Assembly: GCA_944385365.1 (NCBI GenBank)
Contig: CALWWW010000001.1
Coordinates: forward strand, 166,941-230,940
Reading direction: 5' to 3'
From: an uncultured Oscillospiraceae bacterium
GTDB lineage: Bacteria; Bacillota; Clostridia; Oscillospirales; Oscillospiraceae
DNA length: 64,000 bases
The position numbers were made by a program, and so were the translations under genes. Under the pieces are notes generated by a model. The model had not been told where the DNA came from, ran no database searches, and was given only the letters and a program-made list of their open reading frames with translations. Numbering within the stretch: the first letter of the stretch is position 1; each line of letters begins with the position of its first letter. Below, piece after piece: positions 1 through 64,000 of the stretch.

Positions 1-702
1 GCCATGGGCGCGGCCATCGCCATCCTCCTGGGATTGACCCACAACGCCATCACTTTGGTGTCCTTTCTCTGCGCCATGGGTACCGTGGCCGTAGTCTACG
101 CCGTGGGCCGCCGGGCCCCCGGCAGCCGGATTCTCAATCTGGTCCTCTGCGGCATGGTCATCAGTTCCCTGTGCAGCGCCGGCACCTCCTATGTCAAACT
201 GGTGGCGGACCCCAACAACCAATTACCGGCCATCACCTACTGGCTTTTGGGCAGTCTCAACGGCACCACCATGGATGAGGTGTGGCGCATTGCCCCTGTC
301 ATGGCTCTGGGGATGATTCCCCTGGTGCTGCTGCGGTGGAAAATCAATCTGCTGACATTGGGCGAAGAAGAAGCCCGGGCACTGGGCGTCCATCCGGGGC
401 GGCTGCGGCTGCTGGTGGTCCTCTGCGCCACCCTGATGACCGCCGCTTCCATTGCCGTCAGCGGCATGATCGGCTGGGTGGGTCTCGTTATGCCCCATCT
501 GTGCCGCCGTCTGGTGGGAAATAACTTCCGGGCTTTGCTGCCCGCTTCCATGGTGGCCGGGGCGCTGTTTCTGCTGCTGGTGGACGATCTTTCGAGAAAT
601 TTGCTGGCCGTGGAAATTCCCATCGGCATTTTGACGGCGGTGCTGGGCGCGCCCTTTTTCCTGCTGCTGCTGCTGCGGGGCGGGAGGGATGACGTATGCT
701 GA
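1..702 (+). CDS. FecCD-family ABC transporter permease, 5' truncated by the window edge
   Basis: Inner part and C-terminus of an integral membrane permease of the FecCD/BtuC family, which moves iron-siderophore, haem, cobalamin or, in the MolB subgroup, molybdate across the membrane. About 233 codons are visible against a usual 330-340, so roughly 100 N-terminal residues lie left of the window; the ATG at position 4 is internal. The reading is rich in hydrophobic helices and has the family's conserved cytoplasmic stretch GEEEARALGV, which contacts the ATPase, and the late GMIGWVGLVMPHLCRR block. Its stop overlaps the ATG of the ATPase gene, so the two are translationally coupled. The substrate cannot be read from this subunit. 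Confidence 0.93.
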   Translation, partial: AMGAAIAILLGLTHNAITLVSFLCAMGTVAVVYAVGRRAPGSRILNLVLCGMVISSLCSAGTSYVKLVADPNNQLPAITYWLLGSLNGTTMDEVWRIAPVMALGMIPLVLLRWKINLLTLGEEEARALGVHPGRLRLLVVLCATLMTAASIAVSGMIGWVGLVMPHLCRRLVGNNFRALLPASMVAGALFLLLVDDLSRNLLAVEIPIGILTAVLGAPFFLLLLLRGGRDDVC

Positions 703-2180
703 ATCTGGAATCCATCTCTTTTTCCTACGGCAGCCGCCGCATTCTGGACGGCGTCAGCCTGTCTGCCGGTCCCGGCGAGCTGATCTTTCTGCTGGGCGCC
801 AACGGCGCGGGCAAAACGACGCTGTTCCGCTGCCTTTTGGGTCTGCTGGACGGCTACACCGGCCGGGTGACGCTGGAAGGTCAGGACCTTGCTGCCTGGT
901 CCCCCCGGCAGCGGGCGGAACGCATTGCCTACATCCCCCAGGCCCACCATCCGGCCTTTGCCTATACGGTGCTGGACGTGGTGCTCATGGGGACCAATCA
1001 CCGCCTGGGAGCCTTTGCCGCGCCGGGCCGCAAGGAACGGCAGCTGGCCATGAAAGCCCTTGCCAAGCTCCACATGGAGGACGCGGCAGAGCGGAACTTC
1101 TCCCAGCTGTCCGGCGGCGAACAGCAGCTGGTTCTGCTGGCCCGTGCCCTGGCCCAGGAGGCCAAAATTCTGATTCTCGACGAACCCACGTCGGCCCTGG
1201 ATTTCGGCAATCAGGTCCGGGTTCTGGAACAGATTGCCGCCCTGTCCTGGCAGGGCTACACCATTCTGCTCTCCTGTCACAATCCCCAGCAGGCCATGCT
1301 GTACGCCAGCCGGGTCATTGCGTTGGAGGGTGGCCGCATTGTGGCCGACGGCCCGCCCCGGGACGCGGTGACCCCGGCCCTGCTGCGGCAGCTGTACGGC
1401 GTCCCGGCCCGGTTCCTGGAAACCGATGACGGTGTGCTCATTGCCCCGGTACGCCGGTCCATGTTCCGCTGGACGCCGGATATGATTCGGTTTATGGTGG
1501 ACGCTGAGGACTATAATGGCGCGGCAGAAACGCTGGCCGCCGCCCTGCGGCAGCGGATACCGGGGGACGAAATCTGCGACGCCGGGTGCGGCGTGGGTGG
1601 TCTGTCCCTGGCCTTGGCAAAGCACTTTTCCCGCGTCGTTGCCGCCGACCTGTCAGCGGATGCCCTGGCAGCCCTGGAACAGCGGCGGCAGGGGGAACAG
1701 CCGGAGATTTTACACACCGATATTCTGTCCCGCCGGACGGACACGCCCTATGCATCCATGGTATTCTGTTCCTTTGGACAGCCCGACGAGATTTTGACGG
1801 CGGCCCGCCGCCAGTGCCGCGGCACGGTGGCCGTGGTGCAGAAGGCCAACAAGCGCCACGCGTTCAGCCTGGGCGGCGGACAGCGCCGGTTGTCGCCGGG
1901 ACGGTTCGTTGAGCGGTTGGACGCCCTTTCCATTCCCTATTCCCAAACCGAGGTGGCCGTGGACAAGGGCCAGCCGTTCCGCAGTCTCGACGACGCGGTA
2001 TTGTTTTTCCGTATTTACGACCGGGGCGGCGACGCGTCCTCCGTGACGGCGGAGACAGTGCTTCCCCGGCTGGAGCAGCGGGAGGATGACGTCTTTCCCC
2101 TGTATTACCCCTCTCCCACCACCTATATCATCACCATTTTGAACGCACCGGACATTCCGGAGATTGGAGGAACCCCATGA
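696..2180 (+). CDS. ABC transporter ATPase fused to a class I SAM-dependent methyltransferase
   Basis: A 494-residue two-domain protein. Residues 1-255 are a FecE/BtuD-type ATPase with Walker A GANGAGKT (34-41), the signature LSGGE (138-142) and a Walker B ending LILDEP. Residues about 270-490 look like a class I methyltransferase: motif I reads DAGCGVGG (295-302), followed by an acidic strand end VVAADLS. Stand-alone FecE ATPases are about 250-260 residues, so the C-terminal half is a true addition. There is no stop or frameshift between the halves and no internal ribosome site stands out. The gene overlaps the permease upstream and the binding protein downstream by a few bases, giving one operon. 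The methyl acceptor is unknown; modification of the transported chelate or metal ligand is an inference. Confidence 0.9.
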   Translation: MLNLESISFSYGSRRILDGVSLSAGPGELIFLLGANGAGKTTLFRCLLGLLDGYTGRVTLEGQDLAAWSPRQRAERIAYIPQAHHPAFAYTVLDVVLMGTNHRLGAFAAPGRKERQLAMKALAKLHMEDAAERNFSQLSGGEQQLVLLARALAQEAKILILDEPTSALDFGNQVRVLEQIAALSWQGYTILLSCHNPQQAMLYASRVIALEGGRIVADGPPRDAVTPALLRQLYGVPARFLETDDGVLIAPVRRSMFRWTPDMIRFMVDAEDYNGAAETLAAALRQRIPGDEICDAGCGVGGLSLALAKHFSRVVAADLSADALAALEQRRQGEQPEILHTDILSRRTDTPYASMVFCSFGQPDEILTAARRQCRGTVAVVQKANKRHAFSLGGGQRRLSPGRFVERLDALSIPYSQTEVAVDKGQPFRSLDDAVLFFRIYDRGGDASSVTAETVLPRLEQREDDVFPLYYPSPTTYIITILNAPDIPEIGGTP

Positions 2181-3313
2181 AAAAACGCATTCTTTCCCTG
2201 TTTCTGGCCCTGCTGCTTCTGAGCGGCTGTGCTGCCCCGGCAGCGGAGCAGCCGGAGACCCCGTCTCAGGACACCGCGGTGGAGGAAACCGCTCCCACCA
2301 CGGAAGAGACCACCCAGCCCGCCGACATTACCGCCGAGACGGTGGAGTTCACCGACAGCGTGGGCCGCACAGTGACAGTCCCTGCCAACATTACCAAGGT
2401 GGCCGTCTCCGGCCCCATGGCCCAGATTGTCCTGTTCGCCCTGTGCCCCGATCTGCTGGTGGGCATTGCCAACGAGTGGGACGACAGCGCCGCCCAGTTC
2501 CTGGACACCGAATACTACAATCTGCCCCTGTTGGGCCAGCTGTACGGCGGCCAGGAAGCCATGAACGGCGAAGCGCTGCTGGCCAGCGGCGCCGAGGTGG
2601 TCATCGACGTAGGCGAGCCCAAGGAGCCCGTTGTGGAAGACCTGGACACCTTGCAGGAGCAGACCGGCGTCCCCTTTGTCCACATTTCCGCCACCACCAA
2701 GACCATGGGCGACGCCTACCGCCAGCTGGGCAAGCTACTGAACCGGACCGACGAGGCCGAAGTTCTGGCAACCTACTGTGAGGACACCTACGCCCGTGCT
2801 GAGGAACTGGCCGCTTCCGTGGACAAGGTGGATGTGCTGTACGTCACCGGCAGTCAGGGCCTCAATGTCATTGCTCAGGGCTCCTATCACGCGGAGCTGC
2901 TGGACCTGATGACCAACAACGTGGCCGTGGTGGAATCCCCCTCTTCCAAGGGCACCGGCAACGAGGTCTCCATGGAGCAGCTCCTGGTGTGGAATCCGGA
3001 GGTGCTGCTCTTCGCCCCGGACAGCATCTATGACACGGTGGCGGAGAACGACGGCTACGCTCAGATGACGGCTGTTCAGACAGGCCGATACTATGAGGCC
3101 CCCATGGGTCCCTACAACTGGATGGGCTTCCCGCCTTCGGTGCAGCGGTATCTGGGCCTGTTGTGGATGGGCGCGCTGCTGTATCCCGACGCCATCGACT
3201 ACGATTTGCAGGAGGAAGTGACGAAATACTTCGACCTGTTCTACCACTGCGACCTGAGCACAGAGCAGTATGAGGCCCTGGTGGCCAATTCCATCGGAAA
3301 ACTGGAGGGTTAA
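2177..3313 (+). CDS. FecB/BtuF-type substrate-binding lipoprotein
   Basis: 378-residue lipoprotein that should capture the ligand outside the cell for the FecCD permease. The signal peptide ends in the lipobox LLSGC, so Cys18 or a residue close to it is the lipidated N-terminus; a Thr/Glu/Pro-rich linker of about 35 residues follows. The mature part starts with the family's VEFTDSVGRTVTVP strand and has the two-lobed helical-backbone fold expected of this class. It overlaps the ATPase stop (ATGA). The late segment with GPYNWMGFPPSVQRYLGL may line the ligand cleft. The ligand is not shown by sequence; the neighbouring XdhC gene makes molybdate or tungstate one reasonable guess beside iron or cobalamin. 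Confidence 0.9.
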   Translation: MKKRILSLFLALLLLSGCAAPAAEQPETPSQDTAVEETAPTTEETTQPADITAETVEFTDSVGRTVTVPANITKVAVSGPMAQIVLFALCPDLLVGIANEWDDSAAQFLDTEYYNLPLLGQLYGGQEAMNGEALLASGAEVVIDVGEPKEPVVEDLDTLQEQTGVPFVHISATTKTMGDAYRQLGKLLNRTDEAEVLATYCEDTYARAEELAASVDKVDVLYVTGSQGLNVIAQGSYHAELLDLMTNNVAVVESPSSKGTGNEVSMEQLLVWNPEVLLFAPDSIYDTVAENDGYAQMTAVQTGRYYEAPMGPYNWMGFPPSVQRYLGLLWMGALLYPDAIDYDLQEEVTKYFDLFYHCDLSTEQYEALVANSIGKLEG

Positions 3314-3317
3314 CCGT

Positions 3318-4298
3318 ATGCAGCAGATGTTTAACACCCTGCGGGACCGGGTGGCCGCCGGAGCGCGGGCGGTCCTGTGCAGCATCATTGCCAGCAGTGG
3401 CTCCACGCCCCGTGGGGCCGGGGCCAAGATGGCCGTCTTTGATGACGGCAGCACTGTGGGCACCATCGGCGGCGGCGCGGTGGAGTTCCGCGCCACGGAA
3501 ATCGCCCAGGGCTTTCTTCGCGGCGAGGAAGCGGGCCAGTACCACTTTGATCTGAGCAGCCACGACAAAACGGACCTGGGCATGGTCTGCGGCGGCAAGG
3601 TGACCGTGTATTTTCAGCCCATGGGCAGCGAGAGTCTGCCCCTGCTGGACGCCGTGTGCGCCCGTCTGGCCGTTGGCGGCAAGGCGTGGCTGCTGACACG
3701 GCTGGATGCCCCGGCCATGGGTCTCTATGAGGACGGGGAGCTGAAATTCCTGTCTCTGGACGGCCCTGTGGAGCCCCTGCTGGGTCCCCAGTCGGTTTTG
3801 ATGCCCACCGTATACAGTGAGCCCCTGACGATTCCCGGCACGGTGTACGTCTTCGGCGGCGGCCATGTGGCCCAGGCCCTGGTGCCCCTGCTGCACACGG
3901 TCCATTTCCGCACGGTGATCTATGACAGCCGTCCCCACGCCGTGGAGGCCCCGGCCTTTGCCCAGGCGGCCAAGATTTACATTGGCAGCTACGAGCGGGT
4001 GTTGGAACGGGTGACCATCACGGAGGAGGACTATGTGGTGGTCATGACACCGGGTCACCAGAGCGACCGGGAAATTCTCGCCCAGGTCCTCAAGACCCCG
4101 GCCCGGTATATCGGCTGCATCGGCAGCCGCAGCAAAATCGCCATGACCAACAAGCTGCTGCGGGAGCAGGGCTTTACCGATACGGACATTGCCCGGGTGT
4201 GGTCGCCCATCGGCCTGCCCATCGGCGGCGAGACGCCGGAGGAAGTGGCCCTGTCCATTGCGGCCCAGCTGGTGGCGGTGCGCAGCGGAAAAATGTAA
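3318..4298 (+). CDS. XdhC/CoxI-family protein
   Basis: 326-residue XdhC-family protein. Members help insert the sulfurated molybdenum cofactor into xanthine dehydrogenase-type hydroxylases. The N-terminal XdhC_CoxI domain has SSGSTPRGAGAKM and GTIGGGAVE; the C-terminal Rossmann domain begins VYVFGGGHVAQAL and ends with the family's SPIGLPIGGETPEEVALSI. The start at 3318 is chosen because a GGAGG lies just upstream, overlapping the end of the binding-protein gene; a longer in-frame start at 3270 has no such site. It is the last gene of the transporter operon. No molybdenum hydroxylase subunit is in the window, so the client enzyme lies elsewhere. Confidence 0.92.
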   Translation: MQQMFNTLRDRVAAGARAVLCSIIASSGSTPRGAGAKMAVFDDGSTVGTIGGGAVEFRATEIAQGFLRGEEAGQYHFDLSSHDKTDLGMVCGGKVTVYFQPMGSESLPLLDAVCARLAVGGKAWLLTRLDAPAMGLYEDGELKFLSLDGPVEPLLGPQSVLMPTVYSEPLTIPGTVYVFGGGHVAQALVPLLHTVHFRTVIYDSRPHAVEAPAFAQAAKIYIGSYERVLERVTITEEDYVVVMTPGHQSDREILAQVLKTPARYIGCIGSRSKIAMTNKLLREQGFTDTDIARVWSPIGLPIGGETPEEVALSIAAQLVAVRSGKM

Positions 4299-4306
4299 GA
4301 GAGCAT

Positions 4307-4335
4307 AAACGGCGGAGGATTGCCCTCCGCCGTTT
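4307..4335 (+). terminator. Hairpin ending the transporter-xdhC operon
   Basis: A perfect 12-bp stem (arms 4307-4318 and 4324-4335, loop ATTGC) lies nine bases after the xdhC stop. The right arm ends in TTT but no long T tract follows, so termination may be partial. Confidence 0.7.
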
Positions 4336-4338
4336 CCG

Positions 4339-4367
4339 TTGACAACGCCGCTTTTTTTGGCTACCAT
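4339..4367 (+). promoter_or_regulatory. Sigma-A promoter of the DUF362 gene
   Basis: TTGACA (4339-4344), 17-bp spacer, TACCAT (4362-4367). It lies just after the upstream terminator and about 40 bp before the DUF362 start, with a GGAGGG ribosome site in between. Confidence 0.7.
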
Positions 4368-4405
4368 AGTAGTATCGATTCTTTACGATATGGAGGGAAT
4401 ACCCC

Positions 4406-5515
4406 ATGGAAAAAGCCAAGGTATATTTTACAGATTTCCGTACCAGCAGCGACGAGAATCTGCTGCAAAAGCTCAAGCGTCTCATGGCCACGGCGGGCAT
4501 GGACACCATCGATTTCACCAACAAGTATGTGGCCATCAAGCTGCACTTCGGTGAGCCGGGCAACCTGGCCTATGTGCGGCCCAACTATGTGCGGGCTGTG
4601 GCGGAGTTTATCAAGGACCTGGGCGGCAAGCCCTTTTTGACGGACTGCAACACCCTGTATGTGGGAGGCCGGAAAAACGCCGTGGACCACATGATGGCGG
4701 CGGAGATGAACGGCTTCAACACCATCACCACCGGATGTCCCGTCATCATCGGCGACGGCCTCAAGGGCACCGACGATGTGGAGGTTCCCATTGTGGGCGG
4801 CCAGTATTTGCAGACGGCCCGCATTGGCCGGGCGGTCATGGACGCCGATATTGTCATCTCCCTGAACCACTTTAAGGGCCATGAGATGACGGGCTTCGGC
4901 GGCGCCATGAAGAACCTGGGCATGGGCTGCGGCAGCCGGGCCGGTAAAATGGCCATGCACAATGCCGGCAAGCCCAACACCACCGACAACTGTGTGGGCT
5001 GCGGCAGCTGCCAGAAAATCTGCGCCCACGACGCCCCCCAGCTTCAGGACAACGGCAAGATGTTCATTGACCACGACAAGTGCGTGGGCTGTGGCCGCTG
5101 CATCGGCGTCTGTCCCGTGGATGCCATTGTCTCGCCCCACGATGAGACCTGCGAGATTCTCGACGGCAAAATTGCGGAGTACACCAAGGCCGTGGTGGAC
5201 GGCCGTCCCCACTTCCACATCACCCTGGTCAACAGCGTGTCCCCCAACTGCGACTGCCACGCAGAGAACGACGCCCCCATTGTGCCGGATGTGGGCATGT
5301 TCACCAGCTTTGACCCGGTGGCCATCGACAAGGCCTGCTGTGACGCAGTGCTGGCCCAGCCGAGACTGCAAAACACCTGGATTGATGACCACGGCGACCC
5401 GTCCATCGAAGACGTGTTCACGGCCAGCCACCCCAACACCAACTGGCGGGGCCAGATTGACCACGGCGTCAAGATTGGCCTGGGAACTGATCAGTATGAG
5501 CTGATCCGCATATAA
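4406..5515 (+). CDS. DUF362 protein with two [4Fe-4S] clusters
   Basis: 369-residue cytoplasmic protein of the DUF362 family, iron-sulfur proteins of unproven function common in anaerobes. The N-terminal 190 residues form the DUF362 domain (SLNHFKGHEMTGFGGAMKN). Two ferredoxin motifs follow, CVGCGSCQKIC from residue 196 and CVGCGRCIGVC from residue 226, each able to ligate a [4Fe-4S] cluster. Electron transfer is likely. The last 31 codons plus stop are repeated 1,275 bp downstream (6696-6790) with only synonymous changes, so the present 3' end appears to have been supplied by an insertion. The product is full length and unchanged in sequence. Confidence 0.93.
   Translation: MEKAKVYFTDFRTSSDENLLQKLKRLMATAGMDTIDFTNKYVAIKLHFGEPGNLAYVRPNYVRAVAEFIKDLGGKPFLTDCNTLYVGGRKNAVDHMMAAEMNGFNTITTGCPVIIGDGLKGTDDVEVPIVGGQYLQTARIGRAVMDADIVISLNHFKGHEMTGFGGAMKNLGMGCGSRAGKMAMHNAGKPNTTDNCVGCGSCQKICAHDAPQLQDNGKMFIDHDKCVGCGRCIGVCPVDAIVSPHDETCEILDGKIAEYTKAVVDGRPHFHITLVNSVSPNCDCHAENDAPIVPDVGMFTSFDPVAIDKACCDAVLAQPRLQNTWIDDHGDPSIEDVFTASHPNTNWRGQIDHGVKIGLGTDQYELIRI
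5421..5515 (+). repeat. Direct repeat, left copy (3' end of DUF362 gene)
   Basis: 95 bp matching 6696-6790 at 91 positions. All four differences fall at third codon positions and are synonymous (cac/cat, gga/ggt, act/acc, ata/atc). This left copy carries GGA, ACT and ATA codons that resemble the AT-richer insert rather than the host genes, suggesting that it came in with the insert. Confidence 0.9.
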
Positions 5516-5595
5516 AATTTTCCTGCAATATTTCTGTAACTGCTGCATATATTGGATCACACAGGGCTTTACGCCTTGATATCAATTGCAAACGC

Positions 5596-5624
5596 TTGAC
5601 AAATATCAGAAAATATGATATATG
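5596..5624 (+). promoter_or_regulatory. Promoter of the AbiF-associated RNA
   Basis: TTGACA (5596-5601), 17-bp spacer, TATATG (5619-5624). Predicted transcription start near 5631, directly before the two-hairpin RNA. The -35 is a perfect consensus, so strong constitutive expression is expected. Confidence 0.72.
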
Positions 5625-5627
5625 TAT

Positions 5628-5705
5628 CTTCAGTGATTGTGTTACAGAAGCCTGCGGGGCCTGTGACCTGAAAAGGGAACTCCTCGGAGTTCCCTTTTCT
5701 TTTTG
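5628..5705 (+). ncRNA. Putative abiF-type structured small RNA with its own terminator
   Basis: Short RNA between a strong promoter and the AbiF-like gene. Two helices are visible. The first pairs GTTACAG (5641-5647) with CTGTGAC (5661-5667) around a 13-nt GC-rich loop. The second is a 13-bp hairpin (5671-5683 with 5686-5698) followed by T-rich sequence, the form of an intrinsic terminator. Structured RNAs preceding AbiF genes are a known association, and such RNAs have been reported to act as antitoxins to the HEPN protein. That this RNA belongs to that class is inferred from position and architecture; covariance was not tested. Confidence 0.62.
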
Positions 5706-5727
5706 TGTGAAGGTTGGTGGCAATACG

Positions 5728-6684
5728 ATGAGCAAACCATTCAAAACCTATGAAGAATTGGTGATCAAATTAAGAGACGATAAAAAACTAAGCGTACCGG
5801 ACGAAGGGCGAGTCATTGAACTGCTGAAAAAACACAGCTATTTTTCCCTTGTTTCAGGTTATAAAACGCTGTTCAAGCAGCCAAACGGCGAATATCGTCC
5901 CGGGACCACCATAGAAGACCTGTTGGCACTATTTGAGTTTGACGATCATTTACGGGATATCTTTTTTCACAACATTCAGATTATTGAAAAGCATATCAAA
6001 TCCTTGCTGTCCCAGGCCTTTGTCGAAAAATATGGGTACGACCAGAACGCGTATCTGAACCCAAATCACTATCATTTGGTTGTCAGCGACCCGGCTGAGA
6101 CATATTCCCGCTGCGGTGAGGGACGGCGGTTGATCCAGAACCTAGGGGACAGAGTGCATCCGCCTTTTGAGCACAAACAATATATCGAGCACCAGTGGAA
6201 GCAACACCGCAACGTTCCCCTATGGGTCACAATCAAGGCTGTAACACTGGGAACAACCTCTATCTTTTACAGCCTGTGTACGCAGGATGTACGGATTGCC
6301 GTCAGCAAAGAGTTTCCCTGCGTCACAGAACAGCAGTTGGTTGGTATTTTGGATTTTCTGACCCGCGTCAGAAATGTATGTGCGCACAACGAGCGGCTTT
6401 ATGATTTTAACTCCGGACCTACCCGTGCAATTCCGGCGTTGCCACTCCACGGACAGCTCCACATCGGTAAGACAAAATCCTATTATCGCAAGGGTCAGCG
6501 GGATCTCTTTGCCGCCGTTGTATGCTTCAAATATCTGCTGTCTCCTGATGAATTTACATCCGCTTTGCAGCAAATCAAGGCAGAAATCAAAGCGCTGTGC
6601 AAAAAAACAAAGCAAATTCCCGAAACAAAAATTCTGAAGTGTATGGGCTTCCCTCCAAACTGGTATGACAGCATTGGGCTGTGA
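5728..6684 (+). CDS. abiF: AbiF/Abi_2-family HEPN abortive-infection protein
   Basis: 318-residue protein of the Abi_2 (AbiD/AbiF) family, phage-defence proteins with a HEPN fold thought to act as RNases. Visible family features are the N-terminal PFKTYEELVIKL, the helix with RDIFFHNIQIIEKHIKS (RX4H at 76-81) and the C-terminal catalytic-type motif RNVCAHNERLYDF (RX4H at 215-220). The ATG at 5728 is preferred because the protein then begins at the usual family N-terminus; an in-frame start at 5596 would run through the promoter and RNA. Base composition is clearly more AT-rich than its neighbours, indicating recent transfer. No integrase or transposase accompanies it. Expected behaviour is a toxin held in check until infection; this is inference from the family. 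Confidence 0.85.
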   Translation: MSKPFKTYEELVIKLRDDKKLSVPDEGRVIELLKKHSYFSLVSGYKTLFKQPNGEYRPGTTIEDLLALFEFDDHLRDIFFHNIQIIEKHIKSLLSQAFVEKYGYDQNAYLNPNHYHLVVSDPAETYSRCGEGRRLIQNLGDRVHPPFEHKQYIEHQWKQHRNVPLWVTIKAVTLGTTSIFYSLCTQDVRIAVSKEFPCVTEQQLVGILDFLTRVRNVCAHNERLYDFNSGPTRAIPALPLHGQLHIGKTKSYYRKGQRDLFAAVVCFKYLLSPDEFTSALQQIKAEIKALCKKTKQIPETKILKCMGFPPNWYDSIGL

Positions 6685-6695
6685 GCAGAAGCCTC

Positions 6696-6790
6696 CGGCC
6701 AGCCATCCCAACACCAACTGGCGGGGCCAGATTGACCACGGCGTCAAGATTGGCCTGGGTACCGATCAGTATGAGCTGATCCGCATCTAA
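6696..6790 (+). pseudogene. Stranded original 3' end of the DUF362 gene (right direct repeat)
   Basis: 95 bp encoding the same last 31 residues and stop as the DUF362 gene but with no start or upstream body. It is followed ten bases later by a strong terminator, so it looks like the native 3' end left behind when the AbiF cassette entered and supplied a replacement end. It has no ribosome site and is not expected to be translated. Confidence 0.88.
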
Positions 6791-6800
6791 TGAAAATGCA

Positions 6801-6841
6801 CAACGCCCCCGACAAGCGATTGTCGGGGGCGTTGATTTTTT
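6801..6841. terminator. Strong terminator between DUF362/AbiF island and galM
   Basis: Perfect 15-bp stem (6801-6815 with 6820-6834, loop GCGA), followed by a T run on the plus strand. It lies just beyond the galM stop and may also end the arabinose operon from the other side. It was probably the original DUF362 terminator. Confidence 0.88.
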
Positions 6842-6849
6842 ATCAAACC

Positions 6850-7887
6850 TTATTCCACAGAGAAGCGGTACACCGTCTCGCTGCGGTACGTCTCCCCGGC
6901 CTTCAAAACGGCGCTGGGGAAGTTGGCATGGTTGGGGCTGTCGGGGAAGAACTGGGTCTCCAGGCAGAAACCCCAGCGGGCGGCATAGGGTGCGCCGCCC
7001 TTGCCGCGGGGGCAATGGTCCAGGTAGTTGCCGCCGTAGAACTGAATACCCGGCAGGGTGGTCAGGGTTTCCAGGACCACACCGGTCTGGTGACTCACGG
7101 CCCGGGCCGCCGGACGCAGCGTACCGTCGTGGCCGTTGATAACCCAGTTATGGTCATAGCCGCCGGCCAGTTTCAGCTGCGCGAACTCATCGTCGGCATG
7201 GAGCCCCATGGGCTGGGACACCCGCAGGTCCATGGGCGTACCGTCCACCGGGGCAATTTCTCCGGTGGGGATGGAACCGGGCAGGGTGGGCGTATAACGG
7301 TCGGCAAAAATCTGAATCTCCTGATCTGTCACCGGGCCGCTGCTGTGGCCGCTCAGATTGAAATAGGCATGGTTGGTCAGATTGCAGATGGTGTCACCGT
7401 CGGTGGTGGCCTCATAGCGGATATGCAGTCCGTCGCCGTCCAGCAGATACACCACCCGGATGCTGAGGTTGCCGGGGTAGCCCTCCTGGCCGTCGGGGCT
7501 TTCCAGGGTCAGAGTGACGGAATCCTCGGTCTGGTTCTCCACGGTCCACATCTGCCGGTCGAAGCCGCCGGGGCCGCCGTGGAGACTGTTGGGTCCGTCG
7601 TTGGCCGCCAGGGGATAAATCTTGCCGCCCAGGTCGAAGCTGGCCCCGCCGATGCGGTTGGCATAGCGGCCAATCAGCGCGCCCAGGTATTTATCCTGCT
7701 GCAAGTAGTCCCCCACCGTATCCATGCCCAGAAGCACGTCCACCGTGGAGCCGTCCTTGGTGGGCACCCACAGGGTCCGCAGGATACCGCCCCAGGTGAG
7801 CACAGAAGCCGTCAGGCCGCCGCCGTGGATGGTCAGTTCCTCCACGGTCCGGCCATCGGGCAGAATACCAAAAGCCTTGCGTTCCAT
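6850..7887 (-). CDS. galM: Aldose 1-epimerase (galactose mutarotase)
   Basis: 345-residue cytoplasmic enzyme that interconverts alpha and beta anomers of aldoses. Family motifs are present: GRYANRIG (73-80), a conserved His103, the catalytic acid-type His173 in TNHAYFNL and the catalytic base-type Glu310 in GFCLETQFFPDSPNH. It is the last gene of the arabinose operon, 12 bp after araD, so it probably speeds mutarotation of incoming L-arabinose, although galactose and glucose may also be substrates. A GGAGG-type ribosome site precedes the ATG. Confidence 0.94.
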   Translation of the reverse strand: MERKAFGILPDGRTVEELTIHGGGLTASVLTWGGILRTLWVPTKDGSTVDVLLGMDTVGDYLQQDKYLGALIGRYANRIGGASFDLGGKIYPLAANDGPNSLHGGPGGFDRQMWTVENQTEDSVTLTLESPDGQEGYPGNLSIRVVYLLDGDGLHIRYEATTDGDTICNLTNHAYFNLSGHSSGPVTDQEIQIFADRYTPTLPGSIPTGEIAPVDGTPMDLRVSQPMGLHADDEFAQLKLAGGYDHNWVINGHDGTLRPAARAVSHQTGVVLETLTTLPGIQFYGGNYLDHCPRGKGGAPYAARWGFCLETQFFPDSPNHANFPSAVLKAGETYRSETVYRFSVE

Positions 7888-7899
7888 AGCCGTTCCTCC

Positions 7900-8598
7900 T
7901 CAGCCCTGGCCGTAGTAAGCGCCGGGGCCGTGCTTGCGCAGGTAGTGCTTGTCCAGCAGTTCCTGCTGCATGGGGGGCAGTCCGGGGGTCAGGGCCATGG
8001 CGTGGAAAGCCATAAAGGAGACTTCCTCCAGGACCACGGCGTTATGGACGGCGTCCATGGCGTCCTTGCCCCAGGCAAAGGGACCGTGGCTGTAGACGAG
8101 AACGGCGGGCACCTGGGCCGGGTCGATCTTGCGGCTGTTGAAGGTCTCAATGATGACATTGCCGGTCTCCAGCTCGTACTTGCCGCCGATTTCCTCGGGG
8201 GTCATCTTGCGGGTGCAGGGAATCTCCCCATAGAAATAGTCGCCCTGGGTGGTGCCGAAGGCAGGCACGCCCTTACCGGCCTGGGCAAAAGAGGTCGCCC
8301 AACGGCTGTGGGTATGGACAATGCCGCCCAAGGCCGGGAACGCATTGTACAGGGCCAGGTGGGTGTCGGTGTCGCTGGAGGGCTTCCACTTGCCCTCCAC
8401 CACAGCGCCGTCGCTGAGGCGGACGACGACCATATCCTCGGCGGTCATGTTCTCATAGCTGACGCCGGAGGGCTTGATGACCATGAGGCCCTGCTCCCGG
8501 TCCACGCCGGAGACGTTGCCCCAGGTAAAGGTGACCAGGCCGTGCTTGGGCAGCTCCAGATTGGCCTTACAGACTTGTTCTTTCAGTGCTTCCAACAT
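7900..8598 (-). CDS. araD: L-ribulose-5-phosphate 4-epimerase
   Basis: 232-residue class II aldolase-family enzyme that converts L-ribulose 5-phosphate to D-xylulose 5-phosphate, the last specific step of arabinose breakdown. The zinc ligands His95, His97 and His171 and the acidic residues Asp76 and Asp120 fall at the same numbers as in the E. coli enzyme. The start at 8598 is set by a GGAGG eight bases upstream; a longer in-frame start at 8625 lacks one. It follows araA after an 85-bp gap that holds a strong hairpin. Confidence 0.95.
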
Positions 8599-8636
8599 AC
8601 TTTTATCCTCCAATTCCATACACACACATTGCTATA

Positions 8637-8668
8637 ACAATGGGCCTGCTTGTGAACAGGCCCATTGT
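8637..8668 (-). terminator. Intercistronic hairpin between araA and araD
   Basis: Perfect 12-bp stem (8637-8648 with 8657-8668) with an 8-nt loop, on the transcribed strand just after the araA stop. There is no T run, so it more likely stabilises the upstream message or reduces read-through into araD-galM than ends all transcription. Confidence 0.55.
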
Positions 8669-8683
8669 AGCAGTATTCAGAGA

Positions 8684-10153
8684 TTATTTCAACTTCCAGG
8701 CCAGATCGTTGAGGAACAGTTCGTGCTCCAGGGACTCCACGGTGGTGTCCTTGGTGATGTGGACGAACTCGATGTCCATCATGGTGGCCCAGTCCTTCAT
8801 CTGCTCGGCAGTGACGTCGTAGCTGAGGACGGTGTGGTGAGCGCCGCCGGCGGTAATCCAGCACTCGACGCCGGTGGTCAGGTTGGGCTCAGCCTTCCAC
8901 ATGACGCGGGCCACGGGCAGGTTGGGCATGGGCATGATGGGCTTGACGCAGTGGATATCCTGGCAGATCAGGCGCAGGCGGCCGCCCATGTCGATGAGGC
9001 TGACGACGATGGCGTCGCCCTCCTTGCCCTCGAACACCAGACGGGCGGGGTCTTCGCGGTCACCGATGCCCAGGGGATGGACCTCGATGCGGGGACGGTC
9101 GGCAGCCACGCTGGGGCAGACCTCCAGCATGTGAGCGCCCAGGGAGTACTCGTTGCCCTTCTCCAGGTGGTAGGTGTAGTCCTCCATGAAGGCGGAAGCG
9201 CCGTTGCCGTCCTTGCCCATGGCCTTCATGATGGTGGTCATGGCGGCAACCTTCCAGTCGCCCTCGCCGCCGTAGCCGTAGCCCAGAGCCATCAGGTGCT
9301 GGGAAGCCAGGCCGGGCAGCTGACGCATGCCGTACAGGTCCTGGAAGGTGTTGGAGTAGGCCATGCAGCCCTCCTCGTCCAGCATCTTCTTCATGGCGAT
9401 CTCCTCGCGGGCCTGATAGCGGACGGAGTCGATGTTGTCGGTGGCAATGTCATAGGACTTCTTGTACTCGTCCATCAGGGCGTCGATCTCAGTCTCGGTG
9501 ACGGCGTCCATGGTCTCCACCAGCTTGCCCACGGGCCAGGTGTTGACCTGCCAGCCCAGCTTGGCCTGGACCTCGACCTTATCGCCCTCGGTGACGGCAA
9601 CTTCGCGCATGTTGTCGCCGAAGCGCATGACCTTCAGCTCCTTGGAGAAGGCCACGCCCACAGCGGCGCGCATCCAGCTGCCCAGACGCTCCTGGACGTC
9701 GGCATCCTGCCAGTAACCGGCGATGACCTTGCGGGGCATCCGCAGACGGGCGGCGATGAAACCGTGCTCCCGGTCGCCGTGGGCAGCCTGGTTCAGGTTC
9801 ATGAAGTCCATGTCGATCTCGTCGTTGGGAATCTCCCGGTTGTACTGGGTAGCGAAGTGGCAGTAGGGCTTCTGCAGGTTCACGAAGCCGTTGATCCACA
9901 TCTTGGAGGGGGAGAAGGTGTGGCACCAGGTGATAATACCGGCGCAATTCTTGTCGTAGTTGGCCTCACGGACCACCTCGGCGATCTCCTGGTTGGTCTT
10001 GGCGGTAACCTTGTAAACCAGCTTATAGGGCAGGTTGCCGGAGGCGTTCATCTTCTCGACCATCTCGGCGGCACGCTTGGCCACGGTCTCCAGGACCTCG
10101 GGGCCGTACAGGAACTGGCTGCCGACAACAAACCAAAACTCGTAATTTCTCAT
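8684..10153 (-). CDS. araA: L-arabinose isomerase
   Basis: 489-residue cytoplasmic isomerase converting L-arabinose to L-ribulose with a divalent metal such as Mn. The N-terminus (EFWFVVGSQFLYG) and the catalytic blocks are typical: GYGYGGEGDWK, EDYTYHLEKGNEYSLGAHMLEVCPS and the late TAGGAHHTVLSYD, which carry the conserved Glu and His metal ligands. Length agrees with the family (about 490-500). It sits between the kinase and araD in the order of pathway genes. Confidence 0.97.
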   Translation of the reverse strand: MRNYEFWFVVGSQFLYGPEVLETVAKRAAEMVEKMNASGNLPYKLVYKVTAKTNQEIAEVVREANYDKNCAGIITWCHTFSPSKMWINGFVNLQKPYCHFATQYNREIPNDEIDMDFMNLNQAAHGDREHGFIAARLRMPRKVIAGYWQDADVQERLGSWMRAAVGVAFSKELKVMRFGDNMREVAVTEGDKVEVQAKLGWQVNTWPVGKLVETMDAVTETEIDALMDEYKKSYDIATDNIDSVRYQAREEIAMKKMLDEEGCMAYSNTFQDLYGMRQLPGLASQHLMALGYGYGGEGDWKVAAMTTIMKAMGKDGNGASAFMEDYTYHLEKGNEYSLGAHMLEVCPSVAADRPRIEVHPLGIGDREDPARLVFEGKEGDAIVVSLIDMGGRLRLICQDIHCVKPIMPMPNLPVARVMWKAEPNLTTGVECWITAGGAHHTVLSYDVTAEQMKDWATMMDIEFVHITKDTTVESLEHELFLNDLAWKLK

Positions 10154-10188
10154 GGGGAATTTGCTCCTTTGCGATGTAGCTTAAATGC

Positions 10189-11769
10189 TCAGATTGTATA
10201 GTGTTCCACCGCTGCCCGTTCCACGGGCAGGTTGGCGCGATAGCGCTCCATAAAGGCGTTGAAGCCGTCCAGGTCCTCGGCCTGAGGCTCCACGGTGGTA
10301 ACCTTCTGACCTGCAAACACGCAGGTATCCAGATAGTTGTCCAGAGTCTGGCCCTGGGTCTTGCGTCCGGCGTAGGCCGCCAGAACCGCCATACCCCAGG
10401 GGCCGCCCTCACCGGCGGTCTCCATGACGGAGACGGCGGCGTTGGCCGCGGCGGCCATCATTCGCTGGCCCACAACCGGGGTCTTGAAGAAGCCGCCGTG
10501 ACCCAGCAGACGGTCCACGGCCACCTGCTCCCCGCTGAGAATATCCATGCCCAGCTTCAGGGTCGCCAGAGCGGAATACAGCTGGGTGCGCATCAGGTTG
10601 GCGAAGCTGAACTCGCTTTCAGGACCGCGGACAAACAGGGGACGGCCTTCCTCCAGGCCGGTGATGGGTTCGCCGGACAGGTAGTTGTACAGCACCAGAC
10701 CGCCGCCGTTGGCGTCGCCCTGGATGGCAGACTCAAACATGGTGGTGAACAGCTTGTTCATGTCCACCGCCTGGCCCATGGCCTCCTGGAACTGGGCGAA
10801 CAGCTTGGCCCAAGCGTTGATCTCATTGGTGCAGTTGTTGCAGTGGACCATGGCCACAGGCTTGCCGTCGGGGGTGGTGACCATATCGATCTCCGGATAG
10901 ACCTTGGACAGGGACTTTTCCAGAACGATCATGGCAAAGATGGAGGTACCGGCGGACACGTTGCCGGTGCGCTCGGCCACGGCGTTGGTGGCAGCCATGC
11001 CAGTTCCGGCGTCGCCCTCGGGGGGACACATGGGGATACCGGCCTGGAGGTTGCCGCTGGCATCCAGCAGCTTGGCGCCCTCCTCCGTCAGGCAGCCGGC
11101 GTCTTCACCGGCAGACAGTACCTGGGGCAGCAGGTCCCGGAGCTTCCAGCCGTAGCCGTCCTCGGCGGCCAGGGCGTCGAAGCTCTTGACCATGGTTTCG
11201 TCATAGTCGTCGGTGGTGCTGTCGATGGGGAACATGCCGCTGGCATCACCCACGCCCAGGACCCGCTTGCCGCTGAGCTTCCAGTGGACATAACCGGCCA
11301 GGGTGGTCAGGAAGTCGATGGAACCCACATGGTCCTCTTTGTTCAGCATGGCCTGATACAGGTGGGCAATGCTCCAGCGCTGGGGAATGTTGAAGTGGAA
11401 CCGGCTGCTCAGCGCTTCGGCGGCGGGGCCGGTGGTGGTGTTGCGCCAGGTGCGGAAGGGTGCCAGCAGAGCGCCGTCCTTGGCGAAGGGCAGATAGCCG
11501 TGCATCATGGCGGAGAAGCCCATACCGGCCAGCTTGGTCAGGGTGACGCCGTACTGCTTTTTCACATCGGCAGCCAGTTCCGTGTAGGCCGCCTGAATAC
11601 CGGTCCACACATCCTCCAGATGGTAGGTCCAGTAACCGCCCTCATAGCGGTTTTCCCAGCCATAGCTGCCGGTGGCCACCACCTGGTGGGTCTCGTCGAT
11701 CAGCACGGCCTTGATACGGGTGGAGCCCAGCTCCAGACCCAGATAACACTGTTCCTGTGCAAAACTCAT
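10189..11769 (-). CDS. araB: L-ribulokinase, FGGY carbohydrate kinase
   Basis: 526-residue FGGY-family sugar kinase. The N-terminal nucleotide-binding strand reads [17 protein letters not shown], and the middle part has [14 protein letters not shown] and [12 protein letters not shown]. By position upstream of araA and araD it should phosphorylate L-ribulose. It is shorter than E. coli AraB (566) and belongs to a clostridial branch often labelled only as FGGY kinase; xylulokinase activity is the main alternative. Its ribosome site GGAGG lies about eight bases before the ATG. Confidence 0.86.
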
Positions 11770-11787
11770 GAAATGGTTCCTCCTTGG

Positions 11788-12834
11788 TTACTTCTTGTTT
11801 TTCCGCATCAGCACAACGCTCTGAATCACCAGGAAGATGCAGATCATGGCGGCAACGGTGATGTTGGTCCACCAGGCCTCGTCCAGGCCCAGGGAGGAAA
11901 CGATGTTCTTAATGGTGTTCAGGGACACCACGCCGAAGAAAGTGCCGATGATGTTGCCGACGCCGCCGGTCAGCATGGTACCGCCGATGATGGAGGCGGC
12001 GATGGCGTTCATCTCCGCGCCGCTGGCGTGGGAGGGAGAGCCGGAGCCCACGTGCAGGAAGTACACAAAGCCGCCGATACCGGCCAGGACGCTGCACAGG
12101 AAGTGGGCCAGGAACTTGGTGCGCTTGACATTGATGCCCAGCATGTTGGCGCTCTGCTGGTTGCCGCCCACAGCGTAGAAGGCGCGGCCCAGCTTGGTCC
12201 AGCGCAGCAGGCAGAACAGCAGGATCACAACAAGCAGCGCCACGATCACGCCGATTTCCACATAGGCGGGCACATAGGTGCCCAGCTTGTTGACGGAGCC
12301 CAGGAACGGCACGTCAATACGGGTCAGCTTCAATGCCTGGAAGCCCTCGTGGACCACGTTGAACTGGTCGGCGTTGACGATGGTGGTCATGCCCTTGGCA
12401 AAGAACATACCGGCCAGGGTGACGATAAAGGGCTGAATCTCCAGATAGGCGATGATGTAGCCCTGTACCAAGCCGTAGAGGACACCGATCAGCAGGGCCA
12501 GACCCACGGCGCTGGCCACGCTGCCGCCCTGATAGTCCAGATGGACGGCGCAGCTCATGCAGACCAGGGCCGTCATGGTACCCACGGAGATATCGATACC
12601 GCCGGTGATCATGACCAGGCTCATGCCGCAGGAGAGAATGATCAGCGCGGCGTTTTCATTGAGGATGTTGAAAAACGTCTGGGGCTTGCGGAAACCGGAG
12701 CCCAGGAAAACCACGGCGGCGACGTACATGACGACGAACACCAGGATCGTGATAAGCAGCAGAATGTTGGTGTCGGACATGCTGGTCCGGGGCGTCAACC
12801 GTCCTGCCTTAACTTTGCTGTTGGGAGCGCTCAT
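11788..12834 (-). CDS. Sugar ABC transporter permease, RbsC/YtfT class (second of two)
   Basis: 348-residue polytopic permease of the RbsC/MglC/AraH class with about eight to ten membrane helices. Family hallmarks are the GGIDISVGTMTALV segment and, late in the protein, GGTMLTGGVGNIIGTFFGV. It starts just after the stop of the first permease gene and is followed by araB. Two distinct permease genes with one ATPase gene match the YtfQRT-YjfF layout of E. coli, which carries furanose sugars, suggesting uptake of L-arabinofuranose. Confidence 0.93.
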   Translation of the reverse strand: MSAPNSKVKAGRLTPRTSMSDTNILLLITILVFVVMYVAAVVFLGSGFRKPQTFFNILNENAALIILSCGMSLVMITGGIDISVGTMTALVCMSCAVHLDYQGGSVASAVGLALLIGVLYGLVQGYIIAYLEIQPFIVTLAGMFFAKGMTTIVNADQFNVVHEGFQALKLTRIDVPFLGSVNKLGTYVPAYVEIGVIVALLVVILLFCLLRWTKLGRAFYAVGGNQQSANMLGINVKRTKFLAHFLCSVLAGIGGFVYFLHVGSGSPSHASGAEMNAIAASIIGGTMLTGGVGNIIGTFFGVVSLNTIKNIVSSLGLDEAWWTNITVAAMICIFLVIQSVVLMRKNKK

Positions 12835-12835
12835 A

Positions 12836-13936
12836 TCAGTTTGCCTCCTTTGCGGTCTTTGCGGGAGCTACCTTTTTCCACAGCTTGGCCATCTTTTCCC
12901 GTGCGACCGGAGAGCTGAGTACCACCAGGATAATCACCACAACCGCCTTATAGGCAGGCAGGGCGCTGGAATCCACCTTGAAGGTGTAGAGGGTCGTCGT
13001 CAGGAACTGGATGACATAGGCGCCCAGGATGGAGGCGGCCATGCTGAACTTGCCGCCGCTGAGGGCGTTGCCGCCCAGGGCAACCGCCAGGATGGCGTCC
13101 ATTTCAATGTCCTTGGCCACAACGGAGTAGTTGATGGTGGAGAAGCGGCTGACCTTGATGAAGCCGGCCACTGCCACGCACAGGCCCAGAATCACATAGG
13201 TGATGAACTTGATGAACTCGGGGTTGATGCCGTTGAGCCGGGAGGAGTGGGGGTTGATGCCCACGCTCTGGGTATACAGTCCCAGGGTGGTGAATTTCAA
13301 TACCAACGCTATGATGATCATACAGGCGATGGCGATGAACACCGGTGTGGGAATGGCAATGCCGGGGATGAAGTTGCCGTAGTAGGCAAAGGAGGGCTCG
13401 CTGATGATGGGCAGCGCGTTGTTGTTAATCCACGCAGCGATGGAACGGCCTGCGGTATAGAGAATCAGCGTAGCGACCATGGGCTGAATCTTGAAGTAGG
13501 CCACCAGTGCGCCGTTGAACGCGCCGAACAGCATGGAGACCACGCAGCAGACCAGGAACGCCACAATAATGGGAGCCTGCAGCGTCTCGGGACGGGCTTC
13601 GGTGCCGCAGAGGACCCGCAGCACCACGCTGCCGGCGATGGCGATGGTGGCGCCCACGCTGATGTCCTGTCCGCCGGAGGCGGCGGTGACCAGCGTCATG
13701 CCGATGGCCAGAATGGCCAGCTCGGAGGCGTTGTCGAGAATGGTGATCAGGTTGCCGGAGAGCACGGGGTCTCCGGTGCTGTTGGTACCCACTTTGATGG
13801 CAAAGAAGGACGGATCATTGATCAGGTTGACCAGAATCAGTACCAGCAGCGCGGCGATGGGGATGAACAGCTGCCGCTTGCTATGGAGCTTCTGTGTCAG
13901 GACACTGCCCTGCTGCTTGCTTTTCACGGATGTCAT
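12836..13936 (-). CDS. Sugar ABC transporter permease, RbsC/YtfT class (first of two)
   Basis: 366-residue polytopic permease of the same superfamily as its neighbour. It has the conserved TAASGGQDISVGATIAIAG loop and VALGGNALSGGKFSMAASILGAYV. Its ATG overlaps the stop of the ATPase gene by four bases, so the subunits are translationally coupled. Together with the second permease it should form the heterodimeric membrane channel of the pentose transporter. Confidence 0.93.
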   Translation of the reverse strand: MTSVKSKQQGSVLTQKLHSKRQLFIPIAALLVLILVNLINDPSFFAIKVGTNSTGDPVLSGNLITILDNASELAILAIGMTLVTAASGGQDISVGATIAIAGSVVLRVLCGTEARPETLQAPIIVAFLVCCVVSMLFGAFNGALVAYFKIQPMVATLILYTAGRSIAAWINNNALPIISEPSFAYYGNFIPGIAIPTPVFIAIACMIIIALVLKFTTLGLYTQSVGINPHSSRLNGINPEFIKFITYVILGLCVAVAGFIKVSRFSTINYSVVAKDIEMDAILAVALGGNALSGGKFSMAASILGAYVIQFLTTTLYTFKVDSSALPAYKAVVVIILVVLSSPVAREKMAKLWKKVAPAKTAKEAN

Positions 13937-15453
13937 GATGCACTTTCACCTCCGGCAATGGTTGCCATAATTTTATCCTGCTGCAGGTCCTCGCCTGTCA
14001 GCTCGCCCACCATCTTCCGGTCACGCATGACCAGCAGACGGGAGCAGGTCCGGAGCATTTCGTCGATCTCGGAGGAGATGAACGTCACGCTCTTGCCTTC
14101 GGCCGCCAGCTTCAGCACCAGCTTCTGAATTTCGATCTTCGTGCCGATGTCGATGCCGCGGGTGGGTTCGTCCAGAATCAGATAGTTGGGGTTGGTCAGC
14201 AGCCAGCGGGCCAGAATGACCTTCTGCTGGTTGCCGCCGGACAGAGCCTTGATGGGCGTTTCGGAGGACGCCGTCTTGATTTCCAGCAGCTTGATGTACT
14301 CATCGGCATAGGCCTCGGCCTGGGCTCTGCTGATGGGGCGGAAGAAGCCGCGCAGCACCTGCAGGGCCAGAATGATGTTGTCGCGGACCGACAGATCGCC
14401 CACGATGCCGTCGCGCTTGCGGTCCTCCGGCAGATAGCCGATGCCGTACTTCATGGCGTCGCGGGGCTTCTTGATGGAAACCTCCTGGCCGTTGACCTTG
14501 ACGGTGCCGCCGGTGGTCTTGTCGGCGCCGAAGATGGCGCGGACGCACTCACTGCGGCCGGAGCCCAGCAGGCCCGTAAAGCCGTTGACCTCGCCCTTGT
14601 AAATCTGGAAGTCGAAGGGCTTGATGCCCTCGGTGCTGCTCAGCTGGTGAGCCTCCAGCACCGGCACGCCGCGGTCTTCCTTCTCGGAAACGGTCTCGCC
14701 CTTGTCCAGCGCGGCCATATCGTTGAGCTCCTTGCCCAGCATTTTGGAAACCAGCTGGACTCTGGGCAGCTCTTCGATGACGTACTCGCCCACCAGCTGG
14801 CCGTCGCGCAGCACGGTGATCCGGTCGCAGACCTCATAGACCTGCTCCAGGAAGTGAGTAACGAAGACGATGCCGACGCCCTTGGCCTTCAGGTCCAGCA
14901 TCAGCTTGAACAGCTTGCGGACCTCCTGCTCGTCCAGGGAAGAAGTGGGTTCGTCCAGAATCAGCACTTTGCACTCCATATCCACAGCGCGGGCAATGGC
15001 CACCATCTGCTGCACCGCGATGGAGCAGGTGCCCAGCTGCTGGGTGGGGCTGGCGGGAATCTCCAGGGAGCGCAGAATCTCACCGGCCCGGCGGTTCATG
15101 GCGCGCCAGTTGGTGAAGGGGCCCTTGGTTCTTCCGATGTACATATTCTCTGCCACCGTCAGGTTGGGGCAAAGGGTGATCTCCTGGTACACGGTACTGA
15201 TGCCCGCGTTCTGGGCATCCTCGGGGGATTTGATGTGGACGGGGCCCTCATGTCCTTTCAGGAAAATCTGGCCGTCATCCTTGGTGTAAACGCCGGTCAG
15301 CACCTTGATCAGCGTGGACTTACCTGCGCCGTTTTCGCCCATCAGCGCGTGGATTTCGCCTTCACGCAGCGTAAAATCCACACCTTGAAGCGCCCGCACG
15401 CCCGGGAAGTTTTTGCAGATGCCGCGCACTTCCAAAACTGCGCCTTCTTGCAT
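13933..15453 (-). CDS. Sugar ABC transporter ATPase (duplicated NBD, RbsA/MglA/YtfR type)
   Basis: 506-residue ATPase with two nucleotide-binding halves. The first half has an intact Walker A GENGAGKST and LILDEPTSSLD. The second half has the degenerate GLLGSGRSE in place of Walker A, normal for this class, and the signature LSGGNQQKVILARWL with LILDEPTRGIDIG. It energises the two permeases downstream. A GGAGGCG ribosome site precedes the ATG. The gene is separated from the binding protein by a strong hairpin that should lower its expression relative to that protein. Confidence 0.95.
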   Translation of the reverse strand: MQEGAVLEVRGICKNFPGVRALQGVDFTLREGEIHALMGENGAGKSTLIKVLTGVYTKDDGQIFLKGHEGPVHIKSPEDAQNAGISTVYQEITLCPNLTVAENMYIGRTKGPFTNWRAMNRRAGEILRSLEIPASPTQQLGTCSIAVQQMVAIARAVDMECKVLILDEPTSSLDEQEVRKLFKLMLDLKAKGVGIVFVTHFLEQVYEVCDRITVLRDGQLVGEYVIEELPRVQLVSKMLGKELNDMAALDKGETVSEKEDRGVPVLEAHQLSSTEGIKPFDFQIYKGEVNGFTGLLGSGRSECVRAIFGADKTTGGTVKVNGQEVSIKKPRDAMKYGIGYLPEDRKRDGIVGDLSVRDNIILALQVLRGFFRPISRAQAEAYADEYIKLLEIKTASSETPIKALSGGNQQKVILARWLLTNPNYLILDEPTRGIDIGTKIEIQKLVLKLAAEGKSVTFISSEIDEMLRTCSRLLVMRDRKMVGELTGEDLQQDKIMATIAGGESAS

Positions 15454-15514
15454 AGGTCGTTCGCCTCCAATTACAGATATCTCAAATTTTCATGGATTTC
15501 GACAGAAAAAACCA

Positions 15515-15579
15515 TAAAAAAGACATGTGATGCAACTATAAGAAGATTATATCATTCCTATATGCTGCACCACATGTCT
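15515..15579 (-). terminator. Attenuating terminator between the binding-protein and ATPase genes
   Basis: On the transcribed strand, a 14-bp stem with one G-T pair (15566-15579 with 15521-15534), a 31-nt loop and a following run of six T. Such partial terminators after the binding-protein gene are common in sugar ABC operons and let the lipoprotein outnumber the membrane parts. Confidence 0.72.
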
Positions 15580-15612
15580 GTTAATCAATCCTTACGATTG
15601 GCCAGTCAGGCA

Positions 15613-16689
15613 TTAGATGCCGTACTGATCCACGTCCTCCTGGGTGATGGTAGCGGCGTCGAAGCCCTTCTCCTCCATGATGACGACCTTCTCAGCAGGC
15701 TCCTGACCATTCTCGATGCCCTTGATGATCTCGTCGATGTAGGAAGCCTGGAAGGGGTTGCACTGACCATCGTAGTTCCAGTTGCCGGCCAGCAGCTCTT
15801 CCAGAGCCCACTTGTTGCAGTCGAAGCCCATGATGATCACGTCGCCGTCCACACCGTGGGAGATGTTGGCCTTATCCAGAGCAGCCACAGCGCCTTTGGC
15901 CATATCGTCGTTCTCAGCGTAGATGACGTTGAACTCCTCGCCGGAGTCGATGACGGACTGCACGATCTGCTGGGCAGTCTCGGCGTTCCACTCAGCGGTC
16001 TGCTGGGTCACCAGGTTCCAGTTGTCGTTGGCGGCAACCATCTCGTCCAGAGCGCCGGTACGACCGACCTGAGCGGCGGAGCCCATCACGCCCTGAATGT
16101 GAATGATGTTGTACTCGTCCAGACCCTGGTCAGCCAGCCAGTTGACAGCGGTCTCACCCTCGAGGGCCATGTCGGAGACGATGGAAGCAGCGTACAGGCT
16201 GTCATCCGCGTCGATGGTGCGGTCAAACAGGATGACGCGGATACCGGCGTTCTGAGCGTCCATCAGGACGGAATCCCAACCGGCGGTACCGGCAGCGGAA
16301 ATCAGCAGGTAGTCCACTTCGTCCTGGACGAACTTCTGAGCGGCAGCGATCTGCTCGTCGTTCTTCAGGCTGTAAGCATAGGTGGCGTCGTAGCCGTTCT
16401 CCTCGGTGAACACGGCCTTCATGTCGGCGTCGTTGGCGGTACGGTAGCCGGACTCGTTGGGGTCGTTGTTGATGATACCGACCTTGATCAGCTCGCCGTC
16501 GGCAGCGCCGGTGTCGCCGGTGTCCTCAGTGGCAGCGTCGTCGGTAGCGGCGGCATCGTCGGTGGCAGCAGCGTCGTCGGTAGCGGCGGCGTCGTTGTTG
16601 GCAGTGCTGTCGGTGGTCTCCTTGGAGCCGCAGGCGCCCAGAGAGAACATGACCATCAGAGCAAGAAGCAGAGCGATGAGTTTCTTCAT
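15613..16689 (-). CDS. Periplasmic-type sugar-binding lipoprotein (YtfQ-like)
   Basis: 358-residue lipoprotein of the ribose/galactofuranose-binding class I fold. The signal ends in the lipobox SLGAC. A linker of DDAAAT repeats (residues about 27-57) tethers the domain to the membrane. The core has ESGYRTANDADMKAVF and the segment SAAGTAGWDSVLMDAQNAGIRVILFDRTID, which resembles E. coli YtfQ, a furanose binder. First gene of the arabinose operon, so L-arabinose, possibly the furanose form, is the likely ligand; that is inference from context. Confidence 0.92.
   Translation of the reverse strand: MKKLIALLLALMVMFSLGACGSKETTDSTANNDAAATDDAAATDDAAATDDAATEDTGDTGAADGELIKVGIINNDPNESGYRTANDADMKAVFTEENGYDATYAYSLKNDEQIAAAQKFVQDEVDYLLISAAGTAGWDSVLMDAQNAGIRVILFDRTIDADDSLYAASIVSDMALEGETAVNWLADQGLDEYNIIHIQGVMGSAAQVGRTGALDEMVAANDNWNLVTQQTAEWNAETAQQIVQSVIDSGEEFNVIYAENDDMAKGAVAALDKANISHGVDGDVIIMGFDCNKWALEELLAGNWNYDGQCNPFQASYIDEIIKGIENGQEPAEKVVIMEEKGFDAATITQEDVDQYGI
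16536..16595. repeat. Short tandem repeat coding the DDAAAT linker
   Basis: About three 18-bp units inside the binding-protein gene, encoding repeated D-D-A-A-A-T. Units differ by third-position changes. Copy number may vary between strains and would only change tether length. Confidence 0.75.
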
Positions 16690-16773
16690 GATGAATTTTC
16701 CTCCATTTCATGATGGACCGGCATTCTCTCTCGGGTAGTCACCCCCGACGCAGCCGGCCGTTTGATGGTTCTT

Positions 16774-16801
16774 AGTATACGCGTTTCTCCGCAAAAGTCA
16801 A
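16774..16801 (-). promoter_or_regulatory. Promoter of the arabinose operon
   Basis: On the minus strand TTGACT (16801-16796), 16-bp spacer, TATACT (16779-16774). It lies 85 bp upstream of the binding-protein start. Confidence 0.72.
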
Positions 16802-16807
16802 TAAGAG

Positions 16808-16820
16808 GTACGGACAATTT
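16808..16820 (-). promoter_or_regulatory. Possible AraR half-operator next to the operon promoter
   Basis: The minus strand reads AAATTGTCCGTAC, one base from an AraR-like half site (ATTTGTACG type), immediately upstream of the -35 box. Binding is inferred from similarity to the B. subtilis AraR box. Confidence 0.4.
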
Positions 16821-16988
16821 CATGTTTCTCATTTTGTAACAATACAAAAAACGCCGCACTTTGCTATGTAAAAGCAGATTCTGTATTTTTGAAATAAATT
16901 CTTGGATTGTTAACAGTTTTTTAATAGTTATTGCAACATTTTTTCCATTTTGTCTGCTATTTCTGTTTGGTCATAGTGCACAGACGGT

Positions 16989-17040
16989 AAATTTGGACGG
17001 TATTTTGTTTGCCGTAAAATAAATTTGTACGGTCTCATTT
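16989..17040 (+). promoter_or_regulatory. Pair of AraR-like half sites
   Basis: Two direct copies of one motif: AAATTTGGACGG (starting 16989) and AAATTTGTACGG (starting 17021), 32 bp or three helical turns apart. The second matches the B. subtilis AraR half site ATTTGTACG exactly. The region between araR and the ara operon (16690-17241, 552 bp) otherwise holds only AT-rich promoter sequence. Confidence 0.55.
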
Positions 17041-17109
17041 GGGAAGTTTCCGCCGGTTCCGACGGCGTTCCGCCGAGTTGTTCTCCATTGAATTTCCAGT
17101 TTCCTCCTT

Positions 17110-17127
17110 ATTGTATGGTACAAATAT
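17110..17127 (+). promoter_or_regulatory. AraR-like palindrome near the araR promoter
   Basis: TTGTA-TGG-TACAA (17111-17123) is a perfect inverted repeat resembling the AraR operator core TTGTACGTACAA with one extra central base. It lies 14 bp upstream of the predicted araR -35, fitting autoregulation. Confidence 0.55.
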
Positions 17128-17136
17128 TATTTTGTC

Positions 17137-17165
17137 TTGCCATCATACTACAAGTGTGATATGCT
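17137..17165 (+). promoter_or_regulatory. Promoter of araR
   Basis: TTGCCA (17137-17142), 17-bp spacer, TATGCT (17160-17165), 77 bp before the araR start. Confidence 0.55.
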
Positions 17166-17241
17166 TGGTCCAAGAATGGCGTTCGCCCGCGTGCCGCCGC
17201 GTCCGGCGGCGTGGACGTGCAAATAAGGAGAATCCGAACCT

Positions 17242-18315
17242 ATGCAACCAAAATACCAGTTGGTGGCCGGTACGCTGCGGGAGGAAATCCGCAGCGGCCG
17301 CTATCGGGACACCATGCTGCTGCCCACGGAATATGAGCTTTGCTCCCAGTTCCATATGAGCCGTCAGACCGTGCGGCAGGCCCTGAGTGTGCTGGTCAGT
17401 GAGGGACTCATTGAACGGCGTCAGGGCAGCGGTTCCCATATTCTGGCCACGCCCAATCCGGCGGCCAGTCCCCGGCGGACCGTGGCCGTCGTCACCACCT
17501 ATATCAGCAACTATATTTTTCCCAATATTCTGCGGGAGATTGAAACGGTGCTGGCCGCCAACAACGGCGCCCCCACCCTCTTCGCCACCCAAAACCACAT
17601 CGGCAATGAGCGCCGGATTTTACAGACGCTGCTGGACGGCGATCTGCCCGACGGCATTCTGGTGGAGGGCACCAAAACGGGCCTGCCCTCTCCCAACCTG
17701 GACCTGTACGAGCAGCTGCGCCGCCAGGGCGTTCCCCTGGTCTTTATGCACGGTATCTATCGGGAGCTGGAGGGCAGCACCGTATCAGTCATGGACGACA
17801 ACCGGGGCGGCGGCCGCCAGCTGGTGGAATACCTGCACCAGAAGGGCCACACGGCCATCGGCGGATTTTTCAAAAGCGACGACATCCAGGGCGTGGAGCG
17901 GTACGCCGGTTATGCCGAGGCCCTGCGGGACCTGGGCCTGCCTCTGGAGGACCGCCACGTTTTCTGGTACAACACCGAGCACCGGGAACGGCTGCTCAAC
18001 GACGACCAATACTGTCAGCGGATCAGTAGCATTTTCAAGCACTGCACAGCCCTGGTCTGCTACAACGATGAAATCGCGGCGCGGCTCATTGCCATGCTGA
18101 TCAAGCGGGGCGTCCGGGTGCCGGAGGACCTAGCGGTAGTCAGCTTCGACGACAGCCCCTACTGTGACATCTCCCCGGTCCCCGTTACTTCTCTTTCCCA
18201 CGGCCAGCAGAACGCCGGACGCATGGCCGCCGATCTGCTGATGCGGCTGATGCAGGGCCAGCCCTGCCAATCCCAGGTGATTCCCTGGCAGCTGGTTTCC
18301 CGGCAGAGCGGTTAA
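17242..18315 (+). CDS. araR: Arabinose operon repressor AraR (GntR-type DNA-binding, LacI-type sensor)
   Basis: 357-residue chimeric repressor. Residues 1-70 are a GntR winged helix (LPTEYELCSQFHMSRQTVRQALSVLVSEGLIERRQGSGSHI region); residues about 80-357 are a LacI/PBP sugar-binding domain beginning RTVAVVTTYISNYIFPNIL and with AVVSFDDSPY near the end. This combination defines AraR, which leaves DNA when L-arabinose binds. It is transcribed away from the arabinose operon, and AraR-like sites lie in the shared 552-bp gap. An AAGGAG lies 12 bases before the ATG, slightly long spacing. Confidence 0.94.
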   Translation: MQPKYQLVAGTLREEIRSGRYRDTMLLPTEYELCSQFHMSRQTVRQALSVLVSEGLIERRQGSGSHILATPNPAASPRRTVAVVTTYISNYIFPNILREIETVLAANNGAPTLFATQNHIGNERRILQTLLDGDLPDGILVEGTKTGLPSPNLDLYEQLRRQGVPLVFMHGIYRELEGSTVSVMDDNRGGGRQLVEYLHQKGHTAIGGFFKSDDIQGVERYAGYAEALRDLGLPLEDRHVFWYNTEHRERLLNDDQYCQRISSIFKHCTALVCYNDEIAARLIAMLIKRGVRVPEDLAVVSFDDSPYCDISPVPVTSLSHGQQNAGRMAADLLMRLMQGQPCQSQVIPWQLVSRQSG

Positions 18316-18329
18316 CCATACCCACAGTA

Positions 18330-18363
18330 CAAGCCCACCGACGGCAGCCGGTGGGCTTGTTTG
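18330..18363. terminator. Terminator after araR
   Basis: 11-bp stem (18330-18340 with 18349-18359) with TTTGTT following on the plus strand. It sits between convergent araR and the SpoIID-like gene. Confidence 0.8.
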
Positions 18364-18368
18364 TTGCC

Positions 18369-19712
18369 CTACACCCCCTGGGCAATGGCGGCGATGGCCG
18401 CCCAGGTCAGTGGGCCGGTGATGCCTGTCACCTCCAGGTCCACCCGCTTCTGAACCGCTTTGACGGCGGCTTCGGTGGCCGCGTCATAGACGCCGTTTTC
18501 CGTTACCGTCGGGAGAAACGTCACATTGAGGGCGGCCCGCCGCAGAAGCCGCTGCAGGCTGGCCACCTCCGGCCCCTCCTGCCCCGGCGTCAGAAATTTG
18601 CCGGGATAAATCTCGTCGGACGCGCTGAGATATTGCTCCGGCAGAGACGCCCGCAGCTGATTGTAGGCATTGGTCAGGGCGTCCCAGGTGTCCCGGCCCA
18701 CAATGCCGTCCACGGTCAAGCCCTGCTGCTGCTGGAACACGCGGATGGCCCGCTCCGTGTCCGGACCGAAAATGCCGTCAATGACAATCTTGGGCAGCGT
18801 ATCGTCGAAGAAGCCCAGCACCGACAGGTAATATTGTATGGTGCGCACCGGGTCGCCCCGGTCGCCCTGGCGCAGAACCTTGGAGAAAATCCGGTCTACT
18901 TCATCAATGGTCAGGCCCTCGCCGGTCAGTTCGCCCAAGCCCTTGACGGCGTTGTAAATGGCCTTGATCTGATACCAGGTGGCCTTGCCCACCACGCCGT
19001 CCACCTGGAGATTGAAAATCTGCTGGAATTTCTTCACCATTTCCTCGGTGGCGGCGGAGAAAATGCCATTGAGGGGCAGGTCCTGGCCCAGGGCCGGATA
19101 GTTCCGGGCAATGCGGTTCAGCTCCCGCTGAATGGTCCGTACCTCCTCGCCCACGTCGCCCAGCCGCAGGGCCTTGCCGGGGTACGACGGCAGATTGGGC
19201 CCCGTGGGGGCGTCCCGGACAATGCCGATATCGTCGCCGTAGAACTGCTGCAAAATCTCATAGGGTACCAGCCCCTGTTCCGCCAAATCCACAGTCCCCC
19301 ACTGGCTCAGGCCGTCGCAGGTGACGGTGGTGCCGTTGCAATATTGGGTGAACAGGGGCTGTACGGTCCCCTGACGCACCACATAGTCGTTGAAAATCTC
19401 ATCGACAATCTGGCCGACGTTTTCAAAAATCTCCCGGCCATGGATGTACTTCTGGTCATACTGGGTGGTAGAGGTGATATCGAAGTCATACCCCCGGCTC
19501 CGGTACCACTCCGTATAGACCCGGTTCAGGGCAAAGGAAATCTGCGCCAGAATGTTGGCCCGGAGGGCCGCGTCGGGCCAGGTGGGAAAGATTTCGCTGG
19601 ACGCCACATTTTTTATGTAATCCACAAAGGGGACCCGTACATTGGGCGCCGTTTTGTCGTCGGGCAAGCCGAGATGGACCGTGATGGTCTCGGGAATCAC
19701 AGGCGTCGACAT
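18369..19712 (-). CDS. SpoIID-like protein with three peptidoglycan-binding repeats
   Basis: 447 residues. The N-terminal part (about 20-160) resembles the SpoIID/LytB lytic transglycosylase region: VPFVDYIKNVASSEIFPTWPDAALRANILAQ, then DGLSQWGTVDLAEQGLVPYEILQQFYGDDIGI. Three PG_binding_1 repeats follow (about 178-250, 280-345 and 370-447), each with the G-x-F-x3-T-E/T-x2-V-x2-FQ pattern. No signal peptide is visible, so export, if any, is unconventional, or the protein is packaged in the forespore. It follows the Cys-motif gene after three bases, and both are probably co-transcribed. A role in spore-cortex or cell-wall remodelling is likely but unproven. Confidence 0.85.
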   Translation of the reverse strand: MSTPVIPETITVHLGLPDDKTAPNVRVPFVDYIKNVASSEIFPTWPDAALRANILAQISFALNRVYTEWYRSRGYDFDITSTTQYDQKYIHGREIFENVGQIVDEIFNDYVVRQGTVQPLFTQYCNGTTVTCDGLSQWGTVDLAEQGLVPYEILQQFYGDDIGIVRDAPTGPNLPSYPGKALRLGDVGEEVRTIQRELNRIARNYPALGQDLPLNGIFSAATEEMVKKFQQIFNLQVDGVVGKATWYQIKAIYNAVKGLGELTGEGLTIDEVDRIFSKVLRQGDRGDPVRTIQYYLSVLGFFDDTLPKIVIDGIFGPDTERAIRVFQQQQGLTVDGIVGRDTWDALTNAYNQLRASLPEQYLSASDEIYPGKFLTPGQEGPEVASLQRLLRRAALNVTFLPTVTENGVYDAATEAAVKAVQKRVDLEVTGITGPLTWAAIAAIAQGV

Positions 19713-19715
19713 GGC

Positions 19716-20240
19716 TCATTCCTCCCGCAGCTGTAGTTGAACCGGCTGCACCGTTTTGATGCCGGGAAAAATATTGACCGTAGCCGTGACGGTTTCAAAT
19801 TCCGGATGGCGGGCCACCAGCTGATAGGCGGCGTCCGGGTGGGGTTCGCCCGGTTCCACCGACTGCTGCCGCTCCGGGGCGGGCAGGGCAATGGCATCCA
19901 CCAGACCGCTTTCGTCGGTGGTGCCGGTGTAAAAAACGTAATTTGTGCCGTCCCGCAGCTTGCGGCTGACGGTGACGTCGACGCCCTGCACCGGGATGGC
20001 CTGATTACCCCGGAAGGCCTGGACCCGCAGGACGCTGCGGCTGGGATTCTCCTTGAGAAAGTCCTCCAAGGCGGCGTTTTCAGACGCTGGAGCAGTAGAA
20101 GCCGCGGGCGGTGTGGCGGGAGCCGTGGGCGGCGCTGCGGGGGCCGTCGGCTCCACCGGTTGGGGCGCGGCGGCGCACTGCTTCCTTCTGGGGCAGTTGG
20201 CACAGCCGCCGGAGCATTGCAGGGGAGTATCGGATTCCAT
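19716..20240 (-). CDS. Small Cys-motif, Pro/Ala-rich protein with a carboxypeptidase-regulatory-like domain
   Basis: 174 residues. A short N-terminal motif CSGGCANCPRRKQC holds four Cys and could bind a metal. A Pro/Ala/Thr-rich linker (about 28-60) follows, then a compact beta domain (about 65-174) with VLRVQAFRGNQAIPVQGVDVTV and TDESGLVDAIALP, resembling transthyretin-like regulatory domains. The start is set by GAGGTGA five bases before the ATG at 20240. It lies three bases upstream of the SpoIID-like gene, so the two products probably act together. The precise function is unknown. Confidence 0.8.
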   Translation of the reverse strand: MESDTPLQCSGGCANCPRRKQCAAAPQPVEPTAPAAPPTAPATPPAASTAPASENAALEDFLKENPSRSVLRVQAFRGNQAIPVQGVDVTVSRKLRDGTNYVFYTGTTDESGLVDAIALPAPERQQSVEPGEPHPDAAYQLVARHPEFETVTATVNIFPGIKTVQPVQLQLREE

Positions 20241-20306
20241 GGCGGTCACCTCATTTTTATAAAGATGGTCCATCCTATGCGGCGGCCGCCAAAAGGGTGC
20301 AAAATA

Positions 20307-20439
20307 GCCGGGCCTGCGTCGCAGGCCCGGCCACAGTCTGTCGAAAAGTGCTTTCGACAGACTGATGCGAGAATTCAACTTTTTAAAGTTGAATTCTCGG
20401 TCTATTGAAATCGGTGCAGGGGACTTTTTGTCCCCCGCA
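20307..20439. repeat. Four tandem hairpins downstream of rnjA
   Basis: Consecutive perfect or near-perfect palindromes: 20307-20331 (11-bp stem), 20334-20364 (13-bp stem beginning CAGTCTGTCG), 20369-20398 (14-bp stem around an EcoRI-type GAATTC) and 20413-20439 (stem around TTTTT). They fill most of the 261-bp gap between rnjA and the Cys-motif gene. One or more may end rnjA transcription; their clustering suggests an intergenic repeat element. Confidence 0.75.
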
Positions 20440-20501
20440 CACACCCCCTGCTGCTCTATTACGTCAGTTTTTGCAGTTTTTTTGACAGTCTGAGCAGTTT
20501 T

Positions 20502-22160
20502 TCAGAGTTCCATAATGACGGGGAGAATCATGGGATTGCGCTTGGTGGTCTTAAACAGATAGTGGGACAGATCGGACTTGATGGCCGATTTGATGGCAGC
20601 CCAGTCGCGGGCCTGCCGGTTGCGGCACTTCTCCAATGCCCCCAGGGTGATCTCCCGGAGATTGTCCATCAGCTCCTCGGACTCCTTCACATAGATAAAG
20701 CCGCGGGTGATGATATCGGGACCGGACAGGATGGAGCCGTCCTCGGCGCTGAGGTTCACCACCACCACCAGCATACCGTCCTGGGCCAGATGCTTGCGGT
20801 CCCGCAGCACCACGCTGCCCACGTCGCCGACGCCGCTGCCGTCCACCAGGACCTTACCGGCGGGAACGGTGCCCGTCAGCTTGCAGGAGCGGCCCGTCAG
20901 CTCAATGACGCGGCCCAGGTCGGAAATGATGACATGGCGGGGGTCCATGCCCATGGCGTTGACGGCCAGTTTGGCGTGGATGCGCAGATGGCGCTGTTCA
21001 CCGTGGACGGGAATAAAGAATCGGGGCTTCAGCAGGCCGTGGATGATCTTCAATTCCTCCTGGCAGGCGTGACCGGACACATGGACCTCGGAGAGCTTAT
21101 CGCAGACCACATCGGCGCCCTTGCGGTACAGCTCATTGATGATGTTGCCGATGGCCTTTTCATTGCCGGGGATGGCGGACGCCGACAGAATGACCCGGTC
21201 GCCGGCCTGAATCTCCACCTGCCGGTGGGACGCATAGGCCATGCGATAGAGGGCCGACATATCCTCGCCCTGGGAGCCGGTGGCCACAATGACCAGCTTT
21301 TCTTTGGGGATGGATTTGATCTGGTTGATGTCCACCACAGTCTTGGGGGGCAGCTTCATGTAGCCCAGCTCCGTGGACACCTTGAGAATGTTCTCCATGC
21401 TGCGGCCGGAAAAGGCGATTTTTCTGCCGTATTTGTGGGCCACGGTAATCAGGGACTGGAGCCGGTAGGCGTTGGAGGCGAAGGTGGAGACAATAATTCT
21501 CTGATCGCAGTTTTTGAACAGCCGGTCAAAGCTCTCGGTGACCACCATTTCGTTGGCGGTATAGCCGCCCCGTTCCACGTTGGTGGAGTCGCACAGCAGA
21601 GCCAGAACGCCCTCCTTGCCCAGCTGGCCGAACCGGCCCAGATCGATCATGCCGTCCTCGGCGGTGGGGTCGATCTTGAAGTCGCCGGTCATGACCACGG
21701 TGCCGATGGGCGTCTTGATGGCAAAGGCCACGGCGTCGGCAATGGAGTGGTTGACGTGGATGAACTCCACCTGGAAGTTGCCGGCCTTGACGGTCTCGCC
21801 GGCCTCATGGGTGATGAGCTTGCACTTGTCCAGAATCTTGTGCTCCTCCAGTTTCAGCTTCACTAGGCCCAGCGTCAGGCGGGTGCCGTGGACGGGGGCC
21901 TTGATCTGCTGGAGCACATAGGGCAGGGAGCCGATGTGGTCTTCGTGGCCGTGGGTCAGGAAAATGCCGCGGATTTTGTTCTGGTTCTTGATGAGGTACG
22001 TCACATCGGGAATCACCAGATCCACGCCGTACATGTCGCCCTCGGGAAAGCCCACGCCGCAGTCCACAATGATGATGTCGCGGCCATATTCCAGCACGGT
22101 CATATTCTTGCCGATCTCATTGAGACCGCCCAGACTCATAATTTTCAGTTTTTCAGCCAA
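20502..22160 (-). CDS. rnjA: Ribonuclease J
   Basis: 552-residue metallo-beta-lactamase/beta-CASP RNase with 5'-to-3' exonuclease and endonuclease activity, central to mRNA turnover in Gram-positives. The zinc motif THGHEDH (69-75) is intact, and the beta-CASP part has SGRSMENILKVSTELGYM and the motif around SGHACQEELKIIHGLLKPRFFIPVHGE. It is transcribed alone and has a long leader. A ribosome site AAGGAG lies about eight bases before the ATG. Confidence 0.96.
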   Translation of the reverse strand: MAEKLKIMSLGGLNEIGKNMTVLEYGRDIIIVDCGVGFPEGDMYGVDLVIPDVTYLIKNQNKIRGIFLTHGHEDHIGSLPYVLQQIKAPVHGTRLTLGLVKLKLEEHKILDKCKLITHEAGETVKAGNFQVEFIHVNHSIADAVAFAIKTPIGTVVMTGDFKIDPTAEDGMIDLGRFGQLGKEGVLALLCDSTNVERGGYTANEMVVTESFDRLFKNCDQRIIVSTFASNAYRLQSLITVAHKYGRKIAFSGRSMENILKVSTELGYMKLPPKTVVDINQIKSIPKEKLVIVATGSQGEDMSALYRMAYASHRQVEIQAGDRVILSASAIPGNEKAIGNIINELYRKGADVVCDKLSEVHVSGHACQEELKIIHGLLKPRFFIPVHGEQRHLRIHAKLAVNAMGMDPRHVIISDLGRVIELTGRSCKLTGTVPAGKVLVDGSGVGDVGSVVLRDRKHLAQDGMLVVVVNLSAEDGSILSGPDIITRGFIYVKESEELMDNLREITLGALEKCRNRQARDWAAIKSAIKSDLSHYLFKTTKRNPMILPVIMEL

Positions 22161-22478
22161 TGATAATCACTTCTCCTTTAAAATCACGCCTCCGGCGGCT
22201 TGTACCGGCAGGCGTCGGTGGTAAAACCGGTGAAAAACCGGCTGCGTTTTTTCGCAAATCAGCGACTGCAACCCATGGAATATGGCCAAAAATGCGCACA
22301 AAAACCAAGACACCCGTTCATCCCGGTAATCGGCCCCGTTTCTCCGTCACCGGACGCCCGCCTGTTTCCGCGCCGCGCCGTATTCATAACAACGTACAGT
22401 CTCTATCTATTGAAATGCGCCGTTGGGACGCATAACGCACAATTCCTGTCGCTGCAAAAAGCGATCCGTATGATACAG
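22161..22478 (-). promoter_or_regulatory. Long leader and probable promoter of rnjA
   Basis: An extended -10 (TGG then TATACT, minus strand 22485-22477) would give rnjA a leader of about 310 nt. It contains several GC-rich inverted repeats (for example CCGGTGAAAAACCGG) but no family that can be named. Self-regulation of RNase J through its leader is possible. Confidence 0.4.
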
Positions 22479-22578
22479 TATACCACAACGGGGGGAAAAA
22501 GTATACACATTTTTCTGAGCCGCCCCGGAACCGTCTCCGGCAGCCCGGAAAATCCCACGGATTTTCAGACAGTTTCCA

Positions 22579-22607
22579 TTGAGTTTTACTAGGATTTTTG
22601 CTATAAT
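22579..22607 (+). promoter_or_regulatory. Promoter of the gdpP-rplI-dnaB operon
   Basis: TTGAGT (22579-22584), 17-bp spacer, consensus TATAAT (22602-22607), 58 bp before gdpP. Confidence 0.78.
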
Positions 22608-22664
22608 ACAATCTATCTGTACCCTGTGCGGATGATCCCCCGGAAGAGAAAGGTGTGAAGGCTT

Positions 22665-24644
22665 GTGAACAACCCGTTTATGCGGTTTCTGGTGCCCGGC
22701 GCCCCCCTCTATTTTGTGGTTCTGCTGCTCCTGTCCGCCGTGGCGGCCCTCATGGGCCAGTATGTGCTGGCCGGTGCGGAGCTGGCGGTGACGGTGATAA
22801 TGCTGGTGCTGTTCCGGATTTCCACGGCTCGGAAGAAAAAGGAAATTCTCCGGTACATTCAGTCCACCACCGCCTCCCTGGATACGGCCCTGCGGGACGA
22901 ATTGCCCCTGCCCATGGCCATTGTGTCCATTGCCAACAACGAGGTATTCTGGTCCAACGACCATTTTAACCAGCTGACGGGTCTCAAACCCTCCACCTTC
23001 AGCCCCAAGCTGGAGACGGTGCTGCCCAAGCTGTCCATCCGCTGGCTGGCCGAGGGCAAGCCCGAATGCCCCGGCGATTACACCCTGGGCAATCGCCGCT
23101 ATCGCGTGCTGGGCAGTCAGATTCACTCCGATCAGTATGACCCCTCCCTGTTTCTGGCCACCATCTATCTGGTGGACATGACGGAGCTGCTGCAGGTCCG
23201 GGACGAGTATATCCGTTCCCGTCCCATCGTATCCATTCTGTTGGTGGACAATTACGACGAACTGGTCAGCAATCTGCCCGACGGCGTGGTGTCCTCCATC
23301 AACGCCGCCATCGACAACCGCCTGTCGGCCTGGACCGACGGCGTGGACGGTCTGCTGCGAAAGCTGGAGCGGAACCGGTATCTGTTCCTGTTTGAAGCCA
23401 AGGACCTGCCGAAATTTGTGGAGAACAAGTTCTCCATTCTGGAATCCATCCGGGAAGTGGTGAACCCCTCGGGCATCGCCGCCACGCTGTCCCTGGGCTT
23501 CGGCAAGGACGGCGCGACGTTTGCCGAAAACTACAGCTTTGCCTCTCTGAGTATTGAGATGTCCCTGAGCCGCGGCGGCGATCAGGCCGTCATCAAGGAC
23601 CGGTACAACTTCACGTTCTACGGCGGCAAAACCAAGGAGACAGAGCGGCGCACCAAGGTCAAATCCCGCGTCATCGCCAATTCTCTCTCGGAGCTCATCG
23701 CCCAGTCCAGCGAGGTCTTCGTCATGGGCCACAAAAACGCCGACATTGACGCCGTGGGCGCCGCCGCCGGTGTGGTGTGCCTGTGCCGCAAAAAGGGCAA
23801 GCAGCCCCACATTGTCATTGACCGGCAGGTCAACGCCGCCAAGGAGCTCATTGCCCAGCTGGAACAGCTGCCGGAGTACGCCGACGCCTTTATGACGCCG
23901 GACGACGCCATGCTGCTGGCCGACTCCCGTAGCCTGTTGATTGTGGTGGACACCAACCGGCCCGATCAGGTGGAATCGAAGCCCCTGCTGGAATCCATTC
24001 CCCGTGTGGCCGTCATCGACCACCACCGCCGGGCCGCCGACTATATTGAGCAGGTGGTATTGAATCTCCACGAGACCTACGCTTCTTCCGCTTCGGAACT
24101 GGTGACGGAGCTGCTGCAATACGCCATCGATTCCAAAGACATTCTGCCCGGCGAGGCCCAGGCCCTGCTGGCCGGTATTGTACTGGACACCAAGAACTTC
24201 TCTGTGCGCACCGGCGCCCGGACCTTTGAAGCCGCCGCGTTCCTGCGGCGCACCGGTGCGGATACGGTGGACGTAAAGAAACTGTTCCAGAACAATCTGA
24301 AAGACACCTTGCAGCGCTATCAGATCATCCAGCGGGCCCGGCTCTACCGGGGCGATATTGCCATTGCCGCCCTGGATTACACCGCCAGCCGCACCATTGC
24401 GGCCCAGGCCTCCGACGAGCTGCTGAACATCGCCGGAATCAGCACCTCTTTCGTCCTCTACCCCGACGGGGAACGGGTCATCATGTCGGCCCGCTCCATC
24501 GGTGATACCAATGTGCAGATGATTCTGGAGCCCCTGGGCGGCGGCGGCAACGCGGCCACGGCAGGCTGTCAGATCACCGGCAAGGATATGAACACGGTGC
24601 TCCATGAGCTGATCGCGTCCATCGACAAATACTTTGAGGAGTGA
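22665..24644 (+). CDS. gdpP: Cyclic-di-AMP phosphodiesterase GdpP
   Basis: 659-residue membrane-anchored c-di-AMP hydrolase starting at GTG. Two N-terminal helices (about 10-50) are followed by a PAS-like region, a degenerate GGDEF domain and the catalytic DHH-DHHA1 part with GHKNADIDAVGAAAG, DTNRPDQ and DHH at 452-454; the C-terminus has GGGGNAATAGCQITG. Controls c-di-AMP and so potassium balance and wall stress. The order gdpP, rplI, dnaB is classical for Firmicutes, here with two tiny genes inserted. Confidence 0.95.
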   Translation: MNNPFMRFLVPGAPLYFVVLLLLSAVAALMGQYVLAGAELAVTVIMLVLFRISTARKKKEILRYIQSTTASLDTALRDELPLPMAIVSIANNEVFWSNDHFNQLTGLKPSTFSPKLETVLPKLSIRWLAEGKPECPGDYTLGNRRYRVLGSQIHSDQYDPSLFLATIYLVDMTELLQVRDEYIRSRPIVSILLVDNYDELVSNLPDGVVSSINAAIDNRLSAWTDGVDGLLRKLERNRYLFLFEAKDLPKFVENKFSILESIREVVNPSGIAATLSLGFGKDGATFAENYSFASLSIEMSLSRGGDQAVIKDRYNFTFYGGKTKETERRTKVKSRVIANSLSELIAQSSEVFVMGHKNADIDAVGAAAGVVCLCRKKGKQPHIVIDRQVNAAKELIAQLEQLPEYADAFMTPDDAMLLADSRSLLIVVDTNRPDQVESKPLLESIPRVAVIDHHRRAADYIEQVVLNLHETYASSASELVTELLQYAIDSKDILPGEAQALLAGIVLDTKNFSVRTGARTFEAAAFLRRTGADTVDVKKLFQNNLKDTLQRYQIIQRARLYRGDIAIAALDYTASRTIAAQASDELLNIAGISTSFVLYPDGERVIMSARSIGDTNVQMILEPLGGGGNAATAGCQITGKDMNTVLHELIASIDKYFEE

Positions 24645-24648
24645 TGGC

Positions 24649-24882
24649 ATGAACCGTGATTTGAAATGGATGCTCTTGGGCATCTTCCTCGGTGTGGCTG
24701 CCATCTGGTGTCTGATGCTGGGCCAAGGAAATGCGCCGTTTGCCATTGTGGGAGGGTATATTTTGCCCCTTGTGGCGGTGATCTGCTTCGGCACCGGCTT
24801 CTCCGGCGTGGATGACAAGCCCCCTCCGGACGATTCTTCTCACACAGAAAATCAAAACGAGGAGACGGACAAAAAATTATGA
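24649..24882 (+). CDS. Small membrane protein, paralogue of the next gene
   Basis: 77 residues with two predicted membrane helices (about 7-27 and 33-53) and a hydrophilic acidic tail. The start at 24649 follows GAGGAG. It resembles the next small protein along its length: both begin M-x-x-(D/N)-LKW and share G-x-ILP-x2-AV-x-C-x3-G-x-S. Its stop overlaps the next ATG. Function unknown; the place in the gdpP operon suggests an envelope role. Confidence 0.78.
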   Translation: MNRDLKWMLLGIFLGVAAIWCLMLGQGNAPFAIVGGYILPLVAVICFGTGFSGVDDKPPPDDSSHTENQNEETDKKL

Positions 24883-25049
24883 AAACCAATCTGAAATGGA
24901 TACTGGCGGGCCTTTTGTGTCTGGCGGCAGCCGGTTGTTCCCTGGCCATCGGCGGCCTGACGCTGGGCGGTGTGCTGGGATTCTTTATCCTGCCGGTGGC
25001 GGCGGTCCTGTGCATTGCCACGGGACTGTCCAACGGACAGGACCAGTAA
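24879..25049 (+). CDS. Small membrane protein, second of a tandem pair
   Basis: 56 residues, two membrane helices (about 5-24 and 28-48), almost no soluble part. It starts MKTNLKWILAGLLCLAAAG and overlaps the preceding stop by ATGA, strong evidence that it is translated. It looks like a shorter duplicate of the upstream protein. Function unknown. Confidence 0.75.
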   Translation: MKTNLKWILAGLLCLAAAGCSLAIGGLTLGGVLGFFILPVAAVLCIATGLSNGQDQ

Positions 25050-25101
25050 TCTACCAATACAGTTGTCCTCCGGGACTACGGAAAATAAGGAGTATCAAGC
25101 T

Positions 25102-25545
25102 ATGAAAGTCATTCTCTTACAGGACGTCAAGGGCAAGGGCAAGAAGGGCCAGTGCATTGAGGCCTCCGACGGTTACGCCCGCAACTTCCTCCTGCCCCGC
25201 AAGCTGGCGGTGGAAGCCAACGCCGACAACCTGAACACCATGCGCATGAACGACAAGGCCGCCGCCGAAAAGGCCGCCAAAGAGCGGGCCGAGGCCATGG
25301 AGATTTCCAAGAAGCTGCGGGAGATCATCGTCACCGTACCCGCCAAGGGCGGCAGCGGCCGTCTCTTCGGCTCCGTCACCTCCGCCGAAGTCTCCGACGC
25401 CCTCAAGGCTCAGCACAACATTGCCATCGACAAGCGGAAAATTGTTCTGGACGAACCCATTAAGGCCTTCGGCACCTACACCATGAAGTGCAAGCTGGGC
25501 CACGAGATCACCGGCGAAATCACCGCCAAGGTGGTGGAAGCCTAA
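25102..25545 (+). CDS. rplI: Large ribosomal subunit protein bL9
   Basis: 147-residue 23S rRNA-binding protein. The N-domain has the typical MKVILLQDVKGKGKKG and SDGYARNFLLPRKLA; the C-domain has GRLFGSVTSAEVSDALK. Start at 25102 follows AAGGAG ten bases upstream. It lies between gdpP and dnaB as in most Firmicutes. Confidence 0.97.
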   Translation: MKVILLQDVKGKGKKGQCIEASDGYARNFLLPRKLAVEANADNLNTMRMNDKAAAEKAAKERAEAMEISKKLREIIVTVPAKGGSGRLFGSVTSAEVSDALKAQHNIAIDKRKIVLDEPIKAFGTYTMKCKLGHEITGEITAKVVEA

Positions 25546-25569
25546 AACCACAAGGAAAGGAGTCCCAAT

Positions 25570-26916
25570 ATGGATGAACTGTTAGGGCGGCAGATGCCCC
25601 ATTCCCTGGAAGCGGAGCAGGCCGTATTGGGCTCCATCCTTATCGACAGCCGCTGTGTGGCCGAGGTCATCGGCGCGCTGCGGCCTGAGGACTTTTATCA
25701 GGAGCAGAACCGGATCATTTTTGAGACCATCTACTCCATGTTCAACTTCTCCCAGGTCATCGACCCGGTGACGGTGCTGGACAAGCTGAAAGAGCGGGGC
25801 GTCTACGACGAAAAAACGTCGGTCCCCTACATCATGCAGCTGATGGAGATCACCCCCACGGCTGCCAACGTCATGCAGTACGCGGAAATCGTCCGGGACA
25901 AGGCGCTGCTGCGCAATGTGGCCACCGCCGCCAGCGAGATCACCCAGACCGTCTATGACGGCGTGGGCACGGCCCAGGACATTCTGGAAGCCGCCGAAAA
26001 GAAGATTTTCGCCTTGCGGAAAGGCCGCGGCAGCGAAAGCCTGGAGCACATCGGCACCGTTCTTTTGAAGGTTTACGACCGGCTCAACGAGCTGGCGTTG
26101 TCCGGCAGCGACATTCCGGGCCTTTCCACGGGCTTCCGGGACCTGGACAAGAAAATCAACGGTCTCAACAAAACGGACCTGCTGCTGATTGCCGCCCGTC
26201 CCGGTATGGGTAAAACCTCCATTGCGCTGAACATCGCCCTCAACGTGGCGAAAAAGTATTCCGACCGCACTGTGGCCTTTTTCTCTCTGGAAATGTCCAG
26301 GGAACAGCTGGTCATGCGTCTGATGGCTACGGAGAGTTTTGTGGACAACCAAAGTCTGGTGACGGGCCAGCTGTCCGACGAGGAGTGGACCAAGCTGGGC
26401 ATTGCCGCCACGGCCTTGAGCCAGACGGACATCCGCGTGGACGACAACCCCTCCATCACCGTGGCTGAGATGAACGCCAAATGCCGCCGCATTGACAACC
26501 TGGGTCTGGTCCTCATTGACTATTTGCAGTTGATGACCTCCGCCGGCGGTCCTCAGCGGCCCAGCGACAACCGCGTACAGATCGTGTCGGAAATCTCCCG
26601 CGCCCTGAAAATCATGGCCAAGGAATTGAACGTCCCCGTCATCTGTCTGAGCCAGCTGTCCCGTGCCAACGAAAGCCGCGCCGACAAACGGCCCATGCTG
26701 TCGGACCTCCGTGAATCCGGCGCCATCGAGCAGGACGCCGACGAAGTCCTGTTCCTGTACCGCGACGACTACTACAACGAAAATTCCGAGGAGAAAAACG
26801 TGGCCGAGTGCATCGTGGCCAAGAACCGCCACGGCGAAACCGGCACCGTCAAGCTCCAATGGCTGCCCCAGTACACCTCTTTTGCCGACCGGGAGTGGAA
26901 ACATGCTGACGGATAA
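25570..26916 (+). CDS. dnaB: Replicative DNA helicase DnaB
   Basis: 448-residue hexameric helicase that unwinds DNA at the fork. N-terminal domain PHSLEAEQAVLGSILID; RecA-like domain with Walker A ARPGMGKT (209-216), then FFSLEMSREQLVMRLM and LVLIDYLQLM, and the late QLSRANESRADKRPMLSDLRESGAIEQDAD. Ends within the start of tilS. Confidence 0.97.
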   Translation: MDELLGRQMPHSLEAEQAVLGSILIDSRCVAEVIGALRPEDFYQEQNRIIFETIYSMFNFSQVIDPVTVLDKLKERGVYDEKTSVPYIMQLMEITPTAANVMQYAEIVRDKALLRNVATAASEITQTVYDGVGTAQDILEAAEKKIFALRKGRGSESLEHIGTVLLKVYDRLNELALSGSDIPGLSTGFRDLDKKINGLNKTDLLLIAARPGMGKTSIALNIALNVAKKYSDRTVAFFSLEMSREQLVMRLMATESFVDNQSLVTGQLSDEEWTKLGIAATALSQTDIRVDDNPSITVAEMNAKCRRIDNLGLVLIDYLQLMTSAGGPQRPSDNRVQIVSEISRALKIMAKELNVPVICLSQLSRANESRADKRPMLSDLRESGAIEQDADEVLFLYRDDYYNENSEEKNVAECIVAKNRHGETGTVKLQWLPQYTSFADREWKHADG

Positions 26917-28210
26917 GGTATGGAACTGGTGCCGGGCCCAGCAGCTGCTGGCCCCCGGCGACGCCGTCACCGTGGCCCTGTCCGGCGGGGCCGATTCGGT
27001 GGCACTGCTGCATATTTTGCTGCAGCTGCCCCTCCGGGTCTCCGCCGCCCATTTCAACCACCATCTGCGGGGGGCGGAATCGGACCGGGACGAAGCCTTT
27101 TGCCAGGAGCTGTGCGCAGTCTGGAACGTGCCCCTCCGCTGCGGCGGAGCCGACGTATCGGCTCTGGCGCAGCTGTGGGGAACCGGTGTGGAGACGGCGG
27201 CCCGGAAAGCCCGCTATGACTTTTTCGGCTCGTCGGAAACCATTGCCACGGCCCACCACGGCGACGACAATCTGGAGACGCTGCTGCTCCATCTGACCCG
27301 TGGCAGCGCCTTGCGGGGGCTGGGCGGCATCCCGCCCCGGCGGGACAACATCATCCGTCCCCTGCTGTGCGCCAACCGCCGGGAAATCCTCGAATATCTT
27401 GCCGCGCACCAACTTCCCCATGTGGAGGACAGCACCAACGCCGTCCCCCTCTGCGGCCGCAACCGGCTGCGGCTGGATGTGATTCCGGCCCTGTACCGGG
27501 AAAATCCCGCCGCCGCTGACGCGGCTCTGGCCACCGCCGGACTGCTGCGGGAGGATGAAGCATTGCTGGAAGATTTGGCGCATAGTCTTTTGAGGACTGC
27601 CGAAACAGCCGGCGGCTGGCGGGTTACCCCGCTGGCGGAAGCCCCCCGGCCCCTGCGGCTGCGGGCCCTGCGGCAGCTGCTGGAAGACGCCGGGGCGCGG
27701 GAACTGTCCCTGCGCCATCTGGAAGCGGCGGAACGGCTGTTGACCGCCGGGCCGTCGTCCTCCCTGAACCTGCCCGGTGTGATCCTGCGGCGTCAATACG
27801 ATCTTCTGTGTACCGCCGTAAAGCCCGCCGTCTCTCCCCTGGAGCCGGCCCTGCTGCCCCTGGGCGGTGTTCTGCCGCTTCCCGACGGCTGGACCCTCCG
27901 CTGTGACGGTCCCCACCCTCATGTCCCCGGTCCGGGGCTCCATCTGGTGCTGGACACGCCGCCCCTGGTGCGCAGCCGCCGCAGCGGCGACCGGCTCCAT
28001 CGGTCCGGCGGCACCAAAACCGTTCGGGCGTTGCTCATCGATAAAAAAATTCCCGCCGCCCTGCGTGACGCGATTCCCGTTCTGGAAGTGGATGGCCGTC
28101 TCGTTGCAGTCTGGGGCGTGGGCGCGGACCCGGCCTTTTTGCCCCGGCCCGGCCAGCGCTGTTACACCATCAACCTGTATACAAAAGAAGGAGAGGTGCA
28201 GATACTATGA
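26903..28210 (+). CDS. tilS: tRNA(Ile)-lysidine synthase
   Basis: 435-residue ATP-dependent enzyme that places lysine on C34 of the AUA-reading isoleucine tRNA. The PP-loop SGGADS lies at 27-32; the substrate region HFNHHLRGAESDRDEAFC and the C-terminal TilS domain (RSRRSGDRLHRSGGTKTVRALLIDKKIP) are present. The ATG overlaps dnaB by 14 bases. The order tilS, hpt, ftsH is conserved in Firmicutes. Confidence 0.95.
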   Translation: MLTDKVWNWCRAQQLLAPGDAVTVALSGGADSVALLHILLQLPLRVSAAHFNHHLRGAESDRDEAFCQELCAVWNVPLRCGGADVSALAQLWGTGVETAARKARYDFFGSSETIATAHHGDDNLETLLLHLTRGSALRGLGGIPPRRDNIIRPLLCANRREILEYLAAHQLPHVEDSTNAVPLCGRNRLRLDVIPALYRENPAAADAALATAGLLREDEALLEDLAHSLLRTAETAGGWRVTPLAEAPRPLRLRALRQLLEDAGARELSLRHLEAAERLLTAGPSSSLNLPGVILRRQYDLLCTAVKPAVSPLEPALLPLGGVLPLPDGWTLRCDGPHPHVPGPGLHLVLDTPPLVRSRRSGDRLHRSGGTKTVRALLIDKKIPAALRDAIPVLEVDGRLVAVWGVGADPAFLPRPGQRCYTINLYTKEGEVQIL

Positions 28211-28764
28211 TCCATCCCTTTGACATGTCCCAGGACATTGAGCGCGTGCTCGTGTCGGAAGCGGAAATCCATACCCGTCTGGTGGAGCTGGGCCAGGAGC
28301 TGAGCCGCGACTACGCCGGGAAAAAGCCTATTTTTGTGGGTGTTCTCAAGGGCGTCGTTCCCTTTTTCGCTGAAATGGCCCGGTGCATCCAGATTCCCTG
28401 CCAGTGGGATTTTATGTCGGTGACCTCCTTTGAGGGCGGCACCCAGTCCACGGGCAAGCTGACCTTCCGCAAGGACATCGACCACGACATTGCAGGCCGC
28501 CATGTGGTCATTCTGGAGGATATTCTCGACTCCGGCCGGACGCTGTCCTACGTCTGCGATTTGCTGCGGCAGCGCGGTCCCGCTTCCCTGAAAATCTGCA
28601 CTTTCCTCGACAAGCCCGCGGGCCGGACGGTGGACATGAACGCCGATTATGTGGCATTCACCATCCCCAACGCCTTTGTGGTGGGCTACGGCCTGGATTA
28701 CGACGATTACTACCGCAATCTGCCCTATGTGGGCGTGCTGAAACCCTCGGTCTACGAGGATTGA
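28207..28764 (+). CDS. hpt: Hypoxanthine phosphoribosyltransferase
   Basis: 185-residue purine salvage enzyme making IMP or GMP from hypoxanthine or guanine and PRPP. The PRPP-binding motif VVILEDILDSGRTL is intact, as are GVLKGVVPFFAEMAR and the C-terminal VGYGLDYDDYYRNLPYVGVL. It overlaps the tilS stop (ATGA). Confidence 0.96.
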   Translation: MIHPFDMSQDIERVLVSEAEIHTRLVELGQELSRDYAGKKPIFVGVLKGVVPFFAEMARCIQIPCQWDFMSVTSFEGGTQSTGKLTFRKDIDHDIAGRHVVILEDILDSGRTLSYVCDLLRQRGPASLKICTFLDKPAGRTVDMNADYVAFTIPNAFVVGYGLDYDDYYRNLPYVGVLKPSVYED

Positions 28765-28797
28765 CGCCATTTTGTTCGATCACAAGGAGAAAACACA

Positions 28798-30780
28798 TTG
28801 AAAAGACAGTTCAAGCCGGTGGCGTTCCTGTTCTACGCCCTGATTCTGGTCATCTTCTTTGCCTCCCTGTCCACCCTGCTCCAGCCCCCCGGCCCGCCGG
28901 AGATCAAAAACTACTCCCAGGTGGTGTCGTTCTTTGAGGAGGAGCAGGTCAAGTCCTTTACCATTCAGGACGGGGTGCTCACCATGCAGCTGTACCAGCC
29001 CTATGAGGGCAGCGAAAAGGTCCAGCATGAGTTGGGCAGTCTGAGCATCTTCTACAACGATCTGGGCGATTTGATCCGGCAGCAGCAGGCCGACGGCATC
29101 CTGCTGGCTTACCAGTACGAGCCTGCCACGGAGCTGCCGTGGATCGTCACCATCCTGCCGTATCTGCTGCTGGGCATTCTGTTTATCGTGGTCTGGTTCT
29201 TTATGATGAACCGGGCCAACGGCGGCGGTGGCGGCGGCATGGCCCGGTTTGGCCGGGCCAACACCCGCATCGGCACCGATAAGAACGCCCCGGTCACCTT
29301 TGACGATGTGGCCGGCGCCGACGAGGAAAAGGCCGAGCTCCAGGAGCTGGTGGAATTCCTCAAGGACCCCAAGCGCTTTTCTGCCCTGGGCGCCCGCATT
29401 CCCAAGGGTGTGCTGCTGGTGGGCCCTCCCGGCACCGGTAAAACACTGCTGGCCCGGGCTGTGGCCGGTGAGGCCAACGTCCAGTTTTTGTCCATTTCCG
29501 GCTCCGACTTCGTGGAGCTGTATGTGGGCGTCGGCGCCAGCCGTGTCCGGGATTTGTTCGATCAGGCCAAGAAGCTGGCCCCGTCCATCATCTTCATCGA
29601 CGAAATCGACGCCGTCGGCCGCCGCAGAGGCGCGGGCATGGGCGGCGGTCACGACGAACGGGAACAGACCCTGAACCAGCTGCTGGTGGAAATGGACGGC
29701 TTCGGCAAAAATGAGGGCGTCATTGTCATGGCGGCCACCAACCGGCAGGACATTCTGGACCCGGCGCTGCTGCGTCCCGGCCGTTTCGACCGGCAGATTT
29801 ATGTGGGCGCACCCGATGCCCATGGCCGCGAAGCCATTCTGAAAGTCCACGCCAAGGATAAGCCCCTGGCCGACACGGTGGACCTGGGCGTGATCTCCCG
29901 CGCCACCTCCGGATTCACCGGCGCGGACCTGGCCAACCTCCTCAACGAGGCGGCGCTGCTGGCCGCCCGGAAAAACCGGAAGGTCATCATCATGCCCGAT
30001 CTGGAAGAGGCCATGATGAAGGTCATCGCCGGTCCCGAAAAGCGCAGCCGCATCATCAGCGAGCAGGAGCGGCGGCTCACCGCCGTCCACGAGGCGGGCC
30101 ACGCCGTGGCCATGTACCGTCTGCCCACGGCGGACCCGGTCCATCAGATCACCATTATCCCCCGGGGCGGCGCAGGCGGCATGACCATCAGCCTGCCCAA
30201 AGAGGACCGCAGCTACGCCTCCCGCAATGAGATGTACGAGGATATTGTGGCGTTCCTGGGTGGCCGCGTGGCCGAGGAGCTGTACCTGGACGACATCTCC
30301 ACCGGCGCGTCCAACGATCTCCAGCGGGCCACGGCCATGGCCCGGGATATGGTGGCCCGCTACGGCATGAGCGGCCGTCTGGGCGCGGTGTCCTTTGCCG
30401 ACGGCAACGAGATTTTCGTGGGCCGCGACTACGAGAAGCAGCGCAGCTACTCCGAGCGCACTGCCGGTGAGATCGACGAGGAAATCACTGCCGTCATGCA
30501 CAAGGCCTACGCCCGCTGCACGGAGATTCTCAAGGCCGAAGCGGTCAAACTGCTGGCCGTGGCCGATTTCCTGCTGGAACACGACACCATGAGCCGCGCC
30601 CAGTTTGAGGCCCTCATGGAGGACCGGCCCATCCCTGAAAAGGACAGCGGCTTTGTCTTTGCCGCTGAGGAAGACCGGCTGGAACCGGCTCCCGTCGACG
30701 ATGGGGCCCCGGCGGAAGCCGAAGCCCCTGTCGTGGAGGCGGAGCCGTCTTCGGACGAGGACACGTCCACCCCTGAATGA
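28798..30780 (+). CDS. ftsH: ATP-dependent zinc metalloprotease FtsH
   Basis: 660-residue membrane AAA+ protease. Starts at TTG with AAGGAG about ten bases upstream. Two membrane helices (about 9-25 and 117-139) flank the extracytoplasmic region. Walker A GPPGTGKT lies at 209-216, the second region of homology reads [18 protein letters not shown] and the zinc site HEAGH is at 431-435. The Glu/Pro/Ala-rich C-terminal tail is longer than in many relatives. It degrades misfolded membrane proteins and regulatory targets. Confidence 0.97.
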
Positions 30781-30786
30781 TTTGTC

Positions 30787-30831
30787 TGCCGCTCCGCACC
30801 GGGTCTTCCCAGTGCGGAGTGCGGCATTTTT
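30787..30831 (+). terminator. Terminator after ftsH
   Basis: Two-part stem (30787-30799 with 30812-30826, small internal loop), then TTTTT. It closes the gdpP-to-ftsH run. Confidence 0.75.
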
Positions 30832-30851
30832 CCGCGAAAGGAGATGGTCCC

Positions 30852-32021
30852 ATGACCGTCATTGTCACCGACGTCCATTACCGCATGTCCCTGGCCGTGC
30901 TGCGGGACCTCCACGAAGCCGGACACCGGCTGATCTGCTGCGAACGGGAGGGCATTTCCGCTCCCCTGGGGTTTTCCAGCACCGCCGCCGACGAGACGGT
31001 GACACTGCCTGCTGAAACCTGGCTGGACAGCCTGTATCACCTCTGCGAACAAACAACGGCGGCAGACGGAGAAAAACCGGCCCTGCTGCCTGTGGGCGCC
31101 GACACGCTGAACACCCTGGCCCAGCCGGAGACGCGGCAGCGGTTTGCCGCTGTCTGCGGCCTGTGGATTCCCACGGCCCAACAGCTGGACGACTTCAACA
31201 GCAAAGCCAAGGTGGCGGAGCTGGCCCAGTCCCTGGGGCTGCCCGTTCCCGCTGCCCATGTGCAGCGGGAGGGGGAAGCCGTCACCGCCTTTGCCGCCCG
31301 TCTGCCCTATCCGGTAGTAGTCAAGCCCCTGTGCGGGGAAAAGTTGGATCTTTCAGCATCCCAACGCTATGCCATTGCCAGAGATATGACATCCTTTATC
31401 CCCATGTACGAGCGGTTCCGGCAGCTGGCCGGAGAGCCGCCCCTGGTGCAGACGTATCTGCCCGGCGGAGCCCTGGGCTGTTCGGTTCTGGCGGACCACG
31501 GAAAGCTGGTCACCGCCATGTGTCACCGCCGGGTCCGGGAATACCCGGTCAGCGGCGGACCGTCGGCCTGCTGCGACTGCATCGACGCCCCCCAGCTGGT
31601 GGACATGGCCGCCGCCATGGTGGAAGCCACCCAGTATACGGGCCTTGCCATGTTTGAGTTCAAGGAAGACGGCGGCGGCAAGCCCCATCTGCTGGAAATC
31701 AATCCACGGGTCTGGGGCACCTATCCCCTGACGCGGCGCAGCGGCAGCCGCATGAGTTTGCTGTGGGCCATTCTGGCCCATAACGAGGGCAATCCGGACA
31801 AGCCCCTGCCGCTGCCTCCCATTCCCAAACCCCAGCCCTGCCGGATGCACTTTACGGCGTCAGACCTGTGCAGCGCCGTGGGCTATGCCAAACGGGGCCA
31901 ATGGGGTCGGGTGTTGGGCACCGTAGGCGATCTGCTGCGCCCCGCCGTCAAAGACGGCCTGTGGGAGTGGGGCGACGTGAAGCCGGGCCTGCTCTATTAC
32001 CGGTCCCTGCTGCGGAGGTAA
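30852..32021 (+). CDS. ATP-grasp ligase of unknown substrate
   Basis: 389-residue ATP-grasp protein (carbamoyl-phosphate-synthase-like). After an N-terminal Rossmann-like part (VIVTDVHYRMSLAVLRDLHEAGH), the ATP-grasp core shows FNSKAKVAELAQSLGLPVP, the ATP-lysine region YPVVVKPLCGEKLDL and the metal-binding end LLEINPRVWGTYPL. Such proteins join a carboxylate to an amine or thiol; D-aspartate ligase of enterococcal cell walls is one relative type. The start at 30852 follows AAAGGAG. It heads a three-gene set with a PHP hydrolase and a polysaccharide deacetylase, so an envelope precursor is a plausible substrate. Confidence 0.82.
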   Translation: MTVIVTDVHYRMSLAVLRDLHEAGHRLICCEREGISAPLGFSSTAADETVTLPAETWLDSLYHLCEQTTAADGEKPALLPVGADTLNTLAQPETRQRFAAVCGLWIPTAQQLDDFNSKAKVAELAQSLGLPVPAAHVQREGEAVTAFAARLPYPVVVKPLCGEKLDLSASQRYAIARDMTSFIPMYERFRQLAGEPPLVQTYLPGGALGCSVLADHGKLVTAMCHRRVREYPVSGGPSACCDCIDAPQLVDMAAAMVEATQYTGLAMFEFKEDGGGKPHLLEINPRVWGTYPLTRRSGSRMSLLWAILAHNEGNPDKPLPLPPIPKPQPCRMHFTASDLCSAVGYAKRGQWGRVLGTVGDLLRPAVKDGLWEWGDVKPGLLYYRSLLRR

Positions 32022-32024
32022 CCG

Positions 32025-32768
32025 ATGACGTTGCGCGTTGATCTTCATGTCCACACGGACCGCAGCATCGATGGCCGCCACAGCCTGGAGCGTATGGCCG
32101 CCGCCGCCAAACAGGCGGGGCTGGACGCCATGGCCATTACGGACCATGACCAGTGTACGCCGCTGCCGCCGGAACTGGCGGGCGTACTGCTGATTCCCGC
32201 CTGTGAGATTTCCACCCAGGTGGGACATATCACCGGCCTGTTTCTGGACCGGCCCGTGGATTTCGATACCCTCTGCAAAGATGGCCGTCCCACGGGACAA
32301 GCCGCCGTGGCTGAGATTCACCGCTGCGGCGGGCTGGCCGTGGCCGCCCATCCCTTCCAGAAGCCCGGCGTGGACGGCTCCCGGCTGCCGCCGGGACTGG
32401 ACGCCGTGGAGGGCGTCAACGCCCGTGCCAATTTCAAAGTTCCCGACGCCAACGCCAAGGCCCGCCAGTGGGCCGTGGACCACCATCTGCCCGCCGTCGG
32501 CGGCAGCGACAGCCACGGCTGCAAAGAGGTGGGCAATGGTTATACCGACGTGGATTGCCCGGAAAAAACCCTGTCAGCCCTAAAGGAAGCCATTACCGCG
32601 GGCCGGTGCCGCCCGGTTCTGCGCCGTCACACCACCCATCGGGAAAAGGGGCTTTCCCAGCTGGCCAAGGCCCGGAAGCGGGGCGGCGTACTCCGCACCG
32701 GCAAGGCTCTGGCCTATGTGGTTTTCTGCCTGTACCGCGATCTGTTACACGCTCCAAAGGAGGAATGA
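32025..32768 (+). CDS. PHP-domain phosphoesterase
   Basis: 247-residue metal-dependent hydrolase of the PHP family. All metal-ligand motifs are visible: DLHVHTD (6-12), ITDHDQC, ACEIS, AAHPF and GGSDSHG. Stand-alone PHP proteins hydrolyse phosphate esters, such as 3',5'-nucleoside bisphosphates or histidinol phosphate. It begins three bases after the ATP-grasp stop, so the two are co-expressed. The basic C-terminal helix (RHTTHREKGLSQLAKARKR) is an addition beyond the core domain. Confidence 0.87.
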   Translation: MTLRVDLHVHTDRSIDGRHSLERMAAAAKQAGLDAMAITDHDQCTPLPPELAGVLLIPACEISTQVGHITGLFLDRPVDFDTLCKDGRPTGQAAVAEIHRCGGLAVAAHPFQKPGVDGSRLPPGLDAVEGVNARANFKVPDANAKARQWAVDHHLPAVGGSDSHGCKEVGNGYTDVDCPEKTLSALKEAITAGRCRPVLRRHTTHREKGLSQLAKARKRGGVLRTGKALAYVVFCLYRDLLHAPKEE

Positions 32769-32772
32769 ACCC

Positions 32773-34119
32773 ATGTCTCTTCTGACCAAATCCATCGGTC
32801 TGGCCAAAAAGGCCAAGCACCGGTTCCAGGACCAGCTGCGGGCCCGCACGCCGGTCTATTTGTCGCCGGTCCGCCGCATTGAACAGGTGGCCCTCAACGA
32901 GCGGCTCTGCGCCATGACCTTTGACGACGGCCCCTGCCGTCTGCCCGCCAACCCCGACAACCACGGCGGCAAGCCCCTGACGCTGGTACTGGCGGAAACG
33001 CTGGAGCAGTACGGCGCCCGCGGCTCCTTTGATGTGGTGGGCGACACCTCCAACAACTACCCGGACCACAAGGGCAAACACGGTTCCGCCACCTGGGGCG
33101 GCGTGGCCTACGACCACTATCCGGACTTTGCCAAGGACGCCGACGGCGGCGCGGTCCACTGTCCCGAGCTTATCGACCGGCTGTTACAGGGCGGCCACGA
33201 GATCACCAACCACACCTATTCCCATATCCTGTTCGGCCGGAAAAATATTGTCTACGCCCAGCGCAAGCATTTACCGGACCTGGAATCGGCGGTGGAGGAT
33301 GTCAAGCACCTCAACCACTATTTGAAAGAGCACCACAACTACACCATGACTCTGTCCCGTCCGCCCCACTATGTGGACGGCATTGCCGGGGGCTTTGACA
33401 GCTACGACGCCTACGCCCTGGCCGGGGTTCAATACATGGCCGCCAGCTACGACGGTGCGGGCTGGCTGCCCCTGGCCACCTACGAGGCCGAAGTGGAAGC
33501 CATGTGGAAGCCCGTGGCCCAAAAGCTGGCGGAAAATCCCGACTACTTCTGCGGCCAGATCATTTTCCAGAAGGACGGCTACAACATGGCCCGCCGTTCC
33601 CCGGTGGCCGACGGTCTGGGCAAGCAGCTGGAACTGCTGACCCAGCACGGCTATCAGGTGGTCACTGTGTCGGAGCTGCTGGAGCGCTCCCCCTTCCAGG
33701 ACATTCCCCAGAGCGACCGGCGGGCGGCGGCGGCCCGTGTTCTGCTGGAGCACGGCTGGTGCCCGGCCTTCCGGGACAACAGTCTGCGGCCCAGCACCGT
33801 ACTGACCCGCGGCGCGCTGGCCATGATGGCCTTCGGCTGGGACGGTGTACCGGTACGGGTGCAGCTGCTGCGGAAAGAGCACGGTCTGCCCTTTGACGAC
33901 TGCAAGATCACCCATCCCTATGCGGCGGCGCTGATGCTGGCCCAGCAAAAGGGCTGTCTCACGGTATCTCAGGGCCGGATTCGCCCCGACGACCCGATGA
34001 CCGCCGAAGAGCTGCTGCAATTTTTGGCGGCCAAGCTGGGCAAGGCCCCGGAGCACATTCCCGCCAAGATCACCCATGGCGACCTGTTCCTGCTGGTTGC
34101 GGACCTGCTGCAAGCATAA
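32773..34119 (+). CDS. NodB-type polysaccharide deacetylase with a C-terminal SLH-like region
   Basis: 448 residues. The NodB domain carries AMTFDDGP (catalytic and metal Asp51/52) and HEITNHTYSH (metal His147 and His151), with RPPHYVDG as the third motif, so it should remove acetyl groups from N-acetylated wall glycans. The C-terminal third (about 310-448) has GALAMMAFGWDG and DDPMTAEELLQFLAAKLG, similar to SLH repeats. No clear signal peptide or membrane helix is seen, which is odd for a wall enzyme. Start at 32773 follows AGGAGGA, four bases after the PHP stop. Confidence 0.85.
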   Translation: MSLLTKSIGLAKKAKHRFQDQLRARTPVYLSPVRRIEQVALNERLCAMTFDDGPCRLPANPDNHGGKPLTLVLAETLEQYGARGSFDVVGDTSNNYPDHKGKHGSATWGGVAYDHYPDFAKDADGGAVHCPELIDRLLQGGHEITNHTYSHILFGRKNIVYAQRKHLPDLESAVEDVKHLNHYLKEHHNYTMTLSRPPHYVDGIAGGFDSYDAYALAGVQYMAASYDGAGWLPLATYEAEVEAMWKPVAQKLAENPDYFCGQIIFQKDGYNMARRSPVADGLGKQLELLTQHGYQVVTVSELLERSPFQDIPQSDRRAAAARVLLEHGWCPAFRDNSLRPSTVLTRGALAMMAFGWDGVPVRVQLLRKEHGLPFDDCKITHPYAAALMLAQQKGCLTVSQGRIRPDDPMTAEELLQFLAAKLGKAPEHIPAKITHGDLFLLVADLLQA

Positions 34120-34126
34120 AAAGTTG

Positions 34127-34159
34127 AGCCGCTGCGACGTATGCCGCAGCGGCTTTTTT
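34127..34159 (+). terminator. Terminator after the deacetylase gene
   Basis: 10-bp stem (34127-34136 with 34145-34154) followed by a T run. Confidence 0.88.
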
Positions 34160-34214
34160 CAATAAAGATGGGCATACACTCTGTCCGTAGGGCGCGGCAT
34201 CCTTGACGCGCCTA

Positions 34215-34650
34215 TGGTATGCCTTTTTCATATCGGTTCTGTTGCTGGTATATGGTTCCCGCCGTCCACCCCGCAGGGGCGGCGGTGGAAACCATGGCCA
34301 ATGGCTGGGGATTGCGCCATCTGCGGATGGCGCTAGGGACGATTGGGGCGTTTCGTCCGCTGCGGCGGGCGGGTATTTCGCTGGCTGCGGCCAGCGGGTA
34401 TTTCGCGCCGTGCGCGGCGCGACCAAAGGCTCTGCCTTTGGAAACCGCGATTTGGGCTGTTCGCCGTCCGTTGGCAAAAGTGGTCGGCGAGAGATTTTTC
34501 GTCAGGACAAGATGCGGGTTCGCAGCCATACTGTATGTATGGCAAGAAACCGCAGCGCAGTCCTGGCGGAAAATATCCGGCGAGCACCGCAGACACACGG
34601 GCGGTGGACAGCCCTCATAAGAAAAAAATCGAGTAAAACTTTTATCTTTG
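34215..34650 (+). repeat. Hairpin-rich modular intergenic repeat, copy 1
   Basis: This 556-bp gene-free gap holds a string of palindromes: 34314-34333, 34355-34370, 34379-34396 and 34404-34421, each with a TGCG loop, two separated by GGGTATTTCG, then 34423-34441. A long imperfect palindrome follows at about 34491-34578, and the element ends with AAAAATCGAGTAAAACTTTT. The same modules and end sequence occur inverted at 41293-41503. Reading frames here are accidental. Confidence 0.85.
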
Positions 34651-34675
34651 GGATTTGCAAATTATCGCCATTGCT

Positions 34676-35578
34676 CTACTGGGGAATCAGTTTGGAGAGC
34701 ACCTCCGTGAAATACTCCGGCAGCTCACAGCGCACTGTCACCGGTTCATCGGTACGGGGATGCAGGAATGTCAATTCCCGTGCATGGAGACACTGGCTGT
34801 CCATACCCAATTCCGGCTTTTTATGGCCGTAGACCATATCCCCCAGGATGGGGTGGCCCTTATAGGCCATATGGACGCGAATCTGATGGGTCCGGCCCGT
34901 CTCCAGACGGCACCGGATATGGGTATATCCCCGATACCGGGCAATGACCTCGTAATGGGTCACGGCGTGGCGGCTGTTCTTCTCCGTCACAGCCATCTTT
35001 TTCCGGTCCGTGGGGTGGCGGCCAATGGGCGCGTCGATGGTGCCGCTGTCGGTTTTCACGCCGCCGCAGACAATGGCCTCATAGGTCCGGGCCAGGGTGT
35101 GGTCGGCCAGCTGGGCCGCCAGCTTCTGGTGGGCAAAATCGTTTTTCGCCACGATCAGCAGTCCCGATGTGTCTTTATCAATGCGGTGGACGATGCCGGG
35201 CCGCAATTCACCGTTGATGCCCGACAGGCTCCCGGCACAGTGGTAGAGCAGGGCGTTGACCAGGGTGCCGTCGGCGTGTCCGGCGGCAGGGTGGACCACC
35301 AAGCCTTTCGGCTTATTGAGGACAATCACGTCATCATCCTCGTACCGGATATCCAGAGGAATGTCCTGGGGCACAATGTCCACGGCTTCCGGCTCCGGCA
35401 GGTCCACGGTGAGCACCTGCCCCGCCACAGTCTTCTCGTTTTTCTTCACCGTGCGGCCGTCACAGGTGACGCGGCCCTCCTCCAGCAGCCGCTGGGCGGC
35501 GGACCGGGTCACGTCCTCCAGCAGTTGGGTCAAAGCCACGTCCATGCGCACGCCGGTTTCCGTACAAGTGACGGTCAC
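34676..35578 (-). CDS. rluD: RluD-type 23S rRNA pseudouridine synthase
   Basis: 300 residues. An S4 RNA-binding domain (about 12-58) precedes the RluA catalytic domain with HRIDKDTSGLLI (catalytic Asp134) and the C-terminal GRTHQIRVHMAYKGHPILGD. It isomerises uridines in 23S rRNA; the lspA-rluD pair is the usual Firmicutes arrangement (YlyB type). It overlaps the lspA stop by four bases. Confidence 0.92.
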   Translation of the reverse strand: MTVTCTETGVRMDVALTQLLEDVTRSAAQRLLEEGRVTCDGRTVKKNEKTVAGQVLTVDLPEPEAVDIVPQDIPLDIRYEDDDVIVLNKPKGLVVHPAAGHADGTLVNALLYHCAGSLSGINGELRPGIVHRIDKDTSGLLIVAKNDFAHQKLAAQLADHTLARTYEAIVCGGVKTDSGTIDAPIGRHPTDRKKMAVTEKNSRHAVTHYEVIARYRGYTHIRCRLETGRTHQIRVHMAYKGHPILGDMVYGHKKPELGMDSQCLHARELTFLHPRTDEPVTVRCELPEYFTEVLSKLIPQ

Positions 35579-36042
35579 AGTTTGTCCCCCTTTTTCCGGT
35601 CAAACACCAGGACCCACAGCACCAGCAGCGCCGCGCCGATGCACACAAAGCAGTCGGCCACATTGAAAATGGCAAAGTCCATAAACTCCAATTCGATCAT
35701 ATCCACCACATAGCCATGGACAGCCCGGTCGATGAGATTGCCCACGCCGCCGCCCACAATGCAGGCCACCGCCGCGACGCCCAGCGGGCCGTGAATCCAC
35801 CGCTTGCCCACGGCAAACAGCAGCGCCGCCAGCATCACCACGGTCAGCACCAGAAACAGCCACCGGGCGCCCTCCAGCATGGAAAAGGCCATACCGGTAT
35901 TTTGAAAATGGGTGAAGTGGAACACGCCGTCCCAGAACGGCACTTCGCCGCCCAGGGGAATATTGGCCACGGTCAATGCCTTGGTCCACTGGTCCAGTCC
36001 CACCATGACGGCGGCGGAAAGAATAATCCACAGAAAACGCAC
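35575..36042 (-). CDS. lspA: Lipoprotein signal peptidase II
   Basis: 155-residue membrane aspartyl protease that cleaves prolipoproteins. Four helices; catalytic Asp105 in GNLIDR and Asp130 in FNVADCFVCIG. The GTG start at 36042 is preferred over longer in-frame starts because AAGGAGGA lies seven bases upstream and the protein then has family length. Several lipobox proteins in this window are its expected substrates. Confidence 0.95.
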   Translation of the reverse strand: MRFLWIILSAAVMVGLDQWTKALTVANIPLGGEVPFWDGVFHFTHFQNTGMAFSMLEGARWLFLVLTVVMLAALLFAVGKRWIHGPLGVAAVACIVGGGVGNLIDRAVHGYVVDMIELEFMDFAIFNVADCFVCIGAALLVLWVLVFDRKKGDKL

Positions 36043-36187
36043 AGGCGATTCCTCCTTTTGCAACTGAACCGCCGCCCGGTATCCACAGGGGAATTCCGGG
36101 GGCAGTTTCATGATTTTATCACAAAATCGCCCCGGTCGCAAGGCATCGGGGCCATTCGCCCAACTTTGCGCCCAAACTGTGCTATTC

Positions 36188-36265
36188 TGAGGGTACAGCT
36201 CTACCAATGGAGGCGTTTTGCCGCCCCCGACGGCCTGTGGATAACCGGCCGCCGGGGGCCTTTTT
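36188..36265 (+). ncRNA. Candidate small RNA upstream of the ParB-like gene
   Basis: An extended -10 (TGC then TATTCT, 36180-36188) is followed by about 75 nt ending in a 13-bp hairpin with one mismatch (36223-36235 with 36247-36259) and CTTTTT, a good intrinsic terminator on the plus strand. No gene on that strand ends here, so the terminator needs its own transcript. A short upstream leader peptide is an alternative. The rest of the 438-bp gap holds the parB promoter. Confidence 0.4.
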
Positions 36266-36306
36266 ATTGGAATTTTTCGGTTTTTTCTCCACAGGCTGTG
36301 ATTAGC

Positions 36307-36457
36307 CATTTCCCGACATTTCCCAACATTTCACAGTTGAAACACTTGATATAAACCCGTTTTTCTATCGACCGACAACTTTCGCGGGAATTTTTGGAAA
36401 TAATTGTTATACTAAAATTATCGGAAATGGCGAGAAATCGGAGTGGGATTTCCCGTC
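36307..36457 (+). promoter_or_regulatory. Promoter and possible self-binding sites of the ParB/Noc-like gene
   Basis: Extended -10 TGT-TATACT (36405-36413). Around it are repeats of ATTTCCC, at about 36309, 36319 and again at 36449, plus GCGGGAATTT near 36384. ATTTCCC is the half site of the B. subtilis Noc-binding palindrome, so autoregulation is possible. Binding is inferred. Confidence 0.4.
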
Positions 36458-36480
36458 CCTTTTGCAAAGGAGGAGAGCAT

Positions 36481-37299
36481 ATGCAAAAGCCGAAAACCCG
36501 TTCCTTTCTGGAGACGGGCCGGGTGGTATGGCTGCCCATCCACGCCGTCCGGCCCAATCCGGCCCAGCCCCGGAAAATCTTCGACCCCCAGGGCTTGCAG
36601 GAGCTGTCCCGGAGCATTGCCCAGTACGGCGTATTGCAGCCCCTGTCGGTGCGCCGTCAGCCCGACGGCTATGAACTGGTTGCCGGGGAGCGCCGCCTGC
36701 GGGCGTCCAAAATGGCCGGTCTTTTGGAGGTGCCCTGCATTGTGCTGACGGTGGACGAGGAGCAGTCGGGTATGCTGGCTCTGGTGGAAAATTTACAGCG
36801 CCGCGATCTGGACTTCATCGAGGAAGCCCAGGGGCTGGCCCAGCTGATGCGGCTGTACGGTCTCAGCCAGGAGCAGGCCGCCGCCCGGGTGGGCAAAAGC
36901 CAATCGGCGGTGGCCAACAAGCTGCGGCTGCTGAAACACCCGCAGGCCGTTCTGGACGCCCTGCGGTCCAACCATCTGTCGGAGCGTCACGCCCGGGCCC
37001 TGCTGCGGCTGGAGGGCGAACAAGCCCGCATGGACGCCCTCAATGAAATCGTCCGGCGGCAGCTCAACGTGGCCGCTACGGAACAGTACATCGACCGGCT
37101 GCTGGAGCAGCAGAAGCGCCCGGAGCCCGTGCGGCGCGGTCTGGGCCGCTTCCTGCTGCGGGATGTGCGGCTGTTTCTCAACACTGTGGAGCACAATCTG
37201 GATTTGATCAAAAACGCCGGAATCTCCGCCGCCAAAACCCAGGAGGAGACAGATCAGGAGATCGTGCTCACCATCCGCATTCCCAAACATGCAGGATGA
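36481..37299 (+). CDS. ParB/Noc-family chromosome-partition or nucleoid-occlusion protein
   Basis: 272 residues. ParB N-terminal domain with IRPNPAQPRKIF-type sequence (VRPNPAQPRKIFDPQGLQEL), the CTPase motif region GERRLRASKMAGL and LVENLQRRDLDFIEEA, then an HTH (SQEQAAARVGKSQSAVANKLRLL) and a C-terminal dimerisation part. No parA lies beside it, which fits the Noc branch better than ParB, but sequence alone does not settle this. Start 36481 follows AAAGGAGGAG. Confidence 0.88.
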   Translation: MQKPKTRSFLETGRVVWLPIHAVRPNPAQPRKIFDPQGLQELSRSIAQYGVLQPLSVRRQPDGYELVAGERRLRASKMAGLLEVPCIVLTVDEEQSGMLALVENLQRRDLDFIEEAQGLAQLMRLYGLSQEQAAARVGKSQSAVANKLRLLKHPQAVLDALRSNHLSERHARALLRLEGEQARMDALNEIVRRQLNVAATEQYIDRLLEQQKRPEPVRRGLGRFLLRDVRLFLNTVEHNLDLIKNAGISAAKTQEETDQEIVLTIRIPKHAG

Positions 37300-37311
37300 G
37301 CCGTCCCCACA

Positions 37312-37344
37312 GCAAGGGCGCTGCCGCGTTGGCAGCGCCCTTGC
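37312..37344. terminator. Bidirectional terminator between the ParB-like gene and aroE
   Basis: Perfect 14-bp stem (37312-37325 with 37331-37344), loop GCGTT, between convergent genes. Confidence 0.78.
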
Positions 37345-37348
37345 CGGT

Positions 37349-38203
37349 TTATTCGGCAAATTCCCGCTCCAGGGTGTCGTACATCACCTGTGTCGGGGCC
37401 TCCTCGCCGGTCCAGAGGGTGAAGTTCCGGGCCCCCTGCTGCACCAGCATTCCAATGCCGGTGACAATCTGCGCCCCCCGCTTCTGCGCCTCCTGCAAAA
37501 ACCGGGGCATAACCGGATTGAACACCACGTCGCAGACCACCATCTCCGCCGTGATGGTATCCAACTCCACCTCTGGCATCTGGTCGCCGTGGGGATGCAG
37601 TCCCACACAGGTGGCCTGAATCACAATCTCCGTCCCGGCGGGGATGGCGGCTTTGCCCACCCAAGGCTGGAACGTGGCGGCAGCCGGTGTCTTTTCATCG
37701 ATCAGCTGTGCCAGCTCCCGGCCCCGCGTCTCGTTGCGGTTGATGACTGTGATGGACGATGCACCCGCCAGGGCGCACTCCACGCCGATGGCCCGGGCCG
37801 CGCCGCCGGCTCCCAGAATGGTCACCCGCTTGCCGTGCAGGTCCACGCCCTGGGCCGTCAGGGCCTGGACAAAGCCCTTGCCGTCGGTGTTCTCTCCCAC
37901 CCAGTCGCCGCCGTCCCGATAGACGGTGTTGACGGCTCCAATGATGGACGCCGCTTCCGTCAGCCGGTCCAGCAGGGGGATCACCCGGATTTTATGGGGC
38001 ATGGTCAGGTTGAACCCGTCGAAGTGCATGGCCTTGGCTCCCGCAAAAGCCGCTTCCAGGTCCTCAGCCTGGACCCGCATGGTGATGTACCGGAAGTTGA
38101 GACCTTTGGCGGCGTAGGCCGCCTCCTCCATAACGCCGGTGGGGTTGCCGTCCACCGGATCGCCGAACACGCCGGTGAGATGGGCGCGATAATTCTTTTC
38201 CAT
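37349..38203 (-). CDS. aroE: Shikimate dehydrogenase
   Basis: 284-residue NADP-dependent enzyme reducing 3-dehydroshikimate to shikimate in aromatic synthesis. Visible motifs: GFNLTMPHKI with the catalytic-type Lys, GAVNTVYR, GENTDGKGF and the NADP loop ILGAGGAARAIGVE. Start 38203 has GAGGAG upstream and gives family length; longer in-frame starts have none. It is monocistronic. Quinate/shikimate dehydrogenase is the main alternative. Confidence 0.92.
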   Translation of the reverse strand: MEKNYRAHLTGVFGDPVDGNPTGVMEEAAYAAKGLNFRYITMRVQAEDLEAAFAGAKAMHFDGFNLTMPHKIRVIPLLDRLTEAASIIGAVNTVYRDGGDWVGENTDGKGFVQALTAQGVDLHGKRVTILGAGGAARAIGVECALAGASSITVINRNETRGRELAQLIDEKTPAAATFQPWVGKAAIPAGTEIVIQATCVGLHPHGDQMPEVELDTITAEMVVCDVVFNPVMPRFLQEAQKRGAQIVTGIGMLVQQGARNFTLWTGEEAPTQVMYDTLEREFAE

Positions 38204-38263
38204 GGTCCCTGTGCTCCTCTCAGTGGATTTTCCTCCATTGTAGCACAGGGGGTTGACGGCAGC

Positions 38264-38290
38264 AAGGGGGACGGTGTCCCCGTCCCCCTT
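38264..38290 (-). terminator. Hairpin after the Cys-rich microprotein
   Basis: Perfect 11-bp G/C-rich stem (38264-38274 with 38280-38290), loop TGTCC; no T run. Confidence 0.5.
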
Positions 38291-38301
38291 GGCATCACCG
38301 G

Positions 38302-38439
38302 TCAACAGCAGCGGTGATTGCCGCAGTCGTTGTTTCCGCAAGTACGCATGACGCCGATACCGCCCCAGAAAAAGGGGTTGCCGCCGCACTGGCAGCGGCA
38401 CTGGTTACAGATCTGACGCATCCAGCATTGTTGACACAT
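38302..38439 (-). CDS. Cys-rich 45-residue microprotein
   Basis: 45 residues, of which ten are Cys, arranged MCQQC, CNQCRCQC, CGNNDC and CC at the end, with a central NPFFWGGIG. The ATG has a clear GGGAGGG ribosome site about nine bases upstream. Such spacing could bind several metals, in the manner of a metallothionein, or form disulfides. No signal peptide. It sits beside two other short genes on the same strand. Function unknown. Confidence 0.65.
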   Translation of the reverse strand: MCQQCWMRQICNQCRCQCGGNPFFWGGIGVMRTCGNNDCGNHRCC

Positions 38440-38518
38440 AAAAAGTCCCTCCCGTTGGAAAAATCGCGGCGGCCCTTGCCGCCACGACTTATCCTATGCC
38501 CATGGGACGGCGGCTGTG

Positions 38519-38668
38519 TCACAATTCCACACGTTCCGTCGAAACCGGTCGGGGCAGCACGTTTTCCGCGGGCATGTGGTCCGACAGGTCTACGGGCTGC
38601 TTCCACACCGGCGGTTCCGGTGCCGGGTCGTGGAGCTCCCAGGGCAGATTGTTGGGTCCCTTTTTCAT
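38519..38668 (-). CDS. Short Pro-rich hypothetical protein
   Basis: 49 residues beginning MKKGPNNLPWELHDPAPEPPVW. AGGAGGG lies about ten bases before the ATG at 38668. Rich in Pro and acidic residues with no hydrophobic helix. Not recognised. An overlapping frame starting seven bases earlier is less likely because it runs against the composition of neighbouring genes. Confidence 0.5.
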   Translation of the reverse strand: MKKGPNNLPWELHDPAPEPPVWKQPVDLSDHMPAENVLPRPVSTERVEL

Positions 38669-38725
38669 ATGGCATCGCCCTCCTCTGGTCTTAGTTTGAC
38701 AGAGAAGGGCGATTTTCATACACGG

Positions 38726-39004
38726 TTATGGTTTCCGGCGGGTCAGTTCGGCAATCTCCTGGTACCGGCTGGTAATGCGGCCAAAATTCTGCCGCTGATG
38801 AGGAATCATGCAGTTGGTGCAGTCCTTATACCCCTTTTCCGTATAGCGGAAGTTGCCGCCGCACCGGTCGCCCAAGGCGTACAGGGGACAATAGCAGAAT
38901 ATACAGTTGAAGTCCTCGGGCTTGTCGGTCTTGTGACAGGGAAAATACTCGCACTGGGTATTCTGGAAAAAGCTGTAGTGCTTCCCCTCCCATTTTTCCG
39001 CCAT
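38726..39004 (-). CDS. Cysteine-rich small-domain (zinc-finger-like) protein
   Basis: 92 residues with nine Cys: QCEYFPCHK, CIFCYCPLY, RCGG and CTNCMIPH. The pattern matches the cysteine-rich small domain family, in which the Cys probably hold zinc or an iron-sulfur cluster. Members are often found near cobalamin genes; none is adjacent here. It directly follows rqcH on the same strand. A GGAGGCG site precedes the ATG. Confidence 0.82.
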   Translation of the reverse strand: MAEKWEGKHYSFFQNTQCEYFPCHKTDKPEDFNCIFCYCPLYALGDRCGGNFRYTEKGYKDCTNCMIPHQRQNFGRITSRYQEIAELTRRKP

Positions 39005-39020
39005 GGGGACGCCTCCTTTG

Positions 39021-40772
39021 CTATTTGACCCGGAGACGGTCGGCCAGAGCCGCGTCCGGCGTCACATACACGGTATTGTAGTGGTCATAGATGACCATGC
39101 CCGGCTTGCCGCCGGCGGGCTTCTTCACGTTGCGCACCGCCGTCACATCCACCGGCACATTGTGGCCCTCCCGGGCCTGGGAATAGTAGGCCGCCAGCTG
39201 GGCCGCCTGGGTGACCGTCACATCGCCGGGTTTGTCCTTGCCGGTGCAGTCGATAATCACATGGCTGCCGTGAATTTTTTGCGTGTGGAGCCACAGGTCG
39301 TACTTTTCCGCCGTTTTCAGCGTCAGCTGGTCGTTCTGCCGGTTGTTGCGGCCCACATAGATGGTGTAGCCCTCGTCGGACTGGAACACCATGGGCTTGG
39401 ACGGCTGCTGCTTCATCTGCTTTTTGCCGCCGCTGCGCTTGAGGTAGCCGCCGTCGGTCAGTTCCGCCCGGATATCGGCAATGTCCTTTTCTCCCTCGGC
39501 TCGGCTCAAGGCGTCGAGAACACTGCAAAAATAGGCGTGCTCCTGCTCACCCTTTTCAATGAGCCCCGTCAGCATCTTTTCTGCGTTTTTGGCCTTGGTG
39601 TAGTCCTTGTAGAACTTGGCGGCGTTCTGCTGGGGCGACAGGGTGGGCGACAGGGGAATGTCGATCTCTTTCATGTCCGGGTCATAGAAATCCACCGCCG
39701 TCAAACGGGGCTGCCCCCGGGTGATGGCGTGGAGGTTGGCCGTAACGATATCGCCCAGCTGCCGCAGCCGTTCCCGGTCATAGGTGGCGGCCAGCTCCTT
39801 CCGCTGGATTTCCAGCTTCCGGGCCGTCCGGTCCCGAAGATTGGTCAGCGTCTTGTGGATTGCCTGGCTTTTCTGGCGCACCTGCTCGCCCCGCTCCCGG
39901 CTGGCGTAGAACCGGTCCAGCAGGGCCGAGAAGGTGGGGAACGTCTCATTCTCCCCCAAGGACCCGTACTGCTCCAACGTGCGGTAGGAATAGTCCTTGG
40001 GGCTGCCCTCCCGCAGCAGCAGCGTGGGCGTATAGGGGCCGTTGAGCCCCGCAAACTGTTGGGCCAGATAGTCGGCCAGCGCTTCATACTCCGTTTCCGC
40101 CGGGCGGCACTCCGTATCGCCGCAGTAGCCGCAGGACAGCTCCCGGCAAATCACCGGCGGCAGCGCCGCAAAGTGGGCCTGGAGCCATTTGTCCAGCTGA
40201 ACGTCCCCCGCTTCCCGGCGCAGCAGGGCCAGAATGGTGTCCCGGTCCGTCTCTGCCGGGTTCCGCTTTTCCTGGGTGGGCGGGTACTGATAAAACAGGC
40301 CCGGCAGGACCTGGCGCTTTTCGCTCATCTCAAAGTCCACCCGGCGCAGACAGTCGATGATTCTGCCGTCGCCGCCGCAGAGAATCAGGTTGGAATTGCG
40401 GCCCATGATCTCAATAATCAGCCGTTTCTGCACCGGCTCGCCCATTTCATCGGTGCAGTCCAGAACGAAGTCCAGAAGCCGCTCCATGGGCGGCTGGCGA
40501 ATCTCCGCAATACGGCCGCCCACCAGATGCTTGCGCAGCAGCATACAGAACATGGGCGGCTGGGCGGGGTTCTCAAAGGGTTCCTCGGTGAACTGGGCCC
40601 GCGGGGTGTTGGAGCTGGCCGACAGCAGCAGCTTTCGGTTGGCGTCCCGGGACCGTAATTGCAGAATCACCTGGTCCCGGGCGGGCTGGTAGACCTTGTC
40701 CACCTTGGCCCCCTGGGCTCCCTGCCGCAGCTCCTGGGCCACGGCCGTTAAAAATACAGCGTCAAATGGCAT
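39021..40772 (-). CDS. rqcH: Ribosome quality-control factor RqcH (NFACT family)
   Basis: 583 residues. NFACT-N domain from the N-terminus (PFDAVFLTAVAQEL, LLLSASSNTPRAQFT), a helical coiled-coil middle (about 270-430) and the C-terminal NFACT-R domain (SDEGYTIYVGRNNRQNDQLTLKTA, DLWLHTQKIHGSHVII). It recruits tRNA-Ala to stalled 50S subunits and adds alanine tails. Older annotation as fibronectin-binding protein refers to the same family. The gene overlaps the mini-RNase III gene. Confidence 0.95.
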   Translation of the reverse strand: MPFDAVFLTAVAQELRQGAQGAKVDKVYQPARDQVILQLRSRDANRKLLLSASSNTPRAQFTEEPFENPAQPPMFCMLLRKHLVGGRIAEIRQPPMERLLDFVLDCTDEMGEPVQKRLIIEIMGRNSNLILCGGDGRIIDCLRRVDFEMSEKRQVLPGLFYQYPPTQEKRNPAETDRDTILALLRREAGDVQLDKWLQAHFAALPPVICRELSCGYCGDTECRPAETEYEALADYLAQQFAGLNGPYTPTLLLREGSPKDYSYRTLEQYGSLGENETFPTFSALLDRFYASRERGEQVRQKSQAIHKTLTNLRDRTARKLEIQRKELAATYDRERLRQLGDIVTANLHAITRGQPRLTAVDFYDPDMKEIDIPLSPTLSPQQNAAKFYKDYTKAKNAEKMLTGLIEKGEQEHAYFCSVLDALSRAEGEKDIADIRAELTDGGYLKRSGGKKQMKQQPSKPMVFQSDEGYTIYVGRNNRQNDQLTLKTAEKYDLWLHTQKIHGSHVIIDCTGKDKPGDVTVTQAAQLAAYYSQAREGHNVPVDVTAVRNVKKPAGGKPGMVIYDHYNTVYVTPDAALADRLRVK

Positions 40773-41178
40773 TGGTCTCCTCCATGGTCAGGGTGAACAG
40801 CTCCAGAATCCGGTCCCGTTGTCCCAGCAGATACAAGGCCCCGAACAGCGTTTCCAGGCCCGTGGCCTTGGCGTACTGGTCCCGGCTGGCGTTCTTGGGG
40901 ATGCTGTGATGGGCGTGGGCGTTGCGGCCCCGGCGGTAGTAGGCCAGCTCCTCCTCCGTCAGAAGGGGCAGCATCCGCTCCATGCGGGCCGCCTGGGCCG
41001 GGGCGCTGACCTGGCGCACCGTGGCCTTGTGCAGGCTGGTCTGGGTGGCCCGGCCGCCGGTGCAGAGGGCGGTACGGACCAGCAGTTCAAAGACACCGTC
41101 GCCCACATGGGCCAGTCCCAGGGCGCTGATCTCGTTGACGGCCCGTTTCTCCATCTGCGGTTCAAAATAGTTTTCCAA
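40762..41178 (-). CDS. mrnC: Mini-ribonuclease III
   Basis: 138 residues, a single RNase III catalytic domain without the dsRNA-binding domain, which matures 23S rRNA. Conserved parts: LAHVGDGVFELLVR with the metal Asp and KATGLETLFGALYLLG with the metal Glu. The TTG start at 41178 is chosen for the GGGAGGA upstream and family length; the longer ATG at 41244 adds an unlike tail. Confidence 0.9.
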   Translation of the reverse strand: MENYFEPQMEKRAVNEISALGLAHVGDGVFELLVRTALCTGGRATQTSLHKATVRQVSAPAQAARMERMLPLLTEEELAYYRRGRNAHAHHSIPKNASRDQYAKATGLETLFGALYLLGQRDRILELFTLTMEETNAI

Positions 41179-41292
41179 AGGGGTTCCTCCCACATTCGTA
41201 ATCCTGGCAATCAGTATACTATAAATTTTAAACCGGCGCAACAAAAGGCAGAACCAACCGGCGGTTGCAGAATGGCTGTAATGGACAAACGA

Positions 41293-41503
41293 TAAAAGTT
41301 TTACTCGATTTTTTCAAAAAATCGCAGGGTCCAGGGGCAGCGCCCCGGTCGCCCGCCGCAGCGGGCGAAACACCCGCGCCGCGCACGGCGCGAAACCCCT
41401 TAGCGTCCTAAACCGCCATCCGCAGATGGCGGAATCCCCGGCCAACGGCCATGGCCTCCGCCGCCACCCCTGTGGGGTGGACGGCGGAGGCCATCTATTG
41501 ACA
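41293..41503 (-). repeat. Hairpin-rich modular intergenic repeat, copy 2
   Basis: Read on the minus strand, this carries the same modules as 34215-34650: a stem around CCACCCC, a CGCCATC-TGCG-GATGGCG hairpin, CGCGCCG-TGCG-CGGCGCG, CCCGC-TGCG-GCGGG, a GACC-flanked hairpin, then GATTTTTTGAAAAAATC and the shared end AAAATCGAGTAAAACTTTT. Module order differs from copy 1. It fills most of the gap between mrnC and coaX; the reading frame across it is spurious. Confidence 0.85.
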
Positions 41504-41590
41504 ATGGTGCGGCGTGCGGGCCGATGTGGGCATCGGCCCCTACATTCTTTTGCGATGCTGCCTGCTGAACTGTCCAGTACCGCCATACTG

Positions 41591-41630
41591 TGCAACTGAG
41601 GCGGAACCCACCGGCTCCGCCTCAGTTGCA
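41591..41630 (-). terminator. Hairpin after coaX
   Basis: Perfect 15-bp stem (41591-41605 with 41616-41630) ten bases past the coaX stop, without a T run. Confidence 0.65.
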
Positions 41631-41639
41631 GTGACATTT

Positions 41640-42419
41640 TTACTTGCGCTTGTTCTTCTGGTAGAGGATATAGAGGCCCTTGAGGAGCAGGTCCCGCTCC
41701 AGCTTCATCTCCCGCTTGCACAGGGGCGCCACATGCTTGGCGATGCCGCCGGTGGCCACTACAGTCAAGGGCTTCCCCAATTCCTCTTCCATGCGGTCCA
41801 GCATACCGTCCAGCATGGCCGCGGCGCCGTACATGATGCCGCTGCGCATACACTCCACGGTGTTTTTGCCGATGACGCGCTTGGGTTTATCCAACTGGAT
41901 ACCCGGCAGCTGGGACGCCCGGCTGGACAGCGCTTCCGCCGACACCCGGACACCGGGAATAATGCAGCCGCCCAGGTAGGTGTTGTCGTGGTCCACGATC
42001 TCAATGGTGGTGGCGGTACCCATATCCACCAGGGCCAGGGGCGGCTCGTACTCCTGCAAGGCCGCCACGGCAATAACGATGCGGTCGCTGCCCACGGAAG
42101 CCGGGTCGTCCATGTGGATGTTTAACCCCGTTTTGATGCCGGGGCCCACCACCATGGGCTTGCGGCCCGTCAGCTTGATGATGCCCGTATGGACGGCGTT
42201 GAACACCGGCGGCACCACCGACGAGATGATGCAGTCCTCCACGGTATCCAGGTCCACATGGAAGAACTCCAGCATATTGCGGATTTCCATGCCGTACTGG
42301 TCGGAGGTTTTGATGTGGTCTGTGGCAATGCGGGCCTCAAAGACGATGGTACCATCGTCAATGCCGCCCAAAACGATGTTGCTGTTTCCGATATCGATGG
42401 CCAGGAGCATCCGTTTCAC
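41640..42419 (-). CDS. coaX: Type III pantothenate kinase
   Basis: 259-residue kinase making 4'-phosphopantothenate, the first step of CoA synthesis. ASKHA-fold motifs: LLAIDIGNSNIVLGG at the N-terminus, GSDRIVIAVAAL and LVDMGTATTIEIVD. Type III enzymes are not inhibited by CoA, which makes regulated pantothenate uptake useful; panT and coaBC lie directly upstream. A GAGGTGA ribosome site precedes the ATG. Confidence 0.95.
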   Translation of the reverse strand: MKRMLLAIDIGNSNIVLGGIDDGTIVFEARIATDHIKTSDQYGMEIRNMLEFFHVDLDTVEDCIISSVVPPVFNAVHTGIIKLTGRKPMVVGPGIKTGLNIHMDDPASVGSDRIVIAVAALQEYEPPLALVDMGTATTIEIVDHDNTYLGGCIIPGVRVSAEALSSRASQLPGIQLDKPKRVIGKNTVECMRSGIMYGAAAMLDGMLDRMEEELGKPLTVVATGGIAKHVAPLCKREMKLERDLLLKGLYILYQKNKRK

Positions 42420-42425
42420 CTCTTA

Positions 42426-42448
42426 AATTATGGCAGCACCCCATAATT
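42426..42448 (-). promoter_or_regulatory. Perfect inverted repeat upstream of coaX
   Basis: AATTATGG, 7-bp spacer, CCATAATT, immediately before the coaX ribosome site and containing a possible -10 CATAAT. It could be an operator for a dimeric repressor or a small hairpin controlling translation. Confidence 0.45.
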
Positions 42449-42606
42449 GTGTCTGCGGCCCTGGACGGCCCTTTTTCCCCAACTGTACAGTTTGCAAATC
42501 TTGAAATACATCCAGTATTCCGGCGATTTTCAAACTTTCATTTGTGTCAAAATGGCTCGCCCAGTCCTCTTGACAAATTATGTTGTGCTGCCCTGTTTTC
42601 TATTTT

Positions 42607-43242
42607 TTATGCTGTCTGGAGCCGGGTGCGGGTGACCCGCAGGAGCGCTTTGCCGATGGCGGCCACCAGCACGGCGGCAGCCAGGGCCTCGGGAATGCCG
42701 TTAAAGGCCACGGTGGTCATAATCAGGCCGAATACAGCCTCCCGTGCCACGTCCTTGGCGGCGGCGTACTGCTGGGCGAAGAGCACATAGATGCTGCCCA
42801 TGACCAGTACGGTGTTGACCATGGAGCCCACGAAGCCCACCAGGGGCAGGGACGCCCAGCCGTTGACATTCCGCTTGCGGAGGAACTTCCACAGCCAGCC
42901 GGCCACCACGCCAATGAGAATGCGGCAGCCCACCGATACCCAGAGGGCCTTCAGCGCGCCGGGTACGCCGGTGGTGCTGAGAAACGGCGAGAATGCAAAG
43001 GACGTCAGGGCCGGGGTCATGGTGTTGCTGATGACCGAACAGATGCCGAAGACGCCGCCCAGAATGCCGCCGGCCAGGGGCCCCAGCAAAATCGCGCCCA
43101 GAATGACCGGGATGTGGACGGTGGTGGCTTTGGTGACGACCAGCGGAATCATGCCCAGGGGCGTGTTGGCCAGCACCACGATGATGGCGGCAAACATGGC
43201 TACCGCCGCCATCCAGCGAGTGTCTCTCTTGCGGGTTTTCAT
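42607..43242 (-). CDS. panT: ECF transporter S component, pantothenate-specific PanT
   Basis: 211-residue membrane protein with about six helices. The segments TPLGMIPLVVTKATTVHIPVILGAILLGP and TSFAFSPF are typical of PanT S components, which bind pantothenate and use the shared ECF ATPase module encoded elsewhere. The ATG at 43242 has AGGAGGT eight bases upstream. It sits between coaX and coaBC, strongly supporting pantothenate as substrate. Its leader RNA is structured. Confidence 0.88.
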   Translation of the reverse strand: MKTRKRDTRWMAAVAMFAAIIVVLANTPLGMIPLVVTKATTVHIPVILGAILLGPLAGGILGGVFGICSVISNTMTPALTSFAFSPFLSTTGVPGALKALWVSVGCRILIGVVAGWLWKFLRKRNVNGWASLPLVGFVGSMVNTVLVMGSIYVLFAQQYAAAKDVAREAVFGLIMTTVAFNGIPEALAAAVLVAAIGKALLRVTRTRLQTA

Positions 43243-43322
43243 ATGCAATTACCTCCTGCTGTCGCTCCCCGCCCTGCGGAGATGCAACGCAAACTTCTGG
43301 CGCAGAATCGTTCTGTCGCCGA
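43243..43322 (-). promoter_or_regulatory. Structured leader RNA of panT
   Basis: The predicted 80-nt leader begins with GCTGTCG and closes with CGACAGC just before the AGGAGG, giving a 7-bp helix that encloses the leader. Inside are CAGAA-CGA-TTCTG and a TGCG/CGCA pairing. This looks like a small junction RNA placed to control translation. No known riboswitch class is recognised. Confidence 0.45.
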
Positions 43323-43328
43323 CAGCAT

Positions 43329-43357
43329 ATTATATCGCCGCCGTGTTGGTTTTGCAA
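43329..43357 (-). promoter_or_regulatory. Promoter of panT
   Basis: Minus strand TTGCAA (43357-43352), 17-bp spacer, consensus TATAAT (43334-43329). Confidence 0.8.
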
Positions 43358-43371
43358 TAGGCTGCGGCCAC

Positions 43372-43400
43372 TTTACTTTGTGTTTATTCTGTGACATAAT
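43372..43400 (+). promoter_or_regulatory. Promoter of coaBC
   Basis: TTTACT (43372-43377), 17-bp spacer, CATAAT (43395-43400), 44 bp before the coaBC start and back-to-back with the panT promoter. Confidence 0.65.
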
Positions 43401-43443
43401 AAACACCATCAAACCGATACCATTCAAATTGGGGGAATTTCCG

Positions 43444-44640
43444 ATGTTACAGGGAAAAACCGTCCTTCTGGGCGTCACCGGCGGCATTGCCGCCTATAAG
43501 GCCGCGGCCCTCTGCTCGGCTCTGGTCAAGCAGCACGCGGCGGTAGAGGTCATTATGACCGAACACGCCACGGAGTTTATCGCCCCGCTGACCTTTGAGC
43601 AGCTGACGGGCCGCCGCACCATTGTCAACACCTTCGACCGGAATTTCACCCATCAGGTGGAGCACATCTCCCTGGCCCACCGGGCCGATCTGGTTCTGAT
43701 TGCCCCGGCCACGGCCAACGTCTGCGCCAAGGCGGCCCACGGGCTGGCCGACGATATGCTCACCACCACCGTTTTGGCCTGCAAATGCCCCAAGCTCATC
43801 GCTCCGGCCATGAATACCAATATGTATGATAATCCCGTGACCCAGGACAACCTCGCTCTTCTCCGCCGCTACGGCTGGGAGGTCATCGAACCGGCGGCGG
43901 GCCGTCTGGCCTGCGGCGACGTGGGCAAAGGCAAGATGCCGGAGCCGGAGGACCTGTTGCAGCACGTTCTCCGCCATCTGGCCCTGCCCCACGACCTGTC
44001 CGGCAAGCGGATTCTCGTCACTGCCGGACCCACCCAGGAATCCCTGGACCCGGTCCGCTACCTCACCAACCACTCCACCGGCAAGATGGGCTATGCCATT
44101 GCCCGCATGGCCATGCTGCGGGGCGCGGAGGTGACGCTGATCTCCGGCCCCACATCCATCGCCCCGCCGCCCTTTGTCACCGTGGTACCGGTGGTGTCAG
44201 CCCAGGATATGTTTGAGGCCGTGGCCGCCCACAGTCCCGCCTGTGACTGGGTCATCAAGGCCGCCGCCGTGGCCGACTACACCCCCGCCGACTACAGCGA
44301 CGACAAGGTGAAAAAGAAGGACGGCGATTTGTCCATCCCCCTCAAACGCACCCAGGACATTCTGCAATACCTGGGCGATCACAAGCAGCCGGGGCAATTC
44401 CTCTGCGGTTTTTCCATGGAGACCCGGGACATGCTGGAAAACAGCCGGGCCAAGCTGGAAAAGAAGCATGTGGACATGATCTGTGCCAACAATCTCAAGG
44501 TGGCCGGGGCAGGCTTCGCCGTGGATACCAACGTTCTCACCCTGATTACCGCCGACGGTGTCGAAGAGCTGCCCCTGCTGTCCAAAGAAGAAGCCGCCTG
44601 CCGCATCCTCGATGCCATCCGAATTCGTTCTGGCAATTAG
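43444..44640 (+). CDS. coaBC: Bifunctional phosphopantothenoylcysteine decarboxylase/phosphopantothenate-cysteine ligase
   Basis: 398 residues. The N-terminal flavoprotein CoaC domain has GVTGGIAAYKA, HISLAHRADL, IAPAMNTNMY and ACGDVGKGKMPEPE. The C-terminal CoaB domain has VTAGPTQESLDPVRYLTNHSTGKMG and the late KKHVDMICANNL. It performs steps two and three of CoA synthesis. Start 43444 follows a GGGGGA site. Divergent from panT. Confidence 0.96.
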   Translation: MLQGKTVLLGVTGGIAAYKAAALCSALVKQHAAVEVIMTEHATEFIAPLTFEQLTGRRTIVNTFDRNFTHQVEHISLAHRADLVLIAPATANVCAKAAHGLADDMLTTTVLACKCPKLIAPAMNTNMYDNPVTQDNLALLRRYGWEVIEPAAGRLACGDVGKGKMPEPEDLLQHVLRHLALPHDLSGKRILVTAGPTQESLDPVRYLTNHSTGKMGYAIARMAMLRGAEVTLISGPTSIAPPPFVTVVPVVSAQDMFEAVAAHSPACDWVIKAAAVADYTPADYSDDKVKKKDGDLSIPLKRTQDILQYLGDHKQPGQFLCGFSMETRDMLENSRAKLEKKHVDMICANNLKVAGAGFAVDTNVLTLITADGVEELPLLSKEEAACRILDAIRIRSGN

Positions 44641-44662
44641 TTACAATTCAGCTACAAATGTC

Positions 44663-44691
44663 TTGACAAGTTGGTTACAAAATGTTACTAT
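44663..44691 (+). promoter_or_regulatory. Promoter of the CHAP/SLH exported protein
   Basis: TTGACA (44663-44668), 17-bp spacer, TACTAT (44686-44691). Confidence 0.75.
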
Positions 44692-44723
44692 TGGGATAGA
44701 TTTTTTGTGAAAGGATGACCAGC

Positions 44724-45854
44724 TTGTTCCATCGTCCCCGTTATCAGAGACTTGCAGCCGCCGTCGGCGGCGTCCTGCTGACCGCCGCCCTGGCCCTGCC
44801 GGCCGCCGCTGCCGAGGTTACGCTGGACTGTACATATGTTCCCATCACCGGCAATGAATTTGTGGCCGACACCATGAACGGTGTGCCCGCTCACTATAAC
44901 CTCACCGGCCCCACCTACTACTGTGCCGAACTGATTCCCCGGTACTTCGCCGAGGTCTACGGCCTGGAGATCCATTGCAGCGAGGGTTCCCTCACGGTCC
45001 TCAACAACAGCGACTATTATTTTGTCAAGACCGACAACCCCCAGCCCGGCGACGTGCTCTACGGCAGCGCCGCTTCCCGCGGCAAGGGTTACAGCCATTG
45101 GGCCATTGTCAAGGAGAACAACGGCGACAGCCTGACGCTCTTTGAACAGAACTGGAGCTGGAACGGTCAGGCCGGTATCAACCGGGTCCTGGAGTTCCCC
45201 ACCACCGCCTATGAGTGCTACACTCTGGTGTCCCGCTCCGGCCAGAAGATTCAGCCCGTGGAGGGCTCCGTGGCCGCCGTCAGCGCCTGGGCCGAGCCCT
45301 ACATCCAGCAGGCCGCCGAGGCCGGTATAGCCGATCTCAAGACCGATTTCGGCTCCACCGTCGACCGGGAGACCTTCTGCCAGATGGCCGTCAATATTCT
45401 GGCCAACTACGGTCTGACTGCCGAAGGCGACACGGCCTGTGAGCAGGCCGCCGCCCTGGGTCTGGTGTCCAACACCGACGGCACCGGCGCCATCAGCCGC
45501 CAGGAAGCCGCCGTCATCGCCTCCCGCGTTCTGGAGGCCGCCGGTGCTGATCTGACCGGCAACACCACCGCACTGTCCGTCTATACCGATGTGGACGATA
45601 TCGCCGATTGGGCCGTGGAGTCCGTGGCCGATCTGACGGCCTGCGGCCTGTTCAGCGGCAACAATGGCTGCTTCAACCCCACGGACCTGCTGACCAATGA
45701 GCAGGCTGTGGCCCTGATGGTCCGCGTCTACGACAACCCCACCCCCACCGTCACCTATAACACCGCCGGCACCACCGCCTGCGCCGCTGAGAGTGTGGTG
45801 GCCATGGCTGCCGGAGATCTGATGCTGTCCCGCACCCTCCGCAGCGCCAACTGA
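44724..45854 (+). CDS. Exported CHAP-like amidase/peptidase with SLH-type repeats
   Basis: 376 residues from the TTG start, preferred because AAGGATG then lies six bases upstream; the ATG at 44715 sits directly on that site. A signal peptide (about 1-30, ending AAAA) is followed by a CHAP/NlpC-like domain with Cys67 in TYYCAEL, His125 in GYSHWAIVKE and Glu141/Asn143 in FEQNWSW. The remainder (about 190-350) looks like two or three SLH-type repeats for wall attachment. Probably a surface peptidoglycan hydrolase. Confidence 0.8.
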   Translation: MFHRPRYQRLAAAVGGVLLTAALALPAAAAEVTLDCTYVPITGNEFVADTMNGVPAHYNLTGPTYYCAELIPRYFAEVYGLEIHCSEGSLTVLNNSDYYFVKTDNPQPGDVLYGSAASRGKGYSHWAIVKENNGDSLTLFEQNWSWNGQAGINRVLEFPTTAYECYTLVSRSGQKIQPVEGSVAAVSAWAEPYIQQAAEAGIADLKTDFGSTVDRETFCQMAVNILANYGLTAEGDTACEQAAALGLVSNTDGTGAISRQEAAVIASRVLEAAGADLTGNTTALSVYTDVDDIADWAVESVADLTACGLFSGNNGCFNPTDLLTNEQAVALMVRVYDNPTPTVTYNTAGTTACAAESVVAMAAGDLMLSRTLRSAN

Positions 45855-45862
45855 TTGCCAAT

Positions 45863-45893
45863 AAAAAAGTGCGCCACATGGCGCACTTTTTTT
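45863..45893. terminator. Bidirectional terminator
   Basis: GTGCGCC-ACAT-GGCGCAC stem with A-rich and T-rich flanks, between convergent genes. Confidence 0.9.
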
Positions 45894-45918
45894 CCAGTCT
45901 CTTTGTCGAATTTTGCCG

Positions 45919-46641
45919 TCAGTCCTCCAACAGCTGCCAGCCGTTGACCAGCAGCCAGAGGGTCAAACCGCCGGTAGTGAGCCAGCGGACCACGCCCATA
46001 TCCCCCAGGGACACCATGGAGAAGAAGGTGCCGGCGAGACACCAGAACGCCGTCTCCCGGCGGCGGCCCTTGTCAAAACAGAAGCCCATGAGATTCACCG
46101 TGGCACAGACGGTGCCGATGGCGGCGAACAGGTCAAAGCAGTAATCCAGCACCATGGGGTCCACGCTCCAGCGGCGGAAGTCCACAATCAGCGTCACAAT
46201 GAGGTAGACACAGGGAATCAGATGGACCGCCGCCACAGGCATCGTGCCCCGGCCGCGCAGCAGTCCCACAGCGCCCATGGCCAGCGCCGCCGCTACACCC
46301 AGCACCGTTACCGGCGCGGTCCGCTGGCCGTTGACCATGGCCAGGACACATCCGGCCAGCACCAGGGCGGCGCTGAGCACGGTGACGGTCATCTCCGGCG
46401 CGCCGGAGGAAAAACAGCCGCGATAGGCGCTGCGCTTGTCCAGGCGGGCGGCTGCCAGGGCGGCCAGAACCGTCACCACCAGGGCGAATACGGACAAAAC
46501 CCAGATGGACGGGCTGCCGCTGCGGACCAGCCCCGCCTCGTCAAAGGCCGTGGACAGCTGCCAGCGGCGCAGGAAAAATCCCACCGCACCGGCGGCAAGC
46601 AATAGACAGAGGATCAATGTTCGATTGGTTTTTGCTCTCAT
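45919..46641 (-). CDS. Integral membrane protein of unknown function
   Basis: 240 residues with about seven hydrophobic helices separated by short basic loops; the N-terminus is MRAKTNRT and the first helix starts at residue 8. No catalytic motif is recognised. It is alone between a terminator and a divergent amidase gene. Location suggests an envelope role, but nothing in the sequence shows one. Confidence 0.75.
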   Translation of the reverse strand: MRAKTNRTLILCLLLAAGAVGFFLRRWQLSTAFDEAGLVRSGSPSIWVLSVFALVVTVLAALAAARLDKRSAYRGCFSSGAPEMTVTVLSAALVLAGCVLAMVNGQRTAPVTVLGVAAALAMGAVGLLRGRGTMPVAAVHLIPCVYLIVTLIVDFRRWSVDPMVLDYCFDLFAAIGTVCATVNLMGFCFDKGRRRETAFWCLAGTFFSMVSLGDMGVVRWLTTGGLTLWLLVNGWQLLED

Positions 46642-46742
46642 GGTTTGCCTCCGAGGTCGATACTTTGGTTTTCTGTGGTATTATATCATGAGGATGCCGT
46701 GGTTGCAAACGGCCTTTCCAGTTTTTTCACTGGCTGCGGCTA

Positions 46743-46771
46743 TGGACGAAACTTTGCATTTATTGTATACT
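46743..46771 (+). promoter_or_regulatory. Possible promoter of the amidase gene
   Basis: TGGACG (46743-46748), 17-bp spacer, TATACT (46766-46771). The -35 is weak. Confidence 0.45.
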
Positions 46772-46825
46772 AATCAAGTTGACATATTCCCATTATCAAA
46801 TGGTTGATCGGAAAGGAGTCTGTAC

Positions 46826-48280
46826 ATGAAACGATTTGCCGCCGTGCTGCTGCTGATTCTCACGGCTGTGGCGCTGCTGGCGGTGACGGCCTCGGCTGCC
46901 ACCACGACCACCGCCCTGTCGGTGCGCACCGGTCCGGGACAATTTGAGACCGTCACGGTCAATACGGCCTCCCTGGAGGTGGACGGACAGCTCCTGCAAA
47001 CCGATGTCCCGGCCTTTGTCTACCGTTCCCGCACCATGGTACCCATCCGGTTTATCAGCGACGCCCTGGGGGCCAATGTGGAATGGAACCAGGATGCGCT
47101 GCAAGCCACAATCACTACAGCGGATAAGACCATTGTTCTCACCATCGGCTCCGCCACGGCCCTGGTCAACGGCCAGAGCGTGGCCCTGTATGACGGCGTC
47201 CCCGCCACCATGGCCGTACTGAACGGCATTTCCCGGACGGTGGTGCCGGTGCGCTTTGTGTCGGAACAGCTGGGCGCGTCGGTGGCGTGGGACCAGCAGC
47301 AATATCTGGTCTCCATCACCAGCCCCAAGCAGGAACCGGAGACGCCGCAGGAGCCGGAAACGCCGGAAACGCCCGTGGAGCCGGAAACCCCTGCCGTGGA
47401 ACCGGACTATACGGTGTCTATACCCAAGGCGTCCTCCGGCAGCGTTCTGTCCTGGTCTGCCAGCGACACCGCCGTGTCCCCCAAGGTGTTTACCCTGGAT
47501 GGCCGCGTGGTCTTCGACTATCCCGGCGGCAAGCTGGACAAGGCCAGCGGCACCGTCAACGTCAACGGCCCTGTGGTCAAGACCATTCGCTACAATCAGT
47601 ATGACCACGGCTACGACGATACGCCCTATGTGGCCCGCATTGTGCTGGACCTGCAAACCGGCATGACCAAGGACGATCTGGAAATCAACACCACCGGCGG
47701 TTCCGTTTCCATCCGGCAGGTGGGCGATCCCCGGCCCCTGGTGGTGGTGGACGCCGGTCACGGCGGCAAGGACCCCGGCGCCATGTACGACGGCTACAAC
47801 GAAAAGGATTTTGTGCTGCCCATGGCCCTGGAGGTGGGACAGCGGCTGGAAGCCGCCGGGTGCCGCGTCATCTACAGCCGCGACGACGACACCTACATCA
47901 CCCTGTCGGACCGGGCCGATCTGGCCAATGAGCTGGGCGCGGATATCTTTATCAGCATCCACGCCAACGCCATGCCCCAGAAGCCGAACATCAACGGTCT
48001 GGAGACGTACTGCTACAAGCTGGGCGGACAGGCGGAAGTTCTGGCCAACTACGTCCACGACGCCATTCTGGAGGCGGCGTCCCCCGAGGACCGGGGCGTC
48101 CGCACCGCCAATTATTATGTGCTGCGGGAGACGGATATGCCCGCCATTCTGGTGGAGACCGGCTACATGAGCAACGCCGACGAGTGCCAGAAGCTGGCCG
48201 ATGCCACCTATCAAAAGGCCCTGGCCCGCGGCATTGCCAACGGCGCCATTGACTATTTGCATGCCGCCGGACTGCTGTGA
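46826..48280 (+). CDS. N-acetylmuramoyl-L-alanine amidase with stalk and AMIN-like domains
   Basis: 484-residue exported enzyme. Signal peptide about 1-25; copper-amine-oxidase-like stalk domain (about 30-165, VPIRFISDALGANVEW and VPVRFVSEQLGASVAW); a Pro/Glu/Thr linker; an AMIN-like beta domain (about 195-300); then Amidase_3 with VVVDAGHGGKDPG (zinc His312), SIHANA and the catalytic Glu in LVETGYMSN. It cleaves the peptide stem from peptidoglycan, in daughter-cell separation or sporulation. AAAGGAG precedes the ATG. Confidence 0.93.
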   Translation: MKRFAAVLLLILTAVALLAVTASAATTTTALSVRTGPGQFETVTVNTASLEVDGQLLQTDVPAFVYRSRTMVPIRFISDALGANVEWNQDALQATITTADKTIVLTIGSATALVNGQSVALYDGVPATMAVLNGISRTVVPVRFVSEQLGASVAWDQQQYLVSITSPKQEPETPQEPETPETPVEPETPAVEPDYTVSIPKASSGSVLSWSASDTAVSPKVFTLDGRVVFDYPGGKLDKASGTVNVNGPVVKTIRYNQYDHGYDDTPYVARIVLDLQTGMTKDDLEINTTGGSVSIRQVGDPRPLVVVDAGHGGKDPGAMYDGYNEKDFVLPMALEVGQRLEAAGCRVIYSRDDDTYITLSDRADLANELGADIFISIHANAMPQKPNINGLETYCYKLGGQAEVLANYVHDAILEAASPEDRGVRTANYYVLRETDMPAILVETGYMSNADECQKLADATYQKALARGIANGAIDYLHAAGLL

Positions 48281-48295
48281 GCTTTCCCTTGAACC

Positions 48296-48332
48296 AAAGA
48301 AGCCATCCCGTGTTTGGGATGGCTTCTTTTTT
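48296..48332. terminator. Bidirectional terminator between the amidase gene and typA
   Basis: 14-bp stem (48296-48309 with 48316-48329) and a T run. Confidence 0.9.
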
Positions 48333-48346
48333 TGGTATATGAGGGA

Positions 48347-50164
<1,818 letters not shown>

Positions 50165-50384
50165 ATAAAACGGTCGCTCCCTTCGGTTGTTTCGTTTTTT
50201 CAATAATCTCTCAATTTTATAATATAACACGCTTTTTCGGGAGTGACAAGGATTTTTTCACGGAATCTCCGGAAAAACCGCCGGGAATCCGGTCCTCTTT
50301 GGCCCATCTTTTACAAATTGTTCACCCGCCGGAATGGTCCGGGGGGTATAATGAAAAAAACGAATTCACAAGGAGGGGTTTTCC

Positions 50385-51074
50385 ATGGCAAAAACCGTGC
50401 TGGTGGTAGAGGATGACTCCAACATCGCCGAGCTTCTGCGTCTCTATCTGGAAAAAGAGGGGTATCGCGTTTTGACAGCCGCCGACGGCCTCAAGGGCGT
50501 GGAGCTGTTCCGCACCGGTGAGCCGGACCTGGTGCTGCTGGACATCATGCTGCCGGGCCTGGACGGCTGGGGCGTCTGCCGCACCATCCGCCAGTCCTCC
50601 CAGGTGCCCATTATCATGCTGACGGCCAAGGGCGAGACTGTGGACAAGGTCTCTGGCCTGAAAATGGGCGCCGACGACTACATTACCAAGCCCTTTGAAA
50701 TGAAAGAGGTCCTGGCCCGCATTGAAGCGGTGCTGCGCCGGGGCGCGCTGCCGGAGGAGTCCCCCCGCAAGCGGCTGGTCTACGACAAGCTGATCATCGA
50801 TCTGGACTCCTTTGAACTGGTGGTGGACGGCAAAAAAGTGGACACACCGCCCAAGGAGATGGAGCTGCTGTACCATCTGGCCGCCAGCCCCAACCGGGTA
50901 TACACCCGCAATCAGCTGCTGGACGAGGTGTGGGGCTTCGACTACTTCGGCGACAGCCGCACCGTGGACGTCCATATCAAGCGGCTGCGGGAAAAACTGG
51001 AAGGCGTATCCGATCAGTGGAGCCTCAAGACCGTCTGGGGCGTGGGCTATAAATTCGAGGCCAATACACAGTGA
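50385..51074 (+). CDS. OmpR-family response regulator
   Basis: 229 residues. Receiver domain with phospho-acceptor Asp53 in LVLLDIMLPG and MLTAKG; winged-helix DNA-binding domain with RVYTRNQLLDEVWGF and SRTVDVHIKRLREKLE. It pairs with the histidine kinase that overlaps its stop. An HtrA protease follows, as in CssR-CssS systems that sense secretion stress. TATAAT lies at 50347-50352 and AAGGAGGGG before the ATG. Confidence 0.95.
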   Translation: MAKTVLVVEDDSNIAELLRLYLEKEGYRVLTAADGLKGVELFRTGEPDLVLLDIMLPGLDGWGVCRTIRQSSQVPIIMLTAKGETVDKVSGLKMGADDYITKPFEMKEVLARIEAVLRRGALPEESPRKRLVYDKLIIDLDSFELVVDGKKVDTPPKEMELLYHLAASPNRVYTRNQLLDEVWGFDYFGDSRTVDVHIKRLREKLEGVSDQWSLKTVWGVGYKFEANTQ

Positions 51075-52501
51075 AAACGACCTTTGGCCGCCTGTTCGGC
51101 CTGATTGCCGGTCTGGTGCTGCTGTGCGTTCTCTTTCTGGGGGCGGGCTTCCGGGCGCTTCTGAGCAACTACCTGATCAGTGCCGCCCGGGAATCCCTGA
51201 GCAACAACGCCCAGGCCGTGGCGGAGCTGGCCTCGGCCTACGACACCACAGGCCAGCTGGAGGACAACTGGGATTTCCGCATGAGTCTCAGCTTTGCCTC
51301 CCTGGTGGCAGAGAACGACGCTGTGATCTGTGATGAAAACGGCAAGGTGATTCTCTGTTCCTGTGAAGACATCGCCTGTCCCCATCTGGGCACCCAACTG
51401 GACCCCGGTCTGACGGCAGCCGTCCTGCTGGGCGGCGAGACCTACGCCAAGGGCGACCTGGAGAATTTGTACAACAGCACCCGATACTATGTGGCCACGC
51501 CGGTGGTATCCCGCTCCACCGGCGAGAGCATCGGCTTTGTGGTGGTTTCCACCCCCGCCGAGGAAGCGGCCCAGCTCATGGGCCCCATGTTCCAGATTTT
51601 CCTGATCACCGCCGGTGTGGTGCTGCTGGTGGCCTTGGCCGCCTCGTCGATTCTGGCCAAATATGAAGCCCAGCAGCTGAAGGATTTGGCCGAGACGGCC
51701 CACCGCTTCGGCCACGGCGACCTGCGGGCCCGTGCCAAGGTGGACGAGGGCGGCACCGTGGAGATGCACGAGTTGGCCGCCGAGTTCAACAACATGGCCG
51801 CCTCCCTGGAGCAGTCGGAAATCCGCCGCCGGGAGTTTGTGGCCAACGTCAGCCATGAGCTGAAAACGCCCATGACCACCATTGCCGGCTTTATGGACGG
51901 CATGCTGGACGGCACCATTCCGCCGGAACGCCACCGCCAGTACATGCAGACCGTATCCGACGAGGTGCGGCGGCTGTCGCGGCTGGTGCGATCCATGCTG
52001 GATATCTCCCGGCTCCAGTCCCAGGGCATTCCCGAGCAGCGCAAGCGCCGCTTTGACATTGTGGAATCCGTGGGGCAGGTGTTGATCTCCTTTGAGCAGA
52101 AGATCAACAACAAGCACATCGAGGTGGAAGCGGACCTGCCCGACGAGGGCCTTATGGTCTGGGCCGACAGCGACGCCATCACCCAGGTCATCTACAATCT
52201 CACCGACAACGCCGTGAAATTCTGTCCCCAGGAGGGCCAGCTGTGGGTCCGCGTGGCCGCCGAAGGCCAGCGGGCCAGGGTTACCGTGGGCAACACCGGC
52301 CCCACCATCCCGCCGGAGGAGCTGCCCCTGGTCTTCGACCGGTTCCACAAGATGGACAAGAGCCGCTCCGTGGACCGGGACGGCTACGGTCTGGGTCTGT
52401 ATATCGTCAAGACCATCATTGAGAGCCACGGCGAGGACATCTTCGCCACCAGCAAGGACGGACGGACGGAATTTTCCTTTACGCTGCCCATTCGGAAGTG
52501 A
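51071..52501 (+). CDS. Membrane sensor histidine kinase
   Basis: 476 residues, GTG start overlapping the regulator stop. Two membrane helices (about 9-30 and 172-195) flank an extracytoplasmic sensor of about 140 residues; HAMP follows, then the phospho-acceptor His262 in FVANVSHELKTP and HATPase motifs NLTDNAVKF and RDGYGLGLYIVKTI. Proximity to htrA suggests it senses envelope or misfolded-protein stress; that is inference. Confidence 0.94.
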   Translation: MKTTFGRLFGLIAGLVLLCVLFLGAGFRALLSNYLISAARESLSNNAQAVAELASAYDTTGQLEDNWDFRMSLSFASLVAENDAVICDENGKVILCSCEDIACPHLGTQLDPGLTAAVLLGGETYAKGDLENLYNSTRYYVATPVVSRSTGESIGFVVVSTPAEEAAQLMGPMFQIFLITAGVVLLVALAASSILAKYEAQQLKDLAETAHRFGHGDLRARAKVDEGGTVEMHELAAEFNNMAASLEQSEIRRREFVANVSHELKTPMTTIAGFMDGMLDGTIPPERHRQYMQTVSDEVRRLSRLVRSMLDISRLQSQGIPEQRKRRFDIVESVGQVLISFEQKINNKHIEVEADLPDEGLMVWADSDAITQVIYNLTDNAVKFCPQEGQLWVRVAAEGQRARVTVGNTGPTIPPEELPLVFDRFHKMDKSRSVDRDGYGLGLYIVKTIIESHGEDIFATSKDGRTEFSFTLPIRK

Positions 52502-52594
52502 TTGGGCGGGCAAATTAACAGAATCTTAAACACTTTCCCCGCCGGGATGGATATACTATACTCACAACTTTTTACTGTGAAAGGAGGGCCGCTT

Positions 52595-53908
52595 ATGTCC
52601 ATGTTGTACCCTTATGGAGACCAATCAGACCCCACACCCGAAGACCCGTATCCCTATGAGGACTACTATGGTCACGGCAGCGGCCGTCCTCCCCGCCGCT
52701 GCCGCCGCAACCGGGGCGGGTGGTGGCTGGTTTTGCTGCTGGTGGTGGTCATCGGCGGCGTGGTGGCCGTTCTCAGCCGCTTTTCCGTCAATCTGCGCCA
52801 AACCAGCAGCGGTGTGACCCTGTCCATCCAGAGCCCTTCCAGCAGCACCAGCGACGAAGAAACTCAGGTCATGGAGGCAGCCGGAGACGATCTGGCGGTT
52901 TTACAGCCCAGCGGCGATTCCACCGGCAGCGGCGCCCAGCTGATGGTCACGGAGACGCCCGGCCCCCTGCCGGAAACGCCCTCCGACGGCGGCCAGGGGC
53001 TGAGCCTGCAAGCCATCTACCGCAAGTGCATCCCCAGTGTTGTTTCCATCATCTCCACCCAGCGCAGCGGTTCCACCACCGGCACCGGCATCATCATGTC
53101 GGAGGATGGTTACATTATCACCAATGACCACGTCATTGACGGTGCAGTTGCCATTGAGGTTCTGACCTCTTTGGAGGAAACCTACCCCGCCAGTCTGGTG
53201 GGCAGCGACGCCACCTCCGATCTGGCGGTTCTGAAAATCGACGCCAAGGGTCTGACGGCGGCGGAGTTCGGCGACTCCAACACCATGGAGGTGGGCGACA
53301 TGGTGGTGGCCATCGGCGACCCCCTGGGTACCGAGCTGCGGGGCACCATGACCGACGGCATTATCTCCGCCATCAACCGGGATTTGACCGTCAACGGCCG
53401 CACCATGACGCTGCTGCAAACCAACGCCGCCCTGAACAACGGCAACTCCGGCGGCCCGCTGATCAACGCCTATGGGCAGGTCATCGGTATCAACACCATG
53501 AAAATGAGCTCCTACTACACCTCCGCCTCTGTGGAGGGCTTAGGATTTGCCATTCCCATCGCCACGGCCAAGCCCATCATTGATGAGCTGATCGAACAGG
53601 GCTATATCTCCGGCCGTCCTGCCATCGGCATCAACACCCGCGACCTGCCCGCCGCCGTCCGCGTCTACTACGGTATCCCCGAGGGTGTGTATGTGGACAC
53701 GGTGGACCCCAGCAGCGACGCCTATGCCAAGGGATTGCAGCAGGGCGACACCATCACCGCCATCGAGGGCATTGCCGTTTCCAACAGCGAAGACCTGGAA
53801 ATGGTGAAGAACCAGTATACCGCCGGTCAGACGGTGGAATTGACCGTCTACCGAAACGGCAAATATTATGCGGTATCCATTCAGCTGATGGACGCCTCCG
53901 GTCTCTGA
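52595..53908 (+). CDS. Membrane-anchored HtrA-type serine protease
   Basis: 437 residues. A cytoplasmic Pro/Tyr-rich N-terminus, one membrane helix (about 42-62), a low-complexity linker, the trypsin-like domain with His179, Asp209 and Ser285 (GNSGGP) and a C-terminal PDZ domain (about 340-437). It degrades damaged exported proteins. The start at 52595 follows AAAGGAGGG. It lies 93 bp after the sensor kinase, probably as target and partner of that system. Confidence 0.94.
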   Translation: MSMLYPYGDQSDPTPEDPYPYEDYYGHGSGRPPRRCRRNRGGWWLVLLLVVVIGGVVAVLSRFSVNLRQTSSGVTLSIQSPSSSTSDEETQVMEAAGDDLAVLQPSGDSTGSGAQLMVTETPGPLPETPSDGGQGLSLQAIYRKCIPSVVSIISTQRSGSTTGTGIIMSEDGYIITNDHVIDGAVAIEVLTSLEETYPASLVGSDATSDLAVLKIDAKGLTAAEFGDSNTMEVGDMVVAIGDPLGTELRGTMTDGIISAINRDLTVNGRTMTLLQTNAALNNGNSGGPLINAYGQVIGINTMKMSSYYTSASVEGLGFAIPIATAKPIIDELIEQGYISGRPAIGINTRDLPAAVRVYYGIPEGVYVDTVDPSSDAYAKGLQQGDTITAIEGIAVSNSEDLEMVKNQYTAGQTVELTVYRNGKYYAVSIQLMDASGL

Positions 53909-53923
53909 TTCCCCTATACTTTG

Positions 53924-53962
53924 AAAAAAGTGCGTGCTGTTCCGTACAGCACGCACTTTTTT
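53924..53962. terminator. Bidirectional terminator after the HtrA gene
   Basis: Perfect 17-bp stem (53924-53940 with 53946-53962) with A and T flanks. Confidence 0.92.
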
Positions 53963-53974
53963 ATGGGATAAGGA

Positions 53975-55084
53975 TTACATACCCCGGCTGTCAAAGATGC
54001 TGCGGGGCAGAGCGTCGGACAGCTCCAGCACATGGACGTCGTAGCCGCCGTGGTCCTCCATCTGCTGGATGGGGCTGCGGACCTGATCGCCGTCGCTGGG
54101 CTGTAGCCGCCGGGAGATGGACATGGTCACCGTGGTGCCCTGGCCCTGTTCGGAGTTGACTACCACCGTTCCGCCGTGGAGATTGGCGATCATCCGCACC
54201 AGGGGCAAACCCAGTCCCACGCCCCAGCGGTCATCGCCGAAGCCCGGTTCCCGGTCCTCATAGTGGTCGAACATGCGGGACAGCTGGGCCGGGCTCATGC
54301 CCTCGCCGTTGTCCCGGACCGTAATATGGGCCGCGTGGCCGTAGTCCACCAGCGACAGGGTAATGACGCCCCCGGCGGGTGTAAACCGCATGGCGTTGGA
54401 CAGGAGATTGTGGACCGCCCGCTGGAGTTTCTTCCCGTCCACGGCCGCCATGACCGGGCCGCCGGGCAGCTGCAATTCCAGCGTCAGCCCCGCCGACCGC
54501 ACCAGGGGCGACGCCGACCGGTGAAGCGATTGCAGCAGCTCCGCCAAGTCCTGCCGGACGAAGCAGCCCCGGCCCTGACCGCTGAGATACGCCCCGGCGT
54601 CGGACAGATTGCCCGACAGCCGCAGCAGCCGGTACAGGCCCTGGTTGAATCGGGCTGTCTTGTCCTGGATATCCGGGTCCTCCAGCTCTTCCAGCAGGGG
54701 AAACAGCCCGGCGGCAGAATCAAAGAGGGCCGTCAGGTCCCGGCGCACGGCCCGTGCCACCGAGGTCATGGCGTCGAACCGCAGCGCGTCGGACTGGGCC
54801 TTGGGCCGGACGGCAATGGTGTCGTAATTCTCGCCCTTGCGGACCACGGCGCTGTGGGACCCATCCAGCAGTTCCACCGTCAGTTCCAGGGTGCCGGGTT
54901 CGGCGGCCCGGTACTGCTCCAGCGCCAGGGGCGGCAAATAGTCCGACAGGGACACGGCTTCGGGACGGCTGACGGTCATAGCCGCGTCGTTGCGGAAGAC
55001 GATTTCCCCATCCACCGCCAGCAGCACCGGCTGCTGCATCAGATTCAAGACCTCCGCCAGTTCCGGCGGATAGGTTCCGGACAT
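53975..55084 (-). CDS. Histidine-kinase-like ATPase without a visible phospho-acceptor His
   Basis: 369 residues, no membrane helix. A PAS-like N-terminus (about 8-110), a helical linker (about 120-215) and a clear HATPase domain with NLLSNAMRF, DNGEGMS and GVGLGLPLVRMI. Where the DHp box should carry S-H-E-L, the sequence reads DAMTSVARAVRRDLTALF with no His. It may be a pseudokinase, a partner-binding ATPase or one that phosphorylates another protein. No response regulator adjoins. Start 55084 follows AAGGAGGGG. Confidence 0.82.
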   Translation of the reverse strand: MSGTYPPELAEVLNLMQQPVLLAVDGEIVFRNDAAMTVSRPEAVSLSDYLPPLALEQYRAAEPGTLELTVELLDGSHSAVVRKGENYDTIAVRPKAQSDALRFDAMTSVARAVRRDLTALFDSAAGLFPLLEELEDPDIQDKTARFNQGLYRLLRLSGNLSDAGAYLSGQGRGCFVRQDLAELLQSLHRSASPLVRSAGLTLELQLPGGPVMAAVDGKKLQRAVHNLLSNAMRFTPAGGVITLSLVDYGHAAHITVRDNGEGMSPAQLSRMFDHYEDREPGFGDDRWGVGLGLPLVRMIANLHGGTVVVNSEQGQGTTVTMSISRRLQPSDGDQVRSPIQQMEDHGGYDVHVLELSDALPRSIFDSRGM

Positions 55085-55265
55085 ATAGGACCCCTCCTTA
55101 CGCCGCATTTCCGCGGCAATGACCATAGTATCTGCACCCGGCGGCATTTTATCGCTTCCCGGGAAATATCCGCCGGTCCCTTTTTTTCCACTATAGACGA
55201 ACCGGCGGAAAATTGCAAGAACATGGGGGGAATTTGTCCCATGGAGGAAAAAAGAAAATTCCCTA

Positions 55266-55294
55266 TTGACATCGTCGCATTGCTGTGGTAAATT
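55266..55294 (+). promoter_or_regulatory. Promoter of the T-box/trpB transcript
   Basis: TTGACA (55266-55271), 17-bp spacer, TAAATT (55289-55294). Confidence 0.8.
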
Positions 55295-55299
55295 ACAAC

Positions 55300-55577
55300 C
55301 AGACAAACCGTTGAGAAAGCGTAAGTACCGCAGTTTCAACTCTTCAGAGAGCCGCCGGGTGGTGTGAGGCGGTGAGGGCGACTGATGGGAATGGGCTTTT
55401 GAGGGCAAGCCGAACCCCCTGGCAGTAGGCGAGCCGGAGAGGCACTCCGTTACCAACAGCAGCGTATGTTAGTACGCACAGAGTGGGCGCACTGCGCCAA
55501 GCCGGGTGGCACCGCAAGAGGTTCGTCTCTTGTCCCAGCAATGAACGTTTATTCATTGGGGACAGGGGCGTTTTTTT
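55300..55577 (+). promoter_or_regulatory. T-box leader, probably tryptophan-specific
   Basis: Stem I begins GAGAAAGCGTAAGTACC with the loop-E AGUA; its 3' side has GGGAATGG, placing a UGG (Trp) specifier after GAA. The T-box sequence CGGGTGGCACCGC (55503-55515) and an intrinsic terminator (55532-55563 with T run 55571-55577) follow. Uncharged tRNA-Trp should favour the antiterminator and turn the gene on. Confidence 0.92.
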
Positions 55578-55617
55578 ATACCTTTTCCCCTTCCCCCACA
55601 GAAAGGAGCCAACTACC

Positions 55618-56994
55618 ATGTCCGACATCCACACCATCCCCTATAAAATCTACCTGGAAGAGCACGAGATGCCCAAGGCCTGGTATAACGTGCGGGCTGA
55701 CATGAAGAACAAGCCCGCCCCCCTGCTGCATCCGGGCACCCATCAGCCCATGACCGCCGCCGACCTGGAGCCCGTGTTCTGCAAGGAGCTGGTGCAGCAG
55801 GAACTGGACGACGTCACCCCCTATATCGACATTCCCCAGGAGATTCGGGACTTTTATAAGATGTACCGTCCGTCTCCCCTGGTCCGGGCCTACTGCCTGG
55901 AGGAAAAGCTCCAGACACCGGCCAAAATCTATTACAAGTTTGAGGGCAACAACACCTCGGGCAGCCACAAGCTGAACTCCGCCATTGCCCAGGCCTACTA
56001 CGCCAAAAAGCAGGGCCTCAAGGGCGTGACCACTGAGACCGGCGCCGGTCAGTGGGGCACCGCGCTGAGCATGGCCTGTGCCTACCTGGGTCTGGACTGC
56101 CAGGTGTACATGGTCAAGTGCTCCTATGAGCAGAAGCCCTTCCGCCGGGAGGTCATGCGGACCTACGGCGCACAGGTGACGCCTTCCCCCTCCAACACCA
56201 CCGAGGTGGGCCGCAAGATTCTGGCCGAGCACCCCGGCACCAGCGGTTCCCTGGGCTGCGCCATCTCCGAGGCCGTGGAAGCCGCTTCCAATCAAGAGGG
56301 TTACCGCTACGTTCTGGGTTCCGTTTTGAACCAGGTGCTGCTCCATCAGAGCATCATCGGCCTGGAGACCAAGGCGGCCCTGGATAAGTACAACATTACC
56401 CCCGATATCATCATCGGCTGCGCCGGCGGCGGTTCCAACCTGGGCGGTCTGATCTCTCCCTTTGCCGGTGAGATGCTCCGGGGCGAGAAGCAGTACCGGA
56501 TCATCGCCGTGGAGCCCGCCTCCTGCCCCAGCCTGACCCGCGGCAAGTACGCCTATGACTTCTGCGACACCGGCATGGTGACACCCCTGGCCAAGATGTA
56601 CACCCTGGGCAGCAACTTTATCCCCTCGGCCAGCCACGCCGGTGGTCTTCGCTACCACGGCATGAGCTCCACCGTAAGCCAGCTGTACCACGACGGCTTC
56701 CTGGAGGCCGTCTCCGTGGAACAGACCAAGGTCTTTGAAGCCGCCACCTATTTCGCCAAGGTGGAAGGCATTCTGCCCGCTCCCGAATCCAGCCATGCCA
56801 TCCGCGTTGCCATGGACGAGGCCATCAAGTGCCGTGAAACCGGCGAGGAAAAGACCATTATCTTCGGTCTCACCGGTACCGGCTACTTTGATATGGTGGC
56901 CTATCAGCGGTTCAACGACGGCGAAATGACCGACCGCATCCCCACCGATGAGGAGCTGGCTGCCAGTCTGGCCCAGCTGCCCAAGGTGGACTGA
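55618..56994 (+). CDS. trpB: TrpB2-type tryptophan synthase beta chain
   Basis: 458-residue PLP enzyme joining indole and serine to tryptophan. It is longer than classical TrpB and has the TrpB2-type N-terminal extension. PLP Lys118 lies in NNTSGSHKLNSA; the phosphate-binding loop is GCAGGGSNLGG. No trpA follows, so it may salvage free indole, for example from gut contents. Expression is controlled by the Trp T-box. An AAAGGAG precedes the ATG. Confidence 0.93.
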   Translation: MSDIHTIPYKIYLEEHEMPKAWYNVRADMKNKPAPLLHPGTHQPMTAADLEPVFCKELVQQELDDVTPYIDIPQEIRDFYKMYRPSPLVRAYCLEEKLQTPAKIYYKFEGNNTSGSHKLNSAIAQAYYAKKQGLKGVTTETGAGQWGTALSMACAYLGLDCQVYMVKCSYEQKPFRREVMRTYGAQVTPSPSNTTEVGRKILAEHPGTSGSLGCAISEAVEAASNQEGYRYVLGSVLNQVLLHQSIIGLETKAALDKYNITPDIIIGCAGGGSNLGGLISPFAGEMLRGEKQYRIIAVEPASCPSLTRGKYAYDFCDTGMVTPLAKMYTLGSNFIPSASHAGGLRYHGMSSTVSQLYHDGFLEAVSVEQTKVFEAATYFAKVEGILPAPESSHAIRVAMDEAIKCRETGEEKTIIFGLTGTGYFDMVAYQRFNDGEMTDRIPTDEELAASLAQLPKVD

Positions 56995-57004
56995 ATTACA
57001 ACAA

Positions 57005-57038
57005 AACCGGCTGACAAATTTGTCAGCCGGTTATTTTT
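57005..57038. terminator. Terminator of trpB, overlapping the end of the XRE gene
   Basis: 12-bp stem (57005-57016 with 57021-57032) with a following T run on the plus strand. Confidence 0.9.
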
Positions 57039-57294
57039 TGCTTTTCTTTGTTTGCTCTGCCAGTTCGTCCATGCTGACGTCTAATGCTACGGAAATGCGA
57101 TAAAACGTGTCCAGTGAGAAATTGTAACCAACTTTTTCACTTTCGATTTGTCGCATAAAATCGTGGGAACGTCCTATCATTTCCGCCAATTCTGCCGCAG
57201 TCAGCCCTTTTTCCTGCCGATATCGTTTGATATTACGGCGAATCGTATTATAGATGTTGCCATCAAAAACGAGCGGTTGTACTTGTCTTTTCAT
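57031..57294 (-). CDS. XRE-family helix-turn-helix regulator
   Basis: 87 residues. The HTH covers NIKRYRQEKGLTAAELAEMIGRSHDFMRQIES with a C-terminal LDTFYRISVALDVSMDELAE. ATG at 57294 is preferred to the GTG four codons earlier for better spacing to AGGTGAT. The gene is more AT-rich than its neighbours, suggesting transfer. Two inverted operator-like sites flank its start, so it probably represses itself and the divergent surface-protein gene. Confidence 0.87.
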   Translation of the reverse strand: MKRQVQPLVFDGNIYNTIRRNIKRYRQEKGLTAAELAEMIGRSHDFMRQIESEKVGYNFSLDTFYRISVALDVSMDELAEQTKKSKK

Positions 57295-57360
57295 GTGAGC
57301 TATCACCTAACAAAATAGTAATGGAATATCCAACGGAAGTATGTTAGGTATTACCTCACA
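57294..57360. promoter_or_regulatory. Pair of operator-like sites between the XRE and RCC1 genes
   Basis: Two 19-bp sites in inverted orientation (57294-57312 and 57342-57360), alike at 16 of 19 positions. The second contains the palindrome AGGTA-T-TACCT. Centres are 48 bp apart. They flank the likely XRE promoter, and the second ends eight bases before the RCC1 -35 box. Confidence 0.65.
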
Positions 57361-57368
57361 AGACATTC

Positions 57369-57397
57369 TTGTACTTGTGAAATTTTTGTGCTAAAAT
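57369..57397 (+). promoter_or_regulatory. Promoter of the RCC1/SLH protein
   Basis: TTGTAC (57369-57374), 17-bp spacer, TAAAAT (57392-57397). Confidence 0.68.
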
Positions 57398-57453
57398 TGT
57401 CGTACAGCAACACAATTTCGCTGCAAGCTATATTTTAATTAGGAGGGGACACA

Positions 57454-59085
57454 ATGAAAAAACTACTATCTCTTGCGATGGCCTTGTTGTTATGCCTGGG
57501 GCTGGTTCTACCTGCTGCGGCGAGCGACACCGTATCAGTGGAGACGCCCACCACCATCAGCGTGGGCGGTATCGTCGCCGTCGTCCGCTCTGACGGCTCT
57601 CTGTGGGTCTGGGACCAGGATTTGGACGCTCAGGGGCGTGAGCAGGAGGGCATTTTTGTCAAATTCATGGACGATGTGGTTTCTGTCAGTACCAGCGTTA
57701 ACTGCAATGCTGCCATCAAAACCGATGGCTCCCTGTGGCTGTGGGGCAACCATGTTGTTCTGGGTGACGGGAGTCGTCCGACTCAGGTCCCCACACCGGT
57801 GAAGGTGATGGACAACGCAGCCGCCGTCCACTGCGACTCCATCATTGCCGTCATCAAGACCGATGGTTCCCTGTGGGCCTGGGGATATGAGAACAGCTCT
57901 GGCACTGTCGGAAATGGCACCACAGACCCCGTCCTGTTTCCTGCAAAAATTCTGGATGATGTAGTGGCCTTTAGCAGCAATTTTGGCAGCTCTGCTGCTA
58001 TCAAGAGCGATGGGTCACTTTGGATGTGGGGGCGCAATGACGATAATCAGCTGCTCAACGGATACCAAGGAAACGCCTCCATTAACTTGGGACCTATGGG
58101 CATTCAGCCTCTCCAAACCCTGCCAGTGAAAGTAATGGACGGTGTGACTGCTGTCAGCTGCGGCACCCAAGTCGCCGTCATCAAGGAGGACCAATCCTTG
58201 TGGATGTGGGGCGAGGCCAAGCTGGGAAACGGTAAACTCTACACCCAATCAGATGAACCGTTGAAGGTGATGGACGATGTAGCCGCCATATCCAGCAGTA
58301 ACGCCAATCTGGTGGTCAAGACCGACGGCACGCTTCTGTCCTGGGGTGAAAGCAGCTTTGGTGTAGTGGGACCTATGGGTTATACCTACACACCCGTCCA
58401 GTTGATGGACAATGTGGTGGACGTCAGCACCAATCTCCAGAGTGCCGCCCTACAGTCTGACGGCTCTCTCTGGCTATGGGGCTATGAGCTGCCTGGCGAG
58501 GCAGGCGTCTGGGGGGCATCCATGGGCGCAAGGCCTGCTACTCCTACAAAATTTTTCACCGGTGTGGCTGTTCCCACCCGCCCCTCCCCCACTGTAGCGG
58601 GCTTCTCAGATGTGCATGAGTCCGACTACTATGCCGACGCAGTCGTGTGGGCCAAGGAGACCGGCGTCACCGGCGGCACCTCCGCCACCACGTTTTCCCC
58701 TGGTTCTACCGTCACCCGCGCTCAGGCGGTGACGTTCCTGTGGCGCGCTGCCGGGTCGCCGGAGCCTGCCGCCGCAACGTCCCCCTTTACGGATGTGACA
58801 GATACCGGCGCTTACTATTATGATGCTGTACTGTGGGCCACGGAGCAGGGCATCACCGGCGGCGTTGGCAATAACCGGTTCAGCGTAGACGGCACACTGA
58901 CCTATGATCAGATGTTAGCCATGCTGTGCCGTGCCTCCGGTGATACGGCCACCGGTGACAACTGGTCTGCGGCGGCTGTTGCCTGGGCGAAAGAGCACGG
59001 TCTTACCAACGGTCTGAACTTCGGAGCCAAAAACAGCTGTCCCCGGTCCGATGTGGTCTACTGCTTGTGGAAACAGCTGGCATAA
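57454..59085 (+). CDS. Exported RCC1-repeat protein with C-terminal SLH domains
   Basis: 543 residues. Signal peptide about 1-24. Residues about 35-370 hold six or seven RCC1-type blades recognised by the repeated D-G-S-L-W-x-W-G preceded by A-x-I-K, an expected beta-propeller. Residues about 385-543 are SLH repeats (FSDVHESDYYADAVVWAKETGVTGGTS) that tether it to the wall. Surface adhesion or binding is likely. The ribosome site AGGAGGGG precedes the ATG. The divergent XRE regulator probably controls it. Confidence 0.88.
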   Translation: MKKLLSLAMALLLCLGLVLPAAASDTVSVETPTTISVGGIVAVVRSDGSLWVWDQDLDAQGREQEGIFVKFMDDVVSVSTSVNCNAAIKTDGSLWLWGNHVVLGDGSRPTQVPTPVKVMDNAAAVHCDSIIAVIKTDGSLWAWGYENSSGTVGNGTTDPVLFPAKILDDVVAFSSNFGSSAAIKSDGSLWMWGRNDDNQLLNGYQGNASINLGPMGIQPLQTLPVKVMDGVTAVSCGTQVAVIKEDQSLWMWGEAKLGNGKLYTQSDEPLKVMDDVAAISSSNANLVVKTDGTLLSWGESSFGVVGPMGYTYTPVQLMDNVVDVSTNLQSAALQSDGSLWLWGYELPGEAGVWGASMGARPATPTKFFTGVAVPTRPSPTVAGFSDVHESDYYADAVVWAKETGVTGGTSATTFSPGSTVTRAQAVTFLWRAAGSPEPAAATSPFTDVTDTGAYYYDAVLWATEQGITGGVGNNRFSVDGTLTYDQMLAMLCRASGDTATGDNWSAAAVAWAKEHGLTNGLNFGAKNSCPRSDVVYCLWKQLA

Positions 59086-59132
59086 TAAAGACCAGACAGG
59101 GAAATAACCGGCTAAGATAAGGTAAAGAACAC

Positions 59133-59172
59133 AAAAAACCGTTGCAGAACGTTCATTCTGCAACGGTTTTTT
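59133..59172. terminator. Bidirectional terminator
   Basis: 17-bp stem (59133-59149 with 59156-59172) between convergent genes. Confidence 0.92.
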
Positions 59173-59182
59173 ATCAAAAGAA

Positions 59183-59431
59183 TTAGCCGTTCTGGCTCTC
59201 GTCCAGCTCGCACAGGAAGCGGATCAGACGGGCCTCATCTTCCTTGCTGTCAGCGAACAGCTCCAGGGTATCGCCGGACTCCTCGATCAGGCGGCCGATG
59301 GCGATATACTGGGACATGGAGGACTTCAGGTTGAACACGTCGCCCTCCTGGGACTTCAGGTACACATCATGCTCGCACTCGTTAACAACCTGGGTGAACT
59401 TCTGCACGTCTTTGACATTGGTCAGTCTCAT
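59183..59431 (-). CDS. HPr-like protein lacking the phosphorylatable His
   Basis: 82 residues. The C-terminal two thirds (VYLKSQEGDVFNLKSSMSQYIAIGRLIEESGDTLELFADSKEDEARLIRFL) follows the HPr pattern N-x-K-S-x-M-x-x-x-L-G-x-x-x-G-D-x-I. The HARPA active-site motif is absent, so it cannot be a normal PTS carrier. It might bind a regulator, as Crh does. AAAGGAG lies before the ATG; it is monocistronic. Confidence 0.72.
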   Translation of the reverse strand: MRLTNVKDVQKFTQVVNECEHDVYLKSQEGDVFNLKSSMSQYIAIGRLIEESGDTLELFADSKEDEARLIRFLCELDESQNG

Positions 59432-59558
59432 AATTTTAAATCTCCTTTTGGATGTGATAGATAAACATGGATTTTCCGCCTACAGTATACCACAGCTATC
59501 GGGTATCATCAACGAAAATTGTGTCGTTTTACAAAAATTTTCCCCGCCTGTCGGGGAG

Positions 59559-59590
59559 AAAAAAGGACGAACCGTTTCGCGGTTCGTCCT
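59559..59590 (-). terminator. Terminator after rpsR
   Basis: 11-bp stem (59564-59574 with 59580-59590) with T-rich end on the minus strand. Confidence 0.88.
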
Positions 59591-59597
59591 CGATACC

Positions 59598-59831
59598 TTA
59601 TTCAGCCACGTAGGGCAGCAGGGCGATGTGCCGTGCACGCTTGATGGCAGTGGTCAGCTGACGCTGGTGAGCAGCGCAGGTGCCGGTGGTACGGCGGGGC
59701 AGAATCTTGCCGCGCTCGGACAGGAAGCGGCGCAGCTTGGCCGTATCCTTGTAATCGATCTGCGTGACCTTGTCCACACAGAAGCTGCAGACCTTTCTGC
59801 GCTTACGGGGACGCATTCTATCGTTAGCCAT
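59598..59831 (-). CDS. rpsR: Small ribosomal subunit protein bS18
   Basis: 77 residues with the typical [38 protein letters not shown] and the tail [11 protein letters not shown]. Binds 16S rRNA with bS6. Third gene of rpsF-ssb-rpsR. Confidence 0.97.
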
Positions 59832-59870
59832 GAGGAAACCTCCTTACTTCAAAGTCTTGTAGAAAAGGAA

Positions 59871-60500
59871 TCAGAAGGGCAGTTCGCTGTCATCATCCTC
59901 CATGATGGCGAAATCGCCGGGGGCCGCCGCCGGGGCCGGCTGTGCAGCCGGAGCGCCGTAATTGGGCTGACCGCCATAGTTGGGTTCGCCGCCAAAGGAC
60001 TGCTGACCGCCGAAGCCGGGATCACCGTAGCCGCCGCCGTAATTGGGCTGACCGCCATAGCCGGGAGCGCCGCCGTACTGGGGCGCACCGTAGCCCTGCT
60101 GGCCGCCTGCAAACGTCTGGCTGCCGCCATAGTTCTGCCCGCCGCCGTAACTCTGGGCAAATCCGTTGTCATTGTCCCGCTTGGAGTCGCCGAAATAGAC
60201 GTTGTCGGCAACGACTTCCGCGCTGCGGCGCTTGCCGCCCTCCTTGTCGGTCCAGTTGCGGATCTGCAGCCGTCCGGACACCACCGCCATGCGGCCCTTG
60301 GAGAAGTATTTGGAGACAAACTCCGCCGTGCCTCTCCAGGCGACAATATCGATGAAATCCGTCTCCTTCTCGCCGCCGTCGCGGCCGCCGAAATCGCGGT
60401 CTACCGCCAGGGAAAAGGAAGCCACCGCCACACCGGAACCGGTACGGCGCAGTTCGGGATCACGGGTCAGACGGCCCATGAGAACGATGTGATTCAGCAA
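59871..60500 (-). CDS. ssb: Single-stranded DNA-binding protein
   Basis: 209 residues. OB fold 1-105 (MLNHIVLMGRLTRDPELRRTGSGV), a Gly/Tyr/Gln-rich linker of repeated YGG-type units (about 115-195), longer than usual, and the protein-interaction tip DDDSELPF. Gene order confirms the replicative SSB. Confidence 0.97.
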   Translation of the reverse strand: MLNHIVLMGRLTRDPELRRTGSGVAVASFSLAVDRDFGGRDGGEKETDFIDIVAWRGTAEFVSKYFSKGRMAVVSGRLQIRNWTDKEGGKRRSAEVVADNVYFGDSKRDNDNGFAQSYGGGQNYGGSQTFAGGQQGYGAPQYGGAPGYGGQPNYGGGYGDPGFGGQQSFGGEPNYGGQPNYGAPAAQPAPAAAPGDFAIMEDDDSELPF

Positions 60501-60530
60501 TGAGAGCCCTCCTCTCGTAGGGGAAGCCGA

Positions 60531-60827
60531 TTAGGCCTCCAGAGCGGTGATCAGGGAACGCATAACGCCTTCAGTGATCTTGAACACACGGTCCAGCTCG
60601 GCGGGGAACTCGGGCTTGGCCTCGCAGGTCATCAGGACGTAGTAACCCTCGGTCAGGTCGTTGATGGGGTAGGCCAGCTTCCGCTTGCCCCACTCGTCGA
60701 TGCTGCTCAGCGTGCCATGGTCCTCGACAATGCCCTTGAACTTTTCCACAAGAGCCTGAATGCCCTCTTCGCCCACAGCGGGGTCGATGATATAGAGAAC
60801 CTCATACTTGCCAGTAATCTTTGCCAT
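60531..60827 (-). CDS. rpsF: Small ribosomal subunit protein bS6
   Basis: 98 residues: KYEVLYIIDPAVGEEGIQALVEKFKGIV and WGKRKLAYPINDLTEGYYVLM are diagnostic. First gene of the rpsF-ssb-rpsR operon. AGGAGGTG before the ATG. The 70-nt leader has a GCCGGCG/CGTCGGC hairpin that may be the bS6-bS18 autoregulatory site. Confidence 0.97.
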   Translation of the reverse strand: MAKITGKYEVLYIIDPAVGEEGIQALVEKFKGIVEDHGTLSSIDEWGKRKLAYPINDLTEGYYVLMTCEAKPEFPAELDRVFKITEGVMRSLITALEA

Positions 60828-60902
60828 GTTATTGCACCTCCTTATGGTCTAATGGCCGACGCGCCGCGCCGGCAAGGATGCCTGTGTTTCACAAGCTGTA
60901 CT

Positions 60903-60931
60903 ATTATACCCAAAATATTTTCCTTTGTCAA
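60903..60931 (-). promoter_or_regulatory. Consensus promoter of rpsF-ssb-rpsR
   Basis: Minus strand TTGACA (60931-60926), 17-bp spacer, TATAAT (60908-60903): perfect sigma-A consensus. Confidence 0.92.
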
Positions 60932-61091
60932 GGCATGTCCGTCAATTTTCCGGCGGTTTTTCCCTTTACGCATTCAGCAGAGAACTTATCGTCTGTGACA
61001 CGGTAAAAATCGTCTTATAACTGCTTTTCATCGCGCCGGAAAGCGTCTACAATAGAGGTATCCACCATTTGGAGAAAGCGAGGCGGCGGCC

Positions 61092-61340
61092 ATGGCCGAC
61101 AACCATTTTGACAACCGGGATCGGTTTACGGAGCTGGGCTTTGCCATTGCCTACTACCGCAAGCGGCGGGGTCTTTCCCAGGACCAGCTGGCCGAACGGG
61201 TGGGCATCAGCCGGCAGCACATGGGGGCCGTGGAGGCGCCCAACATGAACCGGGGCATCTCCCTGGAGCTGCTGTTCAACATCGCCACGGTGCTGAACAT
61301 CGAGCCCTATATGCTGTTGAAATTCAACCCGGAAAAATAG
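61092..61340 (+). CDS. XRE-family helix-turn-helix protein
   Basis: 82 residues: FAIAYYRKRRGLSQDQLAERVGISRQHMGAVEAPNM is the HTH, followed by a short helical end (LLFNIATVLNIEPYMLLKF). No sensor domain. The gene is convergent with an RluA gene. Targets unknown. Confidence 0.88.
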   Translation: MADNHFDNRDRFTELGFAIAYYRKRRGLSQDQLAERVGISRQHMGAVEAPNMNRGISLELLFNIATVLNIEPYMLLKFNPEK

Positions 61341-61354
61341 TAGTCTATCGTAAT

Positions 61355-61969
61355 CTAAGTCAGAAACTCCGCGAAGGGCAAACCGTCGGGCATTCGCTCG
61401 ACGGTTTTTTCCGTGCCATCGGGCAGGGGAAACGTCAGGCATACGGACCAGAGCCCCAGCGGCCCCTTGCCGCCGCCGTAGGGTCCATCGCCAACCAAGG
61501 ACAAGCCACGGGCGGCAAACTGGGCCCGGATTTGGTGGGTCCGGCCCGTCAGCAGCCGGACCCGCACCAGGGCCCGGCCCTCCCGCTCTGTCACCACCCG
61601 GTATTCCAGCGCCGCCTCCCGGACGCCCCGGCGCTTCCGGTCCACCACATACGTTTTGTTGCGCCGGGGATCGTGATACAGCAAATCCTCCAGCCGCCCC
61701 TCTGCCGTCTCCGGCACGCCGGTCAGCAGCGCGAGGTACTCCTTATGAACCCGGTTTTCCTGGATGGCTTTACCGTAAAAGGCCGCACTCTTGGCCGTCC
61801 GGGCGAAGAGCATGACCCCGGCAGCTGGCTTGTCCAGCCGGTGGACCGGGTAGATCTCGCCGCCCAGCTGCTGCCGCAGTACCTCCACCAGTCCCCCCTC
61901 CTGGGACGTCATGCCCGCCGGTTTGACGCACACCACCGCATCGTCGCTTTGCCACAGAATTTCGATCAT
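61355..61969 (-). CDS. RluA-family pseudouridine synthase
   Basis: 204 residues, without an S4 domain. Catalytic motif YPVHRLDKPAAGVMLFA with its Asp, and GRTHQIRAQFAARGLSLVGD. The start at 61969 follows GGAGGAG; a longer in-frame start at 62131 has none. Target uridine unknown; tRNA or 23S rRNA are possible. Confidence 0.9.
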   Translation of the reverse strand: MIEILWQSDDAVVCVKPAGMTSQEGGLVEVLRQQLGGEIYPVHRLDKPAAGVMLFARTAKSAAFYGKAIQENRVHKEYLALLTGVPETAEGRLEDLLYHDPRRNKTYVVDRKRRGVREAALEYRVVTEREGRALVRVRLLTGRTHQIRAQFAARGLSLVGDGPYGGGKGPLGLWSVCLTFPLPDGTEKTVERMPDGLPFAEFLT

Positions 61970-62104
61970 ACCCGCTCCTCCATTGCATTTTTCCCTCATC
62001 ATACCGCAGATCATAAAATTTTTCCACCCTTTTCCCCCTTGTACACCTGTGCAGGAAATAACCCATGATGCCCGACCTCTTTTGTACACTTTGCCCTCCA
62101 CCTG

Positions 62105-62151
62105 TTTAGATTGCGTTAACGGAGGGTGCATATCCGTTTAGATACCGTTAA
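62105..62151 (+). promoter_or_regulatory. Direct repeats upstream of the symporter gene
   Basis: TTTAGATTGCGTTAA (62105-62119) and TTTAGATACCGTTAA (62137-62151), 32 bp apart, on one face of the helix. An extended -10 TGG-TATGAT follows at 62177-62185. Likely activator or repressor sites. Confidence 0.5.
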
Positions 62152-62242
62152 GTCGATGGAATGCGGCAAACAGCTATGGTATGATTTAACTATGCAAGCG
62201 GCATCGGCTGCCGCTGCAAAAGAAAAGAGGAGGGTATGTTTT

Positions 62243-63466
62243 ATGAAGAAAAAGAAACTGAACCTCAGCGCCAAAATCTTTATTGGTATGGCGCTTGGTA
62301 TCGTGGCGGGCATTGCCTTCGTGGGTCACGGCGACTTTACGACGGCATATATCAAGCCTTTCGGTACCATTTACATCAACCTGCTGAAGCTGCTGGTGGT
62401 ACCGGTGGTCTTCCTGTCCATCACCGACGGCGTGGTGGCCTTGCAGGATATCAAGCGCGTGGGCAAAATCGGCGGCCGCACCTTTATTTATTATATGTGT
62501 ACCACCGCTGTGGCCGTGGTCATCGGTCTGTTTTTTGCCAATGTCTTCAAATCCACGTTCCCCCTGCTGGAAACGGCCGGTGTGGAATATGATGCGGCAT
62601 CCTCCAACGTTATGGAGACCATTGTGAACATCTTCCCCGACAACATCTGGAAAGCCTTCACCAATGCCAACATGCTGCAAGTCATCGTTATCGCCCTGTT
62701 CATCGGCACGGCCATTTTGCTGTCCGGCGAAAAGGGCCAGCGGATTGCCGGTCTGGTCAGCGATCTTTATGAAGTTATTATGAAAGTGATGATGATGATC
62801 ATCGGCCTGACGCCCATCGGCGTGTTCTGCCTCATGTGCGACGTGGTGGCTGTCAACGGTCCTTCCATCATCCAGTCCCTGGCCATTGTCATCGGCGTGG
62901 CCTACGCCGCCTATATCGTCCATGTGGTGGTGGTCTACGGCGCTTCTGTCCGCTTCCTCAGCGGCATGAGCCTGGGCAAGTTCTTCAAGGGTATCGCCCC
63001 CGCCATGATCTGCGCCTTTACCACCACATCCTCCAACGCCACGCTGCCCCTGAATCTGGAGTGCTGCAACAAGCTGGGCGCCAACCCCGATGTGTCCTCC
63101 TTTGTGCTGCCCCTGGGCGCCACCATCAACATGGACGGCACTGCCATTTATATGGGCGTCACCTCCGTGTTTATCGCGTCCTGCTACGGCATCGACCTGA
63201 CTATTTCCCAGATGGCCACCATCGTGCTGACGGCCACCCTGGCCTCCATCGGCACCGCCGGTGTCTCCGGCGCCGGTATGATCATGCTGGCCATGGTGCT
63301 GGAGAGCGTCAACGTGCCGGTGGCCGGTATCGCCCTGATTGCCGGTGTCGATAAAATCTTCGACATGGGCCGTACCACCCTGAACATCACCGGCGACGCC
63401 ACCTGTGCCATTTACGTCTCCAAGTGTGACGCCAAGGCCAACGCAAAAGCCAACGCCGCCAAATGA
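62243..63466 (+). CDS. Dicarboxylate/amino-acid:cation symporter (DAACS family)
   Basis: 407-residue membrane transporter of the GltP/DctA/SstT type, eight helices plus two re-entrant loops. Family motifs are TTSSNATLPLNLE in the first hairpin loop and INMDGTAIYMGVTSVFIA with the NMDGT sodium site. Substrate may be glutamate/aspartate, serine/threonine or C4-dicarboxylates. Start 62243 follows GAGGAGGG. It stands alone with putative operators upstream. Confidence 0.93.
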   Translation: MKKKKLNLSAKIFIGMALGIVAGIAFVGHGDFTTAYIKPFGTIYINLLKLLVVPVVFLSITDGVVALQDIKRVGKIGGRTFIYYMCTTAVAVVIGLFFANVFKSTFPLLETAGVEYDAASSNVMETIVNIFPDNIWKAFTNANMLQVIVIALFIGTAILLSGEKGQRIAGLVSDLYEVIMKVMMMIIGLTPIGVFCLMCDVVAVNGPSIIQSLAIVIGVAYAAYIVHVVVVYGASVRFLSGMSLGKFFKGIAPAMICAFTTTSSNATLPLNLECCNKLGANPDVSSFVLPLGATINMDGTAIYMGVTSVFIASCYGIDLTISQMATIVLTATLASIGTAGVSGAGMIMLAMVLESVNVPVAGIALIAGVDKIFDMGRTTLNITGDATCAIYVSKCDAKANAKANAAK

Positions 63467-63479
63467 CAAGCCATATACT

Positions 63480-63513
63480 AAAAAAAGAGCCCCTCCACGG
63501 AGGGACTCTTTTT
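63480..63513. terminator. Bidirectional terminator
   Basis: Stem of about 15 bp with one mismatch, flanked by A and T runs, between the convergent symporter and lipoprotein genes. Confidence 0.88.
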
Positions 63514-63530
63514 TGCTTATGGATACGAAA

Positions 63531-63914
63531 TCAGCCGGCGTTGCCAGCCTCAGTGGTCTCGGGCTCCTCGGCAGCGGCGGGGGAGTCGGTCTCCTCGCCG
63601 TCGGCAGCGTTGTCACCATCGGTGGCAGCGTCGCTGTCGGCCGTCTCGTCGCCGTTGGTGGTTGCATCACCGGCGTCGGTGTCCTCGGTGGGCGTGGTGG
63701 TCTCGTCACCAGCCGTGGTCTCGTCGGTCTCCTGGTTCTCCGGAGCCGTCTCCTCGGTGGTGCCAGTGGTGTCGGTGTTGGTCTCGCCGGTCTCGCTGGT
63801 GGAAGGCGTGGTGGTATCGGTGGTGTCCTCGTCCTTCTTATCGGAGCAGCCTGCCAGCAGAGCAACAGACAGGACGGACACGGCGGCCAGCATCAAGAAA
63901 CGTTTGTTTTTCAT
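63531..63914 (-). CDS. Acidic Thr-rich lipoprotein
   Basis: 127 residues: signal peptide with lipobox LLAGC, then about 100 residues almost wholly of Thr, Asp, Glu, Ala and Gly with no folded domain visible. TAGGAG lies before the ATG. Likely a disordered surface tether or spacer. From 63915 to the window end no gene is seen. Confidence 0.85.
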   Translation of the reverse strand: MKNKRFLMLAAVSVLSVALLAGCSDKKDEDTTDTTTPSTSETGETNTDTTGTTEETAPENQETDETTAGDETTTPTEDTDAGDATTNGDETADSDAATDGDNAADGEETDSPAAAEEPETTEAGNAG

Positions 63915-64000
63915 TGTTATAATCTCCTACAATAGGATTACGGTGAAAGGCGCGGCAGCCAGCCGCGTCTTTTTCCATCTCAGAGCTGAAGCTGTTAGAA

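What the first reader, a model, noticed from the sequence alone, without database searches (positions are those of the whole stretch)
5421..6790. AbiF cassette enters the 3' end of a DUF362 gene and rebuilds it with a synonymous copy
Two 95-bp direct repeats bracket the AbiF unit (period 1,275 bp). They differ at four sites, all synonymous third positions, so both encode the same C-terminus. The upstream copy has AT-leaning codons (GGA, ACT, ATA) like the insert; the downstream copy is followed at once by a strong terminator. The simplest reading is that the element carries its own 3' end of the host gene and restores the reading frame on entry, as islands do at tRNA genes, here at a protein gene and without a visible integrase. 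Recombination between the repeats would remove the cassette cleanly.
Basis: partly seen in the sequence, partly recalled or inferred. Interest (0 to 1): 0.85.

Follow-up and report, generated by a model that had tools for sequence, protein, structure and literature searches.

The report
Integrase-less AbiF island in DUF362 gene
A 1.3-kb piece of foreign DNA carrying a phage-defence gene and its small RNA sits at the end of a chromosomal gene whose last 31 codons it brought along, so the gene stays whole; it looks like a very small example of a known kind of genomic island that has no recombinase of its own.

Summary
Two 95-bp direct repeats (5421-5515, 6696-6790; 4 mismatches, all synonymous) bracket a low-GC unit (46% against 60%) of one small RNA and one Abi_2 (AbiD/AbiF) gene. 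The two nearest relatives found (G002, G006) have an empty site: one DUF362 3' end, then at once the terminator and galM. At the four differing sites the left copy is host-like 5' and foreign 3', the right copy the reverse, as expected of attL and attR after insertion of a circle carrying its own copy of the gene end. No recombinase lies in the unit and none was found for this site. Comparable AbiF units occur elsewhere: after tRNA-Thr, between tRNA-Ala copies (with an assembly gap), and between 5' copies of spoVT beside three serine recombinases. I read it as a minimal integrase-less island (CIME-like), moved in trans or stranded: a known kind, moderate interest. Side finding: a sporulation-type promoter before the AbiF RNA in 36 of 91 loci.

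The parts
4406..5515 (+). DUF362 / 4Fe-4S gene; its last 31 codons and stop are the left repeat
5421..5515 (+). left repeat (attL-like): host-type C at 5431, foreign-type GGA, ACT, ATA in the 3' part
5516..5595 (+). left arm of the element; holds a weak sporulation-type promoter match CAATA (5526-5530), 15 nt, CATATATTG (5546-5554), below the pattern used for the count
5596..5624 (+). sigmaA-like promoter TTGACA (5596-5601), 17 nt, TATATG (5619-5624)
   Evidence: sequence; similar layout in relatives
5632..5698 (+). AbiF-associated small RNA: 7-bp covarying stem plus terminator hairpin
   Evidence: model R1 62.4 bits, E 1e-12 (this sequence is one of the 40 in the model); fold z -4.8; covariation
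5728..6684 (+). abiF/abiD (Abi_2, HEPN motif RNVCAH at residues 215-220)
6696..6790 (+). right repeat (attR-like): T at 6706, native-type GGT, ACC, ATC; a 31-codon fragment, not a gene
6801..6834 (+). native DUF362 terminator, now downstream of abiF
   Evidence: same place in the empty sites

Best explanation
A minimal integrative island (repeat period 1,275 bp) without a recombinase, holding an AbiF toxin-like defence gene and its RNA. A circle carrying a near-identical copy of the last 95 bp of DUF362 recombined once with the host copy inside the 53-bp block where both are identical (6707-6759). This gave a chimeric, intact gene end on the left and a stranded native end with the terminator on the right. 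Shown: insertion, empty sites, mosaic of the four sites, absence of a recombinase in the unit. Inferred: that a site-specific recombinase acting in trans (or since lost) did it, and that the unit descends from the attachment-side end of a larger integrase-bearing element.
For: Empty sites in G002 and G006 with the terminator directly after DUF362. At 5485 and 5488 both relatives equal the right copy; at 5512 G006 does (G002 has a third base); at 5431 both equal the left copy. Unit GC outlier. AbiF at E<=1e-30 in 4 of 300 family genomes, this one included; the five other genus members listed have none. Same architecture elsewhere: complete tRNA-Thr, RNA, abiF, 35-bp copy of the tRNA end, terminator-like hairpin, no other ORF of 80 aa or more on the abiF strand between (L085); tRNA-Ala (L110); 69-bp spoVT copies beside three serine recombinases (L112/G344). 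At spoVT three elements with different content (G344 AbiF, G038 one ORF, G413 24 kb) share an element end. Repeats of >=88% and >=35 bp flank 6 of 93 AbiF loci, this one included, and 2 of 516 shifted controls (p 2e-4; without this locus 5 of 92, p 0.001; also without L110 4 of 91, p 0.006). A recombinase ORF lies within about 0.5 kb of abiF in 7 of 96 loci, and AbiF is next to the integrase in the 3 streptococcal records opened.
Against: No recombinase or second element at the DUF362 site in 396 genomes (at most two candidates scored in each), plasmids, phages or, by pattern, viral contigs. The mosaic rests on four sites, and 5431 is T in the more distant G004 and G005, so its polarity is uncertain. 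No excision or circle was seen. The >=88%, >=35 bp cut was chosen after seeing the data; with the first cut it is 7 of 93 against 12 of 516 (p 0.016; without this locus 6 of 92, p 0.04). L110 contains an assembly gap. The 3 streptococcal records were picked from 59 matching ones because AbiF lay near the record start.
Confidence: 0.68

Rival explanations
1. The island arrived by homologous recombination of flanking DUF362 DNA from a relative that already had it, not by a site-specific event in this lineage.
For: The two copies could have come already diverged; the flanks are similar enough between species for recombination (94-95% up, 92-93% down).
Against: No clearly foreign tract beside the unit: both flanks match both empty relatives at ordinary identity (no finer scan was made). 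This rival only moves the original insertion to a donor.
Confidence: 0.17
2. A 95-bp duplication made at insertion (template switch or an unusual transposition), followed by four neutral changes.
For: Direct repeats at both ends and an empty site are also what a duplication gives.
Against: 95 bp is far longer than usual target duplications (recalled). Three of the four changes are in the constrained copy and one crossover explains all four; by order alone that has a 1 in 4 chance, so this is weak. The tRNA-end and spoVT-end parallels favour attachment sites.
Confidence: 0.1
3. Assembly artefact joining an AbiF fragment and DUF362 through the 95-bp repeat.
For: The genome is a draft in 64 contigs; reads are not available here.
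Against: The two copies differ and form a mosaic; both flanks match the same contig in each empty relative.
Confidence: 0.05

Closest known systems
CIME (cis-mobilizable element; definition seen in passages of PMC5704250)
   Same: Keeps attL and attR, has lost integration and transfer genes, sits at a gene end, can accrete with an integrase-bearing element
   Different: Only 1.3 kb with one RNA and one gene; no partner element found at the DUF362 site
Dehalococcoides ssrA islands without integration module (passages of PMC3146451: 15 such islands, 31 islands in all)
   Same: Cargo between a gene and direct repeats of its 3' end, many without a recombinase
   Different: Target here is a protein gene; no series of islands at this site
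AbiF-RCd22 of Clostridioides difficile (PMC12373285: abstract, section 7 and passages)
   Same: Abi_2 protein with an upstream structured RNA and terminator; there shown to be a type III-like RNA antitoxin; the paper also reports mobilome genes enriched beside abiF
   Different: There in a prophage lysis module with two RNA motifs; one RNA here, and Rfam RF03085 does not match it
AbiF beside the integrase of streptococcal phages and satellites (Javan324, Javan64, Javan537)
   Same: AbiF as cargo next to the integrase at the end of the record
   Different: These keep the integrase; proteins about 25-26% identical

Membership tests
CIME | flanked by attL/attR-like repeats at a gene end, gene intact | tested here: met
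CIME | no integrase and no transfer genes inside | tested here: met
   the unit holds one RNA and abiF; of 9 Phage_integrase and 9 Resolvase matches in the genome none lies in the window
CIME | an integrase-bearing element uses the same site | tested here: inconclusive
   none found at DUF362; in the spoVT sister case three recombinases adjoin the outer copy
CIME | excision or cis-mobilization | not testable with these tools
   needs reads or cells
AbiD/AbiF (Abi_2) | Abi_2 domain | tested here: met
   PF07751 144.2 bits against cut-off 25.6
AbiD/AbiF (Abi_2) | HEPN R-x4-H motif | tested here: met
   RNVCAH, invariant in the 5 aligned sequences, window included
abiF RNA (Rfam RF03085) | score above the Rfam cut-off | tested here: not met
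   no match in G000, in the window region at E<=5, in L128 at E<=10 or in nine AbiF loci at the cut-off; no control genome matched either, so the model itself was not seen to work
type III toxin-antitoxin | RNA neutralises the protein | not testable with these tools
   reported for AbiFCd (PMC12373285)

The most novel reading that the evidence does not exclude
AbiF-RNA pairs are self-retaining passengers: toxin-antitoxin-like two-part units that travel as orphan attachment-site cassettes of 1-2 kb, each ending in a copy of its target gene (DUF362, tRNA-Thr, tRNA-Ala, spoVT), and are moved only in trans by recombinases of other elements.
Probability: 0.25. Interest if true: 0.7.

Novelty: new member of a known kind. 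Interest (0 to 1): 0.45.

Why it matters
It shows how small an integrase-less island can be, with a mosaic that lets the crossover be placed, and suggests that defence units with an RNA partner can spread by borrowing other elements' recombinases. A search for gene-end copies beside defence genes would test how general this is.

Tried and rejected
Complete tandem duplication of DUF362: rejected, the right copy has only 31 codons and the relatives show one gene. Small-RNA duplicates as the insertion target: second RNA copies stand downstream of abiF in L087, L128, L131, L135, but the window has one RNA (the next match there is 13 bits); a short likeness of 6687-6700 to the RNA was left as chance. 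Conserved GCATATAMTA motif as an element end: dropped, because it forms a promoter-like pair with GNATW. Downstream motifs: none clear. L063 (39 bp, 82%) and L153 (repeats within phage-like genes): not used as parallels. L093: repeat only at 1.9 kb, outside the window. Left out of the 104 loci: L043 and L045-L053 (L043, L045, L047-L049 and L051-L053 were looked at: no repeat like those used; L046 and L050 were not examined). The per-site table is off by one base and was not used; one search was. Viral-contig searches with DUF362 gave nothing.

Full report
Observation. The repeats, their coordinates, the four synonymous differences and the terminator are as described. The left copy is the end of a DUF362/4Fe-4S gene (PF04015) and the insert gene is Abi_2 (PF07751; PADLOC AbiD) with a HEPN motif. 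The unit is a GC outlier: 0.455 against 0.603 for the window, below each of 315 sliding windows. abiF ends 11 bases before the right copy, so the next terminator is the native one of DUF362.

Empty sites. Among 60 genomes searched with DUF362, this one included, G002 and G006 of the same genus have 95% identical loci in which DUF362 is followed directly by the terminator and galM. G004 (76%) also has a single copy followed by its own hairpin, and G005 has a gapped copy near a contig end. In 396 genomes 18 match the 95 bp, and only this genome shows two copies; at most two candidates per genome were scored. AbiF is found at E<=1e-30 in 4 of 300 family genomes and at E<=1e-40 in 11 of 394 order genomes, this genome counted in both. 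So the unit was gained in this lineage.

Mosaic. At repeat position 11 both nearest relatives have C like the left copy, while the right copy has T (T also in G004 and G005). At positions 65 and 68 they have T and C like the right copy, the left copy A and T. At position 92 the left copy has A, the right copy and G006 C, G002 T. One crossover in the identical 53 bp explains all four, with the element supplying the 3' end of the working gene. These are four sites only; I do not treat them as proof.

Other AbiF loci. After removing duplicates 96 remain; 93 had enough flank for the narrower test. There repeats were found in 7 of 93 against 12 of 516 shifted controls (p 0.016; 6 of 92, p 0.04, without this locus). 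With >=88% identity and >=35 bp it is 6 of 93 against 2 of 516 (p 2e-4; 5 of 92, p 0.001, without this locus), a cut chosen afterwards. The six are this locus, L085 (tRNA-Thr), L110 (tRNA-Ala, with an assembly gap and at a contig end), L112 (spoVT), L119 (before a GNAT gene) and L153 (phage-like genes). L085 is the closest parallel: complete tRNA, RNA, abiF, copy of the tRNA 3' end, terminator-like hairpin, 1.4 kb, no integrase between.

spoVT. In G344 a 2-kb cassette of abiF and one 144-aa ORF without a Pfam match lies between two 69-bp copies of the spoVT 5' end. Three large serine recombinases (Resolvase, Recombinase) stand next to the outer copy. In relatives of G344 (40 genomes searched) the copy is doubled in three: G400, 1.9 kb apart around a DUF3990 ORF and an HTH ORF; G413, 24 kb apart around exopolysaccharide-like genes named by eye; G038, 1.07 kb apart around one ORF without a Pfam match. 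In G413, as in both G400 copies, the spoVT frame leaves the gene within a few codons of the same point; the G400 gene body is off the contig. G344, G038 and G413 share an element end past that point, while G400 has another, shared by its two copies. The G038 outer copy is the most worn.

Source. By hand-made profiles (8 tyrosine and 8 serine recombinase ORFs as seeds, the three of G344 among them) a recombinase lies within the fetched flanks of 14 of 96 AbiF loci, 7 of them within about 0.5 kb; one of the 14 (L104) overlaps abiF and is doubtful. In three streptococcal records, picked from 59 with a match because AbiF lay near the start, AbiF is the gene next to the integrase. PMC12373285 (passages) already reports mobilome genes enriched beside abiF. 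Loss of the rest of such an element would leave a unit like this one. The window genome has 9 Phage_integrase and 9 Resolvase matches, none in the window; none was linked to this site.

The RNA. A 67-nt RNA precedes abiF in the window (model R1, 62.4 bits; the window sequence is one of the 40 in the model). On these 40 the 7-bp stem is 98.9% paired, with changes on both sides in 5 of 7 pairs, and sliding the partners destroys it; the count of further pair types did not exceed shuffles. Rfam RF03085 does not match. An RNA antitoxin role is shown for C. difficile (PMC12373285), not here.

Verdict. Known kind (CIME; definition in PMC5704250, precedent in PMC3146451), very small, well resolved. 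The listings of literature searches showed no title or abstract start describing AbiF mini-islands; they cover open-licence PMC papers only, and apart from PMC12373285 none of their papers was opened for this.

Noticed in passing
upstream of the abiF RNA; window 5526-5554 (weak, not counted), strong in 36 of 91 relatives: A sporulation-type promoter, GNATW, 13-16 nt, CATANNNT, lies within 150 bp before the sigmaA promoter of the AbiF RNA in 36 of 91 loci (29 of 78 clusters of similar upstream DNA); 1 of 91 on the other strand; mean 0.9, most 4, in 200 Markov shuffles; 39 of 845 control gene upstreams of 250 bp. Found by looking, so post hoc. It resembles mother-cell sigmaE/sigmaK sites (consensus partly recalled; passages of PMC3789822). 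The window genome has SigE. The listing showed no paper on it by title or abstract start.
   Followed up: partly
L128, L087, L131, L135, L124, L122: Second copies of the AbiF RNA in the locus, some just downstream of abiF.
   Followed up: partly
G400:C22, G038:C3, G413:C8, G344:C76: The 5' end of spoVT looks like an attachment hotspot with cargo of 1 to 24 kb and, in three of the four, a shared element end.
   Followed up: partly
G160:C4 (L053): abiF fragment with an internal stop, 65-68% identical to the window protein over about 115 residues.
   Followed up: no
G005:C108 (L038): DUF362 copy with an internal gap near a contig end.
   Followed up: no
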